64,000 nucleotides of DNA from Phycisphaeraceae bacterium (GTDB lineage Bacteria; Planctomycetota; Phycisphaerae; Phycisphaerales; Zrk34): positions 124,001-188,000 of the forward strand of contig JANQHD010000009.1 in NCBI GenBank assembly GCA_028282805.1. The letters are read 5' to 3'. The notes beneath the pieces were generated by a model. That model had not been told where the DNA came from, ran no database searches, and saw only the letters and a list, made by a program, of their open reading frames with translations. Shown here one piece after another: positions 1-64,000 of the stretch. The position numbers were made by a program, and so were the translations under genes. How positions within the stretch are numbered: position 1 is the stretch's first letter; the number at the start of each line of letters is the position of its first letter.

Positions 1-882
1 CGCGACCGCATGCGCCAACAGCTCCGCGAGGGGTTGCTCGACGACCGCGAGGTCGAGATCAACACCTCGAGCAAGGCGGTGCCCGTGGCGATGTTCGCCA
101 ACATGGGCCTCGACCAGATGGACCCGGACATGAGCAAGATGTTCGAGAACCTGATCCCCGACCAGACCAAGCAGCGGCGAGTGAAGATCGCCGACGCCCG
201 GCGACTGCTGCTCGCGGAAGAAATCGATCGCCAGGTCGACCGCGACAAGATCACCGCCGAGGCGATCGAGCGCACGGAGCAGACGGGCATCGTGTTCCTC
301 GACGAGATCGACAAGATCTGCGCCAGCTCCGAGGGCTCGGGCAAGGGGCCGGACGTGTCGCGGCAAGGCGTGCAGCGCGACCTGCTGCCGATCGTCGAGG
401 GCACGACCGTGACCACCCGCCACGGCCTGGTCAACACCGACCACATCCTGTTCATCGCGGCCGGCGCGTTCCACATGGCGTCGGTCAGCGACCTGATGCC
501 GGAGTTGCAGGGCCGGTTCCCGATCCGCGTGGAGCTGAGTGCGCTGACGCGGGACGACTTCGTGCGGATCCTGACCGAGCCGAGCAACGCCCTGACCGCG
601 CAACACGAAGCGCTGCTGTCGACCGAGGGGTTGCGGGTGAAGTTCGAGAAGGACGCCATCGAGGCCATGGCGGACCTGGCGGCACAGGTCAACGCCACGC
701 ACGAGAACATCGGCGCCCGCCGGCTGATGACGATCATGGAGCGCGTGTTCGAGGACATCTCGTTCGACGCCCCGGAGATGGCGCTGCGCGGCGAGAAGAA
801 GCTGACCATCGACGCGGAGCTGGTTAACCGGCGCCTGGCCGACGTGGTGGCGGACGAAGATTTGAGCAGGTTCGTGCTGTAG
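1..882 (+). CDS. hslU: ATP-dependent protease ATPase subunit HslU (C-terminal part, 5' end outside window)
   Basis: HslU is the AAA+ unfoldase that feeds proteins into the HslV peptidase chamber in the cytoplasm. The frame is open from base 1, so the N-terminus and Walker A lie outside the window. Visible are the I-domain segment, the Walker B motif (IVFLDEID, about codons 98-105), the sensor 1 region after DHILFIAAGAF and the GARRL sensor 2 arginine near the C-terminus. The protein ends with DLSRFVL, close to the conserved HslU tail that docks into HslV. No hslV is visible in the window; it may lie upstream. Confidence 0.96.
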   Translation, partial: RDRMRQQLREGLLDDREVEINTSSKAVPVAMFANMGLDQMDPDMSKMFENLIPDQTKQRRVKIADARRLLLAEEIDRQVDRDKITAEAIERTEQTGIVFLDEIDKICASSEGSGKGPDVSRQGVQRDLLPIVEGTTVTTRHGLVNTDHILFIAAGAFHMASVSDLMPELQGRFPIRVELSALTRDDFVRILTEPSNALTAQHEALLSTEGLRVKFEKDAIEAMADLAAQVNATHENIGARRLMTIMERVFEDISFDAPEMALRGEKKLTIDAELVNRRLADVVADEDLSRFVL

Positions 883-915
883 CGTGTGGTTCATCGAGCC
901 GAATACGAAACACCG

Positions 916-2469
916 CTATTCGGCCGTAGATCCTGATTCGCTTGAGCCATATCGCGCCATAATATCTGCAGGGATATTCTCTCCCATCGCTTCGAGCAGT
1001 CCGATTGCGCGAGGCCAAGGCACCAACTCAACGCTGTTCCATTTGGCGTAAGCCATGTAAATGCCGTCATCGAACTGCAGGGTGGGGCGCTCGTAAATCA
1101 GGATCGTGTTTTGTCGTTGACTGAGACTACCGCCAGGTCGATAGACATAATCGCTGTGTTTGTTGATCCACTCAACCAACGATTGTTCATTCAAGTTTCC
1201 GGGCACGTCTTTGGAACCAACAGCCCAATTGATGACGTGGTGTGGCCGAATCTGATATCGAGGAGATGCGTTGAATCGTCCCAATTCGCCGAGCGTTTTG
1301 GGTAGCATTCCTGAGTGGAGTTCGGAATAGATATAGCTAGCCTCGAGCAACTTTTTCATGCTAGCCAATCGATCAGCACGGGTTAAGAGCGTCGTATCGA
1401 CAATCTCCTGCGCCTTGATGTGGATGGCTGACCACAGGATCAACGCATCAACCGGTCTCTTGAATAGCGGACCGGGATAAGTGATCCGTACGGTCGCGCC
1501 TGTGCGTTTAACGGTGAAACCGGGGACGGGCGATGAGCTGTCGCCGCACCTGACGTGTTCCGAAAAGATTGTGAGATAGAAATAGGCGTTGAAGTACGCC
1601 TGCTGCGCGGCTGACTCAACCCGCACCGCGTCGCTCAGTGATACATAGTGCAGGACCATGGCGGTTTCCTGCTCGGGATAGAACGTGATCGCCACATCCA
1701 GCCCTTTTAACCGTGACAAGAGCAACGGCGGCACACGCAGGTCCTGCGGGATCTCAGGGCTCGTTTCGGCGACCATTCGACGAAACTCTTCGGGGAAATT
1801 GCATACCACTCGGAGATCCGCCAGAGGCAGCGCGTTCAGGCGTTCCACCATGTTGTTTTCGGCCGTCGTCTCGGCGATCACGACCTTCTGATCGGGCGTG
1901 CGCCAAACACCAGCCGTGGTATGCAGCATGACTTGCTTTGCTTTGTGTTCGTGCGGCCAATAGCCGTACAAATCCTCTCGCAACTTATGCGGGGCGGTCG
2001 CGCTGACTTGTCGCGCCAAGAGCGTTTTTTGACTTTCGATTTCACCCGGGGGTGGAAGGTTGTAGCAGAACAGAACGCCCCTTCCCGGCTCGTCATTGAA
2101 CATGCCGTAGGTTTGTTGATATTCGTCCAGGATGTGCCGATTCATGAACTCCGCTTTGGCTGCTTGCTTTGGGGCCCTTGCTCTGAGGTCGGTGAGGTGT
2201 GCTTCCAGACTGTGCTCGACAAGGTCCGGCGTCAGCCGATCGAAATCGATCGCGGACAACATCACGGTGCGGGCACCTACGAGGTTGTTCGGCATTACCC
2301 ACGGGACAGAACCGGCGGTTGGTTTGAATCGTTCGACCGTGGTAGCGGAATCGTTCGCAGCCGTTGTGGGTTCGCCGATCGCCCGATCTGCCGGCTGCTG
2401 ATCATCACAACCGATCGCGAAAAGCAAGACCCATGAGACCGCGAATGCACGGAACAAGTCATGTTTCAT
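916..2469 (-). CDS. putative lipoprotein of unknown function, AT-richer than its neighbours
   Basis: 517 codons. The start is supported by GGAGGG five bases before the ATG. The N-terminus is a short signal peptide with a lipobox (LFAIGC, Cys about residue 21), so the protein is predicted to be exported and lipid-anchored. I recognise no domain in the rest. Base composition and codon use are visibly less GC-rich than in hslU on one side and the receiver gene on the other, which could reflect recent acquisition or relaxed selection. It converges with hslU, 33 bases apart. Function unknown. Confidence 0.75.
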   Translation of the reverse strand: MKHDLFRAFAVSWVLLFAIGCDDQQPADRAIGEPTTAANDSATTVERFKPTAGSVPWVMPNNLVGARTVMLSAIDFDRLTPDLVEHSLEAHLTDLRARAPKQAAKAEFMNRHILDEYQQTYGMFNDEPGRGVLFCYNLPPPGEIESQKTLLARQVSATAPHKLREDLYGYWPHEHKAKQVMLHTTAGVWRTPDQKVVIAETTAENNMVERLNALPLADLRVVCNFPEEFRRMVAETSPEIPQDLRVPPLLLSRLKGLDVAITFYPEQETAMVLHYVSLSDAVRVESAAQQAYFNAYFYLTIFSEHVRCGDSSSPVPGFTVKRTGATVRITYPGPLFKRPVDALILWSAIHIKAQEIVDTTLLTRADRLASMKKLLEASYIYSELHSGMLPKTLGELGRFNASPRYQIRPHHVINWAVGSKDVPGNLNEQSLVEWINKHSDYVYRPGGSLSQRQNTILIYERPTLQFDDGIYMAYAKWNSVELVPWPRAIGLLEAMGENIPADIMARYGSSESGSTAE

Positions 2470-2514
2470 CGTTGCCCTCCGGTCAGATCAAACTTGATAT
2501 CAGGTCACAGTATA

Positions 2515-2550
2515 CACAAAGCCCACCCATGGCCATGGGTGGGCTTTGTG
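2515..2550. terminator. perfect 36-bp palindrome, probable terminator
   Basis: Two 18-base arms are exact reverse complements (ACAAAGCCCACCCATGG and its complement, each with one further base). It lies 19 bases after the stop of the minus-strand receiver gene and 45 bases before the lipoprotein gene start. No long T-run follows, so termination is inferred from position and symmetry only; an operator is the alternative. Confidence 0.6.
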
Positions 2551-2569
2551 AACTCATATTCAACCGGCC

Positions 2570-2977
2570 TTAGTTCTTTTTGGCCTTATCCTCTTCGATC
2601 ATCTCGCTGGCGAGCTTGATGAGGGTTTCGAGGCGGATGGGCTTGTGCAGGTAGGCGTCGACGCCGAGGTCCTTGGCGTAGGCCTGGTGGCGTTTGCCCT
2701 CGTTGGCGGTGACCATGATCACGCGGGGCATTTGCTTCATCTGCTTGATGCGTTCCTGGACGAGGAAGCCCGAGCGCTTGGGCAGCATCATGTCGAGCAC
2801 CACCAGGTCGGGCTGCTCGGATTCGCACATGGCCACGGCGGCGTTACCGTCCTTGGCCTGCATGGTGCTGGCGCCCTCGGCCTTGAGGGCCGCGTCGATC
2901 ACCGCCATCACGTCCGGGTCGTCGTCGACGATCAAAATCCGGGCGTCCAGCAGTCGTTTCGGTTCTTCCTGACTCAT
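2570..2977 (-). CDS. stand-alone response regulator receiver protein
   Basis: 135 codons, essentially one CheY-like receiver domain. The acidic pair is in ILIVDDD (about residues 14-20), the phospho-acceptor Asp is in LVVLDMMLP (about residue 61), the switch Ser/Thr is the Thr of MVTAN, and the conserved Lys is in HKP. No output domain is present, so it would act by protein contact, like CheY or a phosphorelay intermediate. No histidine kinase is adjacent. The tail is lysine-rich. Confidence 0.93.
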   Translation of the reverse strand: MSQEEPKRLLDARILIVDDDPDVMAVIDAALKAEGASTMQAKDGNAAVAMCESEQPDLVVLDMMLPKRSGFLVQERIKQMKQMPRVIMVTANEGKRHQAYAKDLGVDAYLHKPIRLETLIKLASEMIEEDKAKKN

Positions 2978-3051
2978 CTTCGGTGGGCCTTTCCGTGCCT
3001 TAAGGGGGGCGTGTCATCATAGCCCAAACCGAGGCGCGGTGTCATGTTCGA

Positions 3052-4074
3052 TCAGCGCGGATCGGGGTTTTCAACCGGTTTTTCGACCTCGCGCATCAAT
3101 TCGTCGGTCATCCAGGGCAGCTGTTCGAGCTTCCGCCGCAGCGCCTTGGGCAGGGGCTTGCCGAGCGTTTCGTGGCGCGGCCGGCTCTTCCACCGGCGGT
3201 GGATCCACAGGTACTGCTCGGGCGCCAGGCGCACCATCTTCTCGATGCCCCGCGTGTACCGCGCGGTGATGTAGTACAGCGGGTCGGGCTGGTCGGCCCA
3301 GTCTTCGGGGTAGATCACGTCGGTGGTGCCGATCTCGTAACGGAAGCGCGGCCCCAGCCGGTGGGCGTAACCACACACGATCGGCGCATCGTACGTCATC
3401 GCCAGCAAACCGATCGACTTGTACGCCGAGGCGAGCCGGCCGAAGAACGGTACGAACATGCCCTTGGGCCCGGCGTTCTGGTCGCCGATGAACCCGAGCG
3501 TGCCGTGGGTTTGCATCACCTCGGTCATGCGGTCGGTCGCGCCCCACTTGGTGATCAGGCGCATGCCCTGCTTCTCGCGCACGCCGGTCAGCCAGCGGTC
3601 GATCAGCGGGTTGTCGATCGGCCGGGCCAGCGCATCCATGTCCAGCCCGAACGTCGCCAGCGCGTAGCCGAGCAGCTCCCAGTTGCCGAAGTGGCCGGTG
3701 ACGAGGATGCTCGGGCGGTCGGCGATCATGACCTCGAGCGCCTCGGCGATGTCGCGCAGCTCGATGTGGCGGTGCCAGGTGTCGTGGTGGATCAGGCGGG
3801 TGGTGAACATGACCTCGACGCCGAGCTGCAGGAAGTGCTGCATTGATTGCTCACAGGCGGCGGCGGCCTGGGCCTCGGTCATGTGCGGGAAGCAGCGCCG
3901 CAGGTTGGTGATGCCGCGGACGCGGTGGCGTTTGTCGAGCTTGTACATCAGCGAGCCGACGCCGCGCGCCCCGCGCAGGTTCTCGTCGACGTCGAACACG
4001 TGCAACGCCATCGCCCCCAGCCGCAGGGCCAGGTATTGCGTCCAGTTGGTCAGGGCGGATTGGTCTTTGGCCAT
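3052..4074 (-). CDS. LpxL/HtrB-family lipid acyltransferase
   Basis: 340 codons, matching the lysophospholipid/lipid A acyltransferase family that adds secondary acyl chains to lipid A at the inner membrane. The catalytic HxxxxE motif is seen as TGHFGNWELLGY (about residues 125-136), and the C-terminal signature YLWIHRRWKSRP is typical of LpxL/LpxM. A hydrophobic stretch near the N-terminus could anchor it. The substrate cannot be deduced; it may acylate lipid A or a related lipid. The start codon lies three bases after the word array at 4078-4195. Confidence 0.9.
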   Translation of the reverse strand: MAKDQSALTNWTQYLALRLGAMALHVFDVDENLRGARGVGSLMYKLDKRHRVRGITNLRRCFPHMTEAQAAAACEQSMQHFLQLGVEVMFTTRLIHHDTWHRHIELRDIAEALEVMIADRPSILVTGHFGNWELLGYALATFGLDMDALARPIDNPLIDRWLTGVREKQGMRLITKWGATDRMTEVMQTHGTLGFIGDQNAGPKGMFVPFFGRLASAYKSIGLLAMTYDAPIVCGYAHRLGPRFRYEIGTTDVIYPEDWADQPDPLYYITARYTRGIEKMVRLAPEQYLWIHRRWKSRPRHETLGKPLPKALRRKLEQLPWMTDELMREVEKPVENPDPR

Positions 4075-4077
4075 GTT

Positions 4078-4195
4078 GATGTGCGACCTGCGATGTGCGA
4101 TCTACAATCTACCTGAAAAAACGGGCGTCGGTCTATGTTGCCGAGCGCCCGTGGGTATTTCAGATCGGACATCGACGATCGGAGATCGCAGATTC
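4078..4195. repeat. stop-to-start short-word inverted array (words like TGCGATCT / CCGATC)
   Basis: On the minus strand the array starts directly after the TAA of the upstream gene (4196-4198) and ends three bases before the ATG of the acyltransferase gene. Each arm is a degenerate tandem of 7-9 base words (CGATCT, CGATGT, CCGATC), and the two arms are imperfect reverse complements around a terminator hairpin. No coding potential is seen. Confidence 0.65.
4116..4152 (-). terminator. Rho-independent terminator of the coiled-coil protein gene
   Basis: On the minus strand a GC-rich stem (ACGGGCGCTCGG pairing with CCGACGCCCGT, one bulge) with a 10-base loop is followed by a run of six T. It sits inside the word array, about 45 bases after the stop of the gene at 4196-5587. 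Confidence 0.8.
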
Positions 4196-5587
4196 TTATC
4201 GTTGGTAGTAACCGATCAGCGTCATGAAGCGGTTCTGCGTCAGCATGGGCACGGACAGCTTCTGGGCCTGGCCGACGAGTTCGAGGTATTCCAAGGCCTT
4301 GCGGCGCTGCTCGATGTAGTTCTGGATGTCCTGCTCGGTGGGGTCTTCGCCGAGCTTGCGCGGGAGGTTGGGCTGGCGGCCCATGATCAGGAAGTCGGTG
4401 TCGACCGGCATCTGGTCGGCGTCGATCACCTCGCCGCCCCACTGCTCGATGAGGTTCTTGACGCGGGTGCGTTCGCCGCTGCTGGCCCGGCCGTCGCCGT
4501 TGAAGTCGAAGTCGCCGGAGACGTAGAAGCGGAACTTGCGGTCCTTGTCGTAGACGATGTTGGACACCAGGTCGCCGGTGACCAGCGGCTGGCCGAACGT
4601 CTGGCGGATCACGCGGCAGCTGGCCGACCGCCCGTCGTCCAGCATGCGGACCACCTCGACGGTGGCCTTGCCGGGGATCTCTTCGGGCACGCCCAGCTGC
4701 GTGTTGGGCGCCAGCCGCACGCCGGTCTGCTCGTCGTAGATCTCGAAGCGCATGCCGAGGATCAGCCGGTCGCTCTTGCCGAGGTTGATGACCACGGTGT
4801 TGGTCCGCGGGTTGACCTCGAGCACGCGGCCGTCGTGTTCGTACTCCATCTTCGGGCCGTCGGGCCGCTCGATGAGGTTCAACAGGCTCGCGATCCTCGC
4901 ACGCAGCCGCTGGATCTCCGCGTCCTTCGCGTCGATCTCCGCCTTGAGGGCGCGGGCCTCGGCCTGGTGGTCGGTCTTGGTCTTCTCGTGCATCGCCACC
5001 AGGTCGTCGCGCTCGGTGTTCGTCGCTTCGAGCGAGGTGTTGTAATCGTCCTGGATCTCGCCGATCCGCCCGCGCAGCGCATCGAACGTCTCGGCGTTGG
5101 ACGTGCGGTCGTTGTTGACCTGGTCGAGCTCACGCTTGGAAGCGGCGAGCGCCGCCTGCTGGGCCCGCTTGAGTTTGTCCAGCTCGCGCTCGGCGTCCTC
5201 GAGCTGCGTGGTCATGTCACGCAACCGGCCCAGCGTGCTCTCGCCGGCCTCGATGCCGAACTCCTTGAGCTCCTGCTCGACGACCTGGAACGACTTGGTC
5301 GCATCGCCCACGAGCTTGTCGACGAACCAGTCGCGGTCGGACTTGAGCTGGGTGAAGACCGCGCCGTCGCCGCTGCCGCCGCGCGCCTTGGTGTCGACGA
5401 AGAGCTTGTCGCCTTCCTGCGCGGCGGTGATGAACTGTCGCTTGGTCCTTTCGGCCGAGGTGTACTTCTCGTCTTTGGCCGTCCCCTGGGTGTAGAACAG
5501 CACCGCCAGTGACGCGCTGATCACGAAGAGGAACACGAACGCCACCAGGGCGATCACCACGCCGTTACCGCCGCTTCGCGAAGCCAT
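4196..5587 (-). CDS. membrane-anchored coiled-coil protein with possible BRCT-like domain
   Basis: 463 codons from the ATG at 5587, which has GGGAGG nine bases upstream; an open extension to 5755 lacks coding character. Order of parts: short basic N-terminus, one membrane helix (VVIALVAFVFLFVISASLAV, about residues 10-30), a long charged heptad-rich coiled coil (about 70-260), a beta-rich segment, then FYVSGDF...GGEVIDADQMPVDTDFLIMG near the C-terminus, which resembles a BRCT fold by its Gly-Gly turn and flanking strands. The function is unknown. It follows nusG on the same strand where rplK is usual in other bacteria. Confidence 0.72.
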   Translation of the reverse strand: MASRSGGNGVVIALVAFVFLFVISASLAVLFYTQGTAKDEKYTSAERTKRQFITAAQEGDKLFVDTKARGGSGDGAVFTQLKSDRDWFVDKLVGDATKSFQVVEQELKEFGIEAGESTLGRLRDMTTQLEDAERELDKLKRAQQAALAASKRELDQVNNDRTSNAETFDALRGRIGEIQDDYNTSLEATNTERDDLVAMHEKTKTDHQAEARALKAEIDAKDAEIQRLRARIASLLNLIERPDGPKMEYEHDGRVLEVNPRTNTVVINLGKSDRLILGMRFEIYDEQTGVRLAPNTQLGVPEEIPGKATVEVVRMLDDGRSASCRVIRQTFGQPLVTGDLVSNIVYDKDRKFRFYVSGDFDFNGDGRASSGERTRVKNLIEQWGGEVIDADQMPVDTDFLIMGRQPNLPRKLGEDPTEQDIQNYIEQRRKALEYLELVGQAQKLSVPMLTQNRFMTLIGYYQR

Positions 5588-5794
5588 ATGACTGCCTCCC
5601 AAGGATGCCCGCCCGTGTTGGCCTGGGCCTGCGGGCCCGCCGGGCGGTTGTGGGTTGGTTTCTTTCCTAAGTTTCGCCGCGTGCGGTGCTTTCGTCAAGC
5701 CGGCCGACGCCGTTTCCCCATGAAAAACGGCCCGCGTCATCGACACGGGCCGCAAAAGTCATCCGTCCCTGCTCCGGGGTTCTGCTCCCCTGTG

Positions 5795-6583
5795 CTATTC
5801 CTCGGCCCTTTCGATCTGCCAGTACTCGATCTCCAGCGGCGTGGCGCGGCCGAAGATCGTCACGATCACGCGGACCTTGCCCTGTTCGGGCAGCAGCGTG
5901 TCGATCGTGCCTTCCATGTTCTCGAACGGGCCTTCCTTGATCTTGACCACGTCGCCGGGCTTGAACTCCATGTGGATCTCGGGCTCTTCCTCGGGGCGAC
6001 GCGAGGCGATGACCATCTTCTCGACCTCGTTGGTCTGCATCGGGGCCGGCCGGCCCGCGGTGCCGATGAAGTCGCCCACGCCCGTGGTCTCCTTGATCAG
6101 GAAGAACACGTCCTGGGGGATGCGGCCGTCGGCCTCGAGGGCCATCTCCACGAACACGTAGCCCGGGTACAGCTTGCGCTCGGTGATCTTCTGCTTGCCC
6201 GCCTTCATGGAGCGGATCTTCTCGGTCGGCACGAGGATGCGGTTGACGATGTGCGTCATGCCCTCGATCTTGATCTTCCGCAGGAGCGTCTCCTTGACCG
6301 AGTCCTCCTTGTTGGAGGCGACGCGGAGCACGAACCAGTCCATGCCCGGCGTGACCAGCGGCTCGCCCTCGCCGATGCCGTCGGAGTGCTCGCCGATCTT
6401 TTCTTCGATCTCGTCCTGCAGGTGCTCTTCGAGGTCGGTGTCCTTCTGCGGCGTCGCGGGCTCGGCCACCTCTTTCTGAGGCGCGACGGGTTCGGCCGGC
6501 GGCTCTTCCGCCACGGGCTCGGCCGGGACCTCGGTCGGTTCGACCGGTTCGTTGTCTTCGAGGTTGGTGGGCGTGTCGGTCAT
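5795..6583 (-). CDS. nusG: transcription termination/antitermination protein NusG with long acidic N-terminal extension
   Basis: 262 codons. NusG binds RNA polymerase and, through its KOW domain, Rho or ribosomal protein S10. The NGN domain begins at MDWFVLRVASNKED (about residue 81) and the KOW domain is seen as FKPGDVVKIKEGPFENMEGT near the end. Canonical NusG starts at the MDWF position; here about 80 residues rich in Pro, Glu and Ala precede it. The ATG overlaps the secE stop by four bases (ATGA), which fixes this start and argues that the extension is translated. Confidence 0.96.
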   Translation of the reverse strand: MTDTPTNLEDNEPVEPTEVPAEPVAEEPPAEPVAPQKEVAEPATPQKDTDLEEHLQDEIEEKIGEHSDGIGEGEPLVTPGMDWFVLRVASNKEDSVKETLLRKIKIEGMTHIVNRILVPTEKIRSMKAGKQKITERKLYPGYVFVEMALEADGRIPQDVFFLIKETTGVGDFIGTAGRPAPMQTNEVEKMVIASRRPEEEPEIHMEFKPGDVVKIKEGPFENMEGTIDTLLPEQGKVRVIVTIFGRATPLEIEYWQIERAEE

Positions 6584-7011
6584 TGCGAGTTGCTTCCGGT
6601 CTCGGCGGAGCCGATTTCGAGGACCCCGGTCTGGGTTGCGATCCAAGCGAATACGTTGTCGGCGAGGTAGATCACGCCGACGAGGATCGCCAGGCCGCAG
6701 ATCACGATCCACGTCGAGCCGATCACCTCCCGGCGGCTGGGCCAGTTGACCTTCTTCATCTCGCCCTCGGTGGCGATGAGGAAGTCGACGCTCTTGGGCC
6801 GCGAGCCGACGAAGCGGTAGATGAAGTAACCGAACATGGCGATCAGCGACAGCGCCACGCCGCCCTGGATGTAGATGCGGTAGTCGGTCCGGATGACTTC
6901 GAGTTCTTGCCACAGCCAGATGGCGCCGATCACCACGATCAGACCAAAACCCAGGCCGCTCATCACGCGCGTCCAATACCCCTGGCCGGTCTTGTAAACC
7001 TTCAAGCTCAT
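6580..7011 (-). CDS. secE: preprotein translocase subunit SecE
   Basis: 143 codons. SecE is the essential clamp subunit of the SecYEG channel. The conserved cytoplasmic helix and last membrane helix are recognisable as GEMKKVNWPSRREVIGSTWI followed by VICGLAILVGVIYLADNV. Two further membrane segments (GFGLIVVIGAIWLW and GGVALSLIAMFGYFIYRF) make it a three-helix form. The start MSLKVYKTGQ at 7011 is preferred because the frame upstream runs into tRNA-Trp. Its stop overlaps the nusG start (ATGA). Confidence 0.95.
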   Translation of the reverse strand: MSLKVYKTGQGYWTRVMSGLGFGLIVVIGAIWLWQELEVIRTDYRIYIQGGVALSLIAMFGYFIYRFVGSRPKSVDFLIATEGEMKKVNWPSRREVIGSTWIVICGLAILVGVIYLADNVFAWIATQTGVLEIGSAETGSNSQ

Positions 7012-7068
7012 CGTACGTCTTCCACAAAAAAATCCGATCCGGCGTCGGCGATCGTGTCCGACTTCAAG

Positions 7069-7141
7069 CACGGGTGGTAGGAATCGAACCCACAACCTTC
7101 CGCTTTGGAGGCGGATGCTCTGCCAATTGAGCTACACCCGT
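7069..7141 (-). tRNA. tRNA-Trp (anticodon CCA)
   Basis: A 73-base cloverleaf is drawn by eye: acceptor ACGGGTG/CACCCGT, D-arm with GCTC...GAGC, anticodon stem TCCGC/GCGGA with loop CTCCAAA giving anticodon CCA, and T-arm GTGGG-TTCGATT-CCTAC. The discriminator is G at 7069. The 3' CCA is not encoded. It lies between rpmG and secE, the arrangement known from many bacteria. Confidence 0.97.
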
Positions 7142-7145
7142 CCGG

Positions 7146-7225
7146 CCGCCCTTCGGGCGGAATGCTCAAGTCCAAATCTCAAAGCCCAAATACACGGCTC
7201 TTTGACATTTGCCACTTGAGTTTTG
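7146..7225. repeat. short-word inverted array after rpmG plus CCGCCC hairpin
   Basis: On the minus strand the words begin at the rpmG stop. The first arm contains CTCAAGTGGCAAATGTCAAA and the second contains CTCAAGTCCAAATCTCAAAG in inverted orientation (7165-7190 against 7201-7225). The array is AT-richer than its surroundings. Next to the tRNA is a separate hairpin CCGCCC-TTC-GGGCGG (7146-7160), which could guide processing of the tRNA-Trp precursor. Confidence 0.6.
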
Positions 7226-7411
7226 TCATTTCCTCTTGATCTTATGCACCGTGTGCTTGCGCAGGCGCGGCGAGTACTTCTTGAGGCCGGCCTTGAGCTT
7301 CTCCGGCAAACCGCCCTTGACGTTGATGGGCGTGCGGTAATTCAGGTCGCCGGTCTCGGTGCACTGGAGCCAGACGTATTCGACCGCGTCTTTGCTCTTC
7401 TTCTTAGCCAT
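7226..7411 (-). CDS. rpmG: 50S ribosomal protein L33
   Basis: 61 codons, usual length for L33. Recognisable segments are [15 protein letters not shown] and the basic tail [15 protein letters not shown]. Only one cysteine (about residue 17) is present, so the CxxC pairs of the zinc-binding form are absent and this is the zinc-free type. It sits between tuf and tRNA-Trp in the tuf-rpmG-trnW-secE-nusG order. Confidence 0.96.
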
Positions 7412-7452
7412 CGCCAGTTCCTTAACACCCCCCGGCTTGTTCCGGGGGCTTG

Positions 7453-7489
7453 AAAAATCGTCAGCCCCGGGCCGCGCCCTGGGGCTGAC
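7453..7489 (-). terminator. intrinsic terminator after tuf
   Basis: On the minus strand GTCAGCCCC pairs perfectly with GGGGCTGAC around a 12-base loop, followed by GATTTTT. It begins 13 bases past the tuf stop. A second hairpin (CCCCCGG-CTTGTT-CCGGGGG, 7429-7448) follows before rpmG. It may be leaky, since rpmG-secE-nusG lie downstream without an obvious separate promoter. Confidence 0.75.
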
Positions 7490-7502
7490 GGAAAGGCCTT
7501 GA

Positions 7503-8711
<1,209 letters not shown>

Positions 8712-8875
8712 CGTAGTTACCTCCGTAACGTTTTCGTTGAGTCGCAGCCGATTCGTAAGGGCTGGATATCCGACTCCGTTTGGCTTTCCTTGAATGCCGT
8801 TCTTATCGTTCGGTCACCCCCGCGGGTGGCCGGTGTTTATATGTCCGTTCGGGCGCTGCGCTGCGCCGTGAGTAA

Positions 8876-8947
8876 AGCCACCGACGGGACTTGAACCCGT
8901 GACCTCACCCTTACCAAGGGTGTGCTCTACCACTGAGCTACGGTGGC
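8876..8947 (-). tRNA. tRNA-Thr (anticodon GGT)
   Basis: A 72-base cloverleaf: acceptor GCCACCG/CGGTGGC, D-arm GCTC...GAGC, anticodon stem CACCC/GGGTG with loop TTGGTAA giving GGT, T-arm ACGGG-TTCAAGT-CCCGT, discriminator T. The 3' CCA is not encoded. It lies 164 bases upstream of tuf on the same strand, within the same presumed transcript. Confidence 0.97.
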
Positions 8948-9019
8948 GTGGCTTACAACACGGACCGGCGAACCGCAGCAGACCGCGTACTGTAATACGC
9001 CGGTCCCTATGAAACAACC

Positions 9020-9056
9020 GGGCGTGGGCAGGTATCAAAAAACCTGTCTCACGCCC
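9020..9056. other. strong leader hairpin upstream of tRNA-Thr/tuf
   Basis: GGGCGTGGGCAGGT and ACCTGTCTCACGCCC pair over 13-14 positions with one bulge and a loop containing six A (six U in the minus transcript). It lies between the promoter and tRNA-Thr. A processing or attenuation role is possible but not shown. Confidence 0.5.
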
Positions 9057-9081
9057 GTCAAGTCTCATCAGACCGGTCGGT

Positions 9082-9110
9082 AAAATAGCCCCGGCCCGGG
9101 GGCGTGTCAA
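9082..9110 (-). promoter_or_regulatory. sigma-70-type promoter of the tRNA-Thr/tuf transcript
   Basis: On the minus strand the -35 TTGACA (9105-9110, perfect consensus) is separated by 17 bases from the -10 TATTTT (9082-9087). It is the best-matching promoter I see in the window, as expected for a highly expressed translation operon. Confidence 0.82.
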
Positions 9111-9225
9111 ACCCACATCGGCTTTTCGGTGCGAAAAATCCACTTTATTTCACCGGCCATCGCCCGCGACAAGTCGCCCGGCTCGCGGTAAGCTTTGGGC
9201 CTTTGTTACCGGCTTAAATCCGCAC

Positions 9226-10320
9226 GTGCCCTACGACCAGATCCAACCCGAAAAGATCAGCGTCCTGCCCCTGGCCGAGCGCCAGAACCTGCTGCGGATC
9301 GAGCAGGTCGCCGCCGACCCGGCCGCCCCGCCGCCCGACGCCGGCCCCCTCGCCACCAAGGTCCACCAACTGGCCGACAAGCTGGTCGCCGCCCGCAAAA
9401 CCGGCGCGTCGGTGATGCTGACCTACGGGGCGCACCTGATCAAAAACGGCGCCGGCCCCTTGCTGATCGACCTGGTCCGCCACGGCTGGGTGACGCACCT
9501 GGCCACGCAGGGCGCGGGGATCATCCACGACTGGGAGTTCGCGTTCCTGGGCATGTCCAGCGAGTCGGTGCGCGAGAACGCGGCCGTGGGGCGCTTCGGC
9601 ACGTGGGACGCGACCGGCCGGTGGATCAACCTCGCGGCGCTGGTCGGGGCGACACGCGGCATGGGCCTGGGCGAATCGGTCGGCCGACTCATCGTCGACG
9701 GCGGGCTCGAGCTGCACCGCTCCAACGAATCGGCCGCGGCGATCGACCTCAACGAAACGATGAACCGCTTCGGGCTGAGCGCCGGGCGGCACGACCTGGA
9801 ACACCCTTACGCGCAGTTCTCGGTGACGGCGGCGGCGTGCGAGTGCGGCGTGCCGCTGTGCGTGTTGCCGGGCATCGGTTACGACATTTTCGCCTGCCAC
9901 CCGATGTTCCACGGCGCGGCGATCGGGCGCACCGCGGCGACCGACTTCCACACCTTCTGCCACGGCGTCGTGAACCTCAGCGGCGGCGCGTACCTGTCGG
10001 TCGGCTCGGCGATCATGAGCCCGCAGGTGTTCGAGAAGGCGTTCAGCGTCGCCAACAACCTGCGCATCGGCGAGGGCCAACCGCCCATCGCCGACCACCA
10101 CATCGCGGTGGTCGACCTGCAAGACGGCGGCGACTGGGACTGGGCCGAGGGCGAGCCGCCCGCCGAGCACCCGGCGTACTACCTGCGGTTCTGCAAGTCG
10201 TTCTACCGCATGGCCCAGGGCCTCGAGGGCCAAGCCGACCGCGGCACGCTGGCTTACCTGCGAGCGGACCACCGCGTGGTGTTGGCAAACCTCGTCGCGG
10301 CGTTGCGCGACCGGGCGTGA
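9226..10320 (+). CDS. deoxyhypusine-synthase-like protein
   Basis: 364 codons with a GTG start. Residues about 60-130 (GASVMLTYGAHLIKNG..., LVRHGWVTHLATQGAGIIHDWE...) resemble the NAD-binding Rossmann core of deoxyhypusine synthase, including the glycine-rich TxAG-type turn and the following acidic residue. The segment with the catalytic lysine of true DHS (GSDSGARPDEAVSWGK in the human enzyme) has no clear counterpart; instead there is NLSGGAYLSVGSAIMSP. Bacteria lack eIF5A, so the substrate is likely different; known bacterial relatives include homospermidine-type enzymes. The family call is by eye and the function is open. metK follows 100 bases downstream. Confidence 0.55.
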   Translation: MPYDQIQPEKISVLPLAERQNLLRIEQVAADPAAPPPDAGPLATKVHQLADKLVAARKTGASVMLTYGAHLIKNGAGPLLIDLVRHGWVTHLATQGAGIIHDWEFAFLGMSSESVRENAAVGRFGTWDATGRWINLAALVGATRGMGLGESVGRLIVDGGLELHRSNESAAAIDLNETMNRFGLSAGRHDLEHPYAQFSVTAAACECGVPLCVLPGIGYDIFACHPMFHGAAIGRTAATDFHTFCHGVVNLSGGAYLSVGSAIMSPQVFEKAFSVANNLRIGEGQPPIADHHIAVVDLQDGGDWDWAEGEPPAEHPAYYLRFCKSFYRMAQGLEGQADRGTLAYLRADHRVVLANLVAALRDRA

Positions 10321-10340
10321 GTTCGTGGAACGCGGCGCAT

Positions 10341-10370
10341 TTGCCGAGCGTGCTTGCGCTGCGGTATAAA
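10341..10370 (+). promoter_or_regulatory. candidate metK promoter
   Basis: TTGCCG (10341-10346), an 18-base spacer, and TATAAA (10365-10370), about 50 bases before the metK ATG. The leader is too short to hold a SAM riboswitch. Confidence 0.6.
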
Positions 10371-10420
10371 GCGTTGCTCGGCGAGTTCCCCGCAAACCAA
10401 AGCCAGGAAGGCATTTTCAG

Positions 10421-11656
10421 ATGAAGGAAAACGGACGCTACCTGTTCACCAGCGAATCGGTCTCCATGGGCCACCCCGACAAGGTTTCCGACCAGGTTTC
10501 CGACGCGATCGTCGACAGCCTGATCGCCGCGGACCCCGGGGCGCGGGTGGCGTGCGAGACGCTGTGCACGACGGGCCTGGTGGTGATCGCCGGCGAGGTG
10601 ACGGTGCACAACAACGCCGCCGAGCTGGCGCTGGGCAACGCCGAGGCCACCGCCCGGCAAGTGATCGAGGAGATCGGCTACACCGACGCGGACATGAAGT
10701 TCGACTCCGAGTCGTGCGCCGTGGTTCGCACGCTGCACGGCCAGTCGTCCGACATCAGCCAGGGCGTGACCAAGGGCAAGGGCCTGCACAAGCAGCAGGG
10801 CGCTGGCGACCAGGGCATGATGTTCGGCTTCGCCTGCCGCGAGACGCCGGAGCTGATGCCGCTGCCGATCATGCTCTCGCACAAGCTGATGGACCAGCAC
10901 GTCAAGGTCCGCCGGTCGGGCAAGATCAAGGGCCTCCGCCCCGACGCCAAGAGCCAGGTGACCGTCGCCTACGAGAACGACAAGCCCGTGGCGATCGACA
11001 CGGTCGTGCTCTCCACGCAGCACACCGCCGAGTGGAACGGCGTGGCCAAGCAGAAGCAGCTCAAGCGGCAGGTGATCAAGCACATCATCGAGCCGGTCAT
11101 GCCCAAGAAGCTGTGGGACGGGCGTCACGTCAAGATCCACGTGAACCCGACCGGCCAGTTCGAGATCGGCGGCCCGCACGGCGACACCGGCCTGACCGGG
11201 CGCAAGATCATCGTCGACACCTACGGCGGGCGCGGCGCGCACGGCGGCGGCGCATTCAGCGGCAAGGACCCCAGCAAGGTCGACCGCTCCGCGGCGTACA
11301 TGGCGCGCTACATCGCCAAGAACATCGTCGCCGCGCGGATCGCCAAGGTCTGCGAGATCCAGCTCAGCTACGCCATCGGCGTCGCCGAGCCGACCAGCGT
11401 GCACGTCGACTGCCTCGGCACCGAGAAGATCCCCACCGAGCAGATCAGCAAGCTGATCCGCAAGCACTTCAAGCTCACGCCCACCGGGATTATCGAGACC
11501 CTGAAGCTGCGCAGCCCGATCTTCCGCCACACCGCCTACCACGGCCACTTCGGGAAAAAGCCCGGCAAGGTCAAGGTCAACGGCAAAACGTACGAAACAT
11601 TCACATGGGAGAAGACCGACGTGGCCGCCAAACTGGCCAAGGCCGCGAAGGTATAA
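10421..11656 (+). CDS. metK: S-adenosylmethionine synthase
   Basis: 411 codons. MetK makes S-adenosylmethionine from methionine and ATP in the cytoplasm. Signatures: [20 protein letters not shown] at the N-terminus, the ATP/phosphate motif [10 protein letters not shown] (about residues 127-136), and the glycine-rich [19 protein letters not shown] (about 285-303). The length is slightly above the usual 385-400. The stop TAA lies inside a perfect TATAAT that may start ptsI transcription. A relation to metXW at the right end of the window is metabolic, not positional. Confidence 0.98.
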
Positions 11657-11728
11657 TCACCCTCGGACGCAACCGGAGACTCGGCGTCCTGGGCCCGCCC
11701 GGCCCGGCACGCGGACTTACTCCCGACT

Positions 11729-13486
11729 ATGGAAATCAAAAAAGGCATCCCGGTTTCCCCTGGCGTGGCGATCTGCCCCGCGGTTGTGATCAGCGCCGAC
11801 GACGTGCGTGTGCCGCGCCGTGTCATCGCCCCCGACCAACTCCAACAGGAGCACGATCGCGTCGAGGCCGCGTTTGAAAAAGCGCGCGAAGACGTCCGCG
11901 ACCAGCTCGCCCACGTCGAGCAGCAGCTCGGGCCCGAGCCGGCGAAGATCTTCGGCTTCCACCTCGGCATGCTCCAGGACCCGGCGCTGGTCCAGCAGGT
12001 GCACGGCGTGGTCGACGACGACAAGGTCAACGCCGAGTTCGCCGTCGCCTCGGTCATGCGCGGCATCGCCCAATCGTTCCTCCAGCAGGACAACCCGCTG
12101 TTCAAGGAACGCGTCAGCGACGTGTACGACCTGGAGAAGCGCGTCCTGATGCACATGCTCGGCGACGTGAAGGCCGGCCTGGGCAAGCTCGAAAGCGAAG
12201 CGGCCATCGTCGCCCACGACCTGACGCCCAGCCAGACCGCCTCGATGGACCGTAGCAAGTTCCGCGCCCTGGCCATCGACCTCGGCGGCCGCACCAGCCA
12301 CACCGCCATCGTCGCCCGCGCCCTGGGCATCCCCGCCGTCGTCGGCCTCGAAAACGCTTCCGAGTCGGTCAACACCGGCGACACCGTCATCGTCGACGGC
12401 CACCGCGGGCTGCTCATCGTCGACCCCGACCCCCACCAGCTCGAAGAGTATTACGCCTACCTCGAGAAGTTCCGCTCCATCGAGAGCTCGCTCGACGAGC
12501 TGGCCACGCTGCCCGCGGTCACCACCGACGGCACGCAGATCGAGCTCGTGGCCAACATCGAGTTCCCCGACGAGATCCCCGATGCGCTGGCGCGCGGCAG
12601 CGAGGGCGTCGGCCTCTACCGCACCGAGTACCTGTTCCTCTCCACCGAACACGCGCCCGACGAGAACGAGCAGTACGAAGCGTTCCGCGAGGCCGTGGAA
12701 CTGCTCGACGGCAAACCGCTGACCATCCGCACGCTCGACCTCGGGGCCGACAAGTACACCCAGGCGATGCTCCGCGAGCCCGAACCGAACCCGTTCCTCG
12801 GCTGCCGGTCGATCCGGCTGTGCCTGCAGGACCTGGCGATGTTCAAGACGCACCTGCGGGCGATCCTGCGGGCCAGCGTCCACGGGCCGGTCAAGGTCAT
12901 GTTCCCGCTGGTCACGAACATGATGGAGCTGCGCCAAGCGCGGATGATCCTCAACGACGTCATGGAGGACCTGGAAGAGGACGGCATCGAATACAACCGC
13001 GAGATCAAGGTCGGGATGATGATCGAGGTGCCCTCGGCGGCGTTGATGAGCAACGTGTTTGCCCAGGAAGTTGATTTCTTCTCGATTGGGACCAACGACC
13101 TGATCCAGTACACCCTGGCCGTGGACCGGGGCAACGAGAAGGTGGCAAACCTGTACAGTTCGGCCCACCCGGCGGTTTTATCGCTGATTAAGGACGTCAT
13201 CAGGGCCGCCAAACGCAAAAAGATCGACGTCACCTGCTGCGGCGAGATGGCCGGCGAGCTGGAATACGTTATGCTGTTGGTGGGGATGGGGCTGCGAAAG
13301 TTATCGATGACGCCACAGGCGATCCCCGAAATCAAGAAGCTGATCCGCAGCGTCAGCATCAAACAGTGCGAGCGGGTGGCCCGCCGGGCCGCCAGCTACG
13401 ATTCCGAGCGACAGGTGCTTAATTACCTGCGCGACGCGACAAGAAACGCGATCCCCGAGGTCTTCGACGGGCGTTCCGTCGTCTAA
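11729..13486 (+). CDS. ptsI: phosphoenolpyruvate-protein phosphotransferase (PTS enzyme I)
   Basis: 585 codons, full-length enzyme I. It takes phosphate from PEP onto a histidine and passes it to HPr. The phospho-histidine motif is GGRTSHTAIVARALGIPAVVG (His about residue 193), the PEP site includes GSEGVGLYRTEYLF and GTNDLIQY, and the conserved catalytic Cys lies in VTCCGEMAGE. No ptsH or EII gene is adjacent, so it could serve a regulatory PTS as in some planctomycetes; this is inference. Confidence 0.96.
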   Translation: MEIKKGIPVSPGVAICPAVVISADDVRVPRRVIAPDQLQQEHDRVEAAFEKAREDVRDQLAHVEQQLGPEPAKIFGFHLGMLQDPALVQQVHGVVDDDKVNAEFAVASVMRGIAQSFLQQDNPLFKERVSDVYDLEKRVLMHMLGDVKAGLGKLESEAAIVAHDLTPSQTASMDRSKFRALAIDLGGRTSHTAIVARALGIPAVVGLENASESVNTGDTVIVDGHRGLLIVDPDPHQLEEYYAYLEKFRSIESSLDELATLPAVTTDGTQIELVANIEFPDEIPDALARGSEGVGLYRTEYLFLSTEHAPDENEQYEAFREAVELLDGKPLTIRTLDLGADKYTQAMLREPEPNPFLGCRSIRLCLQDLAMFKTHLRAILRASVHGPVKVMFPLVTNMMELRQARMILNDVMEDLEEDGIEYNREIKVGMMIEVPSAALMSNVFAQEVDFFSIGTNDLIQYTLAVDRGNEKVANLYSSAHPAVLSLIKDVIRAAKRKKIDVTCCGEMAGELEYVMLLVGMGLRKLSMTPQAIPEIKKLIRSVSIKQCERVARRAASYDSERQVLNYLRDATRNAIPEVFDGRSVV

Positions 13487-13652
13487 ACCACGCTCGGGGC
13501 AAAAACATCGCGGCGTTGTGGGCTCTCCGTTAGGAGCGGATCGAGCCCCCACGACCGCACCCGGATCTGAACCGCTACGGACGTCTCGGCGCACCCGCCT
13601 CGCAGACGCACGCCGGCGGGGAACCATCCGGTCATTGGACGAAGGAGCGCCA

Positions 13653-15773
13653 ATGGCCAGCAAAGACATGCTGATCAACCACGTGCCGGGGGAGGAATGC
13701 CGCATCGCCATCGTCGAGGGCGGCCGACTCGAAGAGCTCTACGCCGAACGCGCCTCGGCCGACATCCACGTCGGCAACATCTATCGCGGGCGCGTGACCA
13801 ACGTCGAGCCTTCCATCCAGGCCGCGTTCGTCGACTTCGGGCTCGAGCGCAACGGCTTCCTGCACATCTCCGACCTTCACCCGCGCTACTTCGGCGGCGA
13901 CGAGACGACCGAGCGCGTCGGCAAACGCACGCCGCGCAAGTCGCGCCCGCCGATCCAGCAGGCCGTCAAGCGCGGCGACATCATCCTCGTGCAAGTGCTC
14001 AAAGAAGGCATCGGCACCAAGGGCCCCACCCTCACCAGCTACCTGTCGATCCCCGGCCGGTTCCTCGTGATGATGCCCGACATGGAGCGGCATGGCGTCA
14101 GCCGCAAGGTCGACGACGAAGACAAACGCCGGGAGATGCGCCGCATCCTCGACGAACTGCAACCGCCCGATGAGTTCGGCTTCATCGTGCGGACCGCGGG
14201 CATCGGCCGGACCAAGACCGAGCTCAAGCGCGACCTGGCGTACCTGCAGCGCCTGTGGAAGACCATGAGCCGGCGGCTGAAGACCGGCCGGGGCCCCATC
14301 GAACTCTACCGCGAGAGCGACCTGACCATCCGCACGCTGCGCGACGTGCTTTCGCCGGAGGTCGAGCGGATCGTGGTCGACGACCTGGCCGCGGCGCAGC
14401 GGGCGCGGGACTTTTTGCGGATCGCCATGCCGCGCGGCCACACCAAGGTGTACTACTACAACAAGCCGATCCCGCTGTTCGACGCGTTCGACATCGAGCG
14501 CCAGATCGCCGACATCACCAGCCGTGAGGTCAAGCTGCCGTCGGGCGGCTCGCTGGTGATCGACTCGACCGAGGCGCTGGTGGCCGTGGACGTGAACTCC
14601 GGGAAGATGCGCGACAACAAGGACGCGGAGACCACCGCGTTCAAGACCAACAGCGAGGCGGTCGCCGAGATCGCCCGGCAGCTGCGGTTGCGTGACCTGG
14701 GCGGGCTGATCGTGCTGGACCTGATCGACATGTACCAGCACAAGCACCGCCGAGACATCGAGAAAAAGATCAAGGACCACCTCAAGGCCGACCGCGCCCG
14801 CAGCAAGGTCACGCGGATCAACGACCTGGGCCTGCTGTCGATGACGCGCCAGCGGATGCGGCCGTCGCTCAAGAAGGCGTTGCACCAGGTGTGCCCAAAC
14901 TGCGACGGCCACGGGCTGCTGCGCACCGACGAATCGGTCGCGCTGGACGCGATGCGCCATGTCGCCGTGGTGCTGGCCGCCGAGCGCGTGGCGCGTGCGG
15001 AGCTGATCGTCACCCCCGAGGTGGGCGCGCTGCTGCTCAACCGCAAACGCCGCTCGCTGCACCAGCTCGAAGAACAGCTCGGCAAGCACGTGGAGATCGG
15101 CTTCGACCCGTCGATCCGCCCCGACGAGGTGCGGCTGCGCGCCTTCGACGACCGCGGCGTGCAGCTCGACGTGACCAAGCTGCCGGCGCCCAAGCCGCCG
15201 AAGCTGACCGAGGCCGACGAGGTCGAATCGAACGGCACGCTCGAACCGGCCGAAGAACCCGAGATCGAAACCGACGAACGCGTTGACGAAGCACCGGCGG
15301 AAGCCGCGGGCAAGAAGCGCCGCCGACGCCGTCGCCGACGCAAGAAGAACGGCGACGAAACGCAGGCCGCCGAGCCCACCGAACCGGACACCGACGAGCC
15401 AGCCGAGGCGGAAACGGAAGCCGAATCGGACGACGCCAAACCGACCAAGCGTCGCCGTCGCCGCCGGGGTGGCCGACGCCGCCGTCGCAAGAGCGGCGAC
15501 GAAACCCCCGTCGCAACCGACAAGATGCCCCCCGACGAGCCGCCCACGCCCGAGCCTGCACCTGCGCCCGAACCGCAGCCCGAGCCCGTGGCAGAAGCGC
15601 CCGCCGAGCCGGCCAAGCCCAAGCGCAAGACCACCAAGAAAAAGACCACGAAAAAGAAAACCACCAAAAAGAAGACGGCCAAGAAGACGACGAAGAAGAC
15701 CACCAAGAAGACCACGCGCAAGAAGGCGGCCGCGGCCAAGCCCGCCGAAGAGCCCGCCGAGGTCGTGGCCTGA
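13653..15773 (+). CDS. ribonuclease E/G family endoribonuclease with lysine-rich repeat tail
   Basis: 706 codons from the ATG at 13653, preceded by GAAGGAG. RNase E/G cuts single-stranded RNA in mRNA decay and rRNA maturation. The S1 domain is at about residues 38-125 (GNIYRGRVTNVEPSIQAAFV), the catalytic aspartates are in VAVDVNSGKM (about 312) and LIVLDLIDM (about 354), and the zinc-link CPNCDGHG is at about 415-421. After about residue 500 the chain is disordered: RRRRRR-type basic patches alternate with acidic stretches, then KKTT-type repeats at about 658-694. The 166-base leader after ptsI could be a site of autoregulation. Its stop overlaps the dxr start by one base. Confidence 0.95.
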   Translation: MASKDMLINHVPGEECRIAIVEGGRLEELYAERASADIHVGNIYRGRVTNVEPSIQAAFVDFGLERNGFLHISDLHPRYFGGDETTERVGKRTPRKSRPPIQQAVKRGDIILVQVLKEGIGTKGPTLTSYLSIPGRFLVMMPDMERHGVSRKVDDEDKRREMRRILDELQPPDEFGFIVRTAGIGRTKTELKRDLAYLQRLWKTMSRRLKTGRGPIELYRESDLTIRTLRDVLSPEVERIVVDDLAAAQRARDFLRIAMPRGHTKVYYYNKPIPLFDAFDIERQIADITSREVKLPSGGSLVIDSTEALVAVDVNSGKMRDNKDAETTAFKTNSEAVAEIARQLRLRDLGGLIVLDLIDMYQHKHRRDIEKKIKDHLKADRARSKVTRINDLGLLSMTRQRMRPSLKKALHQVCPNCDGHGLLRTDESVALDAMRHVAVVLAAERVARAELIVTPEVGALLLNRKRRSLHQLEEQLGKHVEIGFDPSIRPDEVRLRAFDDRGVQLDVTKLPAPKPPKLTEADEVESNGTLEPAEEPEIETDERVDEAPAEAAGKKRRRRRRRRKKNGDETQAAEPTEPDTDEPAEAETEAESDDAKPTKRRRRRRGGRRRRRKSGDETPVATDKMPPDEPPTPEPAPAPEPQPEPVAEAPAEPAKPKRKTTKKKTTKKKTTKKKTAKKTTKKTTKKTTRKKAAAAKPAEEPAEVVA

Positions 15774-16939
15774 TGACCGACGCCGACGCCCAAGTTCGCC
15801 GTGTGATCTTGCTCGGCTCGACCGGCAGCATCGGCGTGCAGACGCTCGACTGCGTGCGCAACCTTTCGTCGCGTTTCAAGGTCGTCGGCCTCGCCGCCGG
15901 TTCCAACGCCGAGCTGCTCGCCGAGCAAGCGCGCGCGTTCGGCGTCGAGCACGTGGCGCTGTCGGACGAGACCCACGCCGCCGCGCTCGACGCGCCGCAC
16001 GTTTACCGCGGCCCCGACGCCTGCGTGCAGCTCGTCGAAGCGCTCGACGCCGACGTGCTCGTGGGCGCCATCGTCGGCGCGGCCGGCCTGCCCGCCACGC
16101 TCCGCGCCATCGAGAAGGGCATGACCATCGCCCTGGCCAACAAGGAAACCCTCGTCGCCGCCGGCGAGCTGGTCGTGCCGCTGGCGCAAGAGCACGGCGT
16201 CGACCTGCTGCCCATCGACTCGGAACACTCGGCCATCTTCCAGTGCGTCCAGTCGCACCGGGGCGCCGAGATCAACGGCCAGCTCAAGCGTATCGTGCTC
16301 ACCGCGTCGGGCGGGCCGTTCCGCACGTGGGCAAAGGATGATATTCACAACGCCACGGTCGACCAGGCGCTCAACCACCCGACGTGGAACATGGGCCGGA
16401 AGATCACCATCGACTCGGCGACGATGATGAACAAGGCGCTGGAGATCATCGAGGCGCACTGGCTGTTCGGCGTCGGCCGCGAGCAGATCGACGTGATCGT
16501 CCACCCACAATCGATCGCGCACAGCTTCGTCGAGTTCACCGACCATTCGGTGTTGGCGCAGCTGGGCACGCCGGACATGCGGACCCCGATCCAGTACGCC
16601 CTGACCTGGCCCCACCGGGCGAGCGGCGCGGGCGAGCCGTTGGACTGGTCGCAACTGAGCCAGTTGGACTTCGAGCCGCCCGACCACGAGCGGTTCCCCG
16701 CCCTGCGCCTGGCCTACCGGGTGATCGAATCGGGCGGCACGAGCGGGGCCGTGCTCAACGCGGCCAACGAGGCGGCCGTGGCGGCGTTCCTCGACGGCGA
16801 ACTGAAGTTCGGCCAGATCGTAGAACTGGTCGAACAGGCCCTGGACGCGATCCCGCCGAAGCACATTGCCGATCTGGCCGATGTGTGGGAAGCCGACCGC
16901 AAGGCCCGAGAGCTGGTGGAATCCTTGCTCCGAAGCTGA
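15773..16939 (+). CDS. dxr: 1-deoxy-D-xylulose 5-phosphate reductoisomerase
   Basis: 388 codons. Dxr converts DXP to MEP with NADPH, the committed step of the non-mevalonate isoprenoid route. The nucleotide-binding motif GSTGSIGVQTLD is at the N-terminus; the metal/substrate site includes LPIDSEHSAIFQ and TASGGPFR, and KITIDSATMMNKALE is fully conserved. It overlaps the RNase gene by one base (TGATG) and is followed by the site-2 protease gene, a common dxr-rseP neighbourhood. ispF of the same pathway is at 51662. Confidence 0.98.
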   Translation: MTDADAQVRRVILLGSTGSIGVQTLDCVRNLSSRFKVVGLAAGSNAELLAEQARAFGVEHVALSDETHAAALDAPHVYRGPDACVQLVEALDADVLVGAIVGAAGLPATLRAIEKGMTIALANKETLVAAGELVVPLAQEHGVDLLPIDSEHSAIFQCVQSHRGAEINGQLKRIVLTASGGPFRTWAKDDIHNATVDQALNHPTWNMGRKITIDSATMMNKALEIIEAHWLFGVGREQIDVIVHPQSIAHSFVEFTDHSVLAQLGTPDMRTPIQYALTWPHRASGAGEPLDWSQLSQLDFEPPDHERFPALRLAYRVIESGGTSGAVLNAANEAAVAAFLDGELKFGQIVELVEQALDAIPPKHIADLADVWEADRKARELVESLLRS

Positions 16940-17004
16940 ATCAACCGGCTACAATCTCGCGTCTAGCCAAGGGTGCGGGACGATCCGACCGATAAGGACT
17001 TGAT

Positions 17005-19077
17005 ATGGAACTGCCCTCGTTTGTTATTACCACCGGCGCGCTGCTGCTGTTCCTCATCGGCATCAGCATCGTCATCTTCCTCCACGAGTTCGGCCACTTC
17101 ATCGTCGCCAAGTGGGTGGGCATCCGCTGCGACCAGTTCGCCATCGGCTTCGGCAAGGCGATGCTGTCGTGGCGTAAGGGCTTGGGCATGAAGGTCGGCT
17201 CGACCGAGCCGGAGTACGCCCGCCGCATCCAGCAGCACTTGGGCCTCAGCGACGAGCAGTTCGCCGCGCTCAAGAGCGACGACGTCCGCATCGGCCAGGC
17301 CGCGACCGAGATGGGCCTCGGCGAGACCGAGTACCGCCTGAACTACCTGCCGCTCGGCGGTTACGTGAAGATGCTCGGGCAGGAAGACATGGACCCCACC
17401 GCCATGTCCGACAACCCGCGCGCCTACAACCAGAAGCCGATCTGGGCCCGCATGTGCGTGATCAGCGCGGGCGTGATTATGAACATCATCACCGCCGTGC
17501 CGATCTTCATGGTCGCGTTCCTCATCGGCGTCGATTCGCCACCCGCGGTGATCGGCGGTGTCGTGCCCAACAGCCCCGCCGCGCTCGCCGTGGCGGTGGA
17601 AGACCCGAATGCGGTCGGCACCATGCACGGCGACAACATGCTCTCGATCGACGACAAGCCGGTCACAGACTTCGTCGACCTCAAGATGTTGACCGCGCTG
17701 ACCAAGCTCGGCGAGAAGCTCAAGCTCGAAGTCCGCCGCCCGGACCTCAACGGCGGCGAGGGCCGTGTCTTAACCTTCAACATCGAGCCCAAGATCGGCA
17801 AAGACGGCTTGCTCTCCGTGGGCATCGCGCAGGCGCCGTCGCTGACCATGATCAAGCCCAAGGGCAAGGCCAGCGCGGCCCGATTCAAGGAAGTGCTCGG
17901 CAAGTACGTCGAGCCCGGCGCGACCGTTACGACCGTGCAGGGCAACGCCGTCGACGCGTTCTGGCAGTTCGACCGCCACGTGCAGGCGTCCAACGGCCAA
18001 CCCATCACCATCACCACCGACGCGGCCGACCGGCCCGTCGAGCTGCCCGTCGAAACGGCCTTCCAGGTCGCCGAGGTCGAGGCCGGCGAGAAGAAGACCA
18101 ACGTCTACCACCTGCTCGGCTTGCAGCCGGCGGTCGCGATCGTTGGGGTCGCCGAGAAAAAACCCGCCGACGGCGTGCTGCTCAAGGGCGACGTGATCGC
18201 CGCGGTCGATGGGCGGGCCTGGCCCACGAGCCGGCAGTTCCGCAAGGCCATCGCGCAGTCGGAAGGCGACGTGCGGTTGACGGTTGTGCGTGACGGCAAG
18301 ATCGAGCAGTTGGTGGTCACGCCCAACCGCAAGCGTGTGATCGGCGTCGAGCTCGACACCGAAACCAACACCGCCTACGTCAGCGCCGTGCTCGCCGACA
18401 GCCCGTTCGCCGCGGCCGGCATCAAGCCCGGCACACGCATCAGCGCGGTCAACGGCGAGGCGGTCGTGTCGTACACCGACCTGCGCTGCGCCTTGGCCGA
18501 GGCGGGCGCGGGCGAAATCAACCTGACCCTGCACGAACCGCTGCTCGGCGGGATCGAACGCCAGGTTGCGGTCACGCTCGACGAGCAGGCGCTGACCCAG
18601 TTGGCCGCCCTGCGTTGGACGACGCCGCTGAACCACCACTTCAAGGAACAGCTGGTGCCGATCCAGACCGACTCACCCGTCGAGGCGGTGGCGCTGGGTT
18701 ACCACAAGACCAAGGTCTTCCTCGTGCAGACCTACGTGATGCTCGCCCGCCTGATCGAAGGCTCGGTGCCGACCGACAAGCTCGCCGGCCCGCTGGGCAT
18801 CGGGCGCATGGGCACCACGTTCGCCGAGAAGGGCCCGGGCCACCTGCTCTACTTCCTCGGCCTGATCAGCGTGAACCTCGCGGTGATTAACTTCCTGCCG
18901 CTGCCGATCGTCGACGGCGGGCACTTCGTGCTGCTGATCATCGAGAAGGTCCGCGGCAAGCCCTTGCCCGAACCGGTCATGAACGGCATCATGATCGTCG
19001 GCCTGGCGCTGCTCGCGTTCGTGTTCATCTACGTCACGAAAAACGACATCATCAACTGGTCCCGGATGGGCGGCTGA
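17005..19077 (+). CDS. rseP: RseP-type site-2 zinc metalloprotease with PDZ domains
   Basis: 690 codons, clearly longer than the about 450 of E. coli RseP. The zinc motif HEFGH is at residues 27-31 in the first membrane helix; the second metal motif is LPLPIVDGGHFVLL near residue 630, followed by the last membrane segment. The extra length lies in the periplasmic part, where at least two PDZ-like units are visible (GVVPNSPAALAV and VLADSPFAAAGIKPG). The family cleaves membrane-spanning anti-sigma factors; the substrate here is unknown. A TACAAT box (16950-16955) lies upstream. Confidence 0.93.
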   Translation: MELPSFVITTGALLLFLIGISIVIFLHEFGHFIVAKWVGIRCDQFAIGFGKAMLSWRKGLGMKVGSTEPEYARRIQQHLGLSDEQFAALKSDDVRIGQAATEMGLGETEYRLNYLPLGGYVKMLGQEDMDPTAMSDNPRAYNQKPIWARMCVISAGVIMNIITAVPIFMVAFLIGVDSPPAVIGGVVPNSPAALAVAVEDPNAVGTMHGDNMLSIDDKPVTDFVDLKMLTALTKLGEKLKLEVRRPDLNGGEGRVLTFNIEPKIGKDGLLSVGIAQAPSLTMIKPKGKASAARFKEVLGKYVEPGATVTTVQGNAVDAFWQFDRHVQASNGQPITITTDAADRPVELPVETAFQVAEVEAGEKKTNVYHLLGLQPAVAIVGVAEKKPADGVLLKGDVIAAVDGRAWPTSRQFRKAIAQSEGDVRLTVVRDGKIEQLVVTPNRKRVIGVELDTETNTAYVSAVLADSPFAAAGIKPGTRISAVNGEAVVSYTDLRCALAEAGAGEINLTLHEPLLGGIERQVAVTLDEQALTQLAALRWTTPLNHHFKEQLVPIQTDSPVEAVALGYHKTKVFLVQTYVMLARLIEGSVPTDKLAGPLGIGRMGTTFAEKGPGHLLYFLGLISVNLAVINFLPLPIVDGGHFVLLIIEKVRGKPLPEPVMNGIMIVGLALLAFVFIYVTKNDIINWSRMGG

Positions 19078-19095
19078 TGATTTGAATCGTTTGGT

Positions 19096-19115
19096 GTGGT
19101 CGCTTAAGTGACCAC
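19096..19115. terminator. small hairpin between convergent genes
   Basis: GTGGTC-GCTTAAGT-GACCAC lies 18 bases after the protease gene and overlaps the stop codon of the minus-strand FAH gene. It is a weak candidate for a shared terminator and has no T-run. Confidence 0.35.
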
Positions 19116-19937
19116 GCCGTCCGTGGTTTCATAGTCGATCACGCTGTTGGTCAGCGCGCCGATCCGGTCGATCGCGCACGTGACGGTGTCGCCCGGCTTG
19201 AGGAACACCTGCGGATCACGCCCGGCACCCACGCCCGGCGGCGTGCCGGTCATGATCACCGTGCCGGTCAGCAGCGTCATGTCGCGGCTCAGCTCGGCGA
19301 TCAGTTCGGCGACCGGAAAGATCATGTCGGCGGTGGGCGCGTCCTGCATCACCTGCCCGTTGAGCGTGGTGGTGATGCGCAGCGACTGCGGGTCGGTCAG
19401 CTCGTCGGGGCTGACGAGCACGGGGCCGAGCGGGCAGAAGGTGTCGAAGCTCTTGCCGCGCACGAACTGGCCGCCGGCGCCTTTCTTCTGCCACCAGCGG
19501 GCCGAGACGTCGTTGCCCACGGTGTAGCCGAGCACGTGGTCGAGGGCGTTTTGCACCGGCACATCGCGCGCCGGCCGGCCGATGACCACGGCCAACTCGC
19601 CCTCGTAATCGACCTCGGGCCCGTGGCTGCAGCGCGGGATGACGATCGGGTCGTGGGGGTGGCTGACCGAGGCGATGTTCTTCATGAACAGCACGGGGCG
19701 CTGCGGGATCGGCGCCCCCATCTCGCGGGCGTGTTCGTGGTAGTTCTGGCCGATGCACATGATCGCCCGGGGCTCGAACGGCGCCAGCAGCTTGACGATC
19801 TTCACCCGCTCGTGGGTGGGGTTGCGGTCGTTTGGGTCGAGCGAGCCGACCATGAGGTACGCGGTCGCCAGCTCCGGGTCGGGGTCGTTGCCGAAGCAGA
19901 CGTTGCCACGCTCATCGATGAATCGCACGATACGCAT
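19104..19937 (-). CDS. fumarylacetoacetate hydrolase family protein
   Basis: 277 codons from ATG (MRIVRFIDERGNVC); a GTG two codons upstream is possible. The FAH fold is shown by CIGQNYHEHAREMGAPIPQRP, the metal-binding acids in YEGELAVVIGRPARDV, YTVGNDVSARWWQ, and GTPPGVGAGRDPQVFLKPGD. Members hydrolyse or decarboxylate acyl pyruvates and related diketo acids. No tyrosine or homoprotocatechuate degradation gene is adjacent, so the substrate cannot be named. It is transcribed divergently from trpE. Confidence 0.9.
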   Translation of the reverse strand: MRIVRFIDERGNVCFGNDPDPELATAYLMVGSLDPNDRNPTHERVKIVKLLAPFEPRAIMCIGQNYHEHAREMGAPIPQRPVLFMKNIASVSHPHDPIVIPRCSHGPEVDYEGELAVVIGRPARDVPVQNALDHVLGYTVGNDVSARWWQKKGAGGQFVRGKSFDTFCPLGPVLVSPDELTDPQSLRITTTLNGQVMQDAPTADMIFPVAELIAELSRDMTLLTGTVIMTGTPPGVGAGRDPQVFLKPGDTVTCAIDRIGALTNSVIDYETTDGVVT

Positions 19938-20000
19938 GGGCACATGCTAACCGTTTCGCCGCTAGGGTTGAACCGGCTTTGCTGTTACACTCACCCGCTT

Positions 20001-21530
20001 ATGGCGATCTACCGACCCGACCTCGAGCAGTTCAAGCAACTGGCCACACGGGGCAACCTCATCCCCGTGTACCGTCGGCTGATGAGCGACCAGCTCACGC
20101 CCGTGCTGGCGTACCGGCGGCTGGTGGCCGACGACGACCGCTTCGCGCCGAGCTTTTTGCTCGAATCCGTGGTGGGCGGCGAGCACGCGGCGCGCTACAG
20201 CTTCATCGGCAACAAGCCCATCGCCCAGGTCATCGCCTACGGCCACAAGGTCACGCGCTACAGCGACGGCGACGTCGAGCACTACGACAGCGACGACCCG
20301 CTGGGCGAGATGGACCGCCTGACCGCGCACTGGAAGCTGGCCCGCGTGCCCGAGCTGCCGGACTTCACCGGCGGGTGGGTCGGCATGGCCGGGTACGACA
20401 CGGTGCGGTACGTCGAGGGCGAGAAGCTCACCGCCCCGCCGCACGACGACCGCAAGCTGCCCGACATGCACTTCGGGCTGTACCGCCAGGTCGTGGCGTT
20501 CGACCACGTGCACAAGACGGTATTGGCGATCAACCACGTGCTGCTCGACGAGCACGAGTCGGTCGCCGCGGCGTACGCGGCCGGGTGCGAGGAGCTCGAC
20601 GCGCTGGTCGCGCGCATCGAGACCACGCCCAAGGAACTGGCCGTGGGCGAGGTGGACCTGGCCAGCCCGCCCAGCCCGCCGCAGAAGTCGAACATGACCC
20701 CGCAGCGCTTCGAGCAGATGGTCGAATCCGCGAAGCGGTACATCGGCGCCGGCGACATCTTTCAGGTCGTGCTCAGCCAGCGGTTCGAGCGGACCACCGA
20801 CGCCGACCCGTTCGACATCTACCGGGCGCTGCGCGTGATCAACCCTTCGCCGTACATGTTCTACCTGCAGGCGGCGCGGTGCATGCTGGTCGCCTCGAGC
20901 CCGGAGATTCTGTGCCGGGTGCAGGACGGCGTGGTCACCAACCGCCCGCTGGCCGGCACGCGCAAGCGCGGCGCCACCGAGCAAGAGGACGAGTTGCTCG
21001 AGAAGGAACTGCTGGCCGACCCGAAGGAGCGGGCCGAGCACATCATGCTCGTGGACCTCGGCCGCAACGACGTGGGCAAGGTTTCGCGGGCCGGCTCGGT
21101 GGAGCTGCCGGCCCAGATGCAGGTCGAGCGCTACAGCCACGTGATGCACATCAGTTCGACGGTGACCGGCCAACTCGACGAGAAGCTCGACGCGTGGGAC
21201 GCGCTGCGGGCGGCGTTGCCCGTGGGCACGGTCAGCGGCGCGCCGAAGGTGCGGGCGATGCAGATCATCGACGAGCTGGAGCCGACCCGCCGGGGGCCCT
21301 ACGCGGGCGCGGCGGGCTACGCGGACTTCGCCGGCAACATGGACATGGCGATCGCGCTGCGCACGATGGTGGTCATGCCGACCGACGAAGCGGGCCGGTG
21401 GAAGGTGCACCTTCAGGCGGGCGCGGGCATCGTGGCCGACAGCGTGCCCGAGACCGAGTACCAGGAAACGGTCAACAAGGCCGCGGCGCTGGCCAAGGCG
21501 ATCGACGTGGCCGAGTCGGCGTTCGGCTGA
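20001..21530 (+). CDS. trpE: anthranilate synthase component I
   Basis: 509 codons from the ATG at 20001. TrpE makes anthranilate from chorismate with ammonia from TrpG. The feedback-site motif LLESV is near residue 55; the chorismate-binding core shows GDIFQVVLSQRFE, LAGTRKRGATEQED, VDLGRNDVGKV, YSHVMHISSTVTG and GTVSGAPKVRAMQIIDELE. A component I of this length with the LLES motif fits TrpE better than PabB. No trpG is adjacent. The kinase gene converges with it, sharing the terminator at 21544. Confidence 0.94.
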   Translation: MAIYRPDLEQFKQLATRGNLIPVYRRLMSDQLTPVLAYRRLVADDDRFAPSFLLESVVGGEHAARYSFIGNKPIAQVIAYGHKVTRYSDGDVEHYDSDDPLGEMDRLTAHWKLARVPELPDFTGGWVGMAGYDTVRYVEGEKLTAPPHDDRKLPDMHFGLYRQVVAFDHVHKTVLAINHVLLDEHESVAAAYAAGCEELDALVARIETTPKELAVGEVDLASPPSPPQKSNMTPQRFEQMVESAKRYIGAGDIFQVVLSQRFERTTDADPFDIYRALRVINPSPYMFYLQAARCMLVASSPEILCRVQDGVVTNRPLAGTRKRGATEQEDELLEKELLADPKERAEHIMLVDLGRNDVGKVSRAGSVELPAQMQVERYSHVMHISSTVTGQLDEKLDAWDALRAALPVGTVSGAPKVRAMQIIDELEPTRRGPYAGAAGYADFAGNMDMAIALRTMVVMPTDEAGRWKVHLQAGAGIVADSVPETEYQETVNKAAALAKAIDVAESAFG

Positions 21531-21543
21531 ACGCCCCCCAATG

Positions 21544-21566
21544 AAAAAGGCCCACGTGTGGGCCCT
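21544..21566. terminator. shared intrinsic terminator of trpE and the kinase gene
   Basis: GGCCCA-CGTG-TGGGCC forms a tight stem. On the minus strand five T follow it, giving a classic terminator for the kinase gene; on the plus strand it follows the trpE stop by 18 bases with only CTT after it. Confidence 0.78.
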
Positions 21567-21589
21567 TGGATTCAAACTCGGTTTGGTGT

Positions 21590-22474
21590 TTACGCCAGTC
21601 GCTTGTTAGCGCCGGTCTCACCGTTTTTTTTCGACTCGATCTGGTGGTAGACGACCTCGAGGCGGTTCTTGACGTCTTCCATGGACTTGGGCCGATCGCG
21701 CGGCTCGATCTCGATGCAGGCCATGATCAGCGCGTTCAGCGCCGGCGGCACGTCGGGGTTGATCTGCCTAGGCTCGTCGATCTCGCGCTCCTCGGGGCGG
21801 AGGATCTTCTCGCCCTTCTTGGGGATGAGCGTCGGCACGTGCTTGCTGGTCAGCGTCCAGTACATCGTGGCGCCGAAGTTGAACACGTCGGTCTGCGGCG
21901 TGATCTTCAGGCGGAGCACCTGCTCGGGGGCGATGTAGTCGGGCGTGCCCTGGATGCGCTCCTTGATGGTGTCGATCTTGCAGGCCTGGCCGAGGTCGAT
22001 GATCTTCACGCCGTTGTCGCCGCCGATGAGGATGTTGTTCGGCTTGATGTCACAGTGGACGTAGCCGACCTTGTGCATCGCGTCGAGGCCCTGGGCGACG
22101 GTGTGGAAGATCACCACCGTCTCCTCGATCGACTGCGGGCGGGCGATCTCGAGGGTCATGCCGTCGACGAGCTCCATGAGCACCAGCAGCTCGGTGAGCT
22201 TGACGAGCTTGCGTCGGCGGATGATCTTGAAGCTCTTGCGGACGGCGGGGTGGTCGATCTTCTCGGCGACCTCGTGCTCGTTGAGGGCCTGGTCGATGAA
22301 GCGCTGGTCGCTGGGCGCATGGCGGACGACGCGTTTGACCGCGTAGACGTGGTTGTCGCGCGGGTCCATGACGGCATAGATCGTGCTGCTGGCGCCTTGG
22401 CCGAGCACGCTGAGGACCTGGTAGTCGCCGATCTGGTGTGTCTGCTCCATCAACACCTTATCCAACCCCCGCAT
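21590..22474 (-). CDS. soluble serine/threonine protein kinase (Hanks type)
   Basis: 294 codons, a bare kinase domain without a membrane helix or sensor module. The glycine loop is GQGASSTIY (about residues 25-33), the ATP lysine is in YAVKR (Lys47), the catalytic loop is HCDIKPNNIL (about 144) and the metal motif is IDLGQA, i.e. DLG rather than DFG. An APE motif is present (APEQV). The start could also be the internal ATG at 22450. A promoter candidate lies at 22493-22521. The target is unknown. Confidence 0.93.
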   Translation of the reverse strand: MRGLDKVLMEQTHQIGDYQVLSVLGQGASSTIYAVMDPRDNHVYAVKRVVRHAPSDQRFIDQALNEHEVAEKIDHPAVRKSFKIIRRRKLVKLTELLVLMELVDGMTLEIARPQSIEETVVIFHTVAQGLDAMHKVGYVHCDIKPNNILIGGDNGVKIIDLGQACKIDTIKERIQGTPDYIAPEQVLRLKITPQTDVFNFGATMYWTLTSKHVPTLIPKKGEKILRPEEREIDEPRQINPDVPPALNALIMACIEIEPRDRPKSMEDVKNRLEVVYHQIESKKNGETGANKRLA

Positions 22475-22492
22475 CTGGATCGGGGACGTGAC

Positions 22493-22521
22493 ATCTTAAT
22501 GAGAAACCGTTCTGTTGCCAG
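22493..22521 (-). promoter_or_regulatory. candidate promoter of the kinase gene
   Basis: On the minus strand CTGGCA (22516-22521), a 17-base spacer and TAAGAT (22493-22498), about 20 bases before the first possible start codon. Confidence 0.5.
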
Positions 22522-22672
22522 CTACACGGACGTCACGGGTACGTTCTTTTTCTGCCCCCTTTTGCCATAACCAGAGAATCGTACCGTCACCCTTGTGACT
22601 TGACCGTGCATACCGACGAGATCACAGCGTTCGCCGGCAAGTGATTGGATGCCATACTGTAGGACGGACGGC

Positions 22673-23308
22673 TCAGTCGATCAATTGCCCGCGGAAATAG
22701 CCGGCGGGAAATAATTGCCCGGGGCTGGTGGTCTGAGCCAATTCGCGGTGCAGGTGGACGCGGTGGGCGGGGATGTCCAGCCGCTGCTGGAGGGATTTGA
22801 CCAGGCTGGCCAGCTGGCGGAGCTGGGCGGCGGTGGGCGGGACTTGGTCACCGTTGCCGACGAGGCAGATCGAGATCGCGTCGGGGGTGTACACGCCGTC
22901 GACCTGGCGGACCCAGCGGTAGCCGACCTCGATTGCGCCGTTGTCGGAGCCGTGGCCGTTGCCGACGACGAAGTGGTACCCCAGGCCGCCGTAGCCGAGG
23001 CCTTGCTCGTGTAATTGGTGGATGGAGCGGGCGTTACCGGCCATCTGCCCGGAGTGGTGGATGACGATCCGCTGCCAGCGCTGGTTTTCGACCGGTTGGG
23101 GCAGGTCGAAGATGGCGTCCATCGTGGCCGGGCCGGTGTCGACCGCGGCGAGCGTGTAACCGCTGGTCGGACGCAACGGGGCCGATTCGAGGACGATCAA
23201 CAGGCCGGTGGCCAGCGTCATGCTGCCGACCAAGGCCCCCCATACGCTCAGCGTCCGACGGTTGACCGTCGCTGCCGAGTGACGAGATGTGCGTGTTTGC
23301 TGTGCCAA
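22673..23308 (-). CDS. membrane-anchored N-acetylmuramoyl-L-alanine amidase-like protein (Amidase_2/PGRP fold)
   Basis: The reading frame is open to 23380, but only rare start codons are available; the TTG at 23308 is my choice. A membrane helix (VWGALVGSMTLATGLLIVL) precedes the Amidase_2 domain. The domain has the first zinc histidine in IVIHHSG, the GYHFVVGNG core, and the second histidine in HLHREL. The third ligand, normally Cys or Asp (T.CPG), is Ser (TTSPGQLFP). Peptidoglycan recognition proteins with Ser here bind but do not cleave peptidoglycan, so this may be a binding protein. Confidence 0.8.
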   Translation of the reverse strand: MAQQTRTSRHSAATVNRRTLSVWGALVGSMTLATGLLIVLESAPLRPTSGYTLAAVDTGPATMDAIFDLPQPVENQRWQRIVIHHSGQMAGNARSIHQLHEQGLGYGGLGYHFVVGNGHGSDNGAIEVGYRWVRQVDGVYTPDAISICLVGNGDQVPPTAAQLRQLASLVKSLQQRLDIPAHRVHLHRELAQTTSPGQLFPAGYFRGQLID

Positions 23309-23451
23309 AAGCGGGTCCCAACGAGCGAAGCGGCACGCAAATGTTGTACCACTCCAAAGATACAATCCGAATCGGCACAAACCCAGCCGATTCTTTGAAA
23401 ATTCTGTTTCTGACTTTTGCTCGGATCAGCCAAGCGGCGCAAAGCGGCCGC

Positions 23452-23661
23452 TCACTTGTAGACACTCAATCTCGCTCGCAGGTCCGGCACCGGCACCCCC
23501 CGCGGGTCCGTCGTCTCCTTCGGCCGGAATATCCCGCGACGCTTGTCGAACCGCTCGTACTGCGTGCGCGGCACCTCCTCGGGGAAAAGGCCCTGCTGGC
23601 AGCCCAGCATCGCCCACCCGATGGCCACGACGATCAGAATGTGAACGGTTCGACGGATCAT
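23452..23661 (-). CDS. small putative lipoprotein
   Basis: 69 codons from the ATG at 23661 (another ATG at 23697 is in frame). A signal peptide with lipobox AMLGC is followed by a short polar chain containing RTQYERFDKRRGIFRP. I recognise no domain; the conserved-looking Tyr/Asp/Arg core suggests a real protein. It lies upstream of the amidase-like gene on the same strand. Confidence 0.6.
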   Translation of the reverse strand: MIRRTVHILIVVAIGWAMLGCQQGLFPEEVPRTQYERFDKRRGIFRPKETTDPRGVPVPDLRARLSVYK

Positions 23662-23863
23662 GCGTGATCTATCCCTGATCTTCTGCATCGGTCGCAACGG
23701 ATTGTAACGTTTATGCCGCCTTTAGGGAACCGCCCAAGCCCCGGGCACCCGCGCAAAACTTGTGCACCCGGCCGGCCATTGGAGTCGCCCGCAAATCGGC
23801 CCGATCCCAGTGGTGTCGCGCCCGCCGTTCTGGCCGGCGTCGCCAACAGAAGAGCGGAGTTCG

Positions 23864-24292
23864 ATGAACCTTTCGCACGACAGCATCGATATCGCAGTGG
23901 GCCGCGATGAACGCCGCCGCGCCCTCCGCGTCATCACGCTCTGTGCGGTGGTGTTCCTGCTGGGCCTCGGCGACCTGGTCAACACGATCATCCACATGAA
24001 CCACTTCGGCATGGTCGAGCTGAACCCGCTGGCCCGGCCCTTGGTCAACGACAAGGCCGAGCTGCCGCTGATCCTCTTCAAGCTGGGCACGCTCGGCGTA
24101 GCGATCGGCCTGTTCCTCCGCGTGCGCCACCACCGCTCGGCCGAGTTCGGCGCGTGGGCGATGATGCTCGTCATGGTCGCGCTGACCTGGCACTGGAACG
24201 TCTACAACGACGTGATGCAGGTGTCCCTGGCGGGCATGGACACCGACGACCTGCCGTACTTTGTCGATGCGATGGCCGACGCTTCGGGCTGA
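23864..24292 (+). CDS. small membrane protein, DUF5658-like
   Basis: 142 codons from the ATG at 23864 (GGAG upstream). Three hydrophobic segments are visible: LCAVVFLLGLGDLVNTII, LILFKLGTLGVAIGLFL and WAMMLVMVALTWHWNVYNDV. The pattern GLGDLVNTxxHMxxxGMVELNPL in the first loop resembles the DUF5658 family, whose function is unknown. It converges with the CCA-adding enzyme gene, six bases apart. Confidence 0.7.
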   Translation: MNLSHDSIDIAVGRDERRRALRVITLCAVVFLLGLGDLVNTIIHMNHFGMVELNPLARPLVNDKAELPLILFKLGTLGVAIGLFLRVRHHRSAEFGAWAMMLVMVALTWHWNVYNDVMQVSLAGMDTDDLPYFVDAMADASG

Positions 24293-24297
24293 ACCAC

Positions 24298-25554
24298 CTA
24301 CCGCTCCATCCACTGCCGCATCAGCGACAACGCCTCGGCGCGGTCGGCCACCCGCCCCTCGAGCTGCGCATCGTACACCTCGGCGAGCACACGCTTGAAC
24401 GCCGGCCCGGGCAGATACCCCGCCGCCACCAAATCGTCGCCGCTGATCAATGGCTCAGGCGCCACGCCCTGCTCGAACAACCCCGTCGCGTCGTTTTGCA
24501 TCGCCGCAAAATCGAAACCGCCGCGCACACCGGTGTACGCCTCGGCGAGGTGTTCCAGCCGCGCCCAGTCCGGCCGGGCCAGCAAACGCTTGCGCCGCGC
24601 CACACCCAGCTCGCCCCAGCGCAACACCGTCGGCAGCTCACGCAACGCCGCGCACACACCGTCGCTCACGCCGTTGCTCAACACCAGCGTGCGCTGCCAG
24701 CGGTCGGCCAGCTGCTTCGCCTTCAGCATGTACAAATCACCGCCGGCCGGGTGGTGGCGATCGATCACCCACGCCGCCAGCGCCGTCGCGTAGTCGGCCT
24801 CGGCCGCCAGCGCCTCGAGCACCGGCGTCGGCGCATCGGTTGCCGGCTCGCTCAGCACCGGCCCGTCGAGCCGCAAACGACCGAGCAGCCCCACCGCCTT
24901 TGCCCGGCTGCGGTGCGTCAGCATCATTTCGACTTCCATGCCCACCCGCTCCCGGCTGATGCGGTCGAGCTTGTCGGCGTGCCGACCGATCGCCGCCGCC
25001 GTCGCGTCGTCGATCGCAAAGCCCAACCGCGCCGCAAACCGCACCGCGCGCAACATCCGCAGGTAATCCTCGCCGAAACGTTCGTCGGGCGCGCCGATCG
25101 CGCGGATCACCTTGCGCTCCAGGTCCGCCTGACCGCCGACGTAATCGATCACCCGGTCGGCCAGCGGGTCGTAGAACAGGCCGTTGATCGTGAAATCGCG
25201 CCGCTGCGCGTCGTGCTCGGCGTCGGAAAACTCGACGTGGTCGGGCCGCCGGCCGTCCTCGTACCCCCACTCGGTGCGGAACGTGGCGACCTCCACCTCG
25301 CACCGCATCAGCCGCACCAGCATCACGCCGAACGCCTGCCCGACGGCGCGCGTCTTCCGAAAAAGCTGCGCCACAACTTCCGGGGGCGCATCGGTGGCCA
25401 CGTCGTAGTCCTTCGGCTCGGCGCCCCGCAGCACGTCGCGCACGCAACCCCCGGCGAAGTACGCCGTGTGCCCCGCCTCCTGCAACACCTCGACGACCTT
25501 CGTCGCCGCCGCGCGGGGATCGGGTTGTGCGTGGCCGTCGCTCATGCCGTTCAT
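24298..25554 (-). CDS. CCA tRNA nucleotidyltransferase / poly(A) polymerase family protein
   Basis: 418 codons. The N-terminal class II nucleotidyltransferase head shows FAGGCVRDVLRGAEPKDYDVATDA with the two catalytic aspartates (DYD), then RRDFTINGLFYDP and the RNA-binding neck ERFGEDYLRMLRAVRFAARLGF. The family either adds CCA to tRNA or tails RNA. Since both tRNA genes in this window lack CCA, CCA addition is required in this organism and this enzyme is the candidate. The start is taken at MNGMSDG; the ATG three codons later is equally possible. Confidence 0.9.
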   Translation of the reverse strand: MNGMSDGHAQPDPRAAATKVVEVLQEAGHTAYFAGGCVRDVLRGAEPKDYDVATDAPPEVVAQLFRKTRAVGQAFGVMLVRLMRCEVEVATFRTEWGYEDGRRPDHVEFSDAEHDAQRRDFTINGLFYDPLADRVIDYVGGQADLERKVIRAIGAPDERFGEDYLRMLRAVRFAARLGFAIDDATAAAIGRHADKLDRISRERVGMEVEMMLTHRSRAKAVGLLGRLRLDGPVLSEPATDAPTPVLEALAAEADYATALAAWVIDRHHPAGGDLYMLKAKQLADRWQRTLVLSNGVSDGVCAALRELPTVLRWGELGVARRKRLLARPDWARLEHLAEAYTGVRGGFDFAAMQNDATGLFEQGVAPEPLISGDDLVAAGYLPGPAFKRVLAEVYDAQLEGRVADRAEALSLMRQWMER

Positions 25555-25565
25555 GGTACACGTAG

Positions 25566-25669
25566 CCCCCTCCCGCCGGGAGGGGGTTGGGGGCGGGGGA
25601 AAGCGGCGTGCCGTGTTCCCCCTCACCCGACCTCGCTCCGCTCGGCCACCCTCTCCCGGGGGGAGAGGG
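25566..25669. repeat. intergenic G/C-run double palindrome between rsmD and the nucleotidyltransferase gene
   Basis: Two 9-bp perfect hairpins, CCCCCTCCC-GCC-GGGAGGGGG (25566-25586) and CCCTCTCCC-GGG-GGGAGAGGG (25649-25669), flank a CGCTCCGCTCGG core. On the minus strand the unit starts seven bases after the rsmD stop and ends 11 bases before the next start codon. From memory, such CCCTCTCCC/GGGAGAGGG units recur between genes of many GC-rich bacteria. Confidence 0.75.
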
Positions 25670-25675
25670 ATCACA

Positions 25676-26248
25676 TCACGCCTTCTCATAGAAGCACAAC
25701 ACCATCGATCCGTACGGGTGCGCCACCGGCCCGGCCCACCCGTCGACCGCGCCCACCTCGACGTGCCGCTCGACACGCAGCACCAGCAGCGCCCCGTCCG
25801 CTGCGCCCTCGGCCAGGCGCGACACCTGCGCCATCACCTGCGCCAAACCCTTGCCGTCGGTCATCATCTTGTACGGCGGGTCCATGAACACCAGCGTGTA
25901 CGGCTTGCGCGGCAGCGCGCCGACCAACCCCGCCGCCAACGCATCGGCCGACATGATCCGCCCGTCGTCCGCCTGCCCGATGGCGCTCAGGTTTTTCAAC
26001 AACCGCTCCTTCGCCACGCGGTCGCGCTCGATGAACGTCACGTGCGCCGCCCCCCGGCTGAGGCACTCGAGCCCCATCGACCCGGTCCCGCTGAACACGT
26101 CCAGCACCACCGCCCCTTCTAACCGCCCCGCCGCCGCCAGCCGATCGAACAGCGCCTGCTTGACCCGATCCGTGATCGGCCGGGTCGTCGCCTTGTCCAC
26201 CGGCCCCAGCAGCCTCCGCCCACGATGTTCACCCGCGATGATCCGCAT
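25676..26248 (-). CDS. rsmD: 16S rRNA (guanine-N2) methyltransferase RsmD
   Basis: 190 codons from MRIIAGEHRGRRL, the typical RsmD N-terminus. RsmD methylates G966 of 16S rRNA in the assembled small-subunit particle. The SAM site is VLDVFSGTGSMGLECLSRGA (about residues 47-66) and the catalytic motif is MDPPYK (about 122). The start lies 12 bases after the CACAGAGG repeat arm. Confidence 0.95.
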   Translation of the reverse strand: MRIIAGEHRGRRLLGPVDKATTRPITDRVKQALFDRLAAAGRLEGAVVLDVFSGTGSMGLECLSRGAAHVTFIERDRVAKERLLKNLSAIGQADDGRIMSADALAAGLVGALPRKPYTLVFMDPPYKMMTDGKGLAQVMAQVSRLAEGAADGALLVLRVERHVEVGAVDGWAGPVAHPYGSMVLCFYEKA

Positions 26249-26260
26249 GGTTTGTTTTTT

Positions 26261-26348
26261 ACCACAGAGGCACAGAGACACAGAGAATTGTTTCTGTATA
26301 CAGCCGAAGCTCGAATCTTATCTTAAAAAACCTCTGTGCCTCTGTGGT
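26261..26348. repeat. CACAGAGGCACAGAG inverted repeat between methyltransferase stop and rsmD start
   Basis: A 17-bp perfect inverted pair: ACCACAGAGGCACAGAG at 26261-26277 and its complement at 26332-26348, with further CACAGAG words inside. The right arm touches the TAA stop of the minus-strand methyltransferase (26348-26350); the left arm ends 12 bases before the rsmD ATG. The 54-base interior is AT-rich and non-coding. The arm start TACCrCrGAGGCrC matches the arms at 28053-28447 except for A/G exchanges. Confidence 0.85.
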
Positions 26349-27142
26349 TAATCCCGTAATGCCACGACGTACGCCACCCACGCCTCGTCGTCGACTTCCT
26401 CGAAGTCGGCGATGAAGCCGTCTTCGCTCTCGAAGTAGATGCCCAACTGCCCGAAGCCGGCCTCCACTAAAAGTTCCTGTATCTCCGGCAGCGACCACAT
26501 CCGCCAGTCGTATTCGAAGGCGTTGCGCATGGTCGAGCCGTTGCGGAACTTGAAGTGGATCGCACACCGGGTGCGGTGGGTCAGCGGGTCGAAGCCCACC
26601 TGTTCCCACTGGTAATCGAAGTCGGAGAACTTCCGCTCATCCACGCACGGCGTGATCGACGCCGGCCCGCCGAACGCGTCGCACACGAAAATACCGCCGG
26701 GCTCGATGCAGGCGTGGGCGTGCTTGAGGTACGCCAGCAGTTGCTCGCGCTCGTGGTAGACCCAGTGCGAGAAGTTCAGCGACACCAGCGCATCGGCCTT
26801 GTCGCTCACCGCCATCACGTCGCCCTGAGTGAGCGTCAACCGCTCGGCGTCTTCCGCCAACGGCAGGCAGTTGTGTTGCTCGGCCCAATCCAGCACTTCC
26901 GGGTCGAGGTCGACGCCGATCGCCCACCGGTCGGGCCCGCTGCGGACCCAGGTCGACGACAGGTGGGCCGTGCCGCAGAAGTCCTCGCGCAGGGTCACCG
27001 GCTGGCGGTCGCGGACCTGCTCGAACAGCTCCTCGATAAAGCCCACAATCACCGTCGGGCGCTGGACCGAGGCTTCGTAAAGCGCGTGGCGGTCGGCGTT
27101 GCGGGCGGTGAGGGCGGCGGGCGGTTTGCGTCGTGTGCTCAT
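26348..27142 (-). CDS. class I SAM-dependent methyltransferase, paralogue A
   Basis: 264 codons from MSTRRKPPAAL. The Rossmann SAM site is recognisable as LREDFCGTAHLSSTWV and GVDLDPEVLDWA, followed by FSHWVYHERE and a C-terminal EYDWRMWSLPEIQELLVEAGF. The substrate is unknown. The protein is clearly paralogous to the product of the divergent gene at 27207: both share LREDFCGTA, GVDLDP, DRHxLY and DWRxWxLPE. 64 bases separate the two starts. Confidence 0.88.
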   Translation of the reverse strand: MSTRRKPPAALTARNADRHALYEASVQRPTVIVGFIEELFEQVRDRQPVTLREDFCGTAHLSSTWVRSGPDRWAIGVDLDPEVLDWAEQHNCLPLAEDAERLTLTQGDVMAVSDKADALVSLNFSHWVYHEREQLLAYLKHAHACIEPGGIFVCDAFGGPASITPCVDERKFSDFDYQWEQVGFDPLTHRTRCAIHFKFRNGSTMRNAFEYDWRMWSLPEIQELLVEAGFGQLGIYFESEDGFIADFEEVDDEAWVAYVVALRD

Positions 27143-27206
27143 CGCGTGTATCCATACCAGACCCGGGCGCGACCCGCGAGTCGCACCGCTCAAGGACGAG
27201 AAAACC

Positions 27207-28034
27207 ATGGCCAAGAAAAAGAACAAGAAAAACAAGCCCACCCTCACCGCCGCCAGCGCCGACCGCCACGACCTGTATCTCAAGAGCGTGCAGGAGCCGA
27301 GCTTCGAGGTCGAGTTCTTCGACCGCGTGTACGGCGATCATGTCGGCGGCAAGCCCAAGCTGTTGCGCGAGGACTTCTGCGGCACCGCGGCCGTCTGTTG
27401 CGAGTGGGTCAAGGCCGGCGACGAGCGCACGGCCGTGGGCGTGGACCTCGACCCCGACCCGATCGAATGGGGCAAGGCCAACCTGATGAACAAGCTGTCC
27501 GACGCGCAACGCGAGCGGATCATCTTCCTCGAAGACGACGTGCGCAACCTCAACGGCCACAAGGCCGACGTCGTCGCGGCGCAGAACTTCAGCTTCTACT
27601 GCTTCCACGACCGCAAGGTGCTGCTGGAGTATTTCCAGGCCGCGCACGCCAACCTCACCGACAAGGGCGTGTTCGTGCTCGACATGATGGGCGGCAGCGA
27701 GTGCTTCCAGGACGAGAGCGTCGAGACGACCAACAAGGCCGGCTTCAAGTACGTCTGGGAACTGGACCACTTCGACCCCATCACCCACCGCTGCCTGTAC
27801 CACATCCATTTCAAGTTCAAGGACGGCACGAAGCTGCCCAACGCGTTTACCTACGACTGGCGGCTGTGGACGCTGCCCGAGGTGCGCGAGCTGCTGCTCG
27901 AAGCGGGCTTCTCGGAAGCGGTTGTCTACTGGGAAGGCGCCGACGAAGACGGCGAGGGCAACGGCGAGTTCGAGCCCGCCGAGCACGGCGACGCCGACCC
28001 GTCGTGGATCTGTTACGTGGTGGGGGTCAAATAG
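27207..28034 (+). CDS. class I SAM-dependent methyltransferase, paralogue B
   Basis: 275 codons from MAKKKNKKNKPTLTAAS. It has the same order of motifs as its divergent neighbour: DRHDLYLKSVQEP, LREDFCGTAAVCCEWV, GVDLDPDPIEWG, then YDWRLWTLPEVRELLLEAGF. It differs by a lysine-rich N-terminus and an acidic insertion near the C-terminus (WEGADEDGEGNGEFEPAEHG). The substrate is unknown. The head-to-head order suggests an inverted tandem duplication. Confidence 0.88.
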   Translation: MAKKKNKKNKPTLTAASADRHDLYLKSVQEPSFEVEFFDRVYGDHVGGKPKLLREDFCGTAAVCCEWVKAGDERTAVGVDLDPDPIEWGKANLMNKLSDAQRERIIFLEDDVRNLNGHKADVVAAQNFSFYCFHDRKVLLEYFQAAHANLTDKGVFVLDMMGGSECFQDESVETTNKAGFKYVWELDHFDPITHRCLYHIHFKFKDGTKLPNAFTYDWRLWTLPEVRELLLEAGFSEAVVYWEGADEDGEGNGEFEPAEHGDADPSWICYVVGVK

Positions 28035-28052
28035 CGGTGAGTCGTATTCTTG

Positions 28053-28447
28053 TTTACCGCGGAGGCGCGAAGAGCGCGGAGGGACGCGGAGGTTGATTGG
28101 ATGTCAAGGCTCGACGATGTTGCACCGGAACTGAACGAGCGTGGCATCCCGTTCTTCCGGCAACACGCGATAGACCTGATCTATAAGGGCCACCCCGTGG
28201 GCGACGGCCGACTTGATCTGTTGGTCGATCAGCGGGTCGTGGTTGAGCTCAAGTCCGTCGACAGGCTTGCCCCCGTGCATGAGGCTCAAGTCCTCTCCTA
28301 CCTTAAGACCGGTGGCTATCCCGTCGGGCTGTTGATGAATTTCAACGTGCCCAGGCTCCGCGATGGCGTCCGCCGTTTCGTGCATTCCGCATAAACCAAA
28401 ACAATCACCTCCGCGTCTCTCCGCGCTCTTCGCGCCTCCGCGGTAAA
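28053..28447. mobile_element. 395-bp inverted-repeat element carrying a GxxExxY gene fragment
   Basis: Arms at 28053-28099 and 28402-28447 are nearly identical inverted copies (about 45 of 46 positions plus one extra base). They are made of GCGGAGG/GCGCGGAG-type words. The interior holds a 97-codon reading frame of the GxxExxY family. No transposase is present and I see no clear target duplication. It lies between methyltransferase B (18 bases after its stop) and hisS (31 bases before its start). The arms start like those at 26261. Confidence 0.78.
28101..28394 (+). pseudogene. GxxExxY-family protein, N-terminally truncated
   Basis: 97 codons. The C-terminal two-thirds match the GxxExxY family (PDDEXK_3-like): FRQHAIDLIYKGHPVGDGRLDLLVDQRVVVELKSVDRL, given here as two overlapping parts FRQHAIDLIYKG and RLDLLVDQRVVVELKSVD, then HEAQVLSYLKTGGYPVGLLMNFN. 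The acidic and lysine residues of a nuclease-like core (D...E.K) remain. The N-terminal helix with the family motif GPGLLESxY is missing; the ATG follows the left repeat arm directly. It may be a remnant or a re-started short form. Confidence 0.8.
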
Positions 28448-28478
28448 TCATTACCATGCCTGATTGACAGGAGAAGAT

Positions 28479-29768
28479 ATGAAGTTTCAGGCCCCCAAAG
28501 GCACCCGCGATTATTACCCCGCTGAGATGGCGTGGCGGCGTTACCTTGAGGCCGCGTGGCGGCGGGTCTCGCTGCGCAACGGCTTCGAAGAGGTCGAGGG
28601 CCCCATCTTCGAGGACATCGAGCTGTACAAGGTCAAGTCCGGCGACGAGATCGTCAGCCAGGTCTTCCACGTCACCCGGCAGGACGGCGAGAGCACGTTC
28701 GGCCTGCGCCCCGAGTTCACGCCGACGCTGGCCCGCATGGTCGCGGCGAAGGCCAACGCGCTGCCCAAGCCGATCAAGTGGTTCTGCATGCCCAACCTCT
28801 GCCGGGGCGAGCGGCCGCAGCGCGGCCGGTTGCGTGAGTTCTTGCAGTGGAACATCGACCTGCTCGGCCTCGACAGCCCCGCCGTCGACGCGGAGGTGAT
28901 CTTCACCTGCGTCGATCTGTTACGCGAGCTGGGGTTGACGCCCGAGCACGTGAAGGTCAAGGTCTCCCACCGCGAGACCGTGCGCACGATCCTCGCCAAG
29001 CTCGGCGTGCCGGGCGACCGGATGATCGACGCGTTCAACCTGCTCGACCGCCAGGCGAAGATGGAGGCCGAGGCGTACACCAAGGCGTGGGTCGAGCTCG
29101 GCCTCGACTCGCACAAGGTCGAGCGCTTCGACCAGATGTGCCGGCGGACGTACCGCGTGGGCGACGTGGCCCACCTCGAGCGTTCGATCGGCGGCGAGGC
29201 GATCGCCGACCTCGAGGCGCTCGACAAACAGCTCAGCGCGTTCGGCATCGCCGAGTGGTGCGAGTACGACCTGGGCATCGTGCGCGGGCTGGCGTATTAC
29301 ACGGGCACGGTGTTCGAGGTGCACGAGATCAGCGGCGCCGAGCGCGCCATCGCCGGCGGCGGACGGTACGACAAGCTCATCGAGCTGATGGGCGGCCCGG
29401 CGATGCCCGCGGTGGGCTTCGGCATGGGCGACGTGGTGCTGTCGCTGGTGCTGGGCGACAAGGGCCTGCTGCCCGAGAGCGTGACCGACCCGGTCGACGC
29501 GTTCGTGTTCGCCGCCGAGGAGTCGGCCCGGCCCATGGTCAGCGGCCTCGTCGCCGAGCTGCGTTCGGCCGGGCTGCACGCGCGCATGACCTACAAGACC
29601 ACGACCAACGTCGGCAAGCTGCTCAAGGAGGCCGCCCAACAGGACGCCCGCTTCGCGGTGATCGTCGAGGGCGACTCGCAAGACAACGGCAAGGTGTCGG
29701 TCAAAGACCTGGCCAGCGGCGACCAGTCGCGGGTGTCGCTCGACGACTTGCCCGAGCGGCTGCGCTGA
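28479..29768 (+). CDS. hisS: histidyl-tRNA synthetase
   Basis: 429 codons from MKFQAPKGTRDYYP, with AGGAG seven bases upstream. Class II synthetase charging tRNA-His. Motif 2 is seen around FGLRPEFTPTLARMV and GRLREFLQWNIDLLG; the histidine-specific motifs are LGIVRGLAYYTGTVFEV and AGGGRYDKLIELMGG. The C-terminal anticodon-binding domain is complete (GLVAELRSAGLHARM to the end). Confidence 0.97.
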   Translation: MKFQAPKGTRDYYPAEMAWRRYLEAAWRRVSLRNGFEEVEGPIFEDIELYKVKSGDEIVSQVFHVTRQDGESTFGLRPEFTPTLARMVAAKANALPKPIKWFCMPNLCRGERPQRGRLREFLQWNIDLLGLDSPAVDAEVIFTCVDLLRELGLTPEHVKVKVSHRETVRTILAKLGVPGDRMIDAFNLLDRQAKMEAEAYTKAWVELGLDSHKVERFDQMCRRTYRVGDVAHLERSIGGEAIADLEALDKQLSAFGIAEWCEYDLGIVRGLAYYTGTVFEVHEISGAERAIAGGGRYDKLIELMGGPAMPAVGFGMGDVVLSLVLGDKGLLPESVTDPVDAFVFAAEESARPMVSGLVAELRSAGLHARMTYKTTTNVGKLLKEAAQQDARFAVIVEGDSQDNGKVSVKDLASGDQSRVSLDDLPERLR

Positions 29769-29785
29769 GCGGCGATGGGGGAAGC

Positions 29786-30454
29786 GTGTCGATCTGGACC
29801 AGCTTGAACTGGGTGCGGGCCGAGCCGGTGGGTGACATGACCTGTGCGCGGTTGGCCGATTTTTTGCGCGGGTTGCAGGCCATCGATATCATCGACAACG
29901 CGGGGTTGAACTGCGTCGAAGCGCTGCTCGGCAAGCCGATGGACGCGGACACCGAGCCCGCCGCCCGGTTGGACCACGGCCCCAACCCCGAGTACGGGCT
30001 CGTCGGCCGGTACTCCGACCCCGACTGGGATATCGACTTCGATTCGCAGAGCGACGAGCCCGGCCTGGCGCTGGGCGAGATGTGCAGCGTCATCGCGAAC
30101 CGCCGCGATGCGCTGGTGTACCGCGCGTTCGTCGGGCTGGGCTATCTCAGCAAGGTCAACACCGCCCGGCTCACCCGGCACGACACGGAAGACGGCGCGG
30201 TCGACCTGGCGCTGAGCGACGTGACGTTCGAGGTCGGGCCGCTGGAAGTCGGGCGCCTCGCCGACGACGACAAGCGTTTCATCGGCTGGGTGACGCTGGC
30301 GCTGAGCGGCGGCGGCTACCTCTCGCCTTGGACGTGTGAGGACCTGGTCGGGCGCGCCGACGCCCTGCCCGAGGTCAAGCGGGTCAAGCGGTTGTGCGTC
30401 GACACGTGGTCGGGCGATTGGCGCTGGGCGGTTGACGAGACGAACAGCTACTGA
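29786..30454 (+). CDS. conserved-looking protein of unknown function
   Basis: 222 codons from a GTG preceded by GGGGGA. Coding is supported by continuing codon bias after hisS, 17 bases downstream, and by the absence of a better frame. The chain is acidic, with one low-charge core (WVTLALSGGGYLSPWTCEDLVGRA) and no signal peptide or membrane segment. No family recognised. It overlaps the PNGase F-like gene by seven bases at the 3' ends. Confidence 0.65.
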   Translation: MSIWTSLNWVRAEPVGDMTCARLADFLRGLQAIDIIDNAGLNCVEALLGKPMDADTEPAARLDHGPNPEYGLVGRYSDPDWDIDFDSQSDEPGLALGEMCSVIANRRDALVYRAFVGLGYLSKVNTARLTRHDTEDGAVDLALSDVTFEVGPLEVGRLADDDKRFIGWVTLALSGGGYLSPWTCEDLVGRADALPEVKRVKRLCVDTWSGDWRWAVDETNSY

Positions 30455-31413
30455 GCCGGGGTGGCCCAAACATAACTCGACACGCGCCAGAACCCCGCGC
30501 CCTTGCCGTCGCGCGGACGGATGCCGTCGACGTGGTATTCGATCACGTGCTTGCCGGGCGTGAGGTGAGCGGTCAGGTCGATGGCCATCGGGTCGACGTC
30601 GTCGCCGGGCACCCAACCGCTGCGCGGCAGGTCGCTCGACCAAACCTCTTTGCCCTTGTGGTTCCAGCGCGCCGAGCGGGGGTTGACCTTGCGGAAGCGG
30701 TGGCCGTCGGTGCGCCAGGGCTTGGCCGTGTGAACGAGCTTGCCGTCGACGAAGACGCGGTGGGTGCGGGTGACGAACTCGTCGCCGCCGCGCCCGTCGG
30801 TGCAGTGGCCGGTGGCGAAATAGCGCAGCTCGACCTTGCCCACGCCCTCCGGCACGGTGACCTCGAAGCGCTGTCGGCCGGACTTGAAGTGGCTCGATTC
30901 CCAGTTGCGCGGCGCCACCACGGCCGCCGACCACGCCACCGGCTGCCCGCCGCCGGCGCTGACCACCAGGTCGAAGTCGACCGACCACGCCTCGGCGCGT
31001 GTCGTGTCGATGAACACGCGGATGGTCACCGGCCCCTTGGCCAACAACGGCTTGAGCGCCGACACGTCCTGGCTGTGGCGCGTCTCGCCGCCGAAGCCGG
31101 TGACGAACTTGACCAGTTCCACCTGCTGCCCGTCGGCGGCGATCAGCAGCACGCTGCCGGCGCGGTCGTGCGGGTCGTTGTGCGGCATGACGTGCAGCTT
31201 GGCGGTCACCCGGGCGTTTTCGCCCAGCTCGGGCAGGGTGATTTGCTTATCGACAACGCGGCCGGCGTCGCGGCGGCGCTCGCCGGGCTGCGCTTTCCAA
31301 TTCGCCGGGCCGCCGGATTGCACGCCCGTGTCGCGGAAGACGCTGACCGTCTGCCCCGCGGCGAGGGGGGCGAACCCGAGAACCCAAACGATGCTTAAAA
31401 CAATCGGTCGCAT
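30448..31413 (-). CDS. exported PNGase F-like protein (peptide-N-glycosidase F family)
   Basis: 321 codons from MRPIVLSIVWVLGFAPLAAG, a clear signal peptide. The mature part has two beta-rich halves as in PNGase F. The C-terminal half has the family-like segments RYFATGHCTDGRGGDEFVTR, HRVFVDGK, and SGWVPGDDVDPMAIDL. PNGase F removes N-linked glycans from asparagine. Whether the catalytic acids are all kept cannot be decided by eye. The GGDEF string here is not a diguanylate cyclase. Confidence 0.65.
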   Translation of the reverse strand: MRPIVLSIVWVLGFAPLAAGQTVSVFRDTGVQSGGPANWKAQPGERRRDAGRVVDKQITLPELGENARVTAKLHVMPHNDPHDRAGSVLLIAADGQQVELVKFVTGFGGETRHSQDVSALKPLLAKGPVTIRVFIDTTRAEAWSVDFDLVVSAGGGQPVAWSAAVVAPRNWESSHFKSGRQRFEVTVPEGVGKVELRYFATGHCTDGRGGDEFVTRTHRVFVDGKLVHTAKPWRTDGHRFRKVNPRSARWNHKGKEVWSSDLPRSGWVPGDDVDPMAIDLTAHLTPGKHVIEYHVDGIRPRDGKGAGFWRVSSYVWATPAQ

Positions 31414-31637
31414 GAACTTAACTCCGTGTGCGTCGCCCGATTCTAACCCACACGGCGTCGACATGTGCAGGGCTCGCGCCAAACCGGTCGCTGGCCGCAC
31501 GAATTGCACACCCCTCACGCCTGCGGGGCCCACGCCAAGCGAGCCAGGTCGTCCCCGACCCCGGCCTCGGCCCAGCCCGCCGGGCGCACGGTTCGGGTAC
31601 AATCGGCGCGCGTTTTCCGTGAGGGGCATCTCCCACC

Positions 31638-32135
31638 ATGAACCGGCGGTTCCATTACGAGGCGGCGTTCGAGCACTACCTGCGGGCCAAGCAGATCCCG
31701 TACGTGGCGGTCGATGAGGCGCGAAAATCACTGCGGGGCGAGGTCAAGCTCAAAAACTTCGACTTCGTCGTGTATGGGCAGACCGGGCCGAACCTGCTGG
31801 TCGACGTCAAGGGCCGCAAGCACACCGGCCGGTCGCACAAGGCGCTGGACAACTGGGTCACCGAAGACGACGTGCAGGATTTGCGGCAGTGGCAGGAGGT
31901 GTTCGGAGAGGGTTTTCGCGCGGCGTTCGTGTTCCTCTACTGGTGCGAGGCCCAGCCGCCGGACGCGCTGTTTTTGGAGACGTTTACCCACCGCGACCGC
32001 TGGTACGCCGTGCTCGCGGCCACGCTAGACGACTACCGGGCCCACATGAAACCCCGCAGCGAGCGGTGGCGGACCGTGCACATCCCCGCCGAGGCATACG
32101 GGCGGATCAGCCGGCCGCTGATGCAGCTGCTCTAA
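31638..32135 (+). CDS. PD-(D/E)XK nuclease-like protein of unknown role
   Basis: 165 codons, with a GAGGGG box upstream. The pattern LKNFDFVVYGQTGPNLLVDVKG has the spacing of a PD-(D/E)XK core (Asp, then D-V-K). The N-terminus MNRRFHYEAAFEHYLR supplies a conserved-looking Glu. No DNA-binding or partner domain is visible, and no modification methylase is adjacent. A TACAAT box (31598-31603) lies 35 bases before the start. Confidence 0.6.
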   Translation: MNRRFHYEAAFEHYLRAKQIPYVAVDEARKSLRGEVKLKNFDFVVYGQTGPNLLVDVKGRKHTGRSHKALDNWVTEDDVQDLRQWQEVFGEGFRAAFVFLYWCEAQPPDALFLETFTHRDRWYAVLAATLDDYRAHMKPRSERWRTVHIPAEAYGRISRPLMQLL

Positions 32136-32233
32136 GCCCGCGCCGCGGCGATGCGTGAAAGAACGCCCCCCGCCGGGCGTCTGTTTCGTAGAGGCGCTTG
32201 GCAATCCCGCGGTGCGGCGGATAAGATTCTGCC

Positions 32234-32437
32234 ATGAACAAGCTTTACTCCATCCTCATCGGCGTGTTCGGGTTGCTGGCCGTGGCGGCAGACGCCTGGG
32301 CCCAACTGCCCAAGAAGCCCTCCGGCGAGAAGCTCAAGCTCGACAACGAGTGGATCGTCTGGGTCGCGATGCTGGTCCTGCTCGGCGGCGTCGTGGTCGC
32401 GGGCTTCAAGTCCTCCAAACGCTCCCACCTGGATTAA
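32234..32437 (+). CDS. small exported/membrane protein
   Basis: 67 codons: signal peptide (LYSILIGVFGLLAVAADAWA), short hydrophilic linker, one membrane helix (WIVWVAMLVLLGGVVVAGF) and a basic end. First of three short exported proteins in a row. No family recognised. Confidence 0.6.
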   Translation: MNKLYSILIGVFGLLAVAADAWAQLPKKPSGEKLKLDNEWIVWVAMLVLLGGVVVAGFKSSKRSHLD

Positions 32438-32505
32438 CCGACGCCGGCTGCGACCGGGCGCAGCCCCGCGCAACCGCCATCGATACACACAACAAGGAGT
32501 TGGCC

Positions 32506-32799
32506 ATGAACAGGAAAACCCTCGGCGCCCTGGCGGCGCTCAACGCGGTGTTGGTGCTGGCGATCACCGCGGTGACCCTGGTCCCCAGCACCGCGCAAGG
32601 CCAGTTCAGCGGCGGCGGCGGCGACTACACCATGATCGCCGCGCAACGCAGCGGACAGTCGTCCCACGTCGTGCACATCTTCGACACCAAGCGCGGCGTG
32701 ACGATCTCCGTCGAGCCCAGCCAGAAGGGTCGCGGCGATCTGAACGTCATCGCCTTCCGCGACCTCAGCGGCGACTTCAAACCCGGCGGCGGCCGCTAA
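32506..32799 (+). CDS. small exported protein, member of a two-gene family
   Basis: 97 codons, AAGGAG upstream. Signal peptide or anchor (LAALNAVLVLAITAVTLV) followed by a segment with YTMIAAQRSGQSSHVVHIFD and DTKRGVTISVE. The next gene has the same architecture and similar sequence (Y.LDTR...), so the two look paralogous. Function unknown. Confidence 0.65.
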   Translation: MNRKTLGALAALNAVLVLAITAVTLVPSTAQGQFSGGGGDYTMIAAQRSGQSSHVVHIFDTKRGVTISVEPSQKGRGDLNVIAFRDLSGDFKPGGGR

Positions 32800-32822
32800 G
32801 GCGACGCGAAAGGAGCTAAACC

Positions 32823-33167
32823 ATGAAACTCACCCAGATCGCATGCTGCCTGCTGCTCGCCTCGGCTTTCGTGCTCGGCGCGGTCCTCATCGACCGGGTC
32901 GACGACCGCGTCGCCCTCGAGCCGCAAGCCCAGGCCGAGATGGTCATCAGCCAGGGCCTGTTCACCGTCATGAGCACCGGCGGCAAGAGCAACGAAGAGT
33001 ACGTCTACCTGCTCGACACCCGTTCGAGCATGCTCGTGTGCTACGAGTTCTCGGCCAGCAAGAAACGCCTGGAGGTCGTCGGTACGCTGGACGTGGGGCG
33101 CACGATCCAGATGGCGCTGAACAAAACCGATTCGGACAACCCCGGCACGCGCCGCCGTGACCGCTGA
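32823..33167 (+). CDS. small exported protein, paralogue of the preceding gene
   Basis: 114 codons, AAAGGAG upstream, 23 bases after the previous stop. Signal peptide/anchor (IACCLLLASAFVLGAVLI), then LFTVMSTGGKSNEEYVYLLD, TRSSMLVCYEFSASKKRL, VVGTLDVGRTIQ. The layout resembles one blade of a repeat protein: two short strands joined by an LDTR turn. bioB follows 86 bases downstream. Confidence 0.65.
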   Translation: MKLTQIACCLLLASAFVLGAVLIDRVDDRVALEPQAQAEMVISQGLFTVMSTGGKSNEEYVYLLDTRSSMLVCYEFSASKKRLEVVGTLDVGRTIQMALNKTDSDNPGTRRRDR

Positions 33168-33253
33168 GCCGCGACGCCCCTGAAACACCGCAGCCCGCCC
33201 GGCCCCACGCGTCGAGCGGGTTTTGACTACACCGACCGGACGCACCGCCGCAC

Positions 33254-34390
33254 ATGAACCGCTACGACCACTGGGCCGCACTGGGGTTGGACGACCAGCC
33301 GATCACGCGCGACGATGCGCTGCGCATCGTGCGCGGCGACGGGGTCGACCTTATGCCGCTGCTCGACGCCGCCGGGCGCGTGCGCCGGCGCTACTTCGGC
33401 AACACCGTCTCCGTGCACGTGCTGGACAACGTGCAGAACGGCGCCTGCCCCGAAGACTGCGGCTACTGCGGCCAGTCGGCCGACTCCGACGCCCCGCTCA
33501 AGCCGTACAAGCTCAAGGGCGTCGACGACATCGTCGCCGACGCGCAGAACGCCAAGGCCAGCGGCGCTTTCCGGTTTTGCATGGCCCTGTCCGGCCGCGG
33601 CCCCGACGACCGTGACATCGACCACATGTGCGAGGCGATCGGGCGCGTCAAGGCGATGGGCCTGCGCACGTGCCTCAGCGCGGGCCTGCTCGACGAAGCC
33701 AAGGCGCAGCGGTTGAAGGCCGCCGGGCTCGACCGGCTCAACCACAACCTCAACACCTCGCGCGACCACTACCCGGCGATCTGCTCGACGCACACTTACG
33801 ACGACCGCATGGCCACGCTCGCCGCGGCGCGCGGCGCGGGCCTGGGTGTGTGCAGCGGCATGATCGTGGGCATGGGCGAAACGCACCGCGACGTGGTCGA
33901 CGTCGCTCTTGCGCTGCGCGATTTCAGGGCCGAGTCGATCCCCGTCAACTTCTTGCTGCCGATCGCCGGCAACCGCGTCAACGACCCGGTGTGCGAGGGC
34001 CGGCCGCTCGACCCGCAACTCGTGCTGCGCGTGCTGTCGATGGTGCGGCTGGTCAACCCGACCGCCGAGGTGCGTGTGGCCGCGGGGCGCGAGCAGCACC
34101 TGCGTTCGATGCAGGCGATGGCGCTTTGGCCGGCGAACTCGCTGTTCGTGTCGGGCTACCTGCTGACCGAGGGCGACGACGCCGCGGCGACGCTGCGCAT
34201 GATACTCGACGCCGGCTTTGTGCCCCGGCTCGACGAGGGCGATTGGCCCGACGAACTCAAGCGGTTGGCCGTGAGCGGCGCCGAGCCGGCGAGCGGCGGG
34301 GGCGAACCGCAACTCAAACCCACCGTCACCGGGCGATCGGGCGCGCCGTTCGTGCCGGTGACCGTTTCCGCCGAGCAAGCCGCCGACTGA
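33254..34390 (+). CDS. bioB: biotin synthase
   Basis: 378 codons. BioB is a radical SAM enzyme that inserts sulfur into dethiobiotin. The cluster-binding cysteines are in ACPEDCGYCGQSA (CxxxCxxC, about residues 59-66). NLNTSRDHY, GMIVGMGET and the later PTAEVRVAAGRE segment are typical. The C-terminus is about 30 residues longer than E. coli BioB. Its stop overlaps the start of the ketosynthase-like gene by one base, so the two are probably translated together. Confidence 0.95.
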   Translation: MNRYDHWAALGLDDQPITRDDALRIVRGDGVDLMPLLDAAGRVRRRYFGNTVSVHVLDNVQNGACPEDCGYCGQSADSDAPLKPYKLKGVDDIVADAQNAKASGAFRFCMALSGRGPDDRDIDHMCEAIGRVKAMGLRTCLSAGLLDEAKAQRLKAAGLDRLNHNLNTSRDHYPAICSTHTYDDRMATLAAARGAGLGVCSGMIVGMGETHRDVVDVALALRDFRAESIPVNFLLPIAGNRVNDPVCEGRPLDPQLVLRVLSMVRLVNPTAEVRVAAGREQHLRSMQAMALWPANSLFVSGYLLTEGDDAAATLRMILDAGFVPRLDEGDWPDELKRLAVSGAEPASGGGEPQLKPTVTGRSGAPFVPVTVSAEQAAD

Positions 34391-35472
34391 TGCCCGCGCC
34401 GATCACCATCGCGGGCGTCGGCCTGGTCACACCGCTCGGCCACTCGGCGTGGTCGACGTGGCGGGCGCTGCTCGACGGCAAGTGCATCACCGACCGCTGC
34501 GCCGCGCTGCCGGCCAACGTGGCGCCGGTCGATTTGGTGCGCAGCGTGGGCTGCGTGTCGGTCTCGCAACACGTCGGCGCAGACCCGGCGGTCGAGCTCG
34601 CCGAACGCGCCGCGCGGCAGGCCATCGACGACGCCCCAATCAACACCGACGCCCTGCCCGTCGTCATCGGCGTCAGCAAAGGCGCGGTCGCCGATACCAA
34701 GCGTTATGCGCGGGGCCCGGTTTCGTTGCTAGCACAGGGCTTGCACGAGCGCCTGCCGCTCGGCGAGACGCGCCAGGTCGTCGCGGCGTGCGCGTCGTCG
34801 CTGTTGGCCGTGCACCTGGCGCGGCGTTGGATGCAAACCGATGGCCCGCCCGCCGTGCTGGTCGTGACCGCCGAGGCGGCGCTGCGGCCGATGTTCATTC
34901 ACAGCTACCAACGCCTGGGCGTGCTGCCGCCGCTCAGCGCCGACGGCTACCGCGGCCGCCCGCTCGACGCCAGCCGATGCGGTTTCGTGCTCACCGAGGT
35001 CGGCGCGGCGGTGCTGCTGGTGCGCGACGGGCCCGGCCCCGTGCTCGCCGATACCGCCGCGGCCTGCGAGGCGCACGACGTGGTCCGCTCGTCGCCGGCG
35101 CGCGGCGCGCTGCGCCACGTGGCCGGCCGGCTGTTGCGTGAGCCGATCGACCTGCTGCACCCCCACGCCACGGGCACGGTTGAAAACGACGAAGCCGAGC
35201 TCGCCGCCTACGCCTCAAGCCTTCCCCCCGACACCTACGCCGCCAAGGGCGCGCTCGGGCACGGCCTCGGCAGCGCGGGGCTGACCTCGCTCGTGCTCGC
35301 GGTCATGGCCGACCGCACGCAGCGCCGGCCGCCCATGCCGTGGCTCGCCGAGCCGCTGCGGTGCGGCTGGCCGTTGTCGTTCGATGCGCCCAGGCGCGCG
35401 ATCGCGCGGCAGGCGGTGTTCGCCGCGGGGTTCGGCGGGCACGTCGCGGGCGCGGTGATACAGAAGCGATAA
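34390..35472 (+). CDS. beta-ketoacyl-ACP synthase-like protein coupled to bioB
   Basis: 360 codons. The thiolase fold is recognisable: N-terminal IAGVGLVTPLGHSAWSTW, active-site cysteine in VVAACASSLLAVHLA, the first histidine in LLHPHATGTVENDEAE and the second in AKGALGHGLGSAG. All three catalytic residues are present, so it is probably active. It is shorter than FabF (about 410). Coupling to bioB suggests a role in making the pimeloyl chain or a related acyl-ACP; this is inference. It converges with the oxidoreductase gene. Confidence 0.82.
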   Translation: MPAPITIAGVGLVTPLGHSAWSTWRALLDGKCITDRCAALPANVAPVDLVRSVGCVSVSQHVGADPAVELAERAARQAIDDAPINTDALPVVIGVSKGAVADTKRYARGPVSLLAQGLHERLPLGETRQVVAACASSLLAVHLARRWMQTDGPPAVLVVTAEAALRPMFIHSYQRLGVLPPLSADGYRGRPLDASRCGFVLTEVGAAVLLVRDGPGPVLADTAAACEAHDVVRSSPARGALRHVAGRLLREPIDLLHPHATGTVENDEAELAAYASSLPPDTYAAKGALGHGLGSAGLTSLVLAVMADRTQRRPPMPWLAEPLRCGWPLSFDAPRRAIARQAVFAAGFGGHVAGAVIQKR

Positions 35473-35496
35473 TGCAGCGCCAAGCCGCGAGCAGCT

Positions 35497-38400
35497 TCAG
35501 GTGCTTTGCGTGTGAATGATCTGGTTCGACAGCGAGACGGTGATCTTCGGGTCGTCGGTCGGGTCGGTGTCGTGGGCCTCGGCGAGCAGGGCCTCGGCGG
35601 CGGCGCGGGCGGCCTCCATCTTCGGGTAGCGCACCTCGCGGTAGCCGGTCACACCGTCGAGCGTGCGGCAGATCTTTACCCACTTGGCGTACTCGGCGTC
35701 GGTGCGGCAGTCGATGCGGTCGACCACCGACTCGAACCAGTCGCGGAACGCGCGCTCGCGTTTGTGCCAGCCCGGCAGCACGCCCCGCAACCACCCGCAG
35801 CGCGCCATCAGGCGCATCTGCCAGTCGCGGCCCTTCCAGTTGAACGCGATGCTGCGCCCGAAGACCACGAACTCCGGCCGGTTGTGGTGCAGGTACGTGA
35901 TCTTGTCGCCGCGCGCGGGGTTGACCTTGTAGCGGCGCTGGTCACGCTTGTACTTCTCGGGGCTGGTCAGCATCGCCGCGACGTACGGCTCGTCCTTGAT
36001 GAGCATCGCCTTGGCCAGGTTCCACACCACCGCGCGGGTCAGCGCGTAGTTGTGCTTGTCGTCGTCGCGTTTGAAGGTGGCGACCACGCGGTCGCAGTAC
36101 TTCTTGGCGTAGCCGATGTCGCCCCAGATGATGCAGTCGTAGGCCCGGATGACCACGTCGCGCATGAGCGCGTCGTCGACGCTCCGGCCGCGCGTGGCGC
36201 GGAACATCTGACGCATCAGCGTGCGGTACTGCTTGGTCAGGCGCCGGCCCCGCTTGCCGCGGTACTGCAACCGCAGCGTGTTGGTCTTCCGGCGGAACGC
36301 CTGCCGCGCCGACTCAAAGTCCTTGCGGCTCTCGACGATGAACAACTCCGGCTTGACCACGATCATGCGGCCGATGCTGAAGGCGCGCATGTTACGGTCG
36401 TACTCCTTGCGGATCAGCCGCTTCATCGCCACCTCGACCGCCTCTTGCGTCAGCGGGAAGTAGCCGAGCTGGTAGGCCATGCCGAGCATCATGATGTTCG
36501 CGTAGAGCTTGTTGTCGAGCACGCGCTCGCACAGGTCGCCGACGTTGAACCCGAAGTAGCGGTCGGGGTGCGTGTAGGTCCGCAGGCACGCCTCGAGGTC
36601 CATCGGGTCGAAGTCGTCCTGGCCCATCAAGGTCAGTATGGTCGGCGTCTTGGCGGTGTTGACCACGGTGGCGGTGCGGTCACAGCCGGCCACGCGGAAC
36701 GGGTGCTTGGGGTCGATGGCGCGGGCGGCTTCGAGCAGGTCCACGCCCAAAATCAAATCCGCCTTGCCGCAGGGGATGACCGGCGTGGTCTTGCCGGTCT
36801 TGTCGGTCCGGCTGTAAACGATCTGGCTGCACACGCCGCCGTTGCGGATCGCCAGGCCCTTCTTGTCGAGGTACTGGACGTGATAGCCCATCTCCTCGCC
36901 CGCGGCGACCAAAATGCTCGTCGCCAGACCGATGCCCATGCCGCCCACGCCCGCCAGGTAGCAGCGCCACTCGTCGGCGTCGGCGTGCACCGGCTTGGCC
37001 GGCGCGGGGATGTCGGTCAGGTCGACGTACTCGTCGCCGCTGCGGGCCGGCTGCTTGCGGGTGATGGTCACCTCTTCGAACGACGGGCACGCGTGGATCC
37101 GCGCGCACGCCCCGTCGTTGACGCACCAGCTCATGTCCGTCTGCATCTTCGGGCCGTAGTCCGTCGACACGATCTTCAGCCCCGGGCAGCCGGTCTGGTT
37201 CGTGCACTCCAGGCAGAACTCGCAGACCTCCTCGGCGACGTTCATCATCGTCTGCTTGGGCAGGTAACCGATCTCCTTGGCCACCGCGCTCTCTTCACGC
37301 CGGCGGCGGCGGTGGAAGGTGATGCCGCACTCCTTGTCGGCGATCACGATCTTCACGCCGTCGGCCAGCAGCGTCTGCTCGAGCATCTTGCGGTACTCGG
37401 CCCGGTCCGACGGGTCCATCCGCACGAGGCGCACGTCGTTCTTCAGCTGCTTGGGCACCATGCCCTTGACGATGCGCTCGATGTCCTGCGGCACCTGCTC
37501 CTCGCCGACCATGTTCGACTCGTTGCCGGCGTGCGGCTGGTGGCCGGTCATCGCCGTGGTCTGGTTGTCGAGGATGATGTACGTGATGTCCTGGCCCTGG
37601 GCGATCGAGTTGCTGATCGCCAGCTGGCCGGAGTGGTAGAACGTGCCGTCGCCCATGAACACCAATTGCTTGTTGACGATGAACGGGTCGGCGCCCGCGC
37701 CCGTCGCCCCGCCCAGGCCCATGCCGCTGTAGTTGTGCATCAGCGGCTTGGTCGGCTCGAACATGAGCATGGTGTAGCAGCCGGTGTCGCCGTGGCAGAC
37801 CAGGTCCACCGGCGGGCTCTTGTGCACGCGCTGCATGTAGTCGGCGTCGAGCAGGTCGTTGCGCAGTTCCAGCAGCGTGCTCGACGAATCGCGGTGCGGG
37901 CAGCCGGGGCAGAACGTCGGCGTGCGGTCGGGCAGGTGAACCTGCGCCCGCTTGGTCAGCTCGACGCGGTCCAGCTCGTCCGACAGCCGGCCGTTGGTCA
38001 TCTCGATCGGCAGCGTCGGGTGCTGCTTGATCAGCGGCACGAGGCGTTCGATCAGCAGCGAGGGGTGCAGGCCGCGCGTGGCGGGGATGCCCGGCAGGTC
38101 ACGCGGGAACGTCTTGCCCCATACCTCGCAGTTGAGCAGCGCTTTCTGGCGCAGGGGTGTGACGATCTGCTGCACCTGGCGCTCGACGAAGCTGCGGCGT
38201 TCCTCGATCACCACGACCTGCCCGCAGTGCTCGGCGAAGTCGGTAACGATCTGTTCGTCGAGCGGGTAGCTGAGGCCGATCTTGAGGATCGGGAACTGGT
38301 CGGACAGGCCGATCTCCGCCAGCGCGTGCACGAGGTACGAATAGGCGTTGCCGGAGGCGATGAAGCCCATGGGCACGCGTTCGCCGCGCTGCGGCTTGTT

Positions 38401-39165
38401 GACGATGCGGTTGATGCCCAGCCGGCGTGCCTCGGCCATGACCGCGGCGTGACGCGCGGCCATGCCCAGCTCACGCTGCCAGCTGCGCGGCGGCAGCAGC
38501 ACGAACTGGTCGAGGTTCGGCTCGATGTCTTTCTCGTAGCTCAGCAGCGCCTGCTGGTGGGCGTTGAGCGAGGGGTACTGGTTGGGCTTGACGTCGACCG
38601 TGCCGCCGCCGTCGGCCAGCGCGGTGGTCATCATGTAGCCCATGTAGATCTGTCCGGCCTTGCCGAGCTTGAACGACAGGTCGATCCAGTCCTTGACCTC
38701 TTGGGGGCCGGCGGGTTCGAGCATGGGCATGCGCAGGTGCTCGGCGATGAACCGGCTGTCGACGGGGGCCTGGGTGGAGTCGGACCACGGGTCGTCGCCG
38801 CACACGATCAGCGCCCCGCCGCCGCCCTTGGTGCCCGCGAGCACGCCGAGGGCCAGCGCGTCGGACGCGACGTGCACGCCGACCGACTTCATCGCGGTGA
38901 TGCAGCGGCACTCGGTCATCTGGGCGCCGTTGACCATGGCCACCGACAGCGCCTCGTTGTTGGCCACGCGCGCCACGATGCCGCGCTCGCGCAGCATGCC
39001 CTGGGCGGCTTCGAACGCGTCGAAGAAGCCGGCGATGGGCGAGCCGGGGTAACCGGTCAGCAGGTGGACGCCGCCCTCGGCCTCAAGGGCGCCCTTGAGC
39101 AGCAGCTCGCTGCCGGTGTATATCTCCCGCCCCGTGGCTTGGACAAAGCGCGGGTTTGTTTTCAT
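35497..39165 (-). CDS. single-chain indolepyruvate/2-oxoacid:ferredoxin oxidoreductase
   Basis: 1222 codons. Oxidatively decarboxylates an aryl 2-oxoacid to acyl-CoA using thiamine diphosphate and ferredoxin. Order: pyrimidine-binding domain I (LLTGYPGSPIAGF, about 36-48), C-terminal ThDP core (CPGCPHRDSS; HGDTGCYTM; FMGDGTFYHSG...LDNQTTAMTG), iron-sulfur segment with CEFCLECTNQTGCPG and CVNDGACARIHACPS (about 650-715), gamma-type domain (GVGGMGIGLATSIL, about 765), and a C-terminal region of about 250 residues like DUF6537. It is thus an IorA-IorB fusion. A 38-codon ORF overlaps its start by four bases. Confidence 0.93.
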   Translation of the reverse strand: MKTNPRFVQATGREIYTGSELLLKGALEAEGGVHLLTGYPGSPIAGFFDAFEAAQGMLRERGIVARVANNEALSVAMVNGAQMTECRCITAMKSVGVHVASDALALGVLAGTKGGGGALIVCGDDPWSDSTQAPVDSRFIAEHLRMPMLEPAGPQEVKDWIDLSFKLGKAGQIYMGYMMTTALADGGGTVDVKPNQYPSLNAHQQALLSYEKDIEPNLDQFVLLPPRSWQRELGMAARHAAVMAEARRLGINRIVNKPQRGERVPMGFIASGNAYSYLVHALAEIGLSDQFPILKIGLSYPLDEQIVTDFAEHCGQVVVIEERRSFVERQVQQIVTPLRQKALLNCEVWGKTFPRDLPGIPATRGLHPSLLIERLVPLIKQHPTLPIEMTNGRLSDELDRVELTKRAQVHLPDRTPTFCPGCPHRDSSSTLLELRNDLLDADYMQRVHKSPPVDLVCHGDTGCYTMLMFEPTKPLMHNYSGMGLGGATGAGADPFIVNKQLVFMGDGTFYHSGQLAISNSIAQGQDITYIILDNQTTAMTGHQPHAGNESNMVGEEQVPQDIERIVKGMVPKQLKNDVRLVRMDPSDRAEYRKMLEQTLLADGVKIVIADKECGITFHRRRRREESAVAKEIGYLPKQTMMNVAEEVCEFCLECTNQTGCPGLKIVSTDYGPKMQTDMSWCVNDGACARIHACPSFEEVTITRKQPARSGDEYVDLTDIPAPAKPVHADADEWRCYLAGVGGMGIGLATSILVAAGEEMGYHVQYLDKKGLAIRNGGVCSQIVYSRTDKTGKTTPVIPCGKADLILGVDLLEAARAIDPKHPFRVAGCDRTATVVNTAKTPTILTLMGQDDFDPMDLEACLRTYTHPDRYFGFNVGDLCERVLDNKLYANIMMLGMAYQLGYFPLTQEAVEVAMKRLIRKEYDRNMRAFSIGRMIVVKPELFIVESRKDFESARQAFRRKTNTLRLQYRGKRGRRLTKQYRTLMRQMFRATRGRSVDDALMRDVVIRAYDCIIWGDIGYAKKYCDRVVATFKRDDDKHNYALTRAVVWNLAKAMLIKDEPYVAAMLTSPEKYKRDQRRYKVNPARGDKITYLHHNRPEFVVFGRSIAFNWKGRDWQMRLMARCGWLRGVLPGWHKRERAFRDWFESVVDRIDCRTDAEYAKWVKICRTLDGVTGYREVRYPKMEAARAAAEALLAEAHDTDPTDDPKITVSLSNQIIHTQST

Positions 39166-39278
39166 GCCTTGCTTTCACTGATCGCCACCCGGGTCGCGGC
39201 GCAGCACAGGCCTGCGTCACGCACCCCGTCGGGCTCTTGGGGGTCTTCGGGTTTGTGCACGAATGCCATCCGTTGCAT
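39162..39278 (-). CDS. 38-residue ORF translationally coupled to the oxidoreductase gene
   Basis: ATG at 39278 with GAGGT six bases upstream; the TGA overlaps the ATG of the oxidoreductase gene (ATGA, 39162-39165). The peptide begins MQRMAFVHKPEDPQEPDG and ends ATRVAISESKA, with two adjacent cysteines in the middle. A TACAAT box (39301-39306) lies about 20 bases before the start. No family recognised. It may be a small protein or a leader that sets translation of the downstream gene. Confidence 0.5.
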   Translation of the reverse strand: MQRMAFVHKPEDPQEPDGVRDAGLCCAATRVAISESKA

Positions 39279-39537
39279 TGCGTACCTCTAGGGTGGAGCC
39301 ATTGTAAGGCTGGCCGCCCCCCCATGGCCAGCGCAAAGCCCGGCAAAAACACCTCGCATACACCCGATAATGCGGTTTCTACGCAAATATCGGCGGTCTC
39401 TCCCCCCGTCGCGACGCGCGCCTTGACCAGTTTGACTCACCCCGCCGTTGGGCAGAGGCGTGTAACGGGTGAGATAATCTTCAATCTAAGCAACGGCGGT
39501 CTTCCATCACCCCCAACCCGACGAATCAGGTGCGACC

Positions 39538-40503
39538 ATGCAAACGCAAGCCAATCCCACACCAGCAGATCGGGCGCCGGCCGTGGCGGCCGACGAGACC
39601 TTCGACGGCACTTGGCCGTTCCACGCTCACTACACCCACGCCCCCGGGTTCAAGATGCATTACGCCGACGAAGGCGAGGGCCCCGAGACGCTCCTGCTGC
39701 TCCACGGCGAACCCACGTGGGGCTACCTGTTCCGGCAGCAGATCCCCGCGTGGGCAAAACACACGCGCGTGATCGCACCCGACCACATGGGCTTCGGCAA
39801 GAGCGCCACGCCACCGGACCGCACGTATTGGCTTCAGGATCACATCGACAACCTCGAAGCGCTCGCAGCGGACCTGGACCTGCAGCAGATCACCCTCGTC
39901 ATGCACGACTTCGGCGGGCCGGTCGGCATGGGCCTGGCGGCCCGTCAGCCCGAGCGCATCAAGCGGATCGTGTCGGTCAACGGCCCGACCCCGTTCGGCC
40001 AACCGGACCTGGTCGAACGCGTGACGGCGAACGTTGGCGTCTCGCCGTGGTTCCAGTGGGTCATGCGGGCCGAAGCGGAAGGCACCCTTGAGCAGGTCCT
40101 GGGGCACCTCGGTTACCACATCCTCTCCACGTTGAAACTGAACGGCTTCGTGCGCAACGAAATCGTGACCGACACCTGGATCAAAGCATACGGCGCACCG
40201 TTCCCGACACCCGCACAGGCAGCGGGCGGCATCGGCTGGGCCAAGGGCTTCGCCACCGGAGCGCACCGGTTCGAAAACCCGACCCCGCAGGTCAAAGCAG
40301 CGATCCAAGCCAAACCCGCACTCGCGATCTGGGGCCAACAGGACCGCACCCTGCACGCCGAGCACTTCCTACCGCTGTTCAGCCAACTGTTCCCCGACGC
40401 CCCGGTGCATCATCTGCGGGGCGCGGGCCATTACAGCCCCGAAGACGCGCCAGACGAGATCACGCGGCTCGTGCTCGATTTTCTGGTCGCAAACCCGGTG
40501 TGA
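39538..40503 (+). CDS. alpha/beta hydrolase, haloalkane dehalogenase-like
   Basis: 321 codons. The haloalkane dehalogenase pattern is visible: LLLHGEPTWGYLFRQQIP (oxyanion/halide side), nucleophile Asp in LVMHDFGGPVGMG (about residue 123), and catalytic histidine in GAGHYSPEDAPDEI near the C-terminus. The residue after the nucleophile is Phe instead of the halide-binding Trp found in most characterised enzymes, so dehalogenation is uncertain; other hydrolysis is possible. The stretch 39279-39537 upstream is non-coding and holds GATAAT (39473-39478) as a possible -10 box. Confidence 0.82.
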   Translation: MQTQANPTPADRAPAVAADETFDGTWPFHAHYTHAPGFKMHYADEGEGPETLLLLHGEPTWGYLFRQQIPAWAKHTRVIAPDHMGFGKSATPPDRTYWLQDHIDNLEALAADLDLQQITLVMHDFGGPVGMGLAARQPERIKRIVSVNGPTPFGQPDLVERVTANVGVSPWFQWVMRAEAEGTLEQVLGHLGYHILSTLKLNGFVRNEIVTDTWIKAYGAPFPTPAQAAGGIGWAKGFATGAHRFENPTPQVKAAIQAKPALAIWGQQDRTLHAEHFLPLFSQLFPDAPVHHLRGAGHYSPEDAPDEITRLVLDFLVANPV

Positions 40504-40606
40504 CGAAAACCGACGCTGCTAACAGAGATTTAGCCGATTGCTGACCGGATGATAACCGCGTAACCTTACCCTGATTCCGGTTCCTTTCCTCGGCGAGCAA
40601 ACAGGG

Positions 40607-42406
40607 ATGGCACTGCGACAACCCAAACGGCCCCCCTTCAGGCTGATCAAACCCCGGCACGGACGCGCCCGGCGGGCGGTCAGTTCGATCGTCAACCCCG
40701 CCATCGAGCGGGCGCTGGCGTTCAATCGGCTCAACGACATCTACCGCCGCGTCGACGCCATCACCGACGACCGCCCCTTCGTCGAGAAGGTGCTCGAGGC
40801 GATGTCGATCAACGTCAACGTCGCCGCCGAGGAGCTCGAGCGCATCCCCGACACCGGCCCGCTGCTGGTCGTCGCCAACCACCCGTTCGGCGCCATCGAC
40901 GGCATCGTGCTCATGTCCCTGCTCCGCCGGGTTCGGCCCGACGGCAAAACCCTGGCCAACTTCCTGCTCGGACGGATCAAGGAGCTGCGCAGCTCGCTGA
41001 TCCTCGTCGACCCGTTCAACAACAAGCAGTCTAAGCGGCGCAACCTCGCGCCGATCAAGGAGGCGCTGGGCCACCTCAAGTCCGGCGGCGCGATGGGCAT
41101 GTTCCCCGCCGGCGAGGTCGCGCACCTGGACATCACCCAGCGCGGCATCGTCGACCCGCCGTGGACCGACATGGTCGGCCGGCTCGCCCGGCGCACCGGC
41201 GCGACGGTGGTGCCCGTGTACTTCCACGGCACCAACTCGCCGCTGTTCCACCTCATGGGCCTGATCCACCCCCGCCTGCGCACCGCCATGCTGCCGCGCG
41301 AGCTGGTCAAGAAACACGACACCACCATCACCGTCCGCATCGGCAAGCCCATCGCCGCCAAGCGCCTCGCCAAGCTCGAAAACGAACGCGCCGTCACCGA
41401 CTACTGCCGGGCGCGCTGCGACCTGTTGGCCGCGGGCAGCAAGAAACACGTCAAGCCCGTCGCCAAATCGCACGCCGACATGCAGCCGGTCATCGACGCG
41501 GTCGACCCGCAAGCACTCGCCGACGAGATCGCCGCCCTGCCCGCCGAGCGCTTCCTCGTCGACGCCGGCGACCAGCACGTGTACTGCGCCCCCGCCGACG
41601 AGCTGCCCAAGGTGCTGCGTGAGATCGGCCGGTTGCGCGAGATCGCCTTCCGCGAGGTCGGCGAGGGCACGGGCAAGCCGCTCGACCTCGACCGCTTCGA
41701 CCGCCTCTACCAGCACCTGTTCGTGTGGAACCCCGACAAACGCGAGGTCGTCGGCGGCTACCGGCTGGGCCTGACCGACCAGCTCGTCGCCCGCTACGGG
41801 TTGCGCGGCCTGTACTGCCGGACGCTGTTCGCGTTCGGCTGGAAGCTGCTCAAGCAGCTCGACCCGGCCGTCGAACTCGGCCGATCGTTCGTCCGCCCCG
41901 AGTACCAGCGCAGCTACGCGCCGCTGATGAACCTGTGGAAGGGCATCGGGGCGTTCGTCTGCCGCGCCCCGCAGTACTGCCGGCTGATCGGCCCGGTCAG
42001 CATCTCCAACGACTACCACGACGCGTCGCGCCGCCTGCTGATCGAGTTCCTCCGCGCCCACAACCTCGCGCCGCAGCTGGCCCGCTTGTGTCGGGCGCGC
42101 AACCCCTTCCGCGGCAAGAAGCGCCACAAACGCTTCACCACCCTGCCCGCGGTGTGCGTCGACGACCTCAACGACGTCGCCGAGCTGATCGACGACATCG
42201 AGAGCCAGCCGCGCGGCGTGCCCATCCTCATCAAGCAGTACCTCCGCCTCGGCGCCGTGTTCCTCGGCTGCAACCTCGACCCCGAGTTCGGCAACGCCCT
42301 CGACGCGCTGATGATGGTCGACCTGCGCAAGACCGACGACCGCATCCTCGTCAAGTACATGGGCGCCGAGCCGCTCAAACAGTTCCGTGCTTACCACGCC
42401 GAGTAA
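40607..42406 (+). CDS. two-domain acyltransferase, OlsF-like (ornithine lipid synthesis)
   Basis: 599 codons. N-terminal half: PlsC-type acyltransferase with NHPFGAIDG (HxxxxD, about residues 88-96) and FPAGEV. C-terminal half (from about 330): OlsB-type N-acyltransferase, with LREIAFREVGEGTGKPLDLD, VGGYRLG, LGRSFVRPEYQR and SISNDYHDAS. Known OlsF proteins join an O-acyltransferase and an ornithine N-acyltransferase and make phosphorus-free ornithine lipids alone. The head group acceptor here is not proven. Confidence 0.85.
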   Translation: MALRQPKRPPFRLIKPRHGRARRAVSSIVNPAIERALAFNRLNDIYRRVDAITDDRPFVEKVLEAMSINVNVAAEELERIPDTGPLLVVANHPFGAIDGIVLMSLLRRVRPDGKTLANFLLGRIKELRSSLILVDPFNNKQSKRRNLAPIKEALGHLKSGGAMGMFPAGEVAHLDITQRGIVDPPWTDMVGRLARRTGATVVPVYFHGTNSPLFHLMGLIHPRLRTAMLPRELVKKHDTTITVRIGKPIAAKRLAKLENERAVTDYCRARCDLLAAGSKKHVKPVAKSHADMQPVIDAVDPQALADEIAALPAERFLVDAGDQHVYCAPADELPKVLREIGRLREIAFREVGEGTGKPLDLDRFDRLYQHLFVWNPDKREVVGGYRLGLTDQLVARYGLRGLYCRTLFAFGWKLLKQLDPAVELGRSFVRPEYQRSYAPLMNLWKGIGAFVCRAPQYCRLIGPVSISNDYHDASRRLLIEFLRAHNLAPQLARLCRARNPFRGKKRHKRFTTLPAVCVDDLNDVAELIDDIESQPRGVPILIKQYLRLGAVFLGCNLDPEFGNALDALMMVDLRKTDDRILVKYMGAEPLKQFRAYHAE

Positions 42407-42714
42407 CACCCACCGCGCACGCGCCTTGCGCCCGCGCCATCGCGCCGAAGGCCAACCGCGTTTCTGACTCACAAGCAAGGCTCACACCCCGCGTGCGATG
42501 CGCCGGTGCGCATGGCGACCTTTGCGCGCGCACCACGCCGCGCACCAGCGTGTCGCCATGCGCGCGCCGCGGCAAAAAAAAGCGCCCCTCACAGCCCACA
42601 AACCCCCACGTCGCGCCCGTGCGCACGGCGCTGCGGCGCGCAGAAAACGAACGATCCGCTATTACGCGCTTGTTCATGTGGTGTTTGCTAAAACGGCGAT
42701 TCAAGCCCCGTGAC
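42407..42714. other. 308-bp gap with GC-alternating sequence and a 12-bp stem
   Basis: The gap lies between convergent genes. Much of it alternates G and C (GCGCGC, CGCGCAC). A perfect 12-bp pair, GCGCATGGCGAC (42508-42519) and GTCGCCATGCGC (42552-42563), encloses a 32-base loop that can form a further TGCGCG/CGCGCA stem. A run of eight A is at 42574-42581. Short arginine/alanine-rich frames cross it, but I do not accept them as genes. Confidence 0.5.
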
Positions 42715-43707
42715 TTATCCCGATCGCCGGCGGCCGAGGGCGAGCCCGCCCAGGACCAACAACATGAGCGAGGCGGGTTCGGGGATGAACAGTAGGGAAT
42801 TGGAGCCGGGTAAGCCGTCGCCCGGGGCGAAGACGTCTATGAACTGACCGGTCGCGCCGTCGTAACGCAGGATGCCGTCCGTCGACCAGGCCGCGACGTA
42901 GAGGTTGCCGTCGGGCCCAAACGCGATGTCCATCGGGATGTCGAGCCCACCCCCCTCGGCGAACACCGCGCCGGTTTTACCCGGCGCCGGCAACGGCGCG
43001 CCGGTCACGCCGTCGTAGCGAAGCACGGCGTTGGTGTTTTGCGCGGCGACGTACAAGGCGTTGTCCGAGCCGAACGCGATGTTGAGGGGCAGGTTCAAGC
43101 CGCCGCTGCCGCCGGGCACGAAGTCAACAAACGTCTGGCTCGTCGGGTTCCACTTGACCACCGCATCGGTGTCGTTCCGTGTCACGTACAGATCGCCGGC
43201 GTGGTCAAAGGTCAAACCTACGAGGCCCGCCGAGCCCGGAAACTGCTGAAACACGTCCACGAAAGCGCCCGTGACGCCGTCGTACCGAACCACCCTGTTG
43301 TTGTGGTTGCTGACCACGTAAAGGTAGCCATCGGGCCCAAACGCGAGGGCGTTGGGTCCGTCCAGCGTCTGCCCGGGTTGGATGTTGGGCCCGCTGCCGG
43401 GTTCGCCGCCCGCGAACACGCCGAGTGATTGCCCGGTCGTCCCGTCGAACCGGAGGATCGCATCCAGGCCGTGGCTGCTGACATAAAGGTCGCCGCCCGG
43501 GCCGATGATCATCTTGCCGCCCCTGTCCAGCGTGGGGTCGACGGCGAAGGGTGCTTCTACGGCACCGGTCAGACCGTCGTAACGGAGTATTTTCGCTTGG
43601 TTGACCGACTGGGCGAGCAGGTCAACCGAACCCACCGCCACGCCGTGTAAGAGCGTGGACACGCAAACCACCGAGATTGCGATCTTGAAGCGTGTTGCCT
43701 GTTGCAT
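42715..43707 (-). CDS. NHL-type beta-propeller protein with PEP-CTERM sorting signal
   Basis: 330 codons from the ATG at 43707 with GGAGG upstream. Signal peptide (IAISVVCVSTLLHGVAVG), then six or so repeats of about 45 residues with the pattern AFGPDGYLYVVSNHNNRVV and RYDGVTGAF (NHL/SMP-30-like blades), ending with IPEPASLMLLVLGGLALGRR, the PEP-CTERM signal cleaved by exosortase. The protein should be delivered to the cell surface. It is divergent from another PEP-CTERM gene across 442 bases. Confidence 0.9.
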   Translation of the reverse strand: MQQATRFKIAISVVCVSTLLHGVAVGSVDLLAQSVNQAKILRYDGLTGAVEAPFAVDPTLDRGGKMIIGPGGDLYVSSHGLDAILRFDGTTGQSLGVFAGGEPGSGPNIQPGQTLDGPNALAFGPDGYLYVVSNHNNRVVRYDGVTGAFVDVFQQFPGSAGLVGLTFDHAGDLYVTRNDTDAVVKWNPTSQTFVDFVPGGSGGLNLPLNIAFGSDNALYVAAQNTNAVLRYDGVTGAPLPAPGKTGAVFAEGGGLDIPMDIAFGPDGNLYVAAWSTDGILRYDGATGQFIDVFAPGDGLPGSNSLLFIPEPASLMLLVLGGLALGRRRSG

Positions 43708-44149
43708 CTTTTGCCTCCGATGTTGTATGGGCCCCTGAGCCGGACTGCGCAAGTCACCACCGTTTCGGGTCGTTCGCGAACGACAGCGCGCCCACGCCTC
43801 GCTGGGTTCGTTGCGCCCATGTTCGGAACAACCCCGTCAACCAAAACGACGGGCTCTCGCCCTCACACGACATTGGCCCTCTCGGATTCCCCTTGTGCGA
43901 CAGAACGTCTTAAGTTTTTACAATAACCAACTCATCCGATTAAGGCAAGGCCTATTCGAACGGGCCGATCTGCTTATAAGTGACCGGGCGTTGCCCAGCT
44001 TAACTGGTTCGGCGTTGGCGCACGCGATTGCCGCACGCAATCCCGCATTTCTGCGCAGCGGTTAAAAGTTCTTGTGATCGCACCGCGAGTCAACTTAAAA
44101 TGAGTGCGGGAGTACGCCGTTTGTTTCACCAAATTGGGAGAGAGTCTTC
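43708..44149. promoter_or_regulatory. divergent intergenic region between two PEP-CTERM genes
   Basis: 442 bases, less GC-rich than the genes. It contains a perfect 16-bp palindrome GTCGTTCGCGAACGAC (43769-43784), a possible operator, and AT-rich stretches around 43910-43945. No reading frame convinces. The promoter of the plus gene is listed separately. Confidence 0.6.
44072..44101 (+). promoter_or_regulatory. promoter of the PEP-CTERM gene at 44150
   Basis: TTGTGA (44072-44077), 18-base spacer, TAAAAT (44096-44101), about 48 bases before the ATG, which has GGGAGAG upstream. Confidence 0.65.
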
Positions 44150-45331
44150 ATGTGGTATGCACGTGTACCGTTGCGCGGCTTCGCGGTCGCTGTGGGTTGC
44201 CTGACGCTTTGCCTTGCCGGCGGCCCGGCTCACGCGTTCGAGTATTTTTATACCGACCCCGGCCTGCCCGGCGCGAACCAGTACACCATGTCGCTGTCGA
44301 ACCTCGAGGTCTCGCGCGCCGGCTCCGTGCGCTTCTACCAGGTGTCGCGCGGCGGGGCGAGCTCCAAGACCGGCGTCATCGTTTACAAGTTCGAGATGGG
44401 TGGCCCGATCAACCGCGCCGAACTGCTGTCGAACGCGCCGGTGTGGCGGTGGAGTTACGGGCACGGGTCGACCTCGACGGAGGTCTCAAAGGACGGGGTG
44501 ACCTGGGTCGAGGTCGCCAACGCGCCGGTGCCGGGTGGGATCGGTCAAGCGAACGGCGGCGCGTTCAACGGCGAGCTGCCCGCGTCGGTGTTGGGTGGAA
44601 ACAACATGTACGTGCGTGTGACGTTGAATAATTTCTCGACCACGCCGCAGTTCTTCCGCGACACGGCGCAGCACTCGCGCGCCACCGTTGGCGGGGCGAA
44701 CCCCGTGTTCCGTTTCGCGGCGTTCAGCAACGCGGCGCCCCTGCCGGGCGGCGGCGGCACGAGCTTCGACCCCGGCCCGCCCGTGGTGTTCGGCGACCCC
44801 GGCACCGCGCACAACGACCTGTCGCAGCAGCACAAGCTGTCGGCCCAATCGCTGGCCGGTTCCGAGGCCATCCACCGCACGAACACGATCAGCCGCACGT
44901 TCAGCGTGACGCGCGACGACGAGCTGACCGACCCGACGCGGGTGTACATCTCGGCGCTGCTCGACGGCTACCTCCAAGCCGACAACGGCGGCGAGTCGAA
45001 GGTCGAGGCGATCTTCCGCATCCTCGACAAGAACGACAACCAGGTCGGCGACGCGTTCGAGATGTACGACGAGCAGGTCATCACGTCGTTCGGGCAGGAC
45101 ATGGACTCCAACGTCAACGAGGTGCTGCAGTTCAGCGAGCTGTTGATCCCCGGCGAGATGTACAAGCTGGAGTCGACGCTGAGCGTGTGGGCCGACGCGA
45201 AGAGCGAGGCCGGCGGGGCGCGGGCGTTCTTCGACAACACGTTCGAGGTGACGCTGTCGGGCGTGCCGGAGCCGAGCGCGCTGGCGCTGCTGGCGTTGGG
45301 CGGCCTGGCGCTGACCACGCGGCGGCGCTGA
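44150..45331 (+). CDS. exported protein with PEP-CTERM sorting signal, no other known domain
   Basis: 393 codons. Signal peptide (GFAVAVGCLTLCLAGGPAHA), a beta-rich extracellular-type body and the C-terminal signal VPEPSALALLALGGLALTTR followed by arginines. Near the N-terminus GHGSTSTEVSKDGVTWVEV resembles discoidin-like or carbohydrate-binding strands, but I would not name a family. Predicted to be sorted by exosortase to the surface. Confidence 0.85.
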   Translation: MWYARVPLRGFAVAVGCLTLCLAGGPAHAFEYFYTDPGLPGANQYTMSLSNLEVSRAGSVRFYQVSRGGASSKTGVIVYKFEMGGPINRAELLSNAPVWRWSYGHGSTSTEVSKDGVTWVEVANAPVPGGIGQANGGAFNGELPASVLGGNNMYVRVTLNNFSTTPQFFRDTAQHSRATVGGANPVFRFAAFSNAAPLPGGGGTSFDPGPPVVFGDPGTAHNDLSQQHKLSAQSLAGSEAIHRTNTISRTFSVTRDDELTDPTRVYISALLDGYLQADNGGESKVEAIFRILDKNDNQVGDAFEMYDEQVITSFGQDMDSNVNEVLQFSELLIPGEMYKLESTLSVWADAKSEAGGARAFFDNTFEVTLSGVPEPSALALLALGGLALTTRRR

Positions 45332-45649
45332 CGCGCAGCGAGCCGGGCCGTGTCGGCCCGGCCCGTGAAAACACACGGTCGGTGCGCGCCCCCACGGCGC
45401 GACGTGGTTGAACGATGCGACGGGCCGGCCCGACACGGGCCGGCTCACTTGTTTGTGATCGTGACGCGCGACGGAACTATCGTCGCCTTCGGAACCGGCC
45501 CGGGACGGGCCGGCTATATACCGGAGTGCGCGACGCGTATCGGGTATATAGCCGGTCACTCTGGGACCGGTTCTGAAATCCGGACCTGCGCTGCGCTTCG
45601 GTCCGGCTTGGGGGCAATCGCCCATCGGAAATCGAAAATCGGCAATCGC
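45332..45649. repeat. 318-bp convergent intergenic region made of nested inverted repeats
   Basis: Four units follow one another: a 27-bp inverted pair (45340-45366 and 45420-45446; 25 of 27 match), a 13-bp perfect pair CCGGCTATATACC / GGTATATAGCCGG (45510-45522, 45543-45555) extended by AACCGG/CCGGTT, a hairpin CCGGACC...GGTCCGG (45580-45606), and a tandem of ATCG words (ATCGGAAATCG, AAAATCGG, 45613-45649) reaching the stop of the GH57 gene. No coding frame is seen. It may terminate both convergent genes. Confidence 0.8.
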
Positions 45650-47350
45650 CTACATCCGCCACCAGTCGAGGTGGATGGTGGGGAAGATGATGTCGTGGAT
45701 GTCGGCGTCCTCGACCTCGTGGGCCTCGACTTCGCTCAAACGGTTGAGGTAATCCGTGTCCTGGCTGACCTTCTCGGCGAGGTCGACGAGGGTCTCGAAG
45801 CGGGCGACGTGCTGCATGAAGCGTTTGATGCCGTAGTCGACCGCCTGGCCTCGGCGGATAACGAAGGGCCAGTCGCTCGCCTGCAACAGCAAAAGTTCGC
45901 GGCCGGCTTTTTCGAGCAGCTCGCGCTGGTGGTCGTTGTTCTTCCAGTCGAGTTCGGCGGTGAGTCGGCCGAATGTCGTTTCGCAGCGGTACTCGATGTC
46001 CCACATCCAGTTGACCTGCTCGTTGGACCAGACGCGGTGGTCGCCTTCTTCGCCCCACGATCCCTCGGGCAGGGAGACGGCCTTGTCGGGCGGGTGGCGT
46101 TCGAGGTATTCCTCGCTGGTGCAGACGTCGACGTCGTCGTCGGCGTTGAGGTTGAGCATGACGTCGCGGAGGAACTGCGGGCCCTCGAACCACCAATGGC
46201 CGAACAGCTCGGCGTCGAAGCAGGCGGTGACCACGCCGTGGCGGCCGGTCTTGTGGTGGTAGTCCCACAGGCGCGACTTGACGTGGTCGCAGAAGTCGGA
46301 GGCGTGTTCGTGGACCTTGCCGGGGATGTTCTCGGGGTAGTAGAGGTGCTTGTCGCCGAGGTCGACCTTGTTGCCGGTGACCTTCCAGTAGCGCAGGCCG
46401 CGCCGGGGGCCCCACTTCTTGTGGAACTCGAGGTACTCGCCGGCGGCGGGGTAGCCGAAGTGGCCGGACCAGACTTTTTCGCAGATGATCGGGTCGCGCG
46501 CGAAGGCGGCGACGCGGCCGGGGCTTGAGCCGTCGGAGTTGACTAAGTTGGGTTCGTGCACGTCGCGCCAGCCGCGCGAGGCGTACTTCTCGCCCTCGTT
46601 CCAGTCGACCTTCTGCCAGCCCATGTTGTCGACCCACTCGCTGCGGGCGGTCTCGATGAGGTGGTTCTCGACGTAGAAGTGGGTGATGCCTTCGTCGGCC
46701 ACGAGGTGCTCGATGCCGATGCGGTTGCCCTTCCAGCCCCAGTTGATGGGCGGGGTCCAGTCGCCCTGTGGGCGGTAGGCGCATTCGGGCAGCCACATTC
46801 CGGTGGGCTTGTAGCCGAGGATACGCTCGGAGGACTGGAGGCCGGCGCGGATCTGGGCGCGGATGGACGAGTCCTCGTAGAGCAGGGGCATGTAGCCGTG
46901 GGTGGCGTTGGAGGTGAGGATCTCGAGGCGGCCGGCCTCCTTGTGGCGGACGTAGTCGCGGGGGATGTCGCGGCCCATGTCGGAAAACTGCTGCTGCTGT
47001 TTCTCGAACCACTCGATCCACATGTCGGCCAGGTACATCATGTGACCGTCGCTGTTTTGTTCGAAGTCTTTCTTGTCGGCCTTGGCGCGCTGCACGCGGT
47101 CGGCGAGGTAGTCTTCGAAGCCGGCGCGGAAGTGCTCGTGGGTGAGCTGTTCGAGCAGGACGGGGGTCAGGCCCATGGTCAGTTTCGGGTTGCCGTTGAG
47201 GAACTCGCACTCGTCGAGCATGGCGAGGATAGGCAGGTAGGTCTCGCTGGCGGCCTCGTAGAGCCAGTCTTCGCCGTGCGGCCAGACGCCGTGTCGCAGC
47301 ACGTAGGGCAGGTGACCGTGCAGCACGAAGGTGAAGCTTCCGATGGCCAT
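45650..47350 (-). CDS. GH57 family 1,4-alpha-glucan branching enzyme-like protein
   Basis: 566 codons from MAIGSFTFVLHGHLPYVLRH, with GGGAG upstream; an open extension to 47935 is not coding. GH57 motifs: HGHLPY at the N-terminus, nucleophile glutamate in MWLPECAYRP, acid/base aspartate in CFDAELFGHWWFEGP, followed by the helical DUF1957-type C-terminal domain ending in IHLDWWRM. The family forms alpha-1,6 branches in glycogen. No glgA or glgP gene is adjacent. Confidence 0.9.
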   Translation of the reverse strand: MAIGSFTFVLHGHLPYVLRHGVWPHGEDWLYEAASETYLPILAMLDECEFLNGNPKLTMGLTPVLLEQLTHEHFRAGFEDYLADRVQRAKADKKDFEQNSDGHMMYLADMWIEWFEKQQQQFSDMGRDIPRDYVRHKEAGRLEILTSNATHGYMPLLYEDSSIRAQIRAGLQSSERILGYKPTGMWLPECAYRPQGDWTPPINWGWKGNRIGIEHLVADEGITHFYVENHLIETARSEWVDNMGWQKVDWNEGEKYASRGWRDVHEPNLVNSDGSSPGRVAAFARDPIICEKVWSGHFGYPAAGEYLEFHKKWGPRRGLRYWKVTGNKVDLGDKHLYYPENIPGKVHEHASDFCDHVKSRLWDYHHKTGRHGVVTACFDAELFGHWWFEGPQFLRDVMLNLNADDDVDVCTSEEYLERHPPDKAVSLPEGSWGEEGDHRVWSNEQVNWMWDIEYRCETTFGRLTAELDWKNNDHQRELLEKAGRELLLLQASDWPFVIRRGQAVDYGIKRFMQHVARFETLVDLAEKVSQDTDYLNRLSEVEAHEVEDADIHDIIFPTIHLDWWRM

Positions 47351-47471
47351 GGCGGCTCCCTTGAAAAGGACATGTGGCCGTATCGTACCCGCAAGGCGAT
47401 ATGACCGAAACCTGCGTCGGCCGACGGCATCGAAACACGATACGCTTGCACAGCAAACCGAAAGGAAACCC

Positions 47472-48233
47472 ATGGGACTCATGCAGGACAAGGTCGCGCT
47501 GGTCACCGGCGGCGGGACTGGCATCGGCAAGGCGACGGCGCTGAAGTACGCCGCGGAAGGCGCGAAGGTCGTCATCGGCAACCGCAACGAGGCCGCGGGG
47601 CAAGCCGTGGTCGACCGGATCAACGCCGACGGCGGCGCCGCCAGTTTTTTACGCACCGACGTGACCGACGAGGGGCAGGTCAAGGCCCTGGTCGACCACG
47701 CGGTCAGCACCTTCGGCCGGCTCGACGCGGCGTTCAACAACGCCGGGGTCGAGGGCGAGCTCGGGCCGTTCACCGAGCAGAGCGAGGCGAACTTCGACTT
47801 CATCATGGGCGTGAACGTCAAGGGCCTGTGGTGGTCGATGAAGCACGAGATCGAGGCGATGCTGGCGACCGGCGGCGGTGCGATCGTCAACAACTCGTCG
47901 ATCGCGGGCGTGATCGGGTTCCCCGGGGCGAGCATCTACGCGGCCAGCAAGCACGCGGTGATGGGCCTGACGCGCGCCGCGGCGCTGGAGTACGCGGCGC
48001 AGGGCGTGCGCATCAACGCCATCAACCCCGCGGCGATTCAGACGGAGATGCTCGACCGGTTCACGACCACCGAGGGCGGGCCGAACACCGAGCAGATGGT
48101 GGCCATGCACCCGATCGGCCGGCTGGGCAAGCCCGAGGAGATCGCCAACTACGTGGTGTGGGCCAGCAGCGACGAGGCGAGCTTCGTGGTGGGTCAGCCG
48201 CTGCTGGCCGACGGCGGGTTCACGGCGATCTGA
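47472..48233 (+). CDS. short-chain dehydrogenase/reductase (SDR), glucose 1-dehydrogenase-like
   Basis: 253 codons from MGLMQDKVALVTGGG. NAD(P) motif TGGGTGIG (TGxxxGxG), NNAG, catalytic Ser in NNSSIAG and YxxxK in YAASKHA are all present, with the classical SDR end FVVGQPLLADGGFTAI. The length is normal. The substrate cannot be deduced from the sequence. Confidence 0.93.
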   Translation: MGLMQDKVALVTGGGTGIGKATALKYAAEGAKVVIGNRNEAAGQAVVDRINADGGAASFLRTDVTDEGQVKALVDHAVSTFGRLDAAFNNAGVEGELGPFTEQSEANFDFIMGVNVKGLWWSMKHEIEAMLATGGGAIVNNSSIAGVIGFPGASIYAASKHAVMGLTRAAALEYAAQGVRINAINPAAIQTEMLDRFTTTEGGPNTEQMVAMHPIGRLGKPEEIANYVVWASSDEASFVVGQPLLADGGFTAI

Positions 48234-48339
48234 TCGCGCGCCGCCAGAACCCCCGTCAGCGCAGCGTGTGCCCGTTTGTGACGTGGCGCGGTGGTGTGGC
48301 ATACTGTATGCTTCGCACCCACCGCCACAGGGGCACGCC

Positions 48340-50148
48340 ATGGACGCCGCACGGGCCAACACGAACGCTTTTCATCGCCGGCGCAGCCGCAAACGCCGCG
48401 TGCTCATCGCCGCGCTGTTGGTGTTGCTTGCGCTGGCGGCGGGCGCGGCCGCCTTGGTGCTGTGGGCGAAGTCGAAGACGCTCGACGTGTACCTCATCAA
48501 CGCGCTGGACCGGCCCTACAGCGTGCGGATCAACGGCGAAACGGTCACGCTCGAAGCCGACGGTTTGACGCAGACCCCCCTGCCCTACGGCGAGATCACG
48601 CTCGAGCCGGCGGACGGCTCGCCGGGCTTCGAGGCGCAGCGCGTCGAGCTTTCGGCTTGGCAACACCTCGGCGGCGGCGCGTTCGTGGTGATCAACCCGG
48701 ACCGCACCGCCGCGATCGTCAGCGAGCTGGTCGAATACACCGACCGCGCCCGTGCCCGGCTGCCCGGGGTGAACGGCCCGTCGAACCCGTTCGACATCCA
48801 CGTAGGCCGGGCGATGTACACGTTTGAGGGCGTCGATTACGCGTTTGAGCATGCGCCGGATCAGATCGAGCTGCGGTCGCGCACAGACGGCGCGATGCGC
48901 CGCGCGGTTTATTGGTTGCGCACGCTCCCGCCGGAGCAGCTGCTGTGGTGGGTCAGCGAGAAACAACACAAAGACGATGCGCTGCGCTACGCCAAAGCCC
49001 TGCTGGGGGCCGAGCCCGACAACCCAGAGGTGCTGAACGCGACGGCCGAGCTGATGGGGCCTGAAGCGTTCACCGCCTACGCCCAGCCGCGTTTGGCGCA
49101 GCGGCCGGTGCTCGTCGACTGGCACCGCGCGTACCAGCGCCTCGCCCGGCGGCAGGACCCCAAGCGATCGCTGTACGACGAGTACCACGCGCTGTGGCAA
49201 GCCGACCCGACAAGCGGCGACCTGGCCTACCTCGTCGCGGCGGTCGACGACGAGCCCGGCCGGTCGGCGGCGATGATGGAGCGCGCGGCGCCCTCGAACG
49301 GCTACGCGATGCGGGCCAAGGCCGAACGGCTGCTGCGGCAAGGCGAGTTCGCCGCGGCCGTGTTCTGCGCCGAGCGCGCCGGCGAGATGCTGGGCGACCC
49401 CCAAGCCGTGCGCGGCGTGCGTCACCAGGCGCTGGTCAACTCGGGCAGCTACGCGCCGGTGATCGACGACCTGCGCCGGAAGCTCGACGACGAACCGGAT
49501 CGGGTTTCGCTGAACCTGGACATCGCCCGGCTGCGCGCGATGGCCGGCGACCGGCGCGGCGCCGCCCAGGCCGGCCGGGCGTACACCGACGCGATGACCG
49601 AGCGCCACCGCGCGTCGTTGTTGCCCCCGGCCAACCACGAAAAACAGACCGAGCTGTTCGTCGAGATCGCGCTCGCCGAGGCCCGGGGCCAGTGGCGCAC
49701 GGTCATCGACAAGTCGTACAAGTCGTACGATGCGCGTTGGCACTACCTCGCCCGGCTGCTCAACGGCAACGTGCAACGCATCGACCAGGCGCTCGACAAG
49801 ATCGCCGACTCGGCCAGCGTGCCCAACGAGCGGTTGCTGATCTTCGCGCTGGCCAAGCGCAACGACCAGCCGCGCATCGCCGAGCGCCACCTCGGCGCGG
49901 CGATCAAGGCGCTGCGCGCCACCGACCACCACGGGCGGAAGCTCGCGGGCCTGCTCGCCGCCGACTCACCGCCGGACATTGCGCACGTGCTGCACCACGC
50001 CGCGGGGATCGAGCAGGCCACGGTGGCGCTGGTGGCCCTGGCCTACAAGCACCCGCAATCCGCCGGCGCGTACCTCGCCCACGCCCGCAAGCTCATGGCC
50101 ACGCCCCTGCACCCCAACCTCGTGATCCACGTCCGGTTGCTCCCGTAA
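48340..50148 (+). CDS. membrane-anchored protein with helical repeat-like region, unknown function
   Basis: 602 codons from MDAARANTNAFHRRRSRKRR. One membrane helix (VLIALLVLLALAAGAAALVL-like, about residues 21-42) follows a basic start, so most of the chain is outside. Residues 45-150 look beta-rich; from about 220 on, helical pairs with Ala/Leu spacing suggest degenerate TPR repeats. I recognise no family. The NtrC-type regulator gene follows 49 bases downstream. Confidence 0.65.
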   Translation: MDAARANTNAFHRRRSRKRRVLIAALLVLLALAAGAAALVLWAKSKTLDVYLINALDRPYSVRINGETVTLEADGLTQTPLPYGEITLEPADGSPGFEAQRVELSAWQHLGGGAFVVINPDRTAAIVSELVEYTDRARARLPGVNGPSNPFDIHVGRAMYTFEGVDYAFEHAPDQIELRSRTDGAMRRAVYWLRTLPPEQLLWWVSEKQHKDDALRYAKALLGAEPDNPEVLNATAELMGPEAFTAYAQPRLAQRPVLVDWHRAYQRLARRQDPKRSLYDEYHALWQADPTSGDLAYLVAAVDDEPGRSAAMMERAAPSNGYAMRAKAERLLRQGEFAAAVFCAERAGEMLGDPQAVRGVRHQALVNSGSYAPVIDDLRRKLDDEPDRVSLNLDIARLRAMAGDRRGAAQAGRAYTDAMTERHRASLLPPANHEKQTELFVEIALAEARGQWRTVIDKSYKSYDARWHYLARLLNGNVQRIDQALDKIADSASVPNERLLIFALAKRNDQPRIAERHLGAAIKALRATDHHGRKLAGLLAADSPPDIAHVLHHAAGIEQATVALVALAYKHPQSAGAYLAHARKLMATPLHPNLVIHVRLLP

Positions 50149-50197
50149 CCGCCCCGGCTTGTCACGGTGCGGCGGCGGCCTAAACTGGCGACTAACC

Positions 50198-51574
50198 ATG
50201 CCCGACACACCCGAACAACTCAGCGCCCAGGTGCTCATCGTCGACGACGAGGTCGCCCACTGCGAGGTCATGGCCGAGGCCCTCCAACGCCTCGGCCACG
50301 TCTGCACGCTGGTGCACGACCTGCCCGGCGCCCGCGACGAGCTCCAGCACGGCACGTTCGACGTCATCGTCACCGACCTGGTCATGGACCACGAAGACGA
50401 CGGCCTGAAGGTGCTCGAAGCCGCCGCCCAAACCCAACCCCACGCCGAGACCATCATGGTCACCGCGCACGGCGACGTGCCCACGGCCAAGGCGGCGCTG
50501 CGCGGCGGGGCCTACGACTTCATCGAAAAACCCCTCGACCTCGACGTGTTCCGAAACCTCGTCAACCGCGCCGCCGAGAAGGTGCTGCTCGCGGCGCAGA
50601 ACGAAGACCTCCGCAAACAGGTCGACGACCGCTTCGGCCTCGAGGGCATCGTCGGCCAGAGCCCCGCCATCCAGCAGGTGCTCACCACCATCCGCCAGGT
50701 CGCGCCGTCCGACATCCCCGTGCTCATCACCGGCGAGTCGGGCACGGGCAAGGAACTCGTCGCCAGCGCCGTGCACTGCAACAGCCGGCGCGTGAAAAAA
50801 GCGTTCAAGCCGCTGAACTGCGCCGGGCTGTCGGCAAGCATCCTGGAAAGCGAGCTGTTCGGCCACATCAAGGGCGCGTTCACCGGCGCCGACAAGGACC
50901 GCGAGGGCGTGTTCGAGTACGCCGACGGCGGGACGCTGTTCCTCGACGAGATCGGCGACATGCCCATCGAGATGCAGGCGAAGCTGCTGCGCGCCCTCGA
51001 GAGCGGCGAGATCGTGCGCGTCGGTTCCAACGCGCCGCGCCACGTGGACGTGCGCTTCATCTCGGCGACCAACCACGACCTCGAAAAGCTCATCAAGGAA
51101 GGCAACTTCCGCGAAGATTTGTTGTACCGCATCCGTGGCGTGCAGGTGCACCTGCCCCCGCTGCGCGAGCGGCGCGAGGACATCCCCCTGCTCGTCCGCC
51201 ACTACGTCGCGCACTACGCCGAACGCTTGGGCAAGCCCACGCCATCGGTCAGCGAGGACGCGATGATGGCGCTGACGCAGTACGACTGGCCCGGCAACGT
51301 CCGCCGGCTGATGAACATCGTGCAGAACATGGTGCTCATCGCTGAGGGCGACGCGATCGAGCTGACCCACGTGCCCGTCGAGGTCCGCGCCGACGCCGAC
51401 GCCGACGGCAAACAGCTCGGCTCGCTCGCCGGCCTGTCGCTGGACCAGATCGAAAAACAGGCGATCCGCAACACGCTCAAGCTCACCGGCGGCAACCGTG
51501 AGCAGGCCGCCAAGATGCTCGGCATCGGCGAGCGGACGCTGTACCGCAAGCTGAAGGAATACGGGCTGAAATGA
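50198..51574 (+). CDS. NtrC-family sigma-54-dependent response regulator
   Basis: 458 codons. Receiver domain (LIVDDEVAHCEVM; phospho-Asp in VIVTDLVMD, about residue 60), AAA+ domain with Walker A GESGTGKE (about 183-190), the sigma-54 contact loop GAFTGADKD and Walker B LFLDEIGD, then a Fis-type helix-turn-helix at the end (GNREQAAKMLGIGERTLYRKL). It should activate sigma-54 promoters; the cognate kinase and targets are not visible. The stop is followed within two bases by the word array at 51577. Confidence 0.95.
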   Translation: MPDTPEQLSAQVLIVDDEVAHCEVMAEALQRLGHVCTLVHDLPGARDELQHGTFDVIVTDLVMDHEDDGLKVLEAAAQTQPHAETIMVTAHGDVPTAKAALRGGAYDFIEKPLDLDVFRNLVNRAAEKVLLAAQNEDLRKQVDDRFGLEGIVGQSPAIQQVLTTIRQVAPSDIPVLITGESGTGKELVASAVHCNSRRVKKAFKPLNCAGLSASILESELFGHIKGAFTGADKDREGVFEYADGGTLFLDEIGDMPIEMQAKLLRALESGEIVRVGSNAPRHVDVRFISATNHDLEKLIKEGNFREDLLYRIRGVQVHLPPLRERREDIPLLVRHYVAHYAERLGKPTPSVSEDAMMALTQYDWPGNVRRLMNIVQNMVLIAEGDAIELTHVPVEVRADADADGKQLGSLAGLSLDQIEKQAIRNTLKLTGGNREQAAKMLGIGERTLYRKLKEYGLK

Positions 51575-51576
51575 TC

Positions 51577-51667
51577 AGCCACCGAGCCACTAGCCACCGA
51601 GCCACCCAGGGCTAGCGGCATCGTCAGACAAATCTGGGTGGCTGGATGGCTTGTTGGCTAGATGGCT
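51577..51667. repeat. short-word inverted array (AGCCACC words) covering the ispF start
   Basis: The left arm (51577-51608) repeats GAGCCAC/TAGCCACC; the right arm (51635-51667) repeats GGTGGCT/GGATGGCT/TTGGCTAG in inverted orientation. It starts two bases after the regulator stop. The right arm includes the ispF ATG (51662-51664) and I see no independent Shine-Dalgarno sequence, so folding could mask the start. Confidence 0.75.
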
Positions 51668-52150
51668 CATTCACAACGCATCGGTCACGGCTTCGACCTG
51701 CACCGCCTCGAAGAGGGCCTCGACCTCGTCGTCGGCGGCGTGCACATCCCCCACGACCGCGGTGCGGCGGGGCACAGCGACGGGGACGTGGTGTATCACG
51801 CGGTGACGGACGCGATCCTCGGGGCGCTGGGCCAGCCGGACATCGGGCAGCTGTTCCCCGATAACGACCCGCAGTGGAAGGGCGCGGACTCGAAGGTGTT
51901 CGTCGCCGAGGCCGACCGGGTCATGCGCGAGCACGGCTACGTCATCGGCAACCTCGACGTGACCGTGATCTGCCAGAAGCCCAAGCTCAGCCCGCACAAG
52001 CAGCAGATGCGCAAGAACCTGGCGTACCTGCTCGGGTGCGATGTGTCGCAGGTCAACCTCAAGGGCAAGACGCACGAATCGGTCGACGCGATCGGCGAGG
52101 GCCGAGCGATCGGGTGCCACGTCGTGGTGCTGCTGCGGGCGGCGGATTAA
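51662..52150 (+). CDS. ispF: 2-C-methyl-D-erythritol 2,4-cyclodiphosphate synthase
   Basis: 162 codons from MAHSQRIGHGFDLHRL. Metal-binding DxH is in GHGFDLHRL, a further ligand in GAAGHSDGDVVYHAVTDAI, and the family end KGKTHESVDAIGEGRAIGCH is complete. IspF cyclises CDP-ME-2-phosphate in the MEP route, together with dxr at 15773. No ispD is fused or adjacent. The start lies within a repeat arm. Confidence 0.97.
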   Translation: MAHSQRIGHGFDLHRLEEGLDLVVGGVHIPHDRGAAGHSDGDVVYHAVTDAILGALGQPDIGQLFPDNDPQWKGADSKVFVAEADRVMREHGYVIGNLDVTVICQKPKLSPHKQQMRKNLAYLLGCDVSQVNLKGKTHESVDAIGEGRAIGCHVVVLLRAAD

Positions 52151-52163
52151 GATTGTGCGGGGT

Positions 52164-52183
52164 CCCCCCGGTGGAACCGGGGG
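52164..52183. repeat. small CCCCCGGT hairpin between ispF and holA
   Basis: CCCCCGGT-GGA-ACCGGGGG forms a perfect 8-bp stem, followed by CTAACGG, 14 bases after the ispF stop and 17 before the holA start. From memory a similar unit (AGCCCCCGG...CCGGGGGCTAACG) recurs in planctomycete genomes. Confidence 0.55.
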
Positions 52184-52200
52184 CTAACGGAAGAAGGATC

Positions 52201-53208
52201 ATGGCTAAACGCGGCGCAAAAGCGAAAGCCCCCACGCTCACCGGCGACGAGCGCATCGTCGCGTTGCACGGGGCGGACCCGTTCCTGCAAAAAGAGAAGC
52301 TCAACCAGTTGCGCGAGCTGCTCGAAGCGCGCGGCGAAGAGGTCGACGTGCTCCGGCTCGACGGCGACCGGTGTGAGCCGAGCGATATATTTGATGAGCT
52401 GCGCAGCTTCGGGCTGATGCAGCAGTACAAGCTGGTCGTGATCGAGTCGGCGGACAAGTTCGTCACCGACTACCGCGAGAACCTCGAGCGCTACGCGGCC
52501 GACCCGGTCGACATCGCCACGCTGGTGCTGCGGTGCGAGAAGTGGAACCGTTCGTGGAAACTGAGCAAGGCGATCGAGCAGGTCGGGGCCGTGGTGCCGT
52601 GCGACAGCGTGGGCGAGTCGGCGGCCGAGCGCTGGGTGGTGGACCGGGCGAAGAAGGCGCACGGCTGCGCGATCCAGGCGTCGGCCGCGTCGCTTTTGGT
52701 CGAGCGGTTGGGGGCGGACCTCGGCCGGCTTGACACGGAGTTGGCGAAGCTCGCGGTCGCGTCGCCGCAGGGCACGGCGATCGGCGAGGCGGACGTCGAG
52801 GCCCTGGTCGGCCGCAGCAGCGAGAAGGATGCGTGGGATATTCAGGAGGCGTTGCTCAGCGGCGACGCCGACCGGGCCGTGGGCAAACTGGCGGAGTTGA
52901 TCGATTTAGCCGGGCATCACGAGCAGTTCATGGCGTATTGGTTCGCCGACCTGTGCCGGAAGCTGGCGAAGGCGGCGGCGATGGCCGAGCAGCGGGTGCC
53001 GGATGGGCAGGTGTGCAAGGCGCTGCGGGTCTGGCCGATGGACCGACAACGGCCGTTCATGAACGCAGCCCGCAAGCTCGGCCGGCGCGGCAGCGCCCGC
53101 GCCCTGGCGCGGATCACGGAGCTGGACGCCCGGGCCAAGTCGGGCTTCGGCAGCGCCCGGCGGAACCTGGAGACGTTTGCGGTTCAGTTCGCCGCGGCGG
53201 TGCGTTAA
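52201..53208 (+). CDS. holA: DNA polymerase III delta subunit
   Basis: 335 codons from the ATG at 52201 with AAGAAGGA upstream. HolA opens the sliding clamp in the clamp-loader complex. Segments VALHGADPFLQKEKLNQLRE, LRSFGLMQQYKLVVIESADK, LVLRCEKWNRSWKLSKAI and the DxxxLxxELxKLAV helix (LDTELAKLAVA) fit the family, as does the helical C-terminus. Identity is by overall pattern rather than one strict motif. Confidence 0.85.
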   Translation: MAKRGAKAKAPTLTGDERIVALHGADPFLQKEKLNQLRELLEARGEEVDVLRLDGDRCEPSDIFDELRSFGLMQQYKLVVIESADKFVTDYRENLERYAADPVDIATLVLRCEKWNRSWKLSKAIEQVGAVVPCDSVGESAAERWVVDRAKKAHGCAIQASAASLLVERLGADLGRLDTELAKLAVASPQGTAIGEADVEALVGRSSEKDAWDIQEALLSGDADRAVGKLAELIDLAGHHEQFMAYWFADLCRKLAKAAAMAEQRVPDGQVCKALRVWPMDRQRPFMNAARKLGRRGSARALARITELDARAKSGFGSARRNLETFAVQFAAAVR

Positions 53209-53301
53209 ACTCTGGCGAAACCGGCACGGGGTTGCCGATATGTGGAATTGAACCGTCTCGGCGGAGGATCCGCCGGGTCTGACCCGATGCAAGGAGGCAT
53301 C

Positions 53302-54465
53302 ATGCCCCGTCACCTCGGTTCATCGTGGCTGATTCTTTCGTTCGCCTTGGCCGTGTGGCTGGTCGCGTGCCAGCCCCAGCGGACCGCTGCGCCCGGGCCG
53401 AGTCAGGCCGACGCCGTTGCCGCGCAGGCCCAGGCTTACGCCGACCGCCTGTCGGCCGAGACGCCGGACGCGGACGAGGAGGAGGTCAAGTGGCTGACGC
53501 CCGAGCCGCCCAAGCCGTTCGCCGACAAGCGGATCGCTTACAACCACAAACCGCCGAGCACGGTGCGCATCGACCACGGGGCGCTGAACGCAACCAAACC
53601 CGATCAACCCGAGGCCGACCGCACCGCCGGGCCGGCCGTGACCCAGCTGACCGACCCCACCGCCCCGACCGACAAGCCGGCGCCCGCGCCCGCCGACGAT
53701 CACGTGGGCCAACCCGAAGACGTCGACCCGGCCAAGCCGATGACGCGCGACGAATTGGTCGCGGAGCTGAGCAAGATGCTGGCCCGCGAGTCGGCGACTG
53801 ATCGCAAGACGCTGCGGCCGTGGCTGGCGCGCGTGGCGCTGGCGGCGATCGACCCGCGCTACGAGTTGACCGAGGCGGAACTCGCCAAGCTCACCCCGGC
53901 CGACCGCGCGGTGGTGCTGGCCTACCAGCAGACGCTGACCGACGTCGGCCAGAGCCTCGGCGATTCGTACAAGTCCGACCGCGAGGCGCTGAGGGTCATC
54001 GCCGACCAGATGAACAAGCGCATCAACCCCAGCAAGACGCTGACGATCAAAAACGCCACGCTCTGCCGCAAGGTCAAGGGCTTCGGCGTCTACGAAGACT
54101 TCGGCTCCAACACCTTCCTCGCCGGCAAGACCCAGCCCGTGATCGTTTACGCCGAGCTCGACCACTTCCGCTCGCTCAAGCGCGACGACGGGGTCTACGT
54201 CGTCAAGCTCACGCAGGAGGTCGTGCTCTACAACGACTCCGACGGCCTGCCCATCTGGCGGCAAAAGCCCGTGTCGATCAAGGACGAGTCCCGCAACGTC
54301 CGCCGCGACTTCTTCGTGGTGCAGATCATCCAGCTGTCGAGCCGGCTGACCGTGGGCAAGTACGACATGAAGATCACCATCACCGACGAGCTCGGCGAAC
54401 AGGTCGACGAGACGGCCATCCCTATCGAGATTGTCGCGGACCCGAGTTTAACGCTGAGGCGGTGA
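53302..54465 (+). CDS. putative lipoprotein of unknown function
   Basis: 387 codons from the ATG at 53302, preceded by AAGGAGG. Signal peptide and lipobox WLVAC (Cys about residue 22). Then a Pro/Ala/Asp-rich linker, a helical part (ELVAELSKMLARESATDRKT) and a beta-rich C-terminal domain ending IPIEIVADPSLTLRR. No family recognised. The stop is followed at once by the word array at 54465. Confidence 0.72.
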   Translation: MPRHLGSSWLILSFALAVWLVACQPQRTAAPGPSQADAVAAQAQAYADRLSAETPDADEEEVKWLTPEPPKPFADKRIAYNHKPPSTVRIDHGALNATKPDQPEADRTAGPAVTQLTDPTAPTDKPAPAPADDHVGQPEDVDPAKPMTRDELVAELSKMLARESATDRKTLRPWLARVALAAIDPRYELTEAELAKLTPADRAVVLAYQQTLTDVGQSLGDSYKSDREALRVIADQMNKRINPSKTLTIKNATLCRKVKGFGVYEDFGSNTFLAGKTQPVIVYAELDHFRSLKRDDGVYVVKLTQEVVLYNDSDGLPIWRQKPVSIKDESRNVRRDFFVVQIIQLSSRLTVGKYDMKITITDELGEQVDETAIPIEIVADPSLTLRR

Positions 54466-54582
54466 GCCAACAGGCAAGAGCCATCAGCCAACAGAAGTCA
54501 GGTGCGCACTGGGTGGTCAAGTCACCAAACACTCGGTGAGTGACCTTGACGCCTGTTGCCAGTTGCCTTTTGCCTGTTGGCT
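54465..54582. repeat. short-word inverted array (GCCAACAGGCAA words) upstream of pyrR
   Basis: Left arm 54465-54494 (AGCCAACAGGCAAGAGCCAT plus a second copy) and right arm 54551-54582 (CCTGTTGCCAGTTGCC, TTTTGCCTGTTGGCT) are imperfect complements. Between them lies the hairpin CACTC-GG-TGAGTG (54531-54543). The left arm starts on the last base of the lipoprotein stop codon. Because it precedes pyrR, an attenuator role is possible, but I see no PyrR-binding consensus. Confidence 0.65.
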
Positions 54583-54630
54583 ATTGCCCACCAGCTACCC
54601 CAACCCGACGGGCGCTGCTAAACTCCCCCC

Positions 54631-55158
54631 ATGCCCAAAACGACCCCCATCGCCGACGCCCAGCGTGTGGCCGAGTTGATCGACCAGTTGGTCGAGCAGG
54701 TCGCCGCGGGGGTGGCCGAGCGGGGCGACAGCCCGCTGGCGATCGTGGGCATCCGCCGCCGGGGCGACGTGTTGGCCCGCCGGCTGGCCGAGCGCATCGA
54801 CCACGACCACACCGGCCTGGTCGACATCACGCTCTACCGCGACGACCTTTCCGAGATCGGCCCCCAGCCCACCGTGCGCACCACCGAGATCGGCTTCGGC
54901 GTCGACGGCGCGACGATCGTGCTGGTCGACGACGTGCTGATGACCGGCCGCAGCGTGCGGGCCGCCCTGCAAACGCTCATCGACTACGGCCGGCCGCGCT
55001 GCGTGAAGCTCGCGGTGCTGGTCGACCGCGGCGGGCGCGAGCTGCCGATCGCGCCGGACTTCGTCGCCCTGACCAACGCCGCCGCGCCCGACGAGCACGT
55101 CAAGGTACGCCTCACACCCACCGACGACAAAGACGCGATCGTGTGGATCAAACGCTAG
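54631..55158 (+). CDS. pyrR: bifunctional pyr regulator / uracil phosphoribosyltransferase PyrR
   Basis: 175 codons. The PRPP-binding motif is VLVDDVLMTGRSVRAAL (about residues 101-117); LAIVGIRRRGDVLA and LVDITLYRDDL are typical. PyrR attenuates pyr mRNA in many bacteria and has weak UPRT activity. pyrB follows 15 bases downstream, so this is the head of a pyrimidine operon. Confidence 0.95.
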   Translation: MPKTTPIADAQRVAELIDQLVEQVAAGVAERGDSPLAIVGIRRRGDVLARRLAERIDHDHTGLVDITLYRDDLSEIGPQPTVRTTEIGFGVDGATIVLVDDVLMTGRSVRAALQTLIDYGRPRCVKLAVLVDRGGRELPIAPDFVALTNAAAPDEHVKVRLTPTDDKDAIVWIKR

Positions 55159-55173
55159 AATCACCGCACCGAC

Positions 55174-56154
55174 ATGGCGAAAACGAAGAAAACCTACACC
55201 TGGCCCCACCGGCACGTGCTCGGCCTCGAAGACCTGACCGCCGACGACCTGCGGCACGTGTTCGCCACGGCGCGCGGGTTCGAGGCGGTCTCCACCCGCT
55301 CGGTCAAGAAGGTGCCCGCCCTGCGCGGGCAGGTGGTCGTCAACCTGTTCTTCGAACCCTCGACCCGCACCAAGAGCAGCTTCTTCCTCGCCGCCAGCCG
55401 GCTCAGCGCCGACGTGCTCGACTTCACCGCCTCGATGTCCAGCGAGAAGAAAGGCGAAACCCTCGTCGACACCGCGCGCAACATCGAAGCGATGGGCGTC
55501 GACGTCATCGTCGTCCGCCACGGCCGCAGCGGCGCCGCGCGGCAATTGGCCGAGCACGTCGGCTGCGCCGTGGTCAACGCCGGCGACGGCCAGCACGAAC
55601 ACCCCACCCAGGGCCTGCTCGACATCTACACCATCGGCCAACGCCTCGGCCTCGACACCTGCGACCTGACCGGCAAGACCGTCGCCATCGTCGGCGACAT
55701 CGCCCACAGCCGGGTCGCGCGGTCGAACATCCACGGCCTCAAAAAACTCGGCGCCCACGTCATCTGCGTCGGCCCGCCCACGCTTCTGCCCGGCGGGTTC
55801 GAGGCCATGGGCTGCGAGCTGTCGACCAGCCTCGACGACGTGCTCGAACGCGTCGACGCGATCAACATGCTCCGCGTGCAGTTCGAACGCCTCACCAGCC
55901 CCGCCTTCCCCTCGGCCCGCGAGTACACGCACCTGTTCGGCCTGACCACCGAGCGGCTTAAACGCATGAAGAACAACGTGCTCGTCATGCACCCCGGGCC
56001 CATCAACCGCGGCCTCGAGATCGAGTCCGCCGTGGCCGACGGGCCAAACTCCACCATCCTCCAACAGGTGACCAACGGCTTGGCCATCCGCATGGCCGTG
56101 CTGTTCCTTGTTCACCAGGCGCAGTCGGCGGAGCCGGCCGCGAGCGTGCGATGA
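55174..56154 (+). CDS. pyrB: aspartate carbamoyltransferase catalytic subunit
   Basis: 326 codons. PyrB joins carbamoyl phosphate to aspartate. Carbamoyl-phosphate site FFEPSTRTKSSFFLAASRL (about residues 54-72), then HPTQGLLDIYTI, VGDIAHSRVARSNI, and the C-terminal HPGPINRGLEIES. No regulatory subunit pyrI and no pyrC follow; the next gene is gmk. Confidence 0.97.
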   Translation: MAKTKKTYTWPHRHVLGLEDLTADDLRHVFATARGFEAVSTRSVKKVPALRGQVVVNLFFEPSTRTKSSFFLAASRLSADVLDFTASMSSEKKGETLVDTARNIEAMGVDVIVVRHGRSGAARQLAEHVGCAVVNAGDGQHEHPTQGLLDIYTIGQRLGLDTCDLTGKTVAIVGDIAHSRVARSNIHGLKKLGAHVICVGPPTLLPGGFEAMGCELSTSLDDVLERVDAINMLRVQFERLTSPAFPSAREYTHLFGLTTERLKRMKNNVLVMHPGPINRGLEIESAVADGPNSTILQQVTNGLAIRMAVLFLVHQAQSAEPAASVR

Positions 56155-56208
56155 ACCATGAAAGATGTGCAACCGGATGCTTCCACGTCGGCCGCGAGGA
56201 GCGCTTCG

Positions 56209-56787
56209 ATGTGTGACTCACGCGGCCAGCTGATCGTGGTGTCGGGCCCGTCGGGCGTCGGCAAGACCACCATCACCAACCAATTGGTCGAACAGCTCGG
56301 CGCGACGTTCAGCGTGTCGATGACCACCCGCCCCATCACCGCCGCCGACACCGAGGGCGAAGACTACTTCTTCGTCGACGAAGCGCGCTTCAAGGCCGCG
56401 ATCGACCGTGGCGAGCTGCTCGAGTGGGCGAAGGTGTTCGACAACTACTACGGCACGCCCAAGGCGTTCGTCGACCAGAAGCTGGCGGCCGGGCAGGACG
56501 TGATACTCGAGATCGACGTCGTCGGCGCGATCGCCATCAAGAAACAACGGCCCGATGCGCTGATGGTCTTCGTGCTGCCGCCGAGCGAGCAGGAGCTGCT
56601 CCGCCGGCTGCGGGCGCGGGCGCGCGAAGGCGAAGACGTGATTCAGAAGCGCTTCGCCGAGGCCCAGCGCGAGATCAAGCAAGCGCAGGACAGCGACGCG
56701 TACGACCACTTCATCGTCAACCACGTGCTCGCCGACGCGATCGACCAAGCCGTGAACATCGTGCGTGAACACAAGGCGTCGAACTGA
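56209..56787 (+). CDS. gmk: guanylate kinase
   Basis: 192 codons from the ATG at 56209, chosen because GAGGAG lies seven bases upstream; an in-frame ATG at 56158 is possible. Gmk phosphorylates GMP. P-loop GPSGVGKTT, GMP-binding SMTTRPITAADTEGEDYFFV, lid region RLRARAREGEDVIQKRF. It is part of the tightly spaced plus-strand group starting at pyrR. Confidence 0.96.
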   Translation: MCDSRGQLIVVSGPSGVGKTTITNQLVEQLGATFSVSMTTRPITAADTEGEDYFFVDEARFKAAIDRGELLEWAKVFDNYYGTPKAFVDQKLAAGQDVILEIDVVGAIAIKKQRPDALMVFVLPPSEQELLRRLRARAREGEDVIQKRFAEAQREIKQAQDSDAYDHFIVNHVLADAIDQAVNIVREHKASN

Positions 56788-56798
56788 TGTGACGCATC

Positions 56799-57455
56799 AT
56801 GGCTGAACCGCTCACACTCTCACGCGATCAGGTGCGCCGGATCGACCAACTGGCGGTCGACGAGTTCGGCCTGCCGGGCATCGTGCTGATGGAGAACGCC
56901 AGCCGGCAATTAGCCGACCACGCCGAGCGGATGCTGCGCGACATGGACCGGCGGCACGCGCTGGTCGTTGCCGGCGGCGGCAACAACGGCGGCGACGGCT
57001 TCGCCGCGGCGCGCCACCTCGACAACCGCGGGTTCGACGTGACGATCGTTCGCACAAAACCCGCCGACAGTTACACGGGCGACGCGAGGACCAACCTCGA
57101 CACCTGCTGCGCGATGGGCCTGAACATCGTCACCGAGCCGGTTGACGGGGCGGACCTGATCGTCGACGGCCTGCTCGGCACGGGCCTGACCAGCGACGTA
57201 CGCGGCGACGCGGCCGAGTGGATCGGCTGGATCAACCGCCAGCCCGCGGCGGTGCTGGCGATCGACACCCCCTCGGGCCTCGACTGCGACACGGGCGAGC
57301 CGCTCGGCTGCGCGGTGCACGCCGACGAGACGGTGACGTTCGTGGCTTTGAAAAAAGGCTTCGCGCAACCCGGCGCCAGCGCATACACTGGGGTGGTGCA
57401 CGTCGCCGACATCGGCGCCCCCAGCGCACTGATCGCGCGGGTCGCCGGGGAGTGA
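56799..57455 (+). CDS. nnrE: NAD(P)H-hydrate epimerase (YjeF N-terminal domain)
   Basis: 218 codons. The Rossmann-like YjeF_N domain shows MENASRQLADHAERML, VVAGGGNNGGDGFAAARHL, IVDGLLGTGLTSDVRG and IDTPSGLDCDTGEPLG. It repairs epimers of damaged NAD(P)H. The dehydratase (NnrD) half found in many bacterial fusions is absent and must be elsewhere. Confidence 0.92.
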   Translation: MAEPLTLSRDQVRRIDQLAVDEFGLPGIVLMENASRQLADHAERMLRDMDRRHALVVAGGGNNGGDGFAAARHLDNRGFDVTIVRTKPADSYTGDARTNLDTCCAMGLNIVTEPVDGADLIVDGLLGTGLTSDVRGDAAEWIGWINRQPAAVLAIDTPSGLDCDTGEPLGCAVHADETVTFVALKKGFAQPGASAYTGVVHVADIGAPSALIARVAGE

Positions 57456-57458
57456 TGC

Positions 57459-58517
57459 ATGGGCAAGCGTTTTTGTTGGTGCAACCGCAAGGCGCTTAAG
57501 CGCATCGGGGTCTACTTCGTACTGCTGGCGTTGCTGGCGGGGTTGGTTTACGCCGTGTTTCTACGCATGCCGGGCAAGAGCTACCGCGGGCCGCTGCCGC
57601 CGCTGACCGATGCGCAGCGCACGATCGCGCAGCAGCTGCGCGACGACGTGACCGCGCTGGCGACAACGATCGGCGAGCGCAACGTGTACCGACCGGGCAC
57701 GCTGGACCGCAGCGCCGATTACCTGACGGGTCGCTTCGAGGCGCTGGGCTACACCGTGCAGCGCGTGAGCTACACCGCCGAGCACGGCGCGCAGAACACC
57801 GGCCCGCGTTTTGCCGCCGCCGAGTGCCACAACCTCATCGCCGAACTGCCCGGCGCGACGCGGGGCGACGAGGTCGTGATCATCGGCGCCCACTACGACT
57901 CGGTGCTCGGCTCGCCCGGCGCCAACGACAACGCCGCGTCGGTCGCGGTCGTGCTGGCGATCGCCGAGGCGCTGCACGGGCGCACGCTCGACCGCACGGT
58001 GCGGCTGGTCGCGTTCGTCAACGAAGAGCCGCCGTTTTTCATGACCGACCAACAGGGCTCGCTGGTGTACGCCCGCCGTTGCCGGCAGCGCGGCGACAAC
58101 GTCGTGGCCATGCTCGCGCTCGAGGGCCTGGGCTGTTACAGCGACGAACCCAACACGCAGCAGTACCCCCCGCCGCTGAGCTTCGTGTACCCCTCGACGG
58201 GCAACTTCGTGGGCTTCGTGGGCAACCTGCGGTCGCGCGGCCTGGTGCGCGACGCGATCGCGTCGTTCCGCAAGCACGCGCAGTTCCCCAGCGAAGGCGG
58301 CGCGCTGCCCGGGCAGATCGAGGGCGTCGGCTGGTCCGACCACTGGTCGTTCTGGCAGTGCGGCTACCGGGGCATCATGGTCACCGACTCGCTGCCCTTC
58401 CGCGATGTACACTACCACCAGCCCACCGACACCGCCGACCGGCTCGACTACGACCGCATGGCCCGCGTCGCCGAGGGTTTGGCGGCGGTCGTGGCGGACC
58501 TGGCGAGCGTGAACTAA
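57459..58517 (+). CDS. membrane-anchored M28-family zinc aminopeptidase-like protein
   Basis: 352 codons, GGGGAG upstream, three bases after nnrE. One membrane helix (VYFVLLALLAGLVYAVF) after a short Cys-containing start. M28 zinc ligands: His and Asp in IIGAHYDSV, Asp in GANDNAAS, Glu-Glu region in FVNEEPPFF, His in DVHYHQPTDTADRL. Predicted exported aminopeptidase; substrate unknown. Confidence 0.9.
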   Translation: MGKRFCWCNRKALKRIGVYFVLLALLAGLVYAVFLRMPGKSYRGPLPPLTDAQRTIAQQLRDDVTALATTIGERNVYRPGTLDRSADYLTGRFEALGYTVQRVSYTAEHGAQNTGPRFAAAECHNLIAELPGATRGDEVVIIGAHYDSVLGSPGANDNAASVAVVLAIAEALHGRTLDRTVRLVAFVNEEPPFFMTDQQGSLVYARRCRQRGDNVVAMLALEGLGCYSDEPNTQQYPPPLSFVYPSTGNFVGFVGNLRSRGLVRDAIASFRKHAQFPSEGGALPGQIEGVGWSDHWSFWQCGYRGIMVTDSLPFRDVHYHQPTDTADRLDYDRMARVAEGLAAVVADLASVN

Positions 58518-58725
58518 CCCACGCGTCATGCCGCACCATTCCGCTGCGCACCGTCAGGCCATCACGCCATCGCGCACACGCTTAGCCCCCGACATCATGG
58601 CAACCCCGCCCCCACCACTGCCACCGCGCCCAGACCCGCGTGTAGTTATATCGTTTTTAGTCTATAAACTATATACTTCACCCGGACACGAACTCACGCA
58701 CGAAGACCGCCGCGGCAATTGCCCG

Positions 58726-59310
58726 TCATTGTTGAACAATGTCGAGCCAGGCTTGCGCCATCAGCGCGTGGCCGGCGGGGGTGGGGTGTACGCCGTCGGC
58801 CGCCCAGTACGCGGGCGGCGTTTGGGCGGTGACCGCCCCTTCGAACAGCTTGTGAAACGGCACAAACCGCGCGCCGTAGTCGGCGGCGAGTTGCTCAACG
58901 ATCGCGCGGCGGGCGTCGACCTCGGGCGCCCAGCTCGCGGTCACGTCGCCGCAGCGCAGGTAGAACGGCTCGCACAGAATAAGTCGCACGGCGGGCAGGT
59001 CGCGGCGCGTCCGATCGAGCAGGTCGCGGTACACCTCGCCGTAGCGGTCGACGGGCACGCCCGCGCCGGTGACGTAGGCGTGCCAGGTGTCGTTGATGCC
59101 GACGAGCACGCTGATCACGTCGGGCCGCAGGTCGAGCGCATCGCGTTGCCAGCGGTCGTGCAGGTCGGTCACGCGGTCGCCGCTGACGGCACGGTTCATG
59201 CAGGTCACGCTGTCGAGCTGCGCGGCGATCATCGGCGCATAACCGTTGGCGGCGGCGGTGATCGAGTCGCCTTGAAAAAGCACGGTGTCGCCGGGCTTGA
59301 TGAAAGTCAT
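58726..59310 (-). CDS. SGNH/GDSL hydrolase
   Basis: 194 codons without a signal peptide. Block I FQGDSITAA (catalytic Ser about residue 17), block III GINDTWH and block V DGVHPTPAGH (Asp-His) are present. Esterase of unknown substrate. The 208-bp region after it towards the M28 gene (58518-58725) contains an AT-rich island (58641-58679) but no gene that I can support. Confidence 0.9.
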   Translation of the reverse strand: MTFIKPGDTVLFQGDSITAAANGYAPMIAAQLDSVTCMNRAVSGDRVTDLHDRWQRDALDLRPDVISVLVGINDTWHAYVTGAGVPVDRYGEVYRDLLDRTRRDLPAVRLILCEPFYLRCGDVTASWAPEVDARRAIVEQLAADYGARFVPFHKLFEGAVTAQTPPAYWAADGVHPTPAGHALMAQAWLDIVQQ

Positions 59311-59322
59311 GCGTGCCTCGCG

Positions 59323-60393
59323 TTACAGGCCGATGAACTTGCTGCACACCGCGCGGGCGGTGGCGGGGTCGTCGGTGCCCTGCACGATCGCCCGGCCGTC
59401 GACGAACAGCGTGACGCGCAGCTCGGCGCCGGCGTGGGGCAAAACGGCTTTGAGGGTGTAAGCGTTGACGGAAACCGGGCCGTGGGCGCGCAGCGATTCG
59501 GCGAGTTGTTCGAAGTCGACCGACACCGGCCCGCCGGTGGGCTTGACCTGCACGGCGTTGCGGCCGCACAGCGAAACGGTTTGCGAGAACGCCCCGCCGT
59601 CGAGGCACTCGAACGAGCGGCGGCCGCAGCATGCGCAGTCGTTCGAGCGTGAGCGCGACACGTCGACGGCCTGCCCGCTGTTGGCCCAGGCGTCGAACGA
59701 GCGCAGCCGGCGATCGACCGCTTGCCAGTCGCCGAGCAGCACCTTGATCGCCTCGGTCACCTGTGCGGCGGCGACGGTGGCGCTGACCGACGCGAGCACG
59801 CCGACGGTGTCGCAGGTCATGCCGCGCTGCGAGGGCACCTCGGGGAACAGGCATCGCAGGCACGGCGAGGGCTCGCCCCACGGCGCCTCGCCGTCGGCAG
59901 CCGCGGGCAGCACGGTCATGAGCGTGCCGCTGGTGGCGACCGCCCCGCCGTACACGTAGGGCACGGCGAGCTTGACCGAAAGGTCGTTGAGCAGGTAGCG
60001 GGTTTCGAAGTTGTCGGTGCCGTCGAGCAGCACGTCGACGCCGGCGGCGAGCGGCAGCGCGTTGGCCGGGGCGAAGTCGGCGACGACGGGCCTGACCCTC
60101 ACGTCGCGGTTGATCGCGCGCAGCTTGGCCGCGGCAGCCTCGGCCTTGGGCAAACCGGCCTCGGCGTCGGCCTCGTCGAACAGCACCTGGCGTTGCAGGT
60201 TGGTCAGTTCGACGACGTCGCGGTCGACGATGACCAGCTCGCCCACGCCCGCCCGGGTCATCAGGTCGGCGATCACGGTGCCCAGCGCGCCGCAGCCGAC
60301 GAGCAGGGCGCGCGACCGGCGCAGCTTCGCCTGGCCTTCGGGGCCGACGGGCGCGAGCAACTGCTGGCGGTGGTAGCGGGTGGGCTCGGTCAT
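59323..60393 (-). CDS. ThiF/MoeB-family adenylyltransferase
   Basis: 356 codons. Activates the C-terminus of a ubiquitin-like sulfur carrier by adenylation. ATP site LLVGCGALGTVIADLMTRAG and VDRDVVELTNLQRQVLF, DGTDNFETRYLLND, catalytic cysteine in MTCDTVGVLAS, zinc cysteines in CLRC and CACC. The last 100 residues replace the rhodanese domain of MOCS3-type proteins with a ThiS-like or unknown domain. Thiamine or molybdopterin use is open. Confidence 0.9.
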   Translation of the reverse strand: MTEPTRYHRQQLLAPVGPEGQAKLRRSRALLVGCGALGTVIADLMTRAGVGELVIVDRDVVELTNLQRQVLFDEADAEAGLPKAEAAAAKLRAINRDVRVRPVVADFAPANALPLAAGVDVLLDGTDNFETRYLLNDLSVKLAVPYVYGGAVATSGTLMTVLPAAADGEAPWGEPSPCLRCLFPEVPSQRGMTCDTVGVLASVSATVAAAQVTEAIKVLLGDWQAVDRRLRSFDAWANSGQAVDVSRSRSNDCACCGRRSFECLDGGAFSQTVSLCGRNAVQVKPTGGPVSVDFEQLAESLRAHGPVSVNAYTLKAVLPHAGAELRVTLFVDGRAIVQGTDDPATARAVCSKFIGL

Positions 60394-60414
60394 GACGCCG
60401 ACGATGATAACAAC

Positions 60415-61281
60415 TTATTTGCGCGGCTTGCCGTCGAGCCCGTCGTAAGCGCGACGGAGGCGCTGCTTGCCGAACACGATGTTCTGCGTGGTCACGTCGA
60501 CGCGGTTGCCGGCCTTGGGGTTGAAGTTGACGATGCGCTCGCCCTTGACCTGCGTGAGTCGTTTGAGGCGCGCCTTGAGCGGCGTGCGCACCGCCGGGGG
60601 CAGCTTGCCGCCCTCGCCGAGCTTCTCGCAGTGCTCGAGCACGTTGTCGACGCGCGAGGCCCAGCTGCGGTTGCCGGCCCGCATGCGCTGCTCGGTGTCG
60701 TGAATTATGGCGTGCAGCTTCAGGCCCAGCGTGTCGGGCAACGCGTCGATCACCGCGGCGTGGTAAGCGTCGTTCGGCTCGTTGCGCCGGATGATCGCGT
60801 CTTCCGCGTGATGGAAGCGCTGGCCGATCTCGATCAGTTTTCTTGCGTGTGCGGCGCTGATGTCGTCGCGGTTGGCGTAGCGTTTGACGAAGGCGTGGTC
60901 GGGCTTGTCGAGCCGGCCGGCCGGTTCGAAGGCGGGCATGGCGGCGATCAGCCGCATCGCGTCGGCGGGCTTGACCGCGGCGAGGTCGGGCTCGTAGCTG
61001 AGCAGCTGCCACTTGATGTACGCGTCGACGGTCGGGTTGCGGTCGAGCTTTTTCATCAGCAGCTTGAGCACCTCGTCGCCGGTCAGCGTTTCGGTGTCGC
61101 CCTTGGCGTAGTCGCTCTCGCTGCGGGGGAAGGGTTGGTCGTCTTTCAGCGCGGTTCTGGCTTCGTCGGCAAGCTTGGCGACGGCTTGCCGGGCGAGCTG
61201 CGCATCGGCGGCGGCGGCGTGGGGCATCGCCAGGCACAGCAGCAGGCCGAGTTGTACCGCGCGGCGGGTCATGCGGTGCAT
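60415..61281 (-). CDS. exported protein of unknown function
   Basis: About 288 codons from MHRMTRRAVQLG (the next ATG is three codons on). Signal peptide LGLLLCLAMPHAAAA. The rest is helical and rich in Lys/Arg and Asp; no family recognised. It follows rpsL-rpsG on the same strand, where fusA is usual, but behind a terminator. Confidence 0.68.
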   Translation of the reverse strand: MHRMTRRAVQLGLLLCLAMPHAAAADAQLARQAVAKLADEARTALKDDQPFPRSESDYAKGDTETLTGDEVLKLLMKKLDRNPTVDAYIKWQLLSYEPDLAAVKPADAMRLIAAMPAFEPAGRLDKPDHAFVKRYANRDDISAAHARKLIEIGQRFHHAEDAIIRRNEPNDAYHAAVIDALPDTLGLKLHAIIHDTEQRMRAGNRSWASRVDNVLEHCEKLGEGGKLPPAVRTPLKARLKRLTQVKGERIVNFNPKAGNRVDVTTQNIVFGKQRLRRAYDGLDGKPRK

Positions 61282-61309
61282 GATACCCCACGCGCCAACC
61301 CGCGGCATG

Positions 61310-61339
61310 AAAAAACCCGCCACGGCATGCGGCGGGTTT
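61310..61339 (-). terminator. intrinsic terminator after rpsG
   Basis: On the minus strand AACCCGCC pairs with GGCGGGTT around a 9-base loop, followed by six T. It lies 22 bases past the rpsG stop and should separate rpsL-rpsG from the downstream gene. Confidence 0.85.
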
Positions 61340-61360
61340 CGTGCGGTTTGTAGTCGTCGC

Positions 61361-61837
61361 TTACCAGGCGAAGTGGGCGAACGCCTTGTTGGCGTCGGCC
61401 ATGCGGTGCGTCTGGTCGCGGGTGGACATCGCCTTGCCTTCGCCGTTCGAAGCGTCGTACAGCTCGCGGGCGAGGCGCTTGGCCATGGGCTTGCCCTTGT
61501 CGGCGCGGGCGGCGTTGATGATCCAGCGGAAGGCCAACGACTGCTGACGCTTTCGGTTGACCTGCATCGGCACCTGGTAGTTGGCGCCACCGACGCGCTT
61601 CGAGCGCACCTCGACGCGGGGCTTGACGTTTTCGATGGCCTTCTCGAACACCTCGATGCCGCTCGGTTCGCCCTTGGTGCGTTCCTCGATCAGGTCGATC
61701 GCGCCGTACACCACGCGTTCGGCGGCGGTCTTGCGGCCGTCCTTCATCACGCAGTTGATAAAACGCGACAGCACCTTCGAGCCGTAGCGCGGGTCGGGGC
61801 GGAGTTGTACGTCGGCTTTGGTGATGCGTCCTGCCAT
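61361..61837 (-). CDS. rpsG: 30S ribosomal protein S7
   Basis: 158 codons from MAGRITKADVQLRPDPRYGS, AAAGGAG upstream. S7 binds 16S rRNA and starts assembly of the head of the small subunit. SKVLSRFINCVMKDGRKTAA and the end MADANKAFAHFAW are typical. 179 bases lie between rpsL and rpsG. Confidence 0.98.
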   Translation of the reverse strand: MAGRITKADVQLRPDPRYGSKVLSRFINCVMKDGRKTAAERVVYGAIDLIEERTKGEPSGIEVFEKAIENVKPRVEVRSKRVGGANYQVPMQVNRKRQQSLAFRWIINAARADKGKPMAKRLARELYDASNGEGKAMSTRDQTHRMADANKAFAHFAW

Positions 61838-62016
61838 GGGGAGCTCCTTTTGCTCATCCGCCCTGCGCGGTGCGAAGGGCCGTGTGTTCACCGCCGGGGC
61901 GAGGCAGGGCCCGGGCGATTACTTGCAGTGGGAAGGTTCGGTTGTCGATTGCGTTGTGGCGGCGCGGTGAACCGCGGCGCTTTTTAAACGCGACTCAGTC
62001 GCGTCGCTAAATAAGT

Positions 62017-62385
62017 TTAAGCGCCCTTGGCGCCGTACTTGGAGCGGGACTGCTTGCGGCCGTCGACGCCGAGGGTGTCGAGCGTGCCACGGATGATGTG
62101 GTACCGCACGCCGGGCAGGTCGCGGACGCGGCCGCCGCGGATCAGCACGATCGAGTGTTCCTGGAGGTTGTGGCCCTCACCGGGGATGTAGGCCGTGACT
62201 TCCTTGCCGTTGCTGAGGCGCACACGGGCGACCTTACGCAACGCGGAGTTCGGCTTCTTGGGGGTCACGGTACGGACCTGCAAACACACGCCACGCTTCT
62301 GCGGCGCCGCCCCAAGGTCACGGACCTTGGACTTGGCCTTGGGGGTGCGGCGGGGCTTGCGGACCAGTTGGTTGATCGTGGGCAT
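62017..62385 (-). CDS. rpsL: 30S ribosomal protein S12
   Basis: 122 codons. S12 lies at the decoding centre. The hallmark [20 protein letters not shown], with the lysine where streptomycin resistance mutations occur, and the loop [20 protein letters not shown] are complete. The pair rpsL-rpsG is kept, but fusA and tuf do not follow; tuf is near 8 kb instead. Confidence 0.98.
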
Positions 62386-62422
62386 ACGGGTACCTCAGTC
62401 ATTCGCTCAAAACGAGCCGCGT

Positions 62423-62452
62423 AGTGTAACGAGGACCCCGGGGGGGATGCAA
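62423..62452 (-). promoter_or_regulatory. candidate promoter of rpsL-rpsG
   Basis: On the minus strand TTGCAT (62447-62452), 18-base spacer, TACACT (62423-62428), about 38 bases before the rpsL start. It lies within the 84-base spacer after metXW. Confidence 0.6.
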
Positions 62453-62469
62453 GGGGCCTTTTCTGGGGG

Positions 62470-64000
62470 TCACCCCCGGGCGATGGCGTAGATCGCGTCG
62501 GTGGCCCGCAAGTTCGGCCAGAACCCGATCGTGTACCCCGATTCGTAGTCCAGGGCGACCCGTTCGAGCACGCTCACGCCGTGCTCGGCGCACCATTGCT
62601 CGAAGTCCTTCATCGACAAAAAGTGCAGGTTCGGCGTGTCGGCCCAACTGAACGGCAGGTTCCGCGACACCGGCACCCGCCCCGTCCACGCGATCTGGTG
62701 GCGGTTGCGCCAGTAGCCGAAGTTGGGGAAGCTGACGATGCTCCGCCGGCCCACGCGCAGCATCTCGTCGAGCAGGTTGCCGGGGTGGTGGACCACCTGC
62801 AACGTCCGGCTGAGCACCACCGCGTCGAACGCCCCGCCGTCGAAGCAGTCCAGCGGCTTGTCGAGGTCGGCGTGGATCACGTCGACGCCGTTCTCGATGC
62901 ACCGCACCACGCGGTCTTCGCCGAGGTCGACGCCCTGCAACAAGGTCAGGCCGCGCCCCTTGAGGTGGGCGAGCAGCGCCCCGTCGCCGCAGCCGAGGTC
63001 GAGCACGCGGTCGTCGTCGCCGATCATCGACTCGATGCGGTCGAGGTCGCGCCGGTCGCCATCGGTGGTCGGCTCGACGGTGCCGCCGGCGCTCTCGACC
63101 AGCAGGCGGTTGAGGAACCCGGCGATGGCGCGGTCCTGCGACTCGCAGTCGAGCAGGAACGAGTCGTGCCCGTAGGGCGCGTCGATGTTGATGTAGCTGA
63201 CCGGCTTGCCGGCGTGGCTGAGGGCGCGCACGAGCCGTTGCGACTGGGTGGCGGGGAACAGCCAGTCGCTGGTGAAGCTGATGACCAGGAACGCCGCGCT
63301 CGTCGACGCCAGCGCCGCGTGCAGACCGCCCCGGCCCTCGCCGAGGTCGAAGTAGTCGATCGCCCGCGTGACGTACAGGTACGTGTTGGCGTCGAAGCGC
63401 TCGACGAACTTGTCGCCCTGGTAGTCGAGGTAGGTTTCGACGGAGTACTCGCTGTCGAAGCCGTAGTTGACCTGGCTGCCGTGGCGGAGGGTGCGGCCGA
63501 ACTTCTCGTGCATGGCCTGCTCGGACAGGTAGGTGATGTGCCCGAGCATGCGCGCGATGGCCAGGCCGTTGGCGGGGTTGGCGCCGTGGGCCTCGTAGTG
63601 GCCGTCGTGGAACTCGGCGTCGCAGATGATCGCGTTGCGCCCCACCGCGTCGAACGCCAGCGACTGCGCGCTGACCGAAGCGGTCGTGGCGATGGGGATC
63701 ACGCCCGCCACGCGGTCGGGGTAAGCCACCGCCAGTTCGAGCGCCTGCATGCCGCCCATCGACCCGCCCGTGGCGCACAGCAGCTTGTCGATGCCGAAGT
63801 GGTCCAGCACCCGCACCTGCACCGCGACCATGTCCGCGATCGTGATCACGGGGAAGTTCAGCCCCCACGGCCTGCCCGTCTGCGGGTCGATCGAGCCCGG
63901 GCCCGTCGTGCCCTTGCACCCGCCCAACACGTTCGTGCACAGCACGAAGTAGCGGTCGGTGTCGATCGGCTTGCCGGGGCCCACCATGCGGTCCCACCAG
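62470..64000 (-). CDS. homoserine O-acyltransferase MetX fused to MetW (5' end outside window)
   Basis: The frame is open to the window edge (WWDR before MVGPGKPIDTD), so the N-terminus lies outside. MetX part: GGSMGGMQALELA with the nucleophile Ser, then INIDAPYGHDSFLLD with catalytic Asp and His. After about 350 residues a MetW domain begins (DRVLDLGCGDGALLAHLKG ... IVSFPNFGYWRNR). MetX makes O-acetyl- or O-succinylhomoserine for methionine synthesis; separate MetW proteins are needed for MetX activity in some bacteria. The fusion joins both. Confidence 0.93.
   Translation of the reverse strand, partial: WWDRMVGPGKPIDTDRYFVLCTNVLGGCKGTTGPGSIDPQTGRPWGLNFPVITIADMVAVQVRVLDHFGIDKLLCATGGSMGGMQALELAVAYPDRVAGVIPIATTASVSAQSLAFDAVGRNAIICDAEFHDGHYEAHGANPANGLAIARMLGHITYLSEQAMHEKFGRTLRHGSQVNYGFDSEYSVETYLDYQGDKFVERFDANTYLYVTRAIDYFDLGEGRGGLHAALASTSAAFLVISFTSDWLFPATQSQRLVRALSHAGKPVSYINIDAPYGHDSFLLDCESQDRAIAGFLNRLLVESAGGTVEPTTDGDRRDLDRIESMIGDDDRVLDLGCGDGALLAHLKGRGLTLLQGVDLGEDRVVRCIENGVDVIHADLDKPLDCFDGGAFDAVVLSRTLQVVHHPGNLLDEMLRVGRRSIVSFPNFGYWRNRHQIAWTGRVPVSRNLPFSWADTPNLHFLSMKDFEQWCAEHGVSVLERVALDYESGYTIGFWPNLRATDAIYAIARG

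Follow-up and report, generated by a model that had tools for sequence, protein, structure and literature searches.

GxxExxY genes and inverted arms of a 7-bp word form a recurrent unit, probably a minimal mobile element

We found that most full-length GxxExxY genes lie between a pair of inverted arms made of a short repeated word. Judged from sequence comparison alone, gene and arms are one recurrent unit, and these units and their arm-only derivatives are dispersed and missing from orthologous sites. We think it probable that the unit is a minimal mobile element with a nuclease that reads the arms, and that the copy in the window (the whole 64,000-nucleotide stretch of DNA from a Phycisphaeraceae bacterium that was analyzed) is a defective member. 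The class is widespread and apparently has not been described. Among 5.39 million open-licence papers there is hardly any mention of the family name or accessions, and the arm words were not found as text; a description elsewhere is not excluded.

The window copy is a unit of 395 bp, a truncated gene between inverted arms, located between a methyltransferase gene and hisS (Table 1). An earlier sequence-only reading of the window had described arms of 46-47 bp around a truncated 97-codon GxxExxY frame that lacks the N-terminal motif, with no transposase present, and each part of this description held up. The core of the arms is 98% complementary over 41 nt. A one-gap alignment of the two arms scored 40.5, compared to a maximum of 15 in shuffled sequences (n=100) and 11 in the direct orientation. 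The open reading frame has 97 codons from its own start and 114 if read from an upstream TTG at 28050. In profile searches the protein scored 91.3 bits against TIGR04256 (cut-off 35) and 94.6 bits against PF13366 (cut-off 22), and both matches began only at profile position 32-33. Alignment to full-length relatives, in which motif residues G18, G20, E23 and Y26 are invariant, indicated that the deleted domain residues include the GxxExxY motif and that the D, ExK and QxxxY residues are retained. By this alignment the gene is a truncated relative and not a typical family member, and its product is probably inactive. GxxExxY is the sole gene in the unit and no transposase was found inside. The unit is in a spacer between protein genes, not in 23S rRNA, and it matched no known RNA family. 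The window copy is a worn or defective member that is not itself special; the class that it revealed is.

Table 1. Positions of the features of the GxxExxY unit and of a second arm pair in the window
Feature	Position	Strand	Description
Second arm pair	26261..26348	.	noncoding, words CACAGAG; MITE-like derivative of the same class
Whole unit	28053..28447		
Left inverted arm	28053..28099	+	four tandem words CGCGGAG / CGCGAAG / CGCGGAG / CGCGGAG, spacings 8, 9, 10
Left-arm words	28058-28064, 28066-28072, 28075-28081, 28085-28091		
Arm cores	28053-28093 and 28407-28447		
GxxExxY (TIGR04256 / PF13366) gene, 5'-truncated	28101..28394	+	97 codons; domain residues 5-27 missing
Right inverted arm	28402..28447	-	four words identical to the left arm, in identical order

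The link between family and arms, which the sequence-only reading had inferred from this one copy, proved real and general. Inverted arms were found at 128 of 144 full-length copies from multiple phyla. These copies were drawn from relatives and from 84,980 scanned species, and arms were called when they beat 50 shuffles; several of the 16 copies scored as armless still have recognizable words. In an additional set, 80 of 83 copies had inverted arms. In 115 of 116 comparisons an arm also resembled its partner more closely than it did the arms of elements elsewhere in that genome. The elements have a median length of 485 bp. None of the 20 members of an orthologous single-copy lineage in one family of the order (L202-L221) had arms. 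These 20 form one clade with full support. The lineage is probably domesticated, and it serves as an internal control for the link between arms and gene. Beyond the earlier reading are the arrays of words within the arms, the common noncoding arm pairs, and a set of sister elements with a four-helix-bundle gene.

Each arm is built from repeats of a 7-bp word of the form C-R-C-N-[G/A]-A-G, with a minority class that ends in GAT. Words are mostly spaced 8-10 bp apart and there are usually three per arm (four in the window unit). When the arms of one element are compared with each other, 5.5% of word positions and 35% of linker positions mismatch (p ~1e-85). Letter 5 of the word varied freely between elements, with only a 3.9% difference between arms. 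At orthologous sites, divergence was 8.8% in words, 34.7% in linkers, and 26% just outside the element. Since local alignment was used to define the arms and a pattern to define the words, the absolute rates are somewhat biased; the contrast is large. In these alignments the words, and not the linkers, are held equal between arms and over time.

It is possible to imagine that the arms are a transcribed hairpin, a site of mRNA processing or termination as in the rRNA intervening sequences that are cut by RNase III, and that the gene is a passenger. The arms are long and complementary, the genes are mostly co-directional with their neighbors, and the intervening sequence in the 23S rRNA of Coxiella burnetii has a 28-bp stem that is cleaved by RNase III in vitro (PMC4990558). 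However, the differences between arms had no sense-strand G.U bias (130 vs 138, p=0.67), and a helix does not require that words match while 35% of the linker is mismatched. On these two grounds we rejected a reading of the arms as an RNA stem, and we regard a hairpin as very unlikely. Inverted arms can also correct each other during replication. The likeness of the arms might then be mere mutational correction of quasi-palindromes by template switching, with no recognition at all. Such correction would fix the linkers too, yet linkers mismatch six times as often as words, and it leaves unexplained the correspondence between a protein residue and a word letter described below. We rejected this notion on the contrast between words and linkers, and find it scarcely credible. 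Because the words match while the linkers do not, the arms look like protein sites and not like a hairpin. This contrast, together with the lack of G.U bias, points to putative protein sites and away from a simple hairpin or palindrome correction.

The words correspond to a residue in the protein. In a scan of alignment columns, domain residue 2 (the T of LTxxIIG) was the best predictor of word letter 5, with z ~24, far above the other columns. Among ~150 copies compared, Thr at residue 2 occurred with G at letter 5 in 58 of 59 cases and Ala occurred with A in 19 of 20, while Ser was found with either letter. We also compared independent pairs that differ in letter 5 (n=17). The residue was as expected in 14 pairs, the opposite in none, and tied in 3 (p=1.2e-4 for a single column and ~0.015 when corrected for ~120 columns). 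The tree used for these pairs was made without the N-terminal residues. All of its branches were used, many of them weakly supported, because a test restricted to starred branches had just 3 pairs and no power. The prediction was fixed before a fresh set of copies was examined: 24 of the 25 copies with Thr had G, and 13 of the 14 with Ala had A. This set is not wholly independent by descent. In addition, the class of word (GAG/AAG vs GAT) tracked the protein clade, with 2 changes against no fewer than 4 in any of 2000 shuffles made within genomes, in a test limited to genomes that hold both word classes. Physical linkage of arms and gene explains part of the correlation between clade and word, but not the repeated co-switching. 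From these comparisons we infer that the GxxExxY protein very likely recognizes the arms around its own gene. The sequence-only reading had suggested a role for the protein in movement or maintenance. A role at the arms is supported by the correspondence between residue and word. That the protein catalyzes movement has not been shown. Recognition has good comparative support, and both cutting and movement by the protein are inferences.

The predicted structure has a nuclease fold. In the AlphaFold model (pLDDT 96.4) the protein adopts a PD-(D/E)XK fold, and residue 2 lies where helix 1 begins. Among solved structures the best match was SSO0001, a member of the Cas4 family (Z 9.9 over 98 residues); Holliday junction resolvases had Z near 7, and there were no sequence relatives in the PDB. 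Across 61 sequences D63, E73 and Q87 never vary, and K75 (of ExK) and Y91 (of QxxxY) are conserved in at least 90%. By motif and by modeled fold the protein belongs to the PD-(D/E)XK group of the Cas4/RecB type; its enzyme activity is inferred. Like SSO0001, lambda exonuclease and Hjc, it has this fold and the D, ExK and QxxxY residues. Unlike them, it is about half the size, lacks conserved iron-sulfur cysteines, and is encoded within its own arms. It does not qualify as Cas4, which has iron-sulfur cysteine ligands and cas neighbors: no cysteine was found in the invariant or near-invariant columns, and Cas4 profiles gave only weak scores. The gene was co-directional with its upstream neighbor in 49 cases and not in 10, and with its downstream neighbor in 44 and not in 7. 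This is greater than one half and only modestly greater than expected from operons, and we give it little weight.

The arm sequence recurs, as the earlier reading had proposed to check in the genome and its relatives. The whole genome of the window has ~20 pairs of forward and reverse arms. One pair encloses a full-length GxxExxY gene between his genes (C6), another is the window copy, and another encloses a remnant (C5). Two of the remaining pairs surround other open reading frames, and the rest are noncoding, some with nested palindromic elements. In 81 related genomes, a strict two-word pattern had up to 174 matches per genome and the reversed pattern had almost none. The number of arm hits was correlated with the number of GxxExxY copies (Spearman 0.80). 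Noncoding arm pairs are far more numerous than genes. MITEs are recognized by many short noncoding copies that share arms with an autonomous element, and copies of this kind are present. Insertion sequences are recognized by terminal inverted repeats, which are present, and by a known transposase gene, which is not; GxxExxY is alone inside. The autonomy of the full-length element is inferred only.

Several individual loci are worth recording. The pairs around other open reading frames (L338, and L196 at C50) enclose a 275-aa frame with weak similarity to DUF4262 and a small protein with a carboxypeptidase-regulatory-like domain. In three cases (L339, L340 and L341, at C52, C30 and C20), CACAGAG arms have other palindromic repeats nested inside, and in two of these the inner repeat is GTTTAGCCGCGACCCGCAGGGGAGCGC, which contains a stretch of 7-nt units. 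The element between hisC and hisB is common to the window's genome and a congener (L005 and L201); in the congener the gene is broken by a frameshift. Some noncoding arm pairs (L112, L123, L101 and L103) are in tandem arrays with a near-identical spacer of 17-20 bp and differing interiors.

Orthologous sites without the unit were found, a point that the sequence-only reading had proposed to check. Neither of the conditions it had named as refuting its reading, arms confined to this site and a gene at every orthologous site, was fulfilled. The spacer between the methyltransferase gene and hisS has no GxxExxY unit in six genomes of the family; in one it is 18 bp, and in others it holds unrelated arm pairs with other words. 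A groEL/dnaJ-like spacer in seven species of one genus holds an element in two, is 43-76 bp in three, and holds other inserts in two. The genes that bound this spacer are identified only by how they read. L167 and L168, related elements found at unrelated sites, share 81% identity, which stops at the ends of the arms. In one Singulisphaera genome, two copies 77 kb apart are 98% identical over 446 bp, and the shared sequence continues on either side for ~25 bp beyond the arms. The true ends of the element are unsettled, because this identity extends beyond the arms. No strain-level empty site that would fix the ends was found, and a search for plasmid copies with near-identical empty sites yielded only eight distant records. 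No target-site duplication was established: there was no general signal, and the available empty sites are too diverged. Mobility rests on comparison only, and no movement was observed.

Some candidates were set aside. An apparent signal for a 4-nt target-site duplication was accounted for by inverted TTGA/TCAA ends, and direct repeats of 17-20 bp were found only in tandem arrays. A phage origin was not supported, with no match in phages and one locus in viral contigs. In one species (L294), the spacer that houses the GxxExxY element in sister species holds a macro-domain-like gene.

The genes are under purifying selection, with dN/dS of 0.04-0.14 in most sister gene pairs, and at several fixed sites both gene and words are conserved at dS above 1. 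It is possible that the element was turned into, or kept as, a host gene (in defense, repair or regulation) whose product binds its own flanking sites, and that dispersal is a side effect. The selection, the conservation of words at fixed sites, and the existence of the armless orthologous lineage favor this. In contrast, GxxExxY is patchy within genus and family, there are several copies per genome, and noncoding derivatives are many. We consider it unlikely that the unit is simply a host gene. Still, a purely selfish copy would not need to persist at one site with gene and words conserved at such distances, and some host function is possible.

Our preferred reading, a minimal mobile element, could work as follows. 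An intact element consists of one gene, for a PD-(D/E)XK (Cas4/RecB-like) nuclease of ~120 residues, between two inverted arms. The N-terminal end of helix 1 is inferred to touch the word. The protein would bind the word arrays at both ends and cut there, and host repair would help to copy or move the cut element into spacers between genes; these steps, too, are inferred. Short copies reduced to arms, and the window copy, whose gene is broken, would either be remnants or depend on a protein supplied in trans for their movement. A stronger proposal is that this is a categorically new self-mobilizing kind of element, in which a single Cas4-like nuclease of ~120 residues, without a known transposase, reads the word arrays of both arms by way of a code at an N-terminal residue (Thr2-G, Ala2-A at letter 5), moves itself and arm-only copies, and diversifies by co-switching the residue and all the words of both arms. 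We offer this tentatively, as something that could readily turn out either way and that we do not yet believe. A small nuclease whose specificity can be read from one residue, with sites that are short and modular, would be a new system of DNA recognition. The unit gives a testable role to an orphan family annotated in many genomes, and it explains dispersed repeats of a large class, both in this bacterial order and in other phyla.

By architecture, the nearest described element is the intervening sequence in the 23S rRNA of C. burnetii. Intervening sequences with an S23 open reading frame are alike in having about 430 bp, terminal inverted arms, a single frame of ~120 codons, and no transposase, and they are considered selfish (PMC4990558). 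In contrast, they are in helix 45 of rRNA, are excised as RNA, and encode a four-helix bundle; GxxExxY units are found in spacers flanked by protein genes, and their product has a PD-(D/E)XK fold. No rRNA was found at the 20 GxxExxY loci scanned. The units resemble MITEs and insertion sequences in their terminal inverted repeats, dispersal, absence at orthologous sites, and abundant short noncoding derivatives. They differ in lacking a DDE, HUH/Y1, serine or tyrosine transposase, in having no target-site duplication that was found, and in having arms that are arrays of short words. REP and REPIN sequences are palindromes of 20-40 bp tied to RAYT (Y1) enzymes. They too are short palindromic units dispersed in intergenic DNA; GxxExxY arms hold several direct words, and the gene tied to them encodes a PD-(D/E)XK protein. 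Literature on REP and REPIN sequences includes PMC3733652 and PMC3116915. Another class of 7-nt intergenic repeats, the TAACTGA repeats, is reported from Beggiatoaceae (PMC4679880).

The four-helix-bundle genes of family TIGR02436 sit in elements built on the same plan. At 27 of 29 tested loci (L038-L067) they were flanked by inverted arms composed of short tandem units. As in GxxExxY elements, one small gene lies between the arms, and the units agree within an element and vary from one element to the next. The protein is unrelated, the units are mostly 7 nt (7-8 nt), and the words are far more varied. Because these genes do not encode a nuclease, the enzyme that moves both kinds of element may be shared or host-borne. 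That is, an enzyme of the host or of another element might mobilize the arms, and GxxExxY, like the four-helix-bundle protein, might be only a binding adaptor, repressor or protector. The great excess of noncoding arm pairs over genes and the few unrelated open reading frames between such arms are also in keeping with this. Against this stand the invariance of the catalytic D, E and Q in 61 sequences, the conservation of the Lys of ExK and the Tyr of QxxxY, and the correlation between arm number and GxxExxY copy number in the 81 genomes, which persists after correction for four-helix-bundle copies (partial 0.60). We regard mobilization by another enzyme as a serious contender, if a rather unlikely one, and the four-helix-bundle parallel is the strongest doubt about GxxExxY as the mover. 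These parallel elements may also be relevant to a long-standing problem, the spread of rRNA intervening sequences. The window itself contains an arm pair of the four-helix-bundle type without a gene, at 54465-54582, made of 7-nt tandem units (AGCCAACAGGCAAGAGCCATCAGCC...).

Follow-up and report, generated by a model that had tools for sequence, protein, structure and literature searches.

A KAS I/II-type ketosynthase coupled to bioB in a Phycisphaeraceae bacterium, a possible contributor to pimeloyl synthesis

The pimeloyl step of biotin synthesis is known for the diversity of its enzymatic solutions. One of these is BioZ, a KAS III-like enzyme with a Cys-His-Asn triad that is found in the Alphaproteobacteria and a few other bacteria. 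BioZ is described as joining glutaryl-CoA or glutaryl-ACP to malonyl-ACP (PMC7645780, PMC8024396), and neutralisation of the carboxylate of the glutaryl group has been proposed for its residues S84, R147 and S287 (PMC8024396). Ile108 of FabF is thought to help steer the acyl chain (PMC4606726), and BioE is presented as a recently described diiron-oxygenase route (PMC12915131). Searches of the literature revealed no paper that brings together the Phycisphaerae, biotin and pimeloyl synthesis; judged mostly by titles and abstract openings, the papers listed also revealed no enzyme of the KAS I/II type that is reserved for making pimelate. Like BioZ, the ketosynthase described here (hereafter KAS) is linked to a biotin gene in a genome with no recognised BioC. 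Unlike BioZ, a KAS III enzyme with a Cys-His-Asn triad and demonstrated activity, it is a KAS I/II enzyme with a Cys-His-His triad and is known here from its sequence.

The window analysed is a stretch of 64,000 nucleotides (G000:C45:124001-188000) from a 3.9 Mb genome that is 99.8% complete. It contains bioB (33254..34390, forward strand), which encodes a biotin synthase of 378 amino acid residues with Radical_SAM and BATS domains, scoring 352.6 bits against TIGR00433 (cut-off 225). The gene that follows on the same strand (34390..35472) encodes the 360-residue KAS, a member of a Planctomycetota group with a Ser-Lys motif, assigned from its PF00109 and PF02801 matches, the phylogenetic tree and a structural model with the FabF fold. 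Both genes are intact. A sequence-only reading of the window had noted that the end of bioB overlaps the start of KAS, and the coordinates agree exactly: the bioB stop codon TGA occupies 34388-34390 and the KAS start codon ATG 34390-34392, with one base common to both in the junction TGATG.

Upstream of bioB, also on the forward strand, are a small protein that we label HYExAFE-type (31638..32135) and two small, probably exported proteins (32506..32799, with a start chosen by us, and 32823..33167). A Pfam scan of the HYExAFE-type protein returned only a match to SfsA, below threshold; counterparts at the bioB locus were recognised by eye in L116, L122, L192, L193 and L195. Those of the small exported proteins that were scanned had no Pfam match. 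Counterparts, also recognised by eye, lie upstream of bioB or KAS in L116, L150, L117 and family f1; the pair (32506-33167) precedes bioB in the window, L116, L150 and several of L185-L197, and precedes KAS in L117. Downstream of KAS, on the reverse strand, is a 2-oxoacid:ferredoxin oxidoreductase-type fusion (35497..39165; POR, TPP_enzyme_C and DUF6537). In many f6 relatives this fusion is a neighbour of KAS, and in some of the f1 relatives a neighbour of bioB. The gene maps, here and below, are based on rough picking of open reading frames, with many gene names assigned by eye.

KAS matches PF00109 with 55 bits and PF02801 with 39.8 bits (cut-off 20.8 for each) and, with its Cys-His-His triad, belongs to the KAS I/II type. 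The triad residues Cys134 (the nucleophile; codon 34789..34791), His259 (35164..35166) and His291 (35260..35262), together with Lys286 (35245..35247; all codons on the forward strand), are invariant in alignments of 27 and 18 rows that include the window protein, which confirms that the gene carries all of the catalytic residues attributed to it from the sequence alone. Ser96 and Lys97 are likewise invariant in both alignments. The match to the KAS III model PF08545 (17.2 bits) is under the cut-off of 24, and the third triad residue is His291. No NCBIfam cut-off was reached: the best match was PRK05952/NF004618 (89.5 bits, cut-off 455), and the FabF model TIGR03150 gave 77 bits (cut-off 493.75). 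The AlphaFold2 model of KAS (mean pLDDT 95.0, pTM 0.95) superposes on a solved FabF structure with a Z-score of 47.8 and an rmsd of 2.5 over 354 aligned residues.

KAS thus shares with FabF (KAS II) the fold, the triad and the equivalent of Lys286, FabF Lys335. Unlike FabF, it has Lys97 in place of Ile108, is about 50 residues shorter than the E. coli protein and lies outside the fab operon. It resembles PRK05952/NF004618, its best NCBIfam match, in that two cyanobacterial rows of the tree, which we take to be of this kind, have Arg at the position of Lys97; it differs in scoring far under the cut-off and in forming a separate branch of the tree.

Among the rows examined, the KAS group was found only in the Planctomycetota and makes up 50 of the 71 rows of the tree, parted from the other KAS by a branch with support of 95/86. 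The tree is midpoint-rooted as drawn; with the FabF side as outgroup, groups I and II come together in a single group. L116 stands at the base of group I, together with L113, and L122 and L150 at the base of group II.

The Ser96-Lys97 motif (34675..34680, forward strand) places Lys97 at the position of the FabF pocket residue Ile108. In an alignment to solved Listeria FabF chains Lys97 falls on the Ile of the GSGIGG loop, and the E. coli number follows from a one-residue offset that we applied to that alignment. Lys97 is present in 34/34 rows of group I and 16/16 of group II, so that Lys replaces the hydrophobic pocket residue of FabF in all 50; the FabF of the same genome has Ile at this position. 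By analogy with S84, R147 and S287 of BioZ, Lys97 might contact the distal carboxylate of a dicarboxylic primer. Lys also occurs at this position in two thermodesulfobacterial KAS (L152 and L163), beside genes that resemble dehydratases and thioesterases (read from sequence starts), and Arg in the two cyanobacterial KAS; a basic residue at the Ile108 position is therefore no biotin-specific mark.

The window genome holds a complete set of late biotin genes, bioB, bioF, bioA and bioD, all at separate places. The bioF product, at 426.0 bits, narrowly misses its cut-off of 426.45; the bioD product scores 157.5 bits against TIGR00347 (cut-off 83.3) and the bioA product 503 bits (cut-off 405). The search for bioC and bioZ elsewhere in the genome that the sequence-only reading had proposed revealed no BioC above cut-off and a single KAS III match, which was rejected as BioZ because it is the FabH of a FabH-FabD-FabG-ACP-FabF operon (names read from sequence). 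In addition to the FabF of this operon, the genome has two further KAS I/II-like genes.

Within the order, BioW was found in none of 151 genomes by a search that was positive in Bacillus subtilis and Methanocaldococcus jannaschii. BioC was likewise found above cut-off in none of the 151, with a narrow model that exceeded its cut-off in just 1 of 14 control genomes. The best BioC-model match in the order reached 89.7 bits over model positions 2-139 of 244, and the matches listed each cover part of the model; given the narrowness of the model, the absence of BioC is weak evidence. The earlier reading would have been at odds with a complete classical route in the genome and a pair confined to this locus. 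Neither was found, with route searches that covered BioW, BioC and KAS III.

Signs of other arrangements were seen in relatives. Genome G003, a planctomycete without the Ser-Lys KAS, has bioB, bioF and a KAS III gene in order, a BioZ-like set (L167:3262-6504), and G066, which has bioB and no KAS, has a second KAS III match. In another planctomycete family, bioB and bioF are followed by an alpha/beta-hydrolase-like gene (L330:414-3148); by eye this gene resembles BioG/BioH, which hints at the classical route. The BioF and BioD queries match a single open frame of about 600-900 amino acids in L301, L303, L304, L306, L307, L308, L313 and L317, which suggests bioF-bioD fusions in planctomycete bio operons.

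The recurrence of the gene pair was surveyed from both genes. From the KAS side, a scan of genome contigs covered the best 79 loci of 475 relatives; bioB occurred in three of them (L116, L122 and L150), each time directly preceding KAS and in both halves of the group. The two genes are separated by 2 nt in L116 and overlap by 8 nt in L122, where the KAS start codon was our choice within a longer open frame, and by 4 nt in L150. All three BioB proteins pass TIGR00433. Since bioB lies directly 5′ of a KAS of the same group in these three loci, the pairing exceeds what chance would give. Parts of a block consisting of hisS, the HYExAFE-type protein, the small exported proteins, bioB and KAS are common to the window, L116, L122 and L150, and the simplest reading is that bioB and KAS were together in the ancestor of groups I and II and were broken up in most descendants. 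In all four loci KAS is coupled to a single bio gene, bioB; in the window genome bioF, bioD and bioA lie elsewhere.

In the survey of bioB with KAS called for by the sequence-only reading, the pair recurs on these three contigs and was not seen at the further loci examined in the order. None of 40 KAS loci, taken from the 48 other KAS-positive genomes, had bioB within the stretch, several of these stretches ending at contig ends. No KAS match was found within the stretch at 21 other bioB loci of the order, from 15 KAS-negative and 6 KAS-positive genomes. The f1 block is otherwise alike, and in L192 and L198 the gene that bioB faces is the oxidoreductase; KAS was therefore lost there or gained in the window genome. 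The wider phylum contributed 74 more loci, of which 30 were short bioB loci with the best scores; a BioB match was present in 73 of the 74 and the Ser-Lys KAS in none.

Several apparent linkages were rejected. At two of these 74 loci, from the f54 genomes G414 and G437, the KAS-like gene flagged earlier proved to be a canonical fabF with a GTGIGG loop that abuts bioB (L309:2501-3751, with bioB downstream, and L336:578-1828, reverse strand); an ACP-like gene lies upstream of fabF in G437 (L336). In G205 the gene is a fabF in a fab operon, and bioB is absent from the stretch. The bioA of L110 is the second gene downstream of KAS, behind a gene on the opposite strand. The BioF match of L121 is about 5 kb away on the opposite strand, and that of L135, at 33% identity and also on the opposite strand, lies beside a threonine-dehydrogenase-like gene and is likely a BioF paralogue (by eye).

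Other genes recur near KAS. The oxidoreductase fusion was found in at least 18 of the 40 f6, f5 and f2 loci. A fusion of about 1180 residues, with 2-oxoacid dehydrogenase E1 alpha and beta parts, a lipoyl domain and a KAS III domain (L038:972-4511, reverse strand), lies near KAS in five f6 loci (L038, L040, L046, L047 and L066; Pfam scan for L038 only), and might pass an acyl group derived from a 2-oxoacid directly to a condensing enzyme. On contig C27 of the window genome, L244:3942-6999 (reverse strand) carries a ketosynthase pair; one partner (5686-6999) has Glu in place of one triad residue and Met in place of another, the active Cys and the last His being the positions concerned, and in sequence it looks like a chain-length factor.

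Across the 151 genomes of the order, bioB was present above cut-off in 64 and KAS in 49, these 49 having a best matching piece of at least 102 bits and the other matches listed reaching at most 52 bits. Every one of the 49 genomes with KAS also carries bioB, and a PF13500 (BioD) match is present in 48. KAS was found in none of the 87 genomes without bioB above cut-off, one of which, G025, has a bioB fragment below it. The 15 bioB genomes without KAS include G038, of the same genus as the window genome, an 85% complete assembly in which bioB and the oxidoreductase are immediate neighbours. Neither BioW nor BioC was found above cut-off in these 15, and therefore some unseen route can serve without KAS. 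In family f2, bioB occurs in 5 of 45 genomes and KAS in exactly those five, with none among the other 40; in f5 both genes occur in five of six genomes, the remaining one being without KAS; in f1, bioB occurs in eight of nine and KAS in the window genome only; and of the 91 genomes outside these families, 46 carry bioB and 38 carry KAS.

One control gene, the oxidoreductase fusion beside KAS (counted at E 1e-100 or better), was found in 35 of the 151 genomes, and 34 of these have bioB, the exception being G025. Co-occurrence is therefore confounded by descent and has limited weight, and it was rejected as strong proof since the control is nearly as confined to bioB genomes as KAS. Families f2 and f5 have no match to the control gene, yet KAS still tracks bioB in them, and it is mainly here that KAS is more informative than the control. 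In the tree, L110 and the KAS proteins of the five f2 genomes share a single clade, so that these five count as about one event.

We tentatively propose, at less than even confidence, that KAS, coupled to bioB, takes part as a dedicated ketosynthase in building the pimeloyl chain of biotin, with BioZ-like chemistry on a KAS I/II scaffold. Cys134 would accept a short acyl group with a terminal acid, most likely from glutaryl-CoA or glutaryl-ACP, the far carboxylate being held near Lys97 in the acyl pocket; condensation with malonyl-ACP would follow, and the fatty-acid reductases would finish pimeloyl-ACP for BioF. From the features above we infer this substrate, the part played by Lys97 and the pathway as a whole. 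A more specific version, in which the Planctomycetota group became a pimeloyl-making BioZ analogue independently, holds the primer carboxylate with its pocket Lys and is translationally coupled to bioB, is rather unlikely to be right in full. The strongest support for a pimeloyl role comes from the coupled pair in distant lineages, the pocket lysine and the lack of a recognised route among those searched for. Weighing most heavily against it are the 15 bioB genomes without KAS, which apart from G003 give no sign of a different route (G066 has its second KAS III match), the control gene and the f54 fabF-bioB neighbours. The earlier suggestion that KAS belongs to another pimeloyl route is upheld in part, by the missing BioW, the lack of BioC above cut-off and the recurring pair, and is held back by the 15 of 64 bioB genomes that do without KAS and by a control that tracks bioB nearly as closely.

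The main rival is that KAS is a specialised ketosynthase for lipid or other acyl chains, its link to bioB reflecting a biotin supply co-expressed with fatty-acid synthesis, or a chain primed by 2-oxoacid-derived acyl groups. Acetyl-CoA carboxylase requires biotin, and this would tie a lipid ketosynthase to bioB. The ordinary fabF abutting bioB in two f54 genomes, with an ACP-like gene in G437, supports such a tie, and the 2-oxoacid theme is echoed by the oxidoreductase fusion in at least 18 of the 40 KAS loci and by the E1-lipoyl-KAS III fusion in five. The scattering of the other bio genes in the window genome, and the basic residue at the Ile108 position in KAS that have no visible biotin context, also fit. 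However, KAS was never found without bioB in the order, and the genome is already provided with the fab-operon FabF and two other KAS I/II-like genes. We give this explanation nearly the same confidence as the pimeloyl role, also less than even.

It is unlikely that the adjacency reflects descent only, with an old block (hisS, the HYExAFE-type protein, the small exported proteins, bioB, KAS and the oxidoreductase) persisting and KAS having no biotin role. The unrelated hisS (by eye) has indeed been kept nearby in the window, L122, f1 loci such as L192 and L195 and the f9 loci L246-L248; in L117, L125, L129 and L134 a small exported protein precedes KAS and bioB is absent; and the control gene co-occurs with bioB too. 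Against this, bioB and KAS overlap or lie 2 nt apart in all four linked loci, tighter than survival of a block requires, and KAS tracks bioB in f2 and f5, where the control had no match. Least probable, and very much so, is a classical but diverged route, through a distant BioC with an alpha/beta hydrolase acting as BioH, or through BioI or BioE, with KAS doing something else. The BioC model exceeded its cut-off in 1 of 14 control genomes, the window has an alpha/beta-hydrolase-like gene (by eye) at 39538-40503, another follows bioB-bioF in L330, and the KAS-negative bioB genomes must use something; the BioC-model matches listed for the order, however, are all partial and reach 89.7 bits at most.

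No bioB-containing genome sampled in the order showed BioW, or BioC above cut-off, which leaves a gap at the pimeloyl step that the proposed role of KAS could fill. Lys97, a single residue, makes the pimeloyl idea directly testable. If it is true, KAS would be a further enzymatic answer to the pimeloyl step, on a FabF-type scaffold.
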